The position numbers were made by a program, and so were the translations under genes. The notes under the pieces are model-generated. The model had not been told where the DNA came from and did not search any database. It saw only the letters and a program-made list of their open reading frames with translations. Below, in pieces: positions 1 through 21,913 of a stretch of DNA of 21,913 nucleotides. The stretch's first letter is position 1. Every line of letters begins with the position of its first letter. Origin of the DNA: a virus; IMG/VR virus record IMGVR_UViG_3300005529_000105, positions 1-21,913 of that record. One strand, written 5' to 3'.

Positions 1-80
1 AGCAGTGTCAGTAGCCAACGGGGGCAGGCAGACACCAGCTATCGCCAGCGCCTGCCTGTTGGGGGTTGCGGGGGACTAAC
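1..80. other. GC-rich non-coding end with inverted repeat and G-runs
   Basis: No convincing gene. A 7-bp perfect inverted repeat, GGCAGGC at 23-29 and GCCTGCC at 50-56, encloses a 20-base loop, and runs of five G lie at 20-24, 61-65 and 70-74. It sits just downstream of the minus-strand gene ending at 81, so a transcript end or structured 3' RNA is possible. No T-tract follows on the minus strand, so I do not call an intrinsic terminator. Confidence 0.3.
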
Positions 81-275
81 CTACAGCTTGCTGAGGACCT
101 GCTCGATGGTCTCGAGCTTGGTCACTCCCTCTCTGATCGCCTGAGCGATCTCCCAGGGTTGGAGCTCGAAGAAGTTGTGGACCACGAAGTCCTCCATCAT
201 CTCCCTCTCCTCTTCCTTGTCCTTCCTGGCGATGAACTCCTCGAAAACCTTGCACATGTCCTTATCTTTGCTCAT
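81..275 (-). CDS. small acidic hypothetical protein (64 aa)
   Basis: I do not recognise this protein. It is short and highly charged: the N-terminal half is rich in Lys, Glu and Asp (KDKEEEREMMEDF) and probably helical, followed by a hydrophobic patch FVVHNFFELQPWEIAQAI and an amphipathic C-terminal helix. There is no signal peptide or membrane segment. The start is well supported: AAGGAGG lies five bases before the ATG, and the ATG overlaps the stop of the upstream gene as ATGA, so translation is probably coupled. It is the last gene of a three-gene minus-strand operon of very small genes, like the accessory genes seen between structural modules of large phages. Confidence 0.75.
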   Translation of the reverse strand: MSKDKDMCKVFEEFIARKDKEEEREMMEDFVVHNFFELQPWEIAQAIREGVTKLETIEQVLSKL

Positions 276-436
276 GCAGCCTCCTTATCCTCTGACTCGA
301 TGGTCTCTTCGGCCAATGTCTTGGCCGTTCGTATGACCTCGTTGGCGTAAGCCATAAGGTCTCTGGTATTCTCAAACTCCCCGGCCAAACCCTCGATCTC
401 TATGAGGAGAAGCTTGGCTCGCTGCTTCTTGTCCAT
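272..436 (-). CDS. small helical hypothetical protein (54 aa)
   Basis: A 54-residue reading frame starting MDKKQRAKLL and ending with an acidic tail (ESEDKEAA). A perfect TAAGGAGGG ribosome-binding site lies 4-5 bases before the ATG, and the stop overlaps the next start as ATGA. The body reads as one or two amphipathic helices (LLIEIEGLAGEF, LMAYANEVIRTAKTLAEE). The segment VIRTAKTLAE resembles, weakly, the helix motif shared by small proteins further right (for example FLRTAHKLLN). No known family is recognised. A 20-residue gene ends inside its Shine-Dalgarno sequence. Confidence 0.75.
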   Translation of the reverse strand: MDKKQRAKLLLIEIEGLAGEFENTRDLMAYANEVIRTAKTLAEETIESEDKEAA

Positions 437-445
437 GTTCCCTCC

Positions 446-508
446 TTAGATCCAGTAGCAGATGCCTATCATCGCTACGACAACGCCTAAGTATACGTAG
501 TTGTTCAT
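446..508 (-). CDS. 20-residue hydrophobic microprotein
   Basis: The frame encodes MNNYVYLGVVVAMIGICYWI, essentially a single membrane-spanning helix with a polar N-terminus. Support for a real gene is the strong CGGAGGG site three bases before the ATG and its fit in the operon: its stop codon TAA is also the start of the TAAGGAGGG site of the next gene. Peptides of this type in phages often act at the inner membrane, but no function can be assigned from so few residues. An arginine-rich frame overlaps it on the same strand and looks like a shadow. Confidence 0.5.
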   Translation of the reverse strand: MNNYVYLGVVVAMIGICYWI

Positions 509-669
509 ATACCCTCCGTATATGCGTGTAAGTCGTTTCGGTCTCTAACCAGCTTGCAGATCTGGCCGCCCGCTGGCCTCGGCTTACAGGGAACCCCTCG
601 ACTCGGTACCGGTGCACGCGGCGTGAACTTTCTGTACGTGGAGTTTTTATAAAAAGTTGACCTACATAC

Positions 670-714
670 CCTATTAGGTAAACGAGGTACCAGGTTACTT
701 CTATCCCTATAATA
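670..714 (+). promoter_or_regulatory. promoter/operator module, copy A
   Basis: Order of elements: the palindrome CCTATTAGG (670-678), an 18-bp imperfect dyad GAGGTACCAGGTTACTTC (684-701), then a -10-like TATAAT (708-713). The same three elements recur in the same order and nearly the same spacing about 250 bases downstream. No gene start follows directly, so this copy may drive a leader RNA or act as an operator only. No TTGACA-type -35 is present. Confidence 0.5.
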
Positions 715-743
715 AAAAATCAACAACGGATATATTGTGCTTC

Positions 744-798
744 TTATTGAACATAATGTACAAAATCTGACACATCTTTCACGAAAACGGTTCAATAA
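744..798. repeat. 9-bp perfect inverted repeat with 37-base spacer
   Basis: TTATTGAAC (744-752) is the exact reverse complement of GTTCAATAA (790-798). It could close a stem in an RNA transcribed from the upstream module copy, or be a pair of half-sites for a DNA-binding protein. There is no T-tract after it, so it is not a simple terminator. Confidence 0.35.
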
Positions 799-920
799 TT
801 ACCGCCACTTGTCGATCACGTGCCAATTTTTCCCACACATATCTAGATAATCTTTACTATACGCACATCACCTGCGAAATAGTGTATAAACCATGCTAAC
901 ATTCGTATACATCCTCCTCG

Positions 921-963
921 CCTATTAGGCAACTGGGTACCAGGTTACCCATCGGTATAAATA
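921..963 (+). promoter_or_regulatory. promoter/operator module, copy B, driving the plus-strand small-gene operon
   Basis: CCTATTAGG (921-929), the dyad TGGGTACCAGGTTACCCA (934-951), then TATAAATA (956-963), identical to the consensus of T4-type late promoters and also an acceptable bacterial -10. Compared with copy A, the outer two base pairs of the dyad change on both arms together (TG/CA against GA/TC), so the symmetry is kept. The start codon at 969 falls where transcription would begin. Confidence 0.6.
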
Positions 964-968
964 TATAG

Positions 969-1187
969 ATGAATAAACCTATTAGCTCATCATTCATGAA
1001 CAAGTACATCCTCGCCGACCTTGAGTTCGCCGAAGACGAAGCCAAACTCATCCACGCCCACAGGGAGCTAAACGATCGTCTGCAGAATCTATTCCTCTCG
1101 CAGTACTTTCTCAACACCTGCTCCAAGCTCTTCCACAAAGAACTCAACCCCATGCGCATCAACATACTTCAAGGCGAGCCACTATGA
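969..1187 (+). CDS. small hypothetical protein, first gene of the small-gene operon (72 aa)
   Basis: Unrecognised, predicted all-helical (KYILADLEFAEDEAKLIHAH and RELNDRLQNLFLSQYFLNT). The stretch FLNTCSKLFH at residues 47-56 matches the helix motif shared with several neighbours on both strands. No Shine-Dalgarno sequence precedes the ATG. It stands 5 bases after TATAAATA, so the mRNA may be leaderless; an internal ATG at 996 is an alternative but also has no ribosome site. The stop overlaps the next start (ATGA), which supports the frame. Function unknown. Confidence 0.6.
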   Translation: MNKPISSSFMNKYILADLEFAEDEAKLIHAHRELNDRLQNLFLSQYFLNTCSKLFHKELNPMRINILQGEPL

Positions 1188-1357
1188 GACGCTACCCCGT
1201 GATGAACCCCATATACTTCGACGAGGCCGACAAGGAGGAAGCACACAGCGAGGGGTGGCCGTACTACGACTGGCGCTCCACAGTGACCAACCGCTTCCGC
1301 CTCAAGAGACATGCCTGCTCCTACCGCAGCAGGGTGTCGTGGTACATCACCGTATGA
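1184..1357 (+). CDS. small hypothetical protein (57 aa)
   Basis: A 57-residue frame that overlaps the previous stop (ATGA) and whose own stop overlaps the next start (again ATGA). This coupling on both sides is the main support. The protein starts MRRYPVMNPIYF, is rich in Tyr, Trp and Arg, and has an acidic centre (DEADKEEAHSE) followed by a basic, probably beta-rich end (RFRLKRHACSYRSRVSWYITV, positions 37-57). No family is recognised. A weak AAGGCGAG lies upstream of the start. Confidence 0.6.
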   Translation: MRRYPVMNPIYFDEADKEEAHSEGWPYYDWRSTVTNRFRLKRHACSYRSRVSWYITV

Positions 1358-1635
1358 GCCACATCAAGCTTCGCAGCGCCCGCGCCGTTGGCATCGTCCA
1401 TGCTCCTTTCATGTTCAATGAAAGGTACTCAGCGAGCATGACGCTCGGAGACCTGGACGTGTACTCCGGCGTGATCTACCCGTTCTTTGAAACTTTCTAC
1501 AAGCTAACCGGTATGTGCTTTCCCATAGACTTCCATGTGGTCATCGACGGCGACGAAGGTGGTGAGGTTAGGTTCAACGTTGTGCTCGGCCACGACCGTA
1601 GACGGGAGAGGATAGACGATGGCGATCAACATTAG
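1354..1635 (+). CDS. small paralog with FFETFYKLTG helix (93 aa)
   Basis: The start is set at the ATG overlapping the upstream stop (ATGA) and not at an earlier in-frame GTG, because the extension would lie over the previous gene and has no ribosome site. Layout: an N-terminal beta-like part (residues 1-40, including SARAV near residue 8, similar to the GARAV of the protein at 2759), the helix FFETFYKLTG (44-53), then a beta hairpin, DFHVVIDGDEGG and EVRFNVVLG (59-79), and a charged tail. The same helix-hairpin order appears in the next gene and in those at 2144, 2759 and 3186. Function unknown. Confidence 0.75.
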   Translation: MSHIKLRSARAVGIVHAPFMFNERYSASMTLGDLDVYSGVIYPFFETFYKLTGMCFPIDFHVVIDGDEGGEVRFNVVLGHDRRRERIDDGDQH

Positions 1636-1912
1636 GTTCGCAGGTGCGCAGCTGTATCCACCCGGTGGATCAGGCAACTTCTATGTGAGCTGGTCGAAGT
1701 ACCGCGTCAACGAAGTCTGGGAGTGCCCGTCAAACTTCGACATGACGCCAGTTGTAAAGTTCTACAGGACCTTCTACAAGCTGACAGGCGCTTGTGACCT
1801 CGTCAACTACAGGTATCAGCAGGTGGCAGGTGAGACCACTATGAAGATCTATGTGGTTCTAGGTTACAACAGGGCCCCCGATCGAGAGCAAGAGGGTGAC
1901 GATGTTCGATAA
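1619..1912 (+). CDS. small paralog with a sheath-like N-terminus and FYRTFYKLTG helix (97 aa)
   Basis: The first 16 residues, MAINIRFAGAQLYPPG, closely match the first 16 of this phage's tail sheath, MAINVSFNGATIYKPG. A beta-like stretch (FYVSWSKYRV) follows, then the shared helix FYRTFYKLTG (48-57) and a hairpin ending MKIYVVLGYNR. GAGAGGA lies upstream of the ATG, and the gene overlaps its predecessor by 17 bases. It is clearly related to the protein at 1354 over the helix and hairpin (VVLGYN against VVLGHD). Whether the sheath-like start is functional (binding to sheath, decoy) or chance is open. No database family is recognised. Confidence 0.8.
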   Translation: MAINIRFAGAQLYPPGGSGNFYVSWSKYRVNEVWECPSNFDMTPVVKFYRTFYKLTGACDLVNYRYQQVAGETTMKIYVVLGYNRAPDREQEGDDVR

Positions 1913-2162
1913 ATGGTCGTGGGTCAAGGTAAAGAAGAACAATGCTGCTGTCAACGCGAGGTTGGACTGCAACAGCAGGATGAGTATAAGGGGGGGCTGC
2001 AGCTGGTGGCATACTCAAGACGGCACGAAGCTTGCGTGTGAGATGTCTAACAACCCGAGGTCACTCATTCAACCGTACGTGCTGGAATCTGTTGTTTGGG
2101 CTAAGAAACACGAGTATAAGTTCAAACGCATCAGGAGTAAAGATTGGCACAGAAAATATTAG
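1902..2162 (+). CDS. small basic hypothetical protein (86 aa)
   Basis: The ATG at 1902 is preferred over a GTG two codons earlier because AGAGGG is then spaced normally. The protein is basic and Trp-rich (KWSWVKVKKNN at the start, a Lys/Arg-rich end KKHEYKFKRIRSKDWHRKY), with three cysteines. Its central part (GGCSWWHTQDGTKLACEM, then YVLESVVWA) lines up loosely with the protein at 2502 (TGWVAYSGHDTQGNLCVRF, then YIKERLFGMA), so these two may form a second paralogous pair alternating with the helix-hairpin proteins. It overlaps both neighbours by 11 and 19 bases. Function unknown. Confidence 0.7.
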   Translation: MFDKWSWVKVKKNNAAVNARLDCNSRMSIRGGCSWWHTQDGTKLACEMSNNPRSLIQPYVLESVVWAKKHEYKFKRIRSKDWHRKY

Positions 2163-2515
2163 TCGGCGGGCAGCAGAACTTCACGGTGTTCAGACCGTAC
2201 CACGGACAGGCGTCTCAGCGCTTCTGGCGGTACAGGGAGAACATCGAGACGCAGGTGCAAGGCCTATACAGGGGCATGATCATCTACGACGCCGTGGAGA
2301 ACGTAGTAGACTTCTACAAGACCTTCTACAGGCTCATGGGCAAGGATCGCTGCTTCGTCATGGATGCTCAGATCAAGGACCTAACACCTCACTCTATGGC
2401 TAACGATCGCCACGACGAGAAGACCTACAAGATCTCTATTCAGTTCGCCCACCAGGTAAAACCAAACATGTACGACAACACAAGGGTGCTGATAGACGCG
2501 CATGAGAGCCAATAA
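2144..2515 (+). CDS. small paralog with FYKTFYRLMG helix (123 aa)
   Basis: Starts at TTG, supported by AGGAGT six bases upstream; no ATG near the N-terminus fits better. Residues 1-50 look beta-rich (KILVGGQQNFTVFRPY, GLYRGMIIYD). The shared helix FYKTFYRLMG is at 57-66, and a longer hairpin region follows, with strands CFVMDAQIKDL and TYKISIQFAHQV separated by an Asp/His/Asn-rich loop. It is the third strong member of the helix-hairpin family. It overlaps the upstream gene by 19 bases and the next by 14. Function unknown. Confidence 0.75.
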   Translation: MAQKILVGGQQNFTVFRPYHGQASQRFWRYRENIETQVQGLYRGMIIYDAVENVVDFYKTFYRLMGKDRCFVMDAQIKDLTPHSMANDRHDEKTYKISIQFAHQVKPNMYDNTRVLIDAHESQ

Positions 2516-2762
2516 GAGGTTCCACGACTCAGTAGGATACAACGGTGGTAACTACGGTCTGTGGAAGAAGTATCACAAAGCGTATCGCAAGTCTCACAAG
2601 GCAGGAGATACGGGCTGGGTTGCGTACTCTGGACACGACACGCAGGGAAACCTGTGTGTTAGGTTCGTCGGCGGGAAGTACAGCGACATGCGCTTCGGCT
2701 ACATAAAAGAGAGACTGTTCGGGATGGCGCTGGATGACATGGCGAACGAGGGAAAACTGTGA
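2502..2762 (+). CDS. small basic hypothetical protein (86 aa)
   Basis: The N-terminal third is basic and aromatic (LWKKYHKAYRKSHK), possibly nucleic-acid binding, followed by a beta-like centre (GWVAYSGHDTQGNLCVRFVGG) and a helix, FGYIKERLFG (65-74), that fits the cluster motif loosely. Resemblance to the protein at 1902 in the central part suggests a paralog pair. The ATG overlaps the preceding stop region by 14 bases; its stop overlaps the GTG of the next gene (GTGA). No family is recognised. Confidence 0.7.
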   Translation: MRANKRFHDSVGYNGGNYGLWKKYHKAYRKSHKAGDTGWVAYSGHDTQGNLCVRFVGGKYSDMRFGYIKERLFGMALDDMANEGKL

Positions 2763-3202
2763 GATCGCGCATCATCGAAGCAAGATCACCTAGTGGTGAC
2801 TATTATAGTTATAGTGATTCAACTATAACGCAGGGGGCCCCTTCTGAGTCTTCAAAGGTGATCACTGGTGCGAGAGCAGTTGTGAAGATCGGTGGACAGA
2901 CTATACCGTTCGCTAACGTGAGCTACACGTACCAAATTAACAACATCAACACGGCAGAGTTCAAGGGACAGTCGTACATGCGCACAGCGAAGGTTGTAGA
3001 CAACACCAAGCAGGTCTACGCTATGTACGTAGTGTTCAAGAAGCTGTTCGGCATGGACGCCAATATCTACTTCTCTGGATCGGCGAAGACCGTGTTCAAC
3101 GGTTGGTCGCTGCAGTCCTACAGGATCTCAGTTGGGAAGTGCAGCACTGAGAAGTTCGAGCGACTGAGGGTCGAGGGAGAGAAGGATGAGCTTGAAGATT
3201 GA
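2759..3202 (+). CDS. tail-tube-like N-terminal segment joined to the small-paralog helix (147 aa)
   Basis: Residues 36-58 (TGARAVVKIGGQTIPFA and on to VSYTYQ) match the N-terminal strands of all three tube-like proteins of this phage: TGANAKIKAGNLTLAYA, TGANAKIKLNGVTLAFC and SGARTTLKINNKIVGFAF, each followed by a [VL]-S-[YW] turn. After about residue 85 it becomes like the small paralogs: MYVVFKKLFG (89-98), then strands NIYFSGSAKTVF and SLQSYRISVG. The GTG start overlaps the previous stop and follows GAGGG. The first 33 residues are Ser/Tyr-rich and low-complexity; their DNA can form two adjacent hairpins. A GTG at 2858 would remove this extension but lacks a ribosome site. It may be a minimal tube-fold protein. 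Confidence 0.8.
   Translation: MRSRIIEARSPSGDYYSYSDSTITQGAPSESSKVITGARAVVKIGGQTIPFANVSYTYQINNINTAEFKGQSYMRTAKVVDNTKQVYAMYVVFKKLFGMDANIYFSGSAKTVFNGWSLQSYRISVGKCSTEKFERLRVEGEKDELED
2786..2829 (+). repeat. two adjacent hairpins in the 5' part of the tube-like small gene
   Basis: TCACC/GGTGA around TAGT (2786-2799) and GTTATAGT/ACTATAAC around GATTCA (2808-2829, 8 perfect base pairs). They lie 27 to 70 bases after the GTG start, inside the low-complexity N-terminal coding part. They might slow translation or serve as a binding site. Confidence 0.4.
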
Positions 3203-3434
3203 CCTCTCTGATCCTGAGACTGAGTGGATCGTAAGCAAGTTCCTGAGAACAGCGCACAAGCTTCTCAACCCAAAAGACTACACGCTCACTATAGAGTCTC
3301 GCATAGAGTACACCTATCAGCCCGTCTATGTTCTAGGTCAGTATGACCCAGTAGAGATGGAGCCGCATGTCAATATCATCCCAAGCGTGGTTACCTGGCG
3401 TCGAAAAAGTAGCGATACTCCTGAAGATTTGTAA
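3186..3434 (+). CDS. short member of the helix-hairpin family (82 aa)
   Basis: Last gene of the plus-strand small-gene operon. It lacks the N-terminal beta part of its relatives and enters the helix almost at once: WIVSKFLRTAHKLLN, with the motif FLRTAHKLLN at 19-28. A hairpin follows (YTLTIESRIEYTYQPVYVLGQYD), matching the VVLGYN/VVLGHD ends of the proteins at 1619 and 1354, and then a Pro/Glu-containing tail. GAGGGAGAGAAGG precedes the ATG, and the gene overlaps its neighbour by 17 bases. Function unknown. Confidence 0.7.
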   Translation: MSLKIDLSDPETEWIVSKFLRTAHKLLNPKDYTLTIESRIEYTYQPVYVLGQYDPVEMEPHVNIIPSVVTWRRKSSDTPEDL

Positions 3435-3445
3435 ACATAACGTGC

Positions 3446-3468
3446 AAAAATTGCTACAAGTATGCAAT
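3446..3468 (-). terminator. possible weak terminator of the minus-strand small-gene operon
   Basis: On the minus strand, ATTGC, a 9-base loop and GCAAT are followed directly by more T (complement of AAAAA at 3446-3450). It lies about 30 bases beyond the last minus-strand stop, where an operon end is expected, and in the short gap between converging operons. The stem is only 5 bp, so strength is doubtful. Confidence 0.35.
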
Positions 3469-3498
3469 ATCTTAAAAACGTCTAAAATTTATCTTTGA

Positions 3499-3711
3499 TT
3501 ACGTGGACTTAGGATTGCGATTCATCGGAAGAACAACTACTAGTCTTATATCTTCCAACTCTGCTAGCTCAACAGTAGAGAACTTCATAGAAGCAACTGA
3601 TGCTATGCTCTCGCTGTAGGCATATATAGCGCGTCGCTGCAAACGACGCTTCATGCCGTTGATGCCTTTGCGGCCTCTTATCCCCATGCGGCGCCATCTT
3701 CTAGGATCCAT
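3499..3711 (-). CDS. small arginine-rich hypothetical protein (70 aa)
   Basis: The start is placed at the ATG that overlaps the upstream stop by 11 bases, after GAAGAG; an upstream in-frame TTG would lie over the previous gene. The N-terminal third is strongly basic (RRWRRMGIRGRKG, MKRRLQRR), then a helix AIYAYSESIASVASMKFS and an Asp/Glu/Leu segment ending in RLVVVLP. A basic head and amphipathic helix would fit nucleic-acid or membrane contact, but nothing more can be said. Last gene of the minus-strand operon. Confidence 0.6.
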   Translation of the reverse strand: MDPRRWRRMGIRGRKGINGMKRRLQRRAIYAYSESIASVASMKFSTVELAELEDIRLVVVLPMNRNPKST

Positions 3712-3901
3712 CGCTGAACTCTTCAACTTTCTTCCACAGCTCGTCAACGCAGTGCTTGTGGATACTGTTGTCGATCTCTGGGTCGTCTAGTCCTATGATG
3801 TGGAAGCCCTGCACATCGCAGTACTTCTTCATAGACATCAGACCTAGGCGGTCGACAGTGATGAGAAACGCAGTGATTGCGTAGCCGTCAGCTAGAGTCA
3901 T
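3701..3901 (-). CDS. small paralog with FLITVDRLGL helix (66 aa)
   Basis: Begins MTLADGYAITAFLITVDRLG; the motif FLITVDRLGL (residues 12-21) matches FLITVSKLYR in the gene at 4790 and FCIATSKVGL in the one at 4194. A short Cys-containing stretch and an acidic C-terminal helix (VDELWKKVEEFSDG) follow. AAAGG precedes the ATG, which overlaps the upstream stop (ATGA). The N-terminal helix is hydrophobic enough to lie on or in a membrane. Function unknown. Confidence 0.7.
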   Translation of the reverse strand: MTLADGYAITAFLITVDRLGLMSMKKYCDVQGFHIIGLDDPEIDNSIHKHCVDELWKKVEEFSDGS

Positions 3902-4194
3902 ACTGGACCTTTATACCCGTTAAAATAAGCGTTTACATCTTTCACGACTCGCTGAGCCTTCGTGAGATTCTTTCGCTCGAACAGGTTCCATCCAGTGTTG
4001 ATGAACTCCATCTTCATCATCTCGTTCTCGAGCAGTCGCTTGAGGTGGTGCGTAGAATCTTTTGGAGTGTGGTAGTTGAGGCACTGACAACCTCTCACCC
4101 AGCATCGCATCCTGCGATATATCCACGGAGCTTCCATGAATGGGAAGAAGTTAGCCATGACCTGTATGCAGGTGATAAGGATCCACAGCTTCAT
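3898..4194 (-). CDS. small cysteine-containing hypothetical protein with hydrophobic N-terminus (98 aa)
   Basis: The N-terminus MKLWILITCIQVMANFFPF is hydrophobic, like a membrane segment or short signal; within it ILITCIQVMA also fits the local helix motif. A basic Cys cluster, CWVRGCQCLNYH (residues 31-42: C-x4-C-x-C-x3-H), could bind a metal, and a mixed-charge helical C-terminus follows. The ATG directly overlaps the previous stop (TGATG); the ribosome site is weak, so re-initiation is likely. Function unknown. Confidence 0.6.
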   Translation of the reverse strand: MKLWILITCIQVMANFFPFMEAPWIYRRMRCWVRGCQCLNYHTPKDSTHHLKRLLENEMMKMEFINTGWNLFERKNLTKAQRVVKDVNAYFNGYKGPV

Positions 4195-4421
4195 CAGAAC
4201 ACCACGTAGTACTTGTTCTTGTTCTCGATAAGCTTCATGCTTATGAAGTCGATGATCTGTCTTAGTTGCTGAGCAGGTTCGTTGGCGGATTTGAGTCCAA
4301 CTTTTGAAGTAGCGATACAGAAGTTATAGACTACGGCGTAGTCTCGTCTCAAGCGCTTGAGTCTCTTTATAGACATTCGCTTGAGTGGTTTAGGTTTTCT
4401 GCCACTCGTGGTTCCCACCAT
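4194..4421 (-). CDS. small paralog with FCIATSKVGL helix (75 aa)
   Basis: A very basic N-terminus (GRKPKPLKRMSIKRLKRLRR) precedes a helix containing FCIATSKVGL (residues 34-43), then a second amphipathic helix (AQQLRQIIDFISMKLIENK). GAGGTG lies three bases before the ATG, supporting this start over an internal ATG at codon 16, although the gene then overlaps its upstream neighbour by 32 bases. Same helix motif as the proteins at 3701, 4390 and 4790. Function unknown. Confidence 0.65.
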   Translation of the reverse strand: MVGTTSGRKPKPLKRMSIKRLKRLRRDYAVVYNFCIATSKVGLKSANEPAQQLRQIIDFISMKLIENKNKYYVVF

Positions 4422-4584
4422 TCACCTCTTGAATCATCTCTTGGACCACAAGCGTGTGATACGCCTGCCGCCATATATCCATCACGGCGTCTTGGTCCTT
4501 GATCAAGCCTATCTTAGTCGCCACGAACAGGAGCGCTACGGAATGGAGAATATCGTGAGAAGACCAGTGGATAGCCTCAGTCAT
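4390..4584 (-). CDS. small paralog with LLFVATKIGL helix (64 aa)
   Basis: Start chosen at MTEAIHWSSH because it aligns with the start MNKAVIRFSS of the next gene upstream and follows GGAGAG. Motif LLFVATKIGL at residues 18-27, then a helix DAVMDIWRQAYHTLVVQEMI. A TATAAT box (minus strand) ends six bases before the ATG, so transcription could begin on or near the start codon. Paralogous with the 36-residue neighbour. Function unknown. Confidence 0.65.
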   Translation of the reverse strand: MTEAIHWSSHDILHSVALLFVATKIGLIKDQDAVMDIWRQAYHTLVVQEMIQEVNGGNHEWQKT

Positions 4585-4590
4585 CTCTCC

Positions 4591-4596
4591 ATTATA
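4591..4596 (-). promoter_or_regulatory. -10-like TATAAT six bases before the start at 4584
   Basis: A perfect TATAAT on the minus strand with GGAGAG between it and the ATG. If used, the mRNA would be leaderless or almost so, though the GGAG could also act as a ribosome site in a longer operon transcript. No -35 match. Confidence 0.4.
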
Positions 4597-4618
4597 TTGC
4601 ACAAACTGACTTAAGGGG

Positions 4619-4729
4619 CTAGGGATAAGTCTGATAACTCAGTTTTCTCAGGATGAATAGAAGCTCGATCATGTAGAAGGTATCGATGGCTTGCTGGTTG
4701 CTCGAGAAGCGGATGACGGCTTTGTTCAT
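4619..4729 (-). CDS. 36-residue paralog with LLFILRKLSY helix
   Basis: Encodes a 36-residue peptide (MNKAVIRFSSNQQAIDTFYM to the C-terminus) with an excellent CAGGAGT site before the ATG. The N-terminus pairs with that of the protein at 4390 (MNKAVIRFSS against MTEAIHWSSH), and LLFILRKLSY (residues 24-33) is the shared helix; the protein ends three residues later, so the rest of the family domain is missing. An in-frame ATG pair at 4774/4771 would give a 51-residue form. The gene is flanked by two TAACT-N-AGTT(A) dyads. Function unknown. Confidence 0.6.
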   Translation of the reverse strand: MNKAVIRFSSNQQAIDTFYMIELLFILRKLSYQTYP

Positions 4730-4764
4730 AATGGACTCCTGTAGTGAAGTTACTAACTGAGTTA
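4635..4764. repeat. pair of TAACT-N-AGTTA dyads flanking the 36-residue gene
   Basis: TAACTGAGTTA at 4754-4764 is a perfect dyad around a central G. TAACTCAGTT at 4635-4644 is a near copy and the exact reverse complement of AACTGAGTTA. One lies in the promoter-proximal gap, the other near the 3' end of the gene, about 120 bases apart, as expected for a repressor acting by looping or for RNA pairing. Confidence 0.35.
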
Positions 4765-4789
4765 AAGTCATCATTACTATTTTATCAGC

Positions 4790-4975
4790 TTATTTGTAAA
4801 GAGCGGAGAGGGCTGTTGTATCTATACGAAAATCAGGATTAGCAGTAGCTGTAGCTAAACTGTCCACCATGTTCTTTCTATACAGCTTAGATACTGTTAT
4901 GAGAAACGTGATCGCGACCAGAAATGCTTCATCTTTGTTGAACAGGTCTTTTTCTACTTTCGCTGTGACGGCCAT
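4790..4975 (-). CDS. small paralog with FLITVSKLYR helix (61 aa)
   Basis: AAGGA precedes the ATG, and the gene overlaps its upstream neighbour by 22 bases. After a charged start (KVEKDLFNKDEA), a hydrophobic helix, FLVAITFLITVSKLYR, carries the motif at residues 24-33, followed by an Ala/Thr-rich helix. The motif is almost the same as that of the protein at 3701 (FLITVDRLGL) and resembles FLNTCSKLFH of the plus-strand protein at 969. Function unknown. Confidence 0.7.
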   Translation of the reverse strand: MAVTAKVEKDLFNKDEAFLVAITFLITVSKLYRKNMVDSLATATANPDFRIDTTALSALYK

Positions 4976-5199
4976 GAATATTCCTTCTCGGGCTCCTCAT
5001 CGTGAAAGATGGCGCTGTGCGTCAGTACCTTTAGTGCCATATCCCTCCGCTGCTGCTGCGTGGGAGGTTTAGGGAACAGGAACTCTGGGAGGCACATGGA
5101 GCGAAACGGGCATGCCGCGCATCTCTCACTCTTGAGACAGTTTCCATCTGTGGATACTATCTCCTGCAGGATAGTCTCATCTTGCTTGTTTAAACCCAA
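4954..5199 (-). CDS. small four-cysteine protein (81 aa)
   Basis: Starts at TTG after AGAGG, one base beyond the previous stop. Residues 9-16 (TILQEIVS) and a Cys cluster C21-x5-C27-x2-C30-P-x4-C36 are shared with the next gene upstream (ILQKIV, C17, C27-x2-C30-P, C46). Four cysteines in this arrangement could hold zinc or an iron-sulphur cluster. The C-terminal half contains a helix QQRRDMALKVLTH and an acidic end. Proteins of this size with C-x2-C-P are common in phages but mostly uncharacterised. The two genes form a tandem duplicate at the start of the operon. Confidence 0.7.
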   Translation of the reverse strand: MGLNKQDETILQEIVSTDGNCLKSERCAACPFRSMCLPEFLFPKPPTQQQRRDMALKVLTHSAIFHDEEPEKEYSWPSQRK

Positions 5200-5200
5200 T

Positions 5201-5455
5201 TTAACCTCTTTCTACTATATCTTCAATAGCTCGTTCAGCCAAGAGTCTACCAGCCGCCTCTTTATACACAGCGTTAGCTTCCTCGTTGTCCAAGCCTTCT
5301 ATGCTTAGCGCGTCGGCACAGCTAAGCGGGTTACCGTCTTCGCGATACTTTAGAGTAGACATCGGACACAGCTTACAGATGTCGGGTCTGCGGCTCGCAA
5401 ACTCGCAGCTGCCATTCTCTTCGACTATCTTCTGTAGAATATCGTTAGGTGTCAT
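5201..5455 (-). CDS. small four-cysteine protein, paralog (84 aa)
   Basis: First gene of the minus-strand operon. NDILQKIVEENGSC is followed by C27-x2-C30-P and a later C46-A-D-A-L, giving C-x9-C-x2-C-x15-C, a metal-site-like arrangement that differs in spacing from its downstream paralog. The second half is helical (EEANAVYKEAAGRLLAERA). The ATG lacks a clear Shine-Dalgarno sequence. It lies about 57 bases from the divergent structural operon, so the two promoters probably share this gap. Function unknown. Confidence 0.7.
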   Translation of the reverse strand: MTPNDILQKIVEENGSCEFASRRPDICKLCPMSTLKYREDGNPLSCADALSIEGLDNEEANAVYKEAAGRLLAERAIEDIVERG

Positions 5456-5511
5456 CGGATCGGTCTACCATTCCGATATTCATTCTACCTGCCTGGTATA
5501 ATTGAAGTACT
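5456..5511. promoter_or_regulatory. divergent promoter region
   Basis: Rightward: TATAAT at 5497-5502 preceded by TG-N (TGGTATAAT), an extended -10, ending nine bases before the ATG at 5512. Leftward: TAGAAT within GGTAGAATGAA on the minus strand around 5482-5487. Neither has a TTGACA-type -35. The gap separates the minus-strand small-gene operon from the structural operon. Confidence 0.5.
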
Positions 5512-6324
5512 ATGGCGATGGACAAACCAGATAAGTTATATAACCCTTCTTCGACTTCGACTCCTCAGTTCATGCCCGCTCAGATTCCAGATCCCTCGCT
5601 CAGAGGCGCAAGCTGGGATCAGATCCTAGAGAACAGAGGTATCCGCTTCATCCATCGTCGTGCAGTGCCATGTCCCAACATGACAAGATTGGACGACAAC
5701 AACCATGTTCCTGACTGTCCCTTCTGCGACGACTCAGGGATCATCTACTACGATGAGCGTGAGATCTTCGGTGTGTTCCAGAGCAACTCGATCGAGAAGA
5801 CGTTCGAGCAGCAAGGTATCTGGGAGATAGGTTCTGCGGTCGTATCCATGCCCAGCGAGTACGCTGATGGAACTCCTGCAGACTTCAACACCTACGACGA
5901 ACTACTTATTCCTGACTTCACTGCCCGCATGTGGGAACTTAAAGAGTTCATACCAGATGCTCAGGGACAGCAGACATTCCGCTATCCCCTAGAGAAGGTT
6001 GACTATCTAGCCGTTACAACAAACGATCAGCTCACCAGGTTCCAAGAAGGTGTTGATTTTACGATCACTACCGACGGAGCGATCCAGTGGTTACCAGGAA
6101 AAGGACCTAGCTACGACCCAGTTAGAGGCGTCGGCGATGTTTTCACCATAGCGTACTATGCCTTTCCAGTGTATAAAGTCCTTCAGCCGCTCCGTGAGCT
6201 AAGAGTCTCTCAAGAGTGGGTGAACGGTCAGAAGGTAGCTAAGCGTCTACCGCAGCAGTTGCTAGTCAGACGCGACTTCCTCGTCGGAGCCGGCGAGAAG
6301 TTGGGCGATACGCCCAAAGCTTAA
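5512..6324 (+). CDS. head-neck (head-tail connector) structural protein with Cys motif (270 aa)
   Basis: Opens the structural module. Residues 48-80 hold a metal-site-like motif: C54, H65, C69-P-F-C72, followed by DDSGIIYYDE. The pattern CPxC-x-x-x-G with upstream Cys recurs in small neck/head-completion proteins of tailed phages. The rest looks beta-rich (FGVFQSNSIEKTF, IWEIGSAVVSMP, VDFTITTDGAIQWLP, DVFTIAYYAFPVYKVL), as expected for a virion connector. The start is ATG at 5512 or 5518; neither has a strong ribosome site, and the promoter lies very close. The role is inferred mainly from gene order and motif, not from a firm family match. Confidence 0.6.
   Translation: MAMDKPDKLYNPSSTSTPQFMPAQIPDPSLRGASWDQILENRGIRFIHRRAVPCPNMTRLDDNNHVPDCPFCDDSGIIYYDEREIFGVFQSNSIEKTFEQQGIWEIGSAVVSMPSEYADGTPADFNTYDELLIPDFTARMWELKEFIPDAQGQQTFRYPLEKVDYLAVTTNDQLTRFQEGVDFTITTDGAIQWLPGKGPSYDPVRGVGDVFTIAYYAFPVYKVLQPLRELRVSQEWVNGQKVAKRLPQQLLVRRDFLVGAGEKLGDTPKA
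6301..6317 (+). repeat. hairpin over the 3' end of the neck gene
   Basis: TTGGGCG, a 3-base loop ATA, and CGCCCAA: 7 perfect base pairs spanning the last codons. There is no following T-run, so at most it is a weak attenuator or 3' stabiliser before the next promoter. Confidence 0.3.
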
Positions 6325-6337
6325 TTCTCCATTGAGT

Positions 6338-6360
6338 TATAATATAAGTGTTACACACTT
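6338..6360 (+). promoter_or_regulatory. promoter with immediate inverted repeat
   Basis: TATAAT (6338-6343) is followed by AAGTGT-TAC-ACACTT (6346-6360), a perfect 6-bp inverted repeat placed at the expected transcription start. Either an operator or a 5' hairpin. About 20 bases of leader with GAGG follow before the next start codon. Confidence 0.45.
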
Positions 6361-6380
6361 CGTTGAGGTAAAGGCTCAGT

Positions 6381-7904
6381 ATGCCAAAGGCAGTTTCTAA
6401 GAGACAGTGGCGTTTTATGCAGGCTATCCTGCACGGTAAGCCTAAGGCCCATCCGCGCGGCACTCCGCCCAAATCCGTCGCTGCTAAGTATGTCGGCCCT
6501 GGCAAGGATGCTCCAGAGCAGAGTGGATCAAACTCTGGTGGTACCTGGGGTGAGGCTCATCACGCTAGAGCTAAAGAGAAAACCAAAGCCGAACGAACTG
6601 AGCGCAAGAAGAACAAAGACAAGCTGAAGAAAGCTTTTGAAGCATTCTATAAAGGTCAGGGCACAGGCGTGATCGTTCTAAACGACCGTGGCCAGATCCT
6701 CGTAGGCAAACAGCAGAAGCACAAAGAGTTTACGCTGCCTGGTGGACACGTAGATCCAGGTGAAACATACGAGCAGGGCGCACTGCGCGAGCTCAAAGAA
6801 GAAGCTGGCATCATAGGTTCAGGTCCCACCGAGATCGGCTCCTTCAGCATGAACGGCAACGACAACAAGATTTTTGTAGTAGACGCATGGCGCGGTAAAG
6901 TTCGCGACTGCGACGAAGTCTCCGGATGGAGCTTCATGGACGCCGACAGTATCCCATACGACAACATGAGACCCTGCGCACTTCGTGCGCTGCAGCTGTA
7001 TCTCGAAGGCAAACTTCGCAAGTCTAGATCCCTCAAGGATATGCTGGCGATGGAGACTCTCGAGAAGAATATCATCCGACAGAGGGGTGACGCTGTATTC
7101 GAAGTTACTCACGGTGACGCGCTACGTCTCGTGGGCAATGGTGCATTCCGCTGGCTGCGTGAGCAAGTCAAGGGGATGAAAGATGAAGATTTTAAAGATG
7201 TTCAGCTTGACAACTACACGTTGAGTCTGCGTCGCCACATGAGCGATGTCTACTCAGGTAGAGTCAGCGACGGGCACAAAGTGATATACCAGTTCACCAA
7301 CCAATCCTTGCCGCATCTTACTGCAGCACTGATGAGTGTTTTTGAATGGTATTTACCTGAAGATGAAGCAGAATTAGAACTTCTCGATGACGTGAAGTTG
7401 CCAGATGATGCTATTCATGGTGGATTGAACGAGTTGGTGAACGACTACAAGCGTCACAACATCGCAAACATCTACGATGAGATGGAGACCATACGAAGCG
7501 AGATCCGCAACGGTATGGCAGTCGACCTACAGCAGGTCGAATCAAAGATGATGAAACTCTTCGACCGCATGGAAGAGTTTGTACAAGATCTAGCGGGCAA
7601 GCACAATGAGCTTGCACGAGATGCTGGAGATGAGATCGATGAGATGGAGCGCAAGCTCCGCGAGATCCAGCAGAAGATTGAAGAACTAGGACAGAAACCA
7701 GATGTCGTTGAAGCGTACGCGCAGGAACGACCTAACCAGAACAAGATACTGGATGACTACTATTGCTATCTATCAAAACCTCAGATAGAGATATCGCCAG
7801 AAGGCAAGATCAAGATCAGCTTCGGCAAAGATTGGACGCCGCTTGAGAAAGAGAATCTTCTCAGCGATATGAAAGCGAAAGTTATCAAGAAAGCGGGTGG
7901 CTAA
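6381..7904 (+). CDS. Nudix hydrolase domain in a 507-aa virion-module protein
   Basis: Three parts. Residues 1-95 are basic and low in hydrophobics, opening VSKRQWRFMQAILHGK, similar to short N-termini of phage head proteins (SK.Q.RFM). Residues 95-215 form a Nudix domain with a complete box from G122 to I144 (G-x5-E-x7-R-E-L-x-E-E-x-G-I; E137, E140 and E141 are the metal ligands), so it should be active on a nucleoside-diphosphate-linked substrate. Residues 230-507 are unrecognised, with a long coiled coil (about 365-455, many Met/Glu/Lys heptads) and a basic end. It sits between neck genes and its stop overlaps the next start (TAATG). A catalytic enzyme fused into this position is unusual; substrate and virion location are unknown. 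Confidence 0.85.
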   Translation: MPKAVSKRQWRFMQAILHGKPKAHPRGTPPKSVAAKYVGPGKDAPEQSGSNSGGTWGEAHHARAKEKTKAERTERKKNKDKLKKAFEAFYKGQGTGVIVLNDRGQILVGKQQKHKEFTLPGGHVDPGETYEQGALRELKEEAGIIGSGPTEIGSFSMNGNDNKIFVVDAWRGKVRDCDEVSGWSFMDADSIPYDNMRPCALRALQLYLEGKLRKSRSLKDMLAMETLEKNIIRQRGDAVFEVTHGDALRLVGNGAFRWLREQVKGMKDEDFKDVQLDNYTLSLRRHMSDVYSGRVSDGHKVIYQFTNQSLPHLTAALMSVFEWYLPEDEAELELLDDVKLPDDAIHGGLNELVNDYKRHNIANIYDEMETIRSEIRNGMAVDLQQVESKMMKLFDRMEEFVQDLAGKHNELARDAGDEIDEMERKLREIQQKIEELGQKPDVVEAYAQERPNQNKILDDYYCYLSKPQIEISPEGKIKISFGKDWTPLEKENLLSDMKAKVIKKAGG

Positions 7905-8635
7905 TGGTCAACGCGGATTTTGAATTGGAAAGGTTAAGGGCCTCGCTTAGAGCGAGAGGCTACGGTCAGCAAGACATTGACTACATCTGTCGCAGTGCAT
8001 CCTCTGAGATGGGTCAAGCGATCTCTGACGCTTTAGCAGCCGCCGTAGAAGAAGCGGCAGTAGCTGGACAAGAGGTGAGATCAGAAGACTTTGTCTCTGA
8101 ACTACGCGCTGTCGCCCTAAACAATGACTACTACATCTCGACTGATTCCGGCAACCTAGATTTCTCAGAACCTCCATTTCCTATGATGGCAAACCTTCTA
8201 AAGAACCCTAAGGTAGCCAAGGATGGTTCGCTGTACAAGGTTATCCCTGTCGGTTCCAAGAATGAAGGCGCTAAGAACTTCTCCAGCCTCGCTGACCTGC
8301 AAGCAGGTATCGCAAGAGCGAGAGATGCAGCGGCCGACGCAAGCACAACCGGTAGAGAGATAAGCACCGGACCAGCAACGTTCTCAGGATCATTCGCTGC
8401 TCAGAAGGTTTCAGCTAGAAACAACACAGTTCGCAAGAATATAGCTAGCAAAACCAACCAAGGCGGCATAAAGTTTAGAACTGTGTCTAGCAAGCAGGAT
8501 CCGATGAAGAACTGGGTTCAGCCAGCTAAGAATAAAGACATGACTAGTACGGTTACTGATATAAACATGCGACTAAGACAGACTATAGATGACATCATAG
8601 TCTCAGTAGTTCAGAAATATGAGGAGACAACCTAA
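7904..8635 (+). CDS. HK97 gp10-like head-tail connector protein (243 aa)
   Basis: The C-terminal region (KFRTVSSKQDPMKNWVQPA, near residues 192-210) resembles the FRTVS...sWihPG segment of gp10-type minor head-tail proteins, followed by a terminal helix (LRQTIDDIIVSVVQKYEE). The N-terminal 60 residues are helical, and the middle is Ala/Ser/Thr-rich. It starts one base inside the previous stop (TAATG) after GGGTGG and ends in the same way on the next gene, so it is translationally coupled on both sides. The position just before the tail completion and sheath genes fits a neck role. Confidence 0.6.
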   Translation: MVNADFELERLRASLRARGYGQQDIDYICRSASSEMGQAISDALAAAVEEAAVAGQEVRSEDFVSELRAVALNNDYYISTDSGNLDFSEPPFPMMANLLKNPKVAKDGSLYKVIPVGSKNEGAKNFSSLADLQAGIARARDAAADASTTGREISTGPATFSGSFAAQKVSARNNTVRKNIASKTNQGGIKFRTVSSKQDPMKNWVQPAKNKDMTSTVTDINMRLRQTIDDIIVSVVQKYEETT

Positions 8636-9288
8636 TGTCGTTCATAATGCCTGAATTAGTGATACAGAAGATAGTGCAGACTGGGATAGACGATCTCAAG
8701 GCAGATCCTTCCCCTCTAGACGAGCTTTTCGCTTGCTACCTAGAGCCAGAGATGATCCAAGACTACGGTCAGGGCTACATCGACCAGATCAAGCAGTGGT
8801 TTACCACGACTAAGATTCCTGTAGTTCAAGCTTGGTCACTCAACGCGCAGCGTATTCCTTGCTATAGCATTCACTTAGCAACTGAGCTAGAAGATGAGTC
8901 AAAGGCTGCAGCTGGCGACTACTTCGGACAGGGTGAGGACGGAACGATCGGAGTCGGCGTGTTCAGCGTCATGGTAGACATCGGATGCCATGCCAACAAG
9001 TCGGGCGACCAGGTCATCTGGCTTTACTACATACTAGCTTACATACTTTTCAAGCACAAGCTGATGGCTATAAGACTAGGCATCCAGCTTCATACCTGGA
9101 ACGCTTCTGACTACAGCAAGCAGCACCAGTACATGGCTGAGAACATCTTCACTAGATGGGTTCGCTTCAGGTGCACCACTCAGAATGCTTGGATACAGGA
9201 TGGACTCGACCAGCCAGACGATGTTGAGATCGATCTTGAAGCAGGTCGTGTGGGCGACGATGACGACGACGAGAATGTGCCCCTTTAA
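8635..9288 (+). CDS. tail completion / tail terminator-like protein (217 aa)
   Basis: AGGAG precedes the overlapping start. The middle part (GVFSVMVDIGCHANKSGDQVIWLYYILAYILFKHK, residues 103-142, then a loop and ENIFTRWVRFRC) has the strand-long helix-strand pattern of myovirus tail terminator or neck proteins encoded just before the sheath. The end is very acidic (GDDDDDENVPL). The likely role is to cap the tube/sheath and join the tail to the head. The assignment rests on order and this pattern, so gp15-like completion and gpU/gpZ-like terminator are both possible. Confidence 0.55.
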   Translation: MSFIMPELVIQKIVQTGIDDLKADPSPLDELFACYLEPEMIQDYGQGYIDQIKQWFTTTKIPVVQAWSLNAQRIPCYSIHLATELEDESKAAAGDYFGQGEDGTIGVGVFSVMVDIGCHANKSGDQVIWLYYILAYILFKHKLMAIRLGIQLHTWNASDYSKQHQYMAENIFTRWVRFRCTTQNAWIQDGLDQPDDVEIDLEAGRVGDDDDDENVPL

Positions 9289-9302
9289 CTCGTCTCGCAA
9301 GT

Positions 9303-9308
9303 TATGAT
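9303..9308 (+). promoter_or_regulatory. possible -10 box (TATGAT)
   Basis: TATGAT in the gap before the gene at 9338, with a leader carrying AAGGAG. No convincing -35. Confidence 0.3.
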
Positions 9309-9337
9309 ATAGGAAAGGGTTCTTATAAGGAGAATGT

Positions 9338-9583
9338 ATGGCAAAGAAAGAATTAAGAAAAGCCTACAGCCAACCAGAGGCTGCCCCTGCGCCAGAGATG
9401 GCGACAGAACCGGCCCAAGAACTCATTGAGTTCGATGTTTGGCACGTGATGAGGAACAAGATGATTCCGGGTCATCACATGAAAGAGATCATCAAAGCAG
9501 ATTTCAAAGGACGCGGTCTAAAAGATAAAGAGACTCTTGCAACCTACGATAAAGCTTTGGCTAACTACGGCGTTAAGTTGTAA
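9338..9583 (+). CDS. small conserved-looking virion-module protein (81 aa)
   Basis: AAGGAG lies before the ATG. The first 30 residues are a flexible Ala/Pro/Glu linker (PEAAPAPEMATEPAQE). The rest is a compact helical domain, EFDVWHVMRNKMIPGHHMKE then DFKGRGLKDKETLATYDKAL. I recognise no family. Its position directly before the sheath, with promoters on both sides, suggests a tail or neck accessory protein or a sheath assembly factor. A disordered N-terminal arm plus a globular helical domain would suit binding to a larger partner. Confidence 0.65.
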   Translation: MAKKELRKAYSQPEAAPAPEMATEPAQELIEFDVWHVMRNKMIPGHHMKEIIKADFKGRGLKDKETLATYDKALANYGVKL

Positions 9584-9599
9584 TCTGACTTAGCTCCTA

Positions 9600-9608
9600 T
9601 GTTATAAT
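9600..9608 (+). promoter_or_regulatory. extended -10 promoter of the tail sheath gene
   Basis: TGTTATAAT: a perfect TATAAT with the TG-N extension, about 40 bases before the sheath start codon, whose leader carries GGGAGG. Together with the terminator after the gene, this makes the sheath a possible single-gene unit with high expression. Confidence 0.5.
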
Positions 9609-9647
9609 TTTTAAGTAAGACTTTTTATGCTCAGGGAGGCCTAAAAG

Positions 9648-11846
9648 ATGGCTATTAATGTAAGTTTTAACGGTGCAACAATCTACAAACCAGGCGCCTA
9701 CTCTAGAGAGATCATCGACCTAGGCGGCGGTTTTCCTCTTAGCCCAACGGGCCTCGTCGCTATCTTCGGTGAAGCTGACGCTGGCACTCCTGGAGCTAAC
9801 GAGATCAACATCGCCAACAACGTGTTCTCACCAGAGCAGATGCCACAGATCAGATCGAAGTATCGCAGCGGACCGCTTGTCGACGCATGCAACTTCCTCT
9901 TCTCACCTGGCGCTGACGGAGCGATTCCTTCAGGCGCTCAGGCTGTGTACATCTACAAGACCAACGCGGCTGTTCGGGCTTCGTTCTCTCCTGTTCTAAC
10001 GAACTGGGGAACGATCACCGCTCTCGAATGGGGTGTTGGCGGAAACAAGATCACGTACAAGAACACTCTTGTACCAGCAACTTCAGCAACTGTTACTCAC
10101 TCCGGAACTTTCGATCTAACGGTCGGCGGTGTTGGAACCAGTAACCTCGTTGTGAAGGTGAACGGCAGCGATGCATACACCTGGACCTCTCCAGGAGCAT
10201 CTGCGACGAACACTGTTGCTAAACTCCAGACCGAATTGAACAACTCTGCAGACTGGTCCCCTTCGCTTCCAGCAGGAATCAGCTTCACGGTCGGCGGAAT
10301 CGATACCGCTGCTACTCTGACGATCAGTCGGTCGTCCAGCGGTAACCCACAGCGTGAAGGTTACGGCAGAAACTTTGAAGTGGTCAGCGGTTCGCTGCTA
10401 ACCGACTTCCCGATCTCAACCGGTTTGAAGGTTTCTCAATCTGAAAACATGGCAATGATCGTGATCTCGAACAAGAGAGACCTCATCGATGAGTCGTCTA
10501 CAGTCGGTGGCAACATCGTTCTGATGGTCGGTCGCAACGGTGGTGTTGCTCCAAATATCACTATCGACGCAAACAACGTCACTCTGATCAACAACTCTGC
10601 TAACGAAGCTGTTCTTGCGAAAGCAGGATTCGGCGCGATCAGCGAGCTTGTTGCACAGATCAACACTATTCCAAACTGGTCAGCATCTCTAGGCAGCGCG
10701 CTGTACGGACAGCTACCTGTCTCTGCTCTCGACGAAGTTTCTAACCTCGGCGCAAGCGGAAGCGGCAGCACTCAGCCTGCACAGATCAAGAAGGACGCAT
10801 ACGAAGTTGAGCAGATGTTCTCTCTCAGCTCGCAAGTCTCCTTGACTCCTGGCAGCGCAGTTGCTGGTCTACCAGATGCTCAGTCAGAAGTGTTCTTGAG
10901 CGGCGGCGTTCTCGGCGGCACCTCTACTGCTGAGATCACTAACGCTCTTGCGAAGTTCGAGAAGATCAGGGTCAACTCTGTTGTTCCTCTGTTCTCGCGC
11001 GACTCTTCGGACGACATCGCAGACGGGCTCACTGATGCTTCGTCTTCGTACACGATCCTAGGTATCCACCAGGCTGTCAAGACTCACTTGTCGCTCATGT
11101 CGACCACTAAACGTCGCTCTGAACGTCAAGGTTACTTGTCGCTCAAGGATACGTACGTAAACTGCAAAACGCAGGCGCAGAACCTCGCTTACGAGCGTGT
11201 TCAGCTGATGATCCAAGACATCCGCCAGATCGACTCGCAGGGCAACCTCGAGTGGTTCTTGCCATGGGCTGGATCCTGCTTGCTAGCTGGTGCGCGTGGC
11301 GGCTCACCTGTCGGAACTCCTATGACGTTCAAATACTTGAACTGCAGCGGCATCCGTCAGACGTCTCAGCCTCTCTCGACTCCTGAGCAGAACATCGTTA
11401 TCGACTTCGATCCAGATACGATGTACGACGACGCGATCCAAAACGGGATCACGTTCCTAGAAGCTCCTCAGTCCGGCGGCTTCCGCATAGTTGTGGATAA
11501 CACGACCTACGGCAAAGATGACAACTGGGTTAAGAACCGCGGTAACGTTCAGTACGCAGCTGACGTTCTCGGCTTCGACTTCAGAACTCAACTTGAGAAC
11601 ATCTACGTCGGTGTGAAGAACACCGTCAAGGCTGCTGAAGTGAAATCTGTGTGTGAGTCGATCCTAGCGACCTACTTGGCACAAGGCATCACGGTCAGCA
11701 CGTCCGATGCTCCGAACGGCTTCAAACAGCTGATCGTAAGTATCAACGGCAACACGATCAACATCAGCGTCACTGTCAAGCTTGTTGAAGGCATCGACTT
11801 CATCCTAGCGGATATCACGCTACAAAGAGCTCAATCTACCGCCTAA
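9648..11846 (+). CDS. contractile tail sheath protein (732 aa)
   Basis: A long sheath subunit. The N-terminus VSFNGATIYKPGAYS with the segment SPTGLVAIFGEADAGTPG (residues 32-49) is typical of phage sheaths: the N-terminal arm links neighbouring subunits. The C-terminal 170 residues (from IVIDFDPDTMYDD through FDFRTQLENIYVGVKNTV to the final strand VKLVEGIDFILADITL) form the conserved inner domain that contacts the tube. The middle is enlarged and holds two similar modules, LQTELNNSADWSPSL (193-207) and LVAQINTIPNWSASL (334-348), probably surface domains. GGGAGG precedes the ATG, and an own promoter and terminator frame the gene. The first 16 residues recur at the start of the small protein at 1619. 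Confidence 0.92.
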   Translation: MAINVSFNGATIYKPGAYSREIIDLGGGFPLSPTGLVAIFGEADAGTPGANEINIANNVFSPEQMPQIRSKYRSGPLVDACNFLFSPGADGAIPSGAQAVYIYKTNAAVRASFSPVLTNWGTITALEWGVGGNKITYKNTLVPATSATVTHSGTFDLTVGGVGTSNLVVKVNGSDAYTWTSPGASATNTVAKLQTELNNSADWSPSLPAGISFTVGGIDTAATLTISRSSSGNPQREGYGRNFEVVSGSLLTDFPISTGLKVSQSENMAMIVISNKRDLIDESSTVGGNIVLMVGRNGGVAPNITIDANNVTLINNSANEAVLAKAGFGAISELVAQINTIPNWSASLGSALYGQLPVSALDEVSNLGASGSGSTQPAQIKKDAYEVEQMFSLSSQVSLTPGSAVAGLPDAQSEVFLSGGVLGGTSTAEITNALAKFEKIRVNSVVPLFSRDSSDDIADGLTDASSSYTILGIHQAVKTHLSLMSTTKRRSERQGYLSLKDTYVNCKTQAQNLAYERVQLMIQDIRQIDSQGNLEWFLPWAGSCLLAGARGGSPVGTPMTFKYLNCSGIRQTSQPLSTPEQNIVIDFDPDTMYDDAIQNGITFLEAPQSGGFRIVVDNTTYGKDDNWVKNRGNVQYAADVLGFDFRTQLENIYVGVKNTVKAAEVKSVCESILATYLAQGITVSTSDAPNGFKQLIVSINGNTINISVTVKLVEGIDFILADITLQRAQSTA

Positions 11847-11876
11847 GCGCAGATAGATTAAGTCTTACAGAATAAC

Positions 11877-11917
11877 GCCCTAGGCTGGAAACACTCCGGC
11901 CTAGGGCTTTATTTTTT
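11877..11917 (+). terminator. strong intrinsic terminator after the sheath gene
   Basis: GCCCTAGGC (11877-11885) pairs perfectly with GCCTAGGGC (11899-11907) and extends inward by four more pairs (one G-T) to a 5-base loop. CTTTATTTTTT follows. It separates the sheath transcript from the tube genes. Confidence 0.9.
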
Positions 11918-12010
11918 AAGCTGTTTCAGGTTACTATAGAATTGAGTCAACTTATTGGCTTAAAAAAATAGCAAGGTATTGGACAACCGCAAGTCCAAAA
12001 GGAGAAAACA
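11918..12010 (+). promoter_or_regulatory. tube operon leader with hairpin beside the ribosome site
   Basis: After the terminator a new promoter is expected; TACTAT (11933-11938) or a TATAGAAT overlap are weak candidates. TTGGAC (11979-11984) and GTCCAA (11993-11998) form a 6-bp stem with an 8-base loop ending two bases before GGAG of the first tube gene, a 5' hairpin that could stabilise the mRNA or expose the ribosome site. Confidence 0.45.
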
Positions 12011-12556
12011 ATGGCTGGAATGAAACCGTCATTTGTAACAGGCGCAAACGCAAAGATCAAGGCAGGCAACTTGACTCTGGCGTATGCTCAAGACGTCAGC
12101 TATGCTGCAACAGTCGATATCGTCCCCGTGGAAACCATGGGTCGGTACGAAGTCGTGTCCAACGAGCCAGTTGGATACCGTGTTGAGGGTAACCTCAACG
12201 TTGTTAGGTACACGAAAGTGGCCCAACAGAACGGGATGAACGGCGCTGCAGCTGGCGGTAACGGCGTCGGCAAGTGGAACTTCTCGACTGGTGGCGTTGC
12301 TTCACAGCATGTCAACCCAGGTGATCTCTTGGTCTCTCAAACGTGGGATCTTGAGGTGTTCCAAAAATACGACGACAACGGGCAACCTGCTTCGCAGCTT
12401 GTCTCGAAGGTCAAGGACTGCAGATTCCGCAGCAAGGGCGGCGCTATCAACAAGCGCGGTATCCTAGTTGAGGCTTTCGCTTTCGTGGGGATTCTCGCTG
12501 AAGACGACAGCTTCACTGCTTCGAACTCTGGAGACCAAGATCTCTCGTCCTCGTAA
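12011..12556 (+). CDS. tail tube protein, paralog 1 (181 aa)
   Basis: An inner-tube subunit of the contractile tail. The N-terminal strands TGANAKIKAGNLTLAYA, then VSYAATVD, a loop GRYEVVSNEPVGYRVEG, NVVRYTK, and a C-terminal hairpin (TWDLEVFQKYDD, KVKDCRFRSKGG, EAFAFVGILAEDD) follow the phage tube fold. It lies right after the sheath and before a second close paralog. AAAGGAG with a 6-base spacer to the ATG predicts strong translation, and the terminator plus leader hairpin upstream suit a major virion protein. Probably the main tube protein of the three candidates. Confidence 0.85.
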   Translation: MAGMKPSFVTGANAKIKAGNLTLAYAQDVSYAATVDIVPVETMGRYEVVSNEPVGYRVEGNLNVVRYTKVAQQNGMNGAAAGGNGVGKWNFSTGGVASQHVNPGDLLVSQTWDLEVFQKYDDNGQPASQLVSKVKDCRFRSKGGAINKRGILVEAFAFVGILAEDDSFTASNSGDQDLSSS

Positions 12557-12578
12557 TCAATAGTAAGGTTGGTGCCAG

Positions 12579-13184
12579 ATGGCTGGTTTAGCTCCCTTCT
12601 TCATTACAGGCGCGAATGCAAAGATAAAACTCAATGGAGTCACTCTTGCCTTCTGCACCAACCTATCCTATAATGTCACAGTAACTCATGCCACACCTAC
12701 GGTGCTAGGCATGTACGAAGCATCATCGATCGAACCTCTCGCATATAAAGTAACAGGAACTTTCTCTGTTGTCAGGTACGCAAACAACGTACAGGGACAG
12801 CTGCAGAATCAGGGTTTCAAGACTCCAGACGGAGTTAACCCAGATGGTAACGGAGTAGGTAACTTCTCTCCTAACCAAGGCAGTTCCTTAGGCGCTGAGA
12901 TCCTGAAGAGCGGTGCATTCGGCAACGACGGAAGAGCTCAAGAATCTTTCGATCCAAGTAAGCTACAGAACGGAACGTTCTTTGACATAGAAGTTTATCA
13001 GAAGATGCCCAACGACAGTGAGCCAAGAGGCGTAGCACGCATACGCAGCTGCCGACTCTCGGCTATGACCGGCGACATCGCCAAGAAGACACCACTCGTT
13101 GAGCGATTTCAGTTTCAGGCGATCTACTTCGATGGAGACAGCTTCTTAGCTGGCTTCTCTGGAGTTGGTCAGCAGTTTGAGTAA
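12579..13184 (+). CDS. tail tube-like protein, paralog 2 (201 aa)
   Basis: Same start pattern as its neighbour (MAGLAPFFITGANAKIKLNG against MAGMKPSFVTGANAKIKAGN), a matching YEASSIEPLAYKVTG loop and SVVRYAN strand, then a longer Gly/Asn-rich insertion (residues 68-125) before the C-terminal strands DIEVYQKMPND, ARIRSCRLSAMTG and FQFQAIYFDGDSF. The insertion and weaker ribosome site (AAGGTTGG) suggest a minor component, for example at the tube end or baseplate junction, or an alternative tube subunit. Confidence 0.8.
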   Translation: MAGLAPFFITGANAKIKLNGVTLAFCTNLSYNVTVTHATPTVLGMYEASSIEPLAYKVTGTFSVVRYANNVQGQLQNQGFKTPDGVNPDGNGVGNFSPNQGSSLGAEILKSGAFGNDGRAQESFDPSKLQNGTFFDIEVYQKMPNDSEPRGVARIRSCRLSAMTGDIAKKTPLVERFQFQAIYFDGDSFLAGFSGVGQQFE

Positions 13185-13192
13185 GGAAGTAG

Positions 13193-13816
13193 ATGTCCCA
13201 GAAGGGTTTCACCAACGATAAAGGTGGCATAGTTCAAGGTATCGTAGACAACGCGCTTACTGGCGTCGCTGGCATACTTTCAACTAAACCTACCGCGAAG
13301 TACGCATCTGGTGCACGCACTACCCTCAAGATCAACAACAAGATCGTGGGATTCGCGTTCAGCGTGTCCTGGCGCATCAACACAGAGGTGATGGAGAATC
13401 GCACCATCGACGACTATCTACCAAACGAGTTGATCCCCACCAGGATCAGCGTTGACGGCACCATCGGGATGTTCCACATCCCAGGACAGGGTGCTTCCGC
13501 GGCACTCATCCAAGCGGATGTTCTAGGCTTCCTGTTCCACAAGTACATCACTATCGAAGTAAGAGATTCAGCAACTGATCAGCTGCTCTTCTTCACTGAC
13601 AAAGCCTTTGTTACTAGTCGACTAGAGACATTACAGAGTGAACAACTTGGTAGCGCTCAGCTCTCTTTCAAAGCTATCGGCTGGAAAGACGAGCGAGATC
13701 CTCAGCTACCTCAAGGTGCCGACTCCATCGACGGTGGTGCAGCTGACCAATCCGCTGGTTCTCGCTTGATCCAAGCAGGTCAAGACGCCTTCAATAAGGT
13801 AAAGAACATATTCTAA
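13193..13816 (+). CDS. divergent tube-like protein, paralog 3 (207 aa)
   Basis: After a 35-residue N-terminal extension, SGARTTLKINNKIVGFAF and VSWRINTEV align with the tube N-termini, and SVDGTIGMFHIPG corresponds to the Y.V.G.. strand of the others. Helix SAALIQADVLGFLFHKY, strand ITIEVRDSATDQLLFFT and the end QLSFKAIGWKDE complete a tube-like fold; the tail (about 170-207) is Gly/Ser/Gln-rich. Ribosome site AAGGAAG, 8 bases after the previous stop. Probably a minor tube, tube-initiator or tail-end component. It is the member most like the small protein at 2759. Confidence 0.7.
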   Translation: MSQKGFTNDKGGIVQGIVDNALTGVAGILSTKPTAKYASGARTTLKINNKIVGFAFSVSWRINTEVMENRTIDDYLPNELIPTRISVDGTIGMFHIPGQGASAALIQADVLGFLFHKYITIEVRDSATDQLLFFTDKAFVTSRLETLQSEQLGSAQLSFKAIGWKDERDPQLPQGADSIDGGAADQSAGSRLIQAGQDAFNKVKNIF

Positions 13817-13822
13817 CGAAGG

Positions 13823-13828
13823 TATAAT
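13823..13828 (+). promoter_or_regulatory. possible -10 box before the chaperone genes
   Basis: TATAAT in AAGGTATAATG, just after the third tube-like gene, with AAGGAG following. It could allow separate expression of the chaperones and tape measure. No -35 match. Confidence 0.4.
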
Positions 13829-13849
13829 GTTTACCTAAGGAGTATGACC

Positions 13850-14257
13850 ATGGAACTTCCAAAAAACGAAGCTGTATTTCATTTCGACCACGTAGGTGAA
13901 ACTACGGGCAACAAATACGACGGCACATTCACCGTGAGAACGGCTCTTAACATGGGTCAGAAACACCTTCTAGAACTTGAGAAAAGCAAGTTGCTAGCTG
14001 ACTTCCTCAACCCCACCAACGAACTGGCTGGCATCGCCCTCATCCTCTCCAACTTGAGAGTCAAGGTGATCGACGCCCCTGAGTGGTGGAAGCAGAGTGC
14101 AGGCGGTCTCAACATCATGGACGAAGACGTTCTAGTAGAACTCTACAAGAAAGTAGTAGAGAAAGAGCTAGAGTGGCGCGCCAACTTGAAGAACAAGGGC
14201 GCTAAAGCCGCTCCACAGGATGGGCAACCTGACCCAAACGCCCCAGCGGGGAGCTAA
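13850..14257 (+). CDS. tail assembly chaperone G-like protein (135 aa)
   Basis: Plays the lambda gpG role: binds the tape measure while the tail assembles and is absent from the finished particle. The ATG at 13850 is chosen because AAGGAG is 7 bases away; the ATG two codons earlier is only one base from it. Sequence: beta-like N-terminus (AVFHFDHVGETTGNKYDGTF), helices (KHLLELEKSKLLADFL, ELAGIALILSNLRVKV) and a Pro/Gly/Asp-rich end where the frameshift occurs. The position between tube and tape-measure genes and the slippery site near the end identify it. Confidence 0.85.
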   Translation: MELPKNEAVFHFDHVGETTGNKYDGTFTVRTALNMGQKHLLELEKSKLLADFLNPTNELAGIALILSNLRVKVIDAPEWWKQSAGGLNIMDEDVLVELYKKVVEKELEWRANLKNKGAKAAPQDGQPDPNAPAGS

Positions 14258-14721
14258 AAGAGCTCTCCACCCACGAAGCAATCCGAAACATAGTTAGAAG
14301 CCTCGCCAGAGAGGAGATAGACAGCGATAAGAAGCTAGATCTGTTTCTGAAGCACTGGTGGTCTAAGCACTATGGTAGGCCTCAAAAAGATCCTATCCTC
14401 ATGTCCTACACCACCGAGGAACTCCTATACGAGTACTACGACGTCATCGAGAGAGAGCTAGCATCTCAGGAGAGCGCTGAGCAGGAAAGTGATAATATAG
14501 ATAAGAAGAAGATCGACGAGACCTTGGACTGGGCCGAGAAGGAAGAGAAGGCCGAGCTGGAACAACTCAAGAAGATGCAGGAAGCTAAAGGTGCTCAACC
14601 TGTTGACCCCATGAGTGATCCCGCTAACAAAGCCTGGGTCGAGAAGCAGCTTCTTGAAGAAGCCAAGCAGCAGTACGGCGAGGACTTCGGAGAAGATATA
14701 GATACTGACTTTGGTGGTTAA
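13850..14721 (+). CDS. tail assembly chaperone G-T fusion made by -1 frameshift (about 290 aa)
   Basis: Made by slipping back one base at C CCA AAC (14233-14239): about 130 residues of the G-like protein run into a frame ending at 14721 (segments 13850-14239 and 14239-14721). The -1 frame is closed by TGA at 14230-14232 and open from the slippery site on, with no ribosome-initiated start needed. The T part opens with helices (EAIRNIVRSLAREEI, KKLDLFLKHWWSKHYG), the KDPILMSYTTEELLYEYYD stretch expected in such chaperones, then a long acidic coiled segment. An ATG at 14401 has no ribosome site, so a separate protein there is unlikely. Confidence 0.85.
14233..14268 (+). promoter_or_regulatory. 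programmed -1 ribosomal frameshift signal
   Basis: Canonical X XXY YYZ heptamer C CCA AAC at 14233-14239, correctly phased to the G frame. After an 8-base spacer, GGGGAGCT (14248-14255) and AGCTCTCC (14261-14268) form an 8-bp stem with one G-T pair and a 5-base loop; the G-frame stop TAA lies in the loop side (14255-14257). Confidence 0.9.
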
Positions 14722-14724
14722 TAG

Positions 14725-17433
14725 ATGGCGCGCAAACCGAACACAAGCAACAGTTCTGGTGTAGTCAACAGACTGCAGGAGCTTGAGAGAAGATTCAAGC
14801 AGCGCATGGATCTACCAGGTGCACAAGAAGTCGACATCCTTGAGAGGATCGGTGGACTTCAGCAGCGCATGGACGCAGTTGCTGCATCGCCCAACTCCCT
14901 CCCCCAAGCCGCAACAGACATATACAACATGCAGAACGAGATCGAGCGTCTGTATGGAACTCTAAGCCCGCTGGAGACCCGAAGAGAGCAGGCAGCCACA
15001 AAAGGCTACATCTCTGGGACAACCACAGCTCTTCGCGCCTCTAACCTTGCAACAGAGGTTAACGCTGTATCGGGTGGAGCTGCCGCTATCGCAGCTGCAT
15101 CACGCAGAGTTGGCATGCCAACGTATCAGCTAGAAGCAGCTAGAGATGCGGCTATGAATTCGCTGAATCAAACCAGCGGTTCAATCATATCAAGGATAAC
15201 GAACGATCCAACAGCGTCGCTTCCTCCCGGCATGATGACGAAGCTTGGCGCCAACGTATCGACTGCTGCAGAAGCACAAGCCGCTCTAGTCCTGCAGAGA
15301 AGAATGGGACTCGATGTTGAGTCTCGCATGACCAACACAAGAGAGAGCATCGGTCGCATAGGATCTTACTTAGAAGCCAAAGACTTATCCTCGAGAGTTA
15401 GAGCGGGACAGGTTGGTTCAAGAGCAGACGTTGAAGCAAGTCTCAGAACAGACCTTAACCAGATAGAAAGATTTCAAGGCGCACAGGGTCGCTACGCGGG
15501 CGATCCAGAGAAGTTCGAGCGATTCCAACGCGCTATAGACAAGCTTACTGAGTCAGCAAACAAAGCCGCATCCACCCTGAAGGAGATGGATAGGCAGGGC
15601 GTTTCTGGCGGCGGTGGTTTCACAGGCTTTATCACCAACCCACGAGTTCAAGCAGGACTGCAGCTTGTTCAAGGTGGAGCAAACTTAGTTAGAGATGTTG
15701 CGGACCAGTGGTCGTACATGAATCCTCTTCGCGAGCGACAGAATCAGGTCGGTTACGCGAACATCGCAAATAGACAGTTTGACGATCAGCGAGCAGCACT
15801 AGCAGGCGATATGTCTGCTCTTCGTCGTCTCGGCGGTGTATACGGTTCAGCGCAGAGTGCTAACCAGATGGCAAAGACAGGATCGAGAGTTTCAACTCTT
15901 ATGGAAGGCGTTGGCGGTCTCGCTGGTGCAGGCATCGGTCTAGGCGCTGGTGTTGCGGCAGCAGCACTAGCAGGCACAGGTGTCGGTATTCCTGTCGCTC
16001 TCGGAGTTATGGGAGTCGCAGGTCTTATCAACAGAGGCGTTTCCAACTGGAATCAGCAGGCTGGTGAGCGCGGACAAGCTCTCGCAGAAGCAGAGATCAG
16101 AAGACAGGATGCACTGAACAAGATAAACGATCAGTCAGCGCAGTCGTACAGAGACTACTCAGCTAATATTGCTGGCGCTACAGTGGGCATGGGCGGACTT
16201 CGCTATGCAGGATTTACACAGTTGAATAGCCAGCAGATGCTGAATCGATACGCATCAGTCGGCATCACTGGAGATCAAGCAGCGCAGCTCGCTGGCGCAG
16301 GCGTTCAAGCTCTGGGCAGAGAGTTCAATCCTAATCAGATAGAGAGAGCCGGACAGCTTCGTCAGGGCGGCTATATGAACGAGCAGCAGTATTTCCAAGC
16401 TGTCGGACAGATGAGCTCTGTAGGTGGGAACGCTGACAAGCAGCTAGAAGAGATCCTGAAGAATGCAGTAGCAAACGGGATGGACAATGCTAAGAGCATC
16501 GCACAGATGGTCCAAGCAACATCATCCCTTGCATCTAGGACTGCCGCCACGGGCGTCGATACTCTTTCTGGTGCAGGTGCAGTGACCAGACGAATGATGG
16601 ATGCTATGGAAGACGCCGGTGTCCCCATGAACATGAGAGGAACCGTTGCTCAGGCAGCAGGCGCATTCGTTCAAGGCGTTACAACAGATACTAGCACGAA
16701 TTTGTACACAGTCGGTCGCTGGTCTAATACAGCACGCAACTTCCGTGGAGCTTCTAGAGCTCAGATGGAGTACATGGCTCAGATGAGCGCAGAAGACGTA
16801 GCACAGCTGCAAGGTGCTAACGGCGCAGACTACGCTCGCAAGCGTGGTATCGACAATCTAGTTCTTGACCAGAAAGGTCAAGTCGACCCTACAAAAGTTT
16901 CGCTGCTACAGAGAAGTCAACGTGAGCAGGTCATCAACAATGTCCTAGGCCCAGGTCTATCAGAAGAAGCTAGACGCGGTATGCTGAGAGCAACATCCTA
17001 CGACGACTTCCAAGGCATGATCTCTCGCGGAGAGATAAGCGAGCAGGCCGGCAGAGATGTAAGATCTAGAGCGGCTACTCGCGGCATCAGTGCAGAAGCG
17101 GTCTTTGCTGCAGTTGAAAGAACTGGATCTCGCGAAGGCAATATACGCACAGAGACTGAAGGCGGCGCTGGCGAGATGGATAGACAGCGCAGGATGTCAG
17201 CTGAAGCTGATGCTAAGATCATCGACCAAGGTCGTGAGATCATCGATGCTCTAGGCGGCCTAAAAGGTCTCACAGATGCGCTTGGACAAGTTGCAAAGAA
17301 TTTTGACCCCAAAGAGATGGCGAAGAGCACCAAAGAAGCAGCAGGCAGCTTCAGCGTTCCTGTTAAGGCGTTCGGTGACGCTGTCACAACGTTTAGGACA
17401 GCAGTTGAAAGCATGGGTAACACAAAGAGGTAA
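14725..17433 (+). CDS. tail tape measure protein (902 aa)
   Basis: Sets tail length and is packed inside the tube; it may later form a channel in the host membrane. Placement after the chaperone pair and great length identify it. It is mostly helical, Ala/Gln/Arg-rich, with coiled coil in the first 300 residues. A single hydrophobic Gly/Ala stretch (GVGGLAGAGIGLGAGVAAAA and on, about residues 391-435) could insert into a membrane. The second half has repeated Gln/Ala/Met-rich segments. No lysozyme or peptidase motif is obvious. By the usual 0.15 nm per residue, 902 residues would correspond to a tail near 135 nm. Weak GGTGG before the ATG. Confidence 0.9.
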   Translation: MARKPNTSNSSGVVNRLQELERRFKQRMDLPGAQEVDILERIGGLQQRMDAVAASPNSLPQAATDIYNMQNEIERLYGTLSPLETRREQAATKGYISGTTTALRASNLATEVNAVSGGAAAIAAASRRVGMPTYQLEAARDAAMNSLNQTSGSIISRITNDPTASLPPGMMTKLGANVSTAAEAQAALVLQRRMGLDVESRMTNTRESIGRIGSYLEAKDLSSRVRAGQVGSRADVEASLRTDLNQIERFQGAQGRYAGDPEKFERFQRAIDKLTESANKAASTLKEMDRQGVSGGGGFTGFITNPRVQAGLQLVQGGANLVRDVADQWSYMNPLRERQNQVGYANIANRQFDDQRAALAGDMSALRRLGGVYGSAQSANQMAKTGSRVSTLMEGVGGLAGAGIGLGAGVAAAALAGTGVGIPVALGVMGVAGLINRGVSNWNQQAGERGQALAEAEIRRQDALNKINDQSAQSYRDYSANIAGATVGMGGLRYAGFTQLNSQQMLNRYASVGITGDQAAQLAGAGVQALGREFNPNQIERAGQLRQGGYMNEQQYFQAVGQMSSVGGNADKQLEEILKNAVANGMDNAKSIAQMVQATSSLASRTAATGVDTLSGAGAVTRRMMDAMEDAGVPMNMRGTVAQAAGAFVQGVTTDTSTNLYTVGRWSNTARNFRGASRAQMEYMAQMSAEDVAQLQGANGADYARKRGIDNLVLDQKGQVDPTKVSLLQRSQREQVINNVLGPGLSEEARRGMLRATSYDDFQGMISRGEISEQAGRDVRSRAATRGISAEAVFAAVERTGSREGNIRTETEGGAGEMDRQRRMSAEADAKIIDQGREIIDALGGLKGLTDALGQVAKNFDPKEMAKSTKEAAGSFSVPVKAFGDAVTTFRTAVESMGNTKR

Positions 17434-17435
17434 CG

Positions 17436-19184
17436 ATGGCAACACCGAACTTCAAGATAGTTACTCCTCATGCTGCAGCGATCATCTGGAACTATAGGGA
17501 CAGGATCGGACCTAACGGCGTACAGTACGGTCTAGATACGGTCGATCAGAAGATCGTAAGCACACTATCTCTAATCTCTATCAAGACCAGCAAGAACAAG
17601 TCTACGCCTTCTGGATCATTCGTCATCGAGTTGGCTCCTACAAAGGACTGGGTAAGCTTCATCACTCCAGGAAGCTGGATGTGTATACTGATGTCTCAAC
17701 AGCCCCTCGTTGCTGAAGATTTTCAGAAAGCAGATCCAAACAAGGTTAAGTTCTTTGGCAGAGTTGACTCTGTTAGAGTGGATGTCAAAGTCGATCAAGA
17801 GACTGGCGCTAGACGAACAGTGTACTCAGTTATCGGCAATGACTGGGCACAGGTCTTCAATACGACTCTTTACGTCGATCCTGTAGCGCGTGAAGTGCCA
17901 GATCCTAGCGGCAGAGGAACATCTGAGGTTGGTACCGCTAACCGCATGCTGTACAACAAGTATGTTGATGAGATGAACCGCGGCAACGGTCTTCCTACTT
18001 CTACAATGAATACCAAGGCTTTGATCAATCTCTGGGGAACCACCAACTCCTATTTCAAAGAAGCAAGAGATATTGCAAACAACGGCAACGTGGTTGTTAA
18101 ACCTGACGTCGCATTCTCGCTTCCTAAAGAAGTGTTCAACTACTTCAACTTCAACAGCAGGATCTCAGGCAGCCGCAAGATCGTGGACATCTTGAACTAT
18201 CAGACAGGTGTTCTCACTGACTACGATACGTACACCGAGATCACAGAGGCAGTCGGAGTTATCAAGCCAGATACGCTACTAGGAACGCATACTATGTGGC
18301 AGCTGCTCACAGACAACTGCAACAACGTTCTAAACGAACTCATCACCGATATCCGGTGGGACGACAGCGGCAAGCCGGCACTTACGCTCTACAAACGCAT
18401 CAGACCATTCTGCATCAGAAAAACATCAGATATCGTATCTAACGGAGCGGGTAAAAATGCGCAGTCGTTCATCAAGAACCTTATCTCCCGCTACGAGAAC
18501 ATTCGTCAGATTGACATCCCTCTAGAGAACATAGTGTCTTTCAACGCAGGAACCAACTGGCGCGACAAGTACAACTACATCGAGATACAGCTGGATAAGC
18601 AGTTGGTCGAAGATGTTCGCTCTGCTAACGTCAAGGTCGAATCAGCTATCTTCTCAGGCCCAGTCTTCTCAAGAGAAGGCTTCAGACCCATGATCGTTCC
18701 TACTAAGTATATGGTTCCATCGCCAGACACAAGCTACGATGTGTTCGCTACTGTACAATGGAAGTACCTGCTGAAAGAGTGGTACTTCGACACGCACAAC
18801 ATGCTTAACGGTACAGTGACTTTCGTAGGGATCGATGACTACATTCAGGTAGGGGACAACATTCTTATAGATGCCTCTGTTGCTGGTAAGACCAACAACA
18901 TAAACAGAGACAATCTAAGCAACACCACCAAGTCATTCCTACTAGGCCACGTTGAGTCGGTGCAGCACTCGTTCGGTATCGAACCTGAGTCTGGTGCACG
19001 ATCATACTTCACGACTATCCAGTTCGTTAGAGGTATAGTGACTAACTCAGAAGGTAAACAGTTCAACGACGGCAGGTTGGCTATTGACGCTTCAAGTATA
19101 ACAGAGATCGAAGAGAAGAACACGGCTAACGTGTTCGCTACTTCGGGTCCTAACGATCCAGACACTAAGGTAACAGGCACATGA
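17436..19184 (+). CDS. baseplate hub protein, gp27/gpD-like (582 aa)
   Basis: Follows the tape measure by two bases with GAGGTAACG before the ATG. The first 230 residues have the tube-like strand pattern of hub proteins (VSTLSLISIKTSKN, GSFVIELAPTKDWV, ITPGSWMCILM, VKFFGRVDSVRVDVKVD, RRTVYSVIGNDWAQVF), with a further beta domain at the end (NMLNGTVTFVGIDDYIQVGD, LGHVESVQHSFG, GARSYFTTIQFVRG). This is the trimeric hub that connects the six-fold tube to the three-fold spike, fitting the spike gene directly after it (ATGA overlap). No peptidoglycan hydrolase domain is evident. Confidence 0.8.
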   Translation: MATPNFKIVTPHAAAIIWNYRDRIGPNGVQYGLDTVDQKIVSTLSLISIKTSKNKSTPSGSFVIELAPTKDWVSFITPGSWMCILMSQQPLVAEDFQKADPNKVKFFGRVDSVRVDVKVDQETGARRTVYSVIGNDWAQVFNTTLYVDPVAREVPDPSGRGTSEVGTANRMLYNKYVDEMNRGNGLPTSTMNTKALINLWGTTNSYFKEARDIANNGNVVVKPDVAFSLPKEVFNYFNFNSRISGSRKIVDILNYQTGVLTDYDTYTEITEAVGVIKPDTLLGTHTMWQLLTDNCNNVLNELITDIRWDDSGKPALTLYKRIRPFCIRKTSDIVSNGAGKNAQSFIKNLISRYENIRQIDIPLENIVSFNAGTNWRDKYNYIEIQLDKQLVEDVRSANVKVESAIFSGPVFSREGFRPMIVPTKYMVPSPDTSYDVFATVQWKYLLKEWYFDTHNMLNGTVTFVGIDDYIQVGDNILIDASVAGKTNNINRDNLSNTTKSFLLGHVESVQHSFGIEPESGARSYFTTIQFVRGIVTNSEGKQFNDGRLAIDASSITEIEEKNTANVFATSGPNDPDTKVTGT

Positions 19185-20185
19185 GTGAAATAGTGATGGA
19201 TAGTTCCATATGGAAGAACAACTACTCATTCGATGCAGCATCGAAGAAGGATATGTCTGTAAGAGCTGGCATGGTCCGAGAAGAGATGTTCGACCAGGTA
19301 AGCGGACAGACTAAGTACGTTGTTGAGGTGTTCGACAAGACTAACCAGATCCCAGTGGTCTGTGTTCGCATGGACCGCTTCGGCGGTGCATACAACTACG
19401 AAGAGTACACGCACAACGTCAACGTATCCGATGCCAAGAACCTATCCAGCGGCAGCAAGTACGCTGTTAGAGCAGGTGACGTAGTTATCGTAGCGTTCGC
19501 CAACGGCGACTCCCGCGAGGGATTCATCCTCGGTGGGATCAGACACCCGTCTAGACAAGAGCGCACAAACAACGGCACCGGTATAGCTTACATGTCAGAA
19601 TTCAACGGCATGGAAACCTCCATCAACAAGGATGGCGAGTATAAGCTAACGTTCAAAGGGCAGCCGACGAACGTTGCGGAGCTCTCCAAGCCCTCTGACG
19701 GCAACAACATTCCAGCTCCCACGTACAACACATCTGTAGGAACGTCGTATCTTCAGTTTGATAAGACGGGTTCGTGGACGCTTACAGATTCTGCCACATC
19801 TAAGCCGCAGACTATCAAAGTTGACAAACCAGGCGGTAAGATCACCATCACCTCTGGCGATGTAGTTCTCACGATGGACAAGAATGCTCAGTTGACTAGT
19901 TTAGTCACTAAAGATCTCACTGTAGATGCTTCAAACTCGATCAAAGAGACCACAAAAGAGTACTCGCTCACTGCAGATACCTTTGTGAAGATCAAGACTC
20001 CCAAAGTCGCTATCGGCACAGACGCTATAGAACTTTTGAATACACTAGTTAAGCTGGTCGACGCATTGGCTATGGTAGTCATATATGCTCCAGAGGGACC
20101 TTGTGCCCCCTTCGGAACGTCGCAGCAGTGGCCTCAAGTCGAGAAGCTGAAGCAGGACATCATTACTATCAAGGGTTCACTGTAA
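19181..20185 (+). CDS. baseplate spike protein with OB fold, gp5/gpV-like (334 aa)
   Basis: Residues about 45-130 fit the OB-fold of spike proteins (YVVEVFDKTNQIPVVCVRM, KYAVRAGDVVIVAFANGD, then GFILGGIRHPSRQE, a common ending for this domain). The middle is a repetitive beta region (YLQFDKTGSWTLTDS, GGKITITSGDVVLTMD, QLTSLVTKDLTVDAS, EYSLTADTFVKIKTPKV) expected to form the trimeric beta-helix, and the last 60 residues are a helical/hydrophobic cap (IELLNTLVKLVDALAMVVIY). No lysozyme domain, unlike T4 gp5. It overlaps the hub gene (ATGA), with AAGG as ribosome site. Confidence 0.8.
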   Translation: MSEIVMDSSIWKNNYSFDAASKKDMSVRAGMVREEMFDQVSGQTKYVVEVFDKTNQIPVVCVRMDRFGGAYNYEEYTHNVNVSDAKNLSSGSKYAVRAGDVVIVAFANGDSREGFILGGIRHPSRQERTNNGTGIAYMSEFNGMETSINKDGEYKLTFKGQPTNVAELSKPSDGNNIPAPTYNTSVGTSYLQFDKTGSWTLTDSATSKPQTIKVDKPGGKITITSGDVVLTMDKNAQLTSLVTKDLTVDASNSIKETTKEYSLTADTFVKIKTPKVAIGTDAIELLNTLVKLVDALAMVVIYAPEGPCAPFGTSQQWPQVEKLKQDIITIKGSL

Positions 20186-20191
20186 GCGGGA

Positions 20192-20197
20192 TATAAT
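20192..20197 (+). promoter_or_regulatory. -10 box six bases before the baseplate gene start
   Basis: TATAAT followed by CTAACT and then ATG at 20204. No Shine-Dalgarno sequence is present before this ATG. If the box is used, transcription would start at the A of ATG, giving a leaderless mRNA. Confidence 0.5.
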
Positions 20198-20203
20198 CTA
20201 ACT

Positions 20204-21211
20204 ATGGGATTGCTAGGCGTAAACACTTCATTCGGTGACCTCTCCTCGGTGCTTGACCTTCAGAAGACGGTCAAGCAGGCCAGTAAAGTTGCTGACCTCA
20301 AGAAACCGATGGAGGACATCTATGAGACCAACAGAGGGTCGCTCAACGACTCGGGCACCAGCACGATCTCTAAGCCGCTTACCAACTGGTATCAAGCTCT
20401 CCCGTACGGCTTTAAGTTCACGCCGCGTGACGGAGATCCGATCACGATCTTTCTTCCGATCTCGCCCAACAATCTGAGCATCACGACTCACTTTGCAACT
20501 AACGTAATCACAACGATGTATGGTACGGTTGAAGAGCACTCTGAGCAGCGCTACTTCGATATCGTCATAGACGGCAACACCGGCATGGCTCCAACGTACA
20601 CCGACATCACGGCGGTCGATCAGAATGCCATGGCCAAGACACAGGTCACAGGCCGTAAATCGTTCAGCGCAGTGGAAACCATCCCATCTGGACTGTTAGG
20701 CGGATTCTTCTCAAAGACTATCGGCGTTGTCAACCAAGCCTTGAACAAGGCTGCTGACATCCTATCTCCGCAGCAGAACAGGAGCGGCATAACGCCAACA
20801 AAGACTGGCTATGTAGCATTCCACAACCTTTACAAGTTCTTCTTGTACTACAAGAAAGACGTCTCTGGCGAGCTGAGCCTAAAGCCCAGAACCGCTGATA
20901 AGGGACATCCCCTACTGTTCTTCAACTACAAGGACAATAACAAGTACTACTGCTCGATACAGCGATTCATCTTGAAGCGCTCCGTAGACAACCCGATGGT
21001 CTACAACTACACCATTCAGCTTAGAGCGTACAAGATTCAACCTCTCACAGAGAACGAGAAAGGTGAGGTAACTCTACAGGATCGCAAGACTCAGCTTGGC
21101 CTAGATGGCGTTAAGAGCTCAAGTATATTCGGTGACATCAAGAACTTCTCCAGCGGAGCTAAGAGCGTCTTTGGCGCTGCTGCCGGTGGACTAAACGTGT
21201 TTGGTAGCTAA
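20204..21211 (+). CDS. baseplate / tube-initiation-type protein (335 aa)
   Basis: A helical N-terminus (LSSVLDLQKTVKQASKVADL) is followed by a beta domain whose segments match the general pattern of hub-associated proteins: ITIFLPISPNNLSITTHFAT, MYGTVEEHSEQRYFDIVIDG, GNTGMAP, and later HNLYKFFLYYKK, HPLLFFNYKDNNKYYCSIQR and NPMVYNYTIQLRAYKI. The tail is Ser/Gly-rich. Proteins of this kind lie beside the hub and spike in many myophages and sometimes carry a LysM-like domain, which I do not see here. There is no ribosome site before the ATG; it may be leaderless. The exact role is inferred from position. Confidence 0.6.
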   Translation: MGLLGVNTSFGDLSSVLDLQKTVKQASKVADLKKPMEDIYETNRGSLNDSGTSTISKPLTNWYQALPYGFKFTPRDGDPITIFLPISPNNLSITTHFATNVITTMYGTVEEHSEQRYFDIVIDGNTGMAPTYTDITAVDQNAMAKTQVTGRKSFSAVETIPSGLLGGFFSKTIGVVNQALNKAADILSPQQNRSGITPTKTGYVAFHNLYKFFLYYKKDVSGELSLKPRTADKGHPLLFFNYKDNNKYYCSIQRFILKRSVDNPMVYNYTIQLRAYKIQPLTENEKGEVTLQDRKTQLGLDGVKSSSIFGDIKNFSSGAKSVFGAAAGGLNVFGS

Positions 21212-21213
21212 CG

Positions 21214-21913
21214 ATGGCAGCAGATTCTAATACAGCATATAATAGCGCTGCTGACATCAACCTGTGGATCAAGATCCAGGCCGGAGACGAGTACGTTCTG
21301 GCTGACTTTCCTGGTCTACTTCCGTACCGCTGGATCTGGTTCAGAGACAACTGGGATTTCTATAAGCCGAACCTTATCGCTAAGCTCTCCAGCGTAGACA
21401 ACGCAAGCCTAGTCAAGCAACAGATAGACGACCTGTCGAGCTACATCCTTGTGCAGAGATACAACAAGTCGAATGTCAACCCATTCGATGGCAGCAACGT
21501 ATTCTATCGTTTCTATCTAGTATGGGAGCAGGTGCCAGTTGACTCAACGGCAATCAGCGACAAAGAGCAGCAGCTGATGGATGACGAGATCACCCGCATC
21601 AACATGTTCTCTAAGAACGACTTCGTCAAGATCAAGAATGCGCTCATCGCGCTCAGAGACAAAGCATCTGACTTAGATACAGGCAGCGATCCGGACTACA
21701 ACAAGACATTCAACAGATCTCCTGTACCTCCATTTCTTCTTCCGTCTATCAGCGACCTGAACAATCAGCTGCAGTACCAAGAGGTCATCAAGACTATCGA
21801 CTTCATCCTGGCCAACCAGTACTCAGCTAATAGAGCCCTCGTTGATCCATTCGCTCTTGCTAAAGCCAACGCCAACAATCCCGACATCGATATCCCCTCG
21901 TATCAGTCTGGCA
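21214..21913 (+). CDS. baseplate-region protein, 3' end outside the window (at least 233 aa)
   Basis: Starts with ATG two bases after the previous stop and stays open to the window end. The sequence begins MAADSNTAYNSAADINLWIK, is rich in Tyr, Asp, Asn and Ser, and has a helical stretch (TRINMFSKNDFVKIKNALIALRD, about residues 130-152) and Pro-rich turns (RSPVPPFLLPS). The length and position after hub and spike suggest a baseplate or DNA-circulation-type protein, but the family is not recognised. There is no clear Shine-Dalgarno sequence; translation probably continues from the gene before it. Confidence 0.65.
   Translation, partial: MAADSNTAYNSAADINLWIKIQAGDEYVLADFPGLLPYRWIWFRDNWDFYKPNLIAKLSSVDNASLVKQQIDDLSSYILVQRYNKSNVNPFDGSNVFYRFYLVWEQVPVDSTAISDKEQQLMDDEITRINMFSKNDFVKIKNALIALRDKASDLDTGSDPDYNKTFNRSPVPPFLLPSISDLNNQLQYQEVIKTIDFILANQYSANRALVDPFALAKANANNPDIDIPSYQSG

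Follow-up and report, generated by a model that had tools for sequence, protein, structure and literature searches.

A fast-changing set of predicted micro-proteins with a common helix, some bearing segments of virion proteins, in contractile-tailed phages

Sequence analysis of the IMG/VR virus record IMGVR_UViG_3300005529_000105, a 21,913-nt stretch of DNA from a contractile-tailed phage that we refer to as the window, suggests that an operon of small genes at positions 969–3434 is part of an extensive and rapidly changing set of modular micro-proteins. In related phages, arrays of proteins of 40–100 amino acids adjoin the first virion gene and have in common a helix of the form hhLLxxLxKLG[IV]xSA. 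Among the variable parts of the micro-proteins are pieces of virion proteins; this is the main point of the present analysis, and one that the original prediction for this DNA had missed.

Results

The window and its relatives

The closest annotated isolate to the window, as judged by its tail sheath, is Myxococcus phage Mx1 at 32% identity, and the capsid protein of one relative is approximately 32% identical to those of SPO1-type phages. Two contigs of the clade have been placed in Bacteroidota MAGs (Cytophagales and Saprospiraceae), which hints that the hosts of the clade are Bacteroidota, binning error being the alternative cause of this placement. The comparison set comprised approximately 120 related loci, some of them sharing contigs, which were recruited by searches with the sheath and gene 5512, together with 11 large genomes. 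The features of the window are collected in Table 1, in which genes are named by their first position. The tube label of genes 12011, 12579 and 13193 rests on their position and mutual similarity; comparison with PHROGs gave no tube match for them, and no solved relative was found.

Table 1. Features of the window considered in this analysis
Position	Strand	Feature	Remarks
969–1187	+	First small gene of the operon; motif FLNTCSKLFH	Motif unsupported (p = 0.13)
1184–1357	+	Small operon gene; open overlapping frame	Motif not found; GC3 0.86
1354–1635	+	Micro-protein; helix FFETFYKLTG (1483–1512), followed by hairpin	z = 11.4 with 1619, 5.9 with 2144
1619–1912	+	Micro-protein; sheath-like N-terminal arm (1619–1675), helix FYRTFYKLTG (1760–1789), hairpin	
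1896–2162	+	Small basic gene (ATG at 1902), without the motif	No likeness to 2502
2144–2515	+	Micro-protein, TTG start; helix FYKTFYRLMG (2312–2341)	Related to 1354 and 1619
2502–2762	+	Small basic gene, without the motif	
2759–3202	+	Micro-protein, GTG start; tail-tube-like hairpin (approximately 2852–2950), helix MYVVFKKLFG (3023–3052)	
3186–3434	+	Micro-protein; helix FLRTAHKLLN (3240–3269)	QPVYVLGQYDPVEMEP (3318–3365) weakly like second tube segment
3701–3901	-	Micro-protein; family helix TAFLITVDRLGLMSM	11.7 bits; shuffle p = 0.002
4194–4421	-	Micro-protein; family helix YNFCIATSKVGLKSA	15.6 bits; 0 of 1000 shuffles
4390–4602	-	Micro-protein; family helix VALLFVATKIGLIKD	11.4 bits; p = 0.002
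4619–4774	-	Micro-protein; family helix IELLFILRKLSYQTY	11.0 bits; p = 0.002
4790–4975	-	Small gene; helix ITFLITVSKLYRKNM similar by eye	Profile unsupportive: -0.5 bits; p = 0.67
5512–6324	+	Conserved virion structural gene; borders the arrays in relatives	phrog_1004
9648–11846	+	Tail sheath, the protein type whose arm 1619 bears	phrog_279, E = 1.4e-35
12011–13816	+	Three tube-like paralogues (12011, 12579, 13193), the protein type of the 2759 hairpin	

The plus-strand operon

The original prediction held that six small proteins of the operon share a helix motif, followed in five of them by a β-hairpin, and every ten-residue motif that it named is indeed present at the position given, in open, overlapping frames. 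Kinship is less uniform. Smith–Waterman comparison against shuffled sequences identifies 1354, 1619 and 2144 as truly related in sequence (z = 5.4 for 1619 with 2144; other values in Table 1), and when the named motifs are scored against these three proteins, 3186 fits (p = 0.001) and 2759 is marginal (p = 0.026), while membership of 969 is unsupported because its p value is 0.13. The two basic genes, 1896 and 2502, had been thought to resemble one another; their likeness is at the level of shuffled sequence (p = 0.58). The N-terminal parts differ as strongly as had been described, although in two cases they are not random, 1619 beginning like a sheath and 2759 carrying a tail-tube hairpin.

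Searches of Pfam and PHROGs with the nine window genes gave no convincing match, so that the proteins have no known family rather than each falling into a different one, and no direct relative of 1619 was found in annotated phages or in IMG/VR. With tblastn, the nine genes matched the related loci only in the sheath and tube segments. A candidate T4-like late promoter, TATAAATA, lies before 969; it occurs in a single copy without enrichment in the relatives and was rejected.

In an AlphaFold model of 1619, calculated with its window paralogues, a strand (residues 29–37) precedes a helix (43–56) and two further strands (60–68 and 74–82). The pLDDT of this core is 70–78, that of the whole model only 59, and residues 1–27, which include the arm, are disordered. 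The model agrees with the helix and hairpin that had been proposed. A 12-member group from the relatives is predicted with a pLDDT of 81 to have the order strand–helix–strand–strand–helix. In both modelled cases the helix belongs to a small predicted β-α-β-β unit, a topology common to the two models. Neither model could be matched reliably to a known fold, VIA-align giving Z scores no higher than 4.0 and Foldseek E values no lower than 0.04. The phage protein DSAD1, discussed below, is not on the Foldseek or VIA match lists, an absence that excludes nothing.

Arrays of helix micro-proteins

Upstream of gene 5512, many of the related loci hold series of very small genes that occupy both strands. 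A helix profile of 15 residues, grown from these genes, scores at least 12 bits in 296 small ORFs, compared with 16 in reversed and 11 in shuffled sequences. Positions 3, 4, 6, 7 and 10 of the helix are mostly Leu, Phe or Ile, position 9 is Lys or Arg, position 11 is often Gly, and positions 12 and 13 are mostly Ile, Val or Leu. In approximately 38 loci, one or more helix genes lie upstream of gene 5512. The family numbers approximately 20–40 genes per large genome, and four of these genomes contain 43, 31, 21 and 28 matches against 0–3 in reversed sequence, some of these matches being spurious antisense ORFs; the main cluster lies beside gene 5512, with other copies scattered. Mx1 does not appear to carry the helix: the 160 kb searched of its 169.6 kb gave no match of at least 12 bits. 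Nor is the helix claimed for larger phage proteins, because at this threshold there were 3 matches against 2 in reversed sequences, the best being the gene 5512 family at 13.8 bits.

Within the window, four minus-strand genes (3701, 4194, 4390 and 4619) carry the family helix above control level. The plus-strand six score 1.0–6.7 bits and would be missed by the profile alone; they are probably a divergent subset, tied to the family by their place, predicted topology and virion pieces and not by the helix profile. The pattern that had been noticed in the operon, one part conserved and the other diversifying, is borne out, and it recurs on either strand as well as in dozens of related phages.

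The repertoires turn over, 354 of 447 micro-proteins having no relative outside the helix, and a sample of 85 family members gave no convincing match in Pfam or PHROGs. In near-relative pairs, pN is mostly lower than pS in the array genes (0.19 and 0.60 for L091/L111), and ORFs in which pN exceeds pS are probably spurious. We conclude from these substitution patterns that the array genes are mostly under purifying selection.

Pieces of virion proteins

The start of gene 1619, MAINIRFAGAQLYPPG, resembles that of the sheath, MAINVSFNGATIYKPG, and scores 27.8 bits at Met1. The likeness covers only residues 1–17/19 of the 728–731 residues of the sheath, and the sheath domains beyond the arm are absent. 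A sheath-arm profile recovers eight micro-proteins, 1619 among them, each from a different phage and each with the arm at Met1; seven score 25–38 bits and one 12.6 bits, with the best unrelated sequences at 14–16 bits. Recent copying of the arm of 1619 from its own sheath gene is ruled out by differences at synonymous sites. Gene 2759 matches two tube families (E = 4.5e-5 and 3.8e-4), covering only profile positions 8–39 of 189 and 32–63 of 203 and not the whole tube domain. It is one of five micro-proteins recovered by a tube-hairpin profile at 18–36 bits, its own score being 18.3 bits. The second tube segment in 3186 is weak, at only 6–8 bits.

A wider search set 447 helix-masked micro-proteins against 100 conserved large-protein families and gave 27 matches at E ≤ 0.01, compared with 0.6 in shuffles. 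From these were set aside fragments of gene 5512, the apparently antisense family F081, F090 and one F080-related protein. In the F090 case a genuine gene happens to contain such a helix, and G008:77915 shows a weak match to the family of gene 5512. The remaining matches are to the capsid protein (phrog_752; segments 37–73, 133–165 and 231–267), the sheath, tube families F069 and F077, the baseplate wedge (phrog_6), an uncharacterised tail-module protein (F001) and a fibre-like protein (F004). Below the helix cut-off, array gene L011:1838 matches capsid residues 46–86 (E = 6e-9), array gene L093:7703 also gave a piece match (E = 3e-8), and the 38-residue protein L035:893 consists of capsid segment 48–74 plus LLSKLGVR.

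Among 15,635 small ORFs, 21 virion-piece matches were found at E ≤ 0.1 against none in shuffled sequence. The helix is present in 14 of these 21 and in only 675 (4.3%) of all small ORFs. The 18 different ORFs involved include two true tube gene ends and three array members whose helix is divergent or lies at the terminus; L027:9726, also among the 18, is unexplained. Most micro-proteins have no detectable virion piece. Where present, the pieces retain residues that are conserved in the virion proteins. A preference for the phage's own proteins as the origin of the pieces was not seen: the best match is often to a protein of another phage, own and foreign matches scoring closely.

Helix and piece as two modules

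The helices come in variants typical of a phage, such as KTGNxA in L029, KLGVID in G010 and RLGLCS in L112. Helix similarity averages 15.2 within a phage and 12.2 between phages (permutation sd 0.28), the observed difference of 2.97 comparing with 0.96 for the largest permuted value. Micro-proteins with a sheath, tube or F001 piece have a helix like that of the other micro-proteins of the same phage (17–23) and unlike that accompanying the same piece elsewhere (6–13, against a background of 9–12). The capsid 231–267 piece is an exception, its helix being conserved between phages too. At identical helix residues the same codon is used with a frequency of 0.283, compared with 0.273 by chance; codon use is therefore random, and the likeness of the helices is not the product of recent gene conversion or DNA copying. 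On these comparisons the helix mostly tracks the phage and the piece tracks the virion protein, as expected of two modules. This suggests a helix fitted to a partner that differs between phages, or to self-association; older common ancestry within a lineage is an alternative explanation for the phage-typical helix.

Discussion

The patchy presence, the fast turnover and the phage-typical common part favour an accessory, arms-race function over a step indispensable to assembly. That the pieces resemble virion proteins suggests imitation. Bacteria are known to possess sensors of virion proteins; this fact, the arms-race pattern and the precedent of DSAD1 lead us to prefer, with a probability of about 0.4, the reading that the micro-proteins are decoys occupying host sensors of virion proteins. 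Each piece would serve as bait: by resembling a segment of a capsid, sheath, tube, baseplate or fibre protein, it would occupy whatever recognises that protein. The likeliest target would be host defence sensors triggered by virion proteins, with the decoy filling the binding site of the sensor but failing to activate it. The helix would serve either to join the micro-proteins to one another or to attach them to a single common partner. More tentatively, each phage of this clade may keep a modular library of decoys. Dozens of micro-proteins, all with a docking helix specific to that phage and many bearing exchangeable pieces of its virion proteins, would intercept host sensors (or the virion parts of competitors) and deliver them to the common partner.

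Several observations count against decoys. The free N-terminus of the sheath arm is no less suited to an assembly interface, an assembly function would likewise call for the conserved residues kept in the pieces, most micro-proteins show no virion piece, the arrays adjoin late genes, and the helix of the capsid 231–267 piece is conserved between phages. Because the arm has a free N-terminus and the conserved residues are kept, two explanations founded on assembly remain candidates. It is conceivable, if rather doubtful, that a piece binds the natural partner of the segment it imitates, as the arm might in a neighbouring sheath subunit, and so caps or poisons the assembly of co-infecting competitors or delays that of the phage itself. 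Such interference would account for an arm placed at Met1 as a disordered free arm, for the derivation of pieces from capsid, tube, sheath and baseplate proteins, and for best matches that often lie in the protein of another phage; own and foreign matches are nevertheless close in score, and self-poisoning would be expected because the retained residues are conserved across the clade.

That the micro-proteins instead assist assembly, as adaptors, chaperones or minor virion components that would bind a virion protein through the piece and a phage-specific hub through the helix, seems unlikely. Arrays beside the structural operon, a phage-specific helix and pieces that keep conserved residues are what such a role would predict, but an essential assembly aid should be conserved, and each piece is found in some phages only, the sheath arm in 8 as against approximately 38 loci with helix genes upstream of gene 5512. 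We regard it as improbable that the micro-proteins are functionless debris, formed when fragments of virion genes happened to be joined to a short helix gene that was spreading. Fast turnover and the shortness of many pieces agree with such an origin; against it stand the purifying selection in the array genes, the recurrence of the same segments in different phages at diverged sequence, with the sheath arm always at Met1, and the randomisation of synonymous codons while the helix is kept.

If decoys are the correct reading, the choice of pieces reveals which segments of virion proteins repay imitation and so points directly to the features of phages known from sequence only that host defences, or assembly partners, recognise. 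Each piece is a testable bait of approximately 15–50 residues. No such array was found in the open PMC literature, and Pfam, PHROGs and Foldseek returned no relative of the micro-proteins; within these libraries, the original statement that no phage system of this form had been described is borne out. To our knowledge there is no precedent for such an array, for its helix module or for the variety of proteins imitated, and, if the reading is right, no earlier case is known to us of a phage that maintains an entire collection of virion-protein fragments in the form of individual genes.

The micro-proteins may be compared with several known proteins. Their likeness to the sheath and tube proteins of their own phages extends to the N-terminal 19 residues of the sheath and approximately 25–30 residues of the tube hairpin; outside that segment the rest of a micro-protein of 45–150 amino acids is unrelated and bears the helix. 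Phage satellites encode small capsid-interfering proteins that act on virion assembly, P4 Sid and Psu and the PICI Cpm proteins, and a likeness to these holds only if the micro-proteins act on assembly; as far as we know, the satellite proteins are neither built from pieces of virion proteins nor found in arrays. For virion mimicry as a principle there is a precedent in DSAD1, a small phage protein that inhibits bacterial defence by imitating the tail tube protein and trapping the sensor DSR2, whose binding pocket it fills (PMC10973363). The micro-proteins are likewise small phage proteins for which virion-protein mimicry is proposed, here from sequence, conservation and predicted structure. 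DSAD1 is a single protein from other phages, without a common helix or an array, whereas the arrays described here bring together a common helix and sequence segments from five or more virion proteins.

Flanking sequences and additional small genes

A repeated element occurs in two copies 5′ of gene 969, the first small gene of the micro-protein operon, at window positions 670-706 and 921-955 (CCTATTAGG ... GGTACCAGGTTAC), and this pair is possibly a control site for the operon.

Other genes occur in the related phage loci (L numbers, with positions after the colon), some of them within the arrays of tiny genes. Proteins of family F080, of 150-170 aa and with the pattern QKEAV...SGLxSNWLRKDxRxNGG...NPGSRxGxGD, are present in several copies per phage (L006:45-530, L006:1795-2286, L109:638-6309), and one F080-like protein in a large genome (G003:57282) also carries a match to the helix motif of the micro-proteins. 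Three small array genes lacking the helix (L006:3549, L088:6263 and L011:2594) have LHD[HF]GGG and NPGVG in common, and two of them give weak matches to family F071. A conserved, secreted-looking protein of ~160 aa is also encoded within arrays (L011:3738-4229, L008:3379-3864). A segment weakly resembling the tube hairpin (TGANTEV), again without the helix, is found in small minus-strand ORFs at L027:9726-10010 and L019:12291-12596. Locus L213 (LNEN01000305.1) is a phage contig of 146,658 bases, which the genome collection assigns to a Cytophagales MAG.

Genes at and beyond gene 5512

Virion structural gene 5512 is flanked by a neighbouring pair of cysteine-rich genes, whose arrangement of cysteines recurs in genes at the equivalent position in L003, L006, L008, L011, L086, L088 and L109.

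Features around gene 5512 in the window
Feature	Position	Strand	Remarks
Small cysteine-rich gene	4954-5199	minus	pair adjoins gene 5512
Small cysteine-rich gene	5201-5455	minus	pair adjoins gene 5512
Nudix-domain protein (phrog_1198)	6381-7904		507 aa; inside structural operon

In Myxococcus phage Mx1, the structural region includes a protein of 1479 aa annotated as a NUDIX hydrolase.
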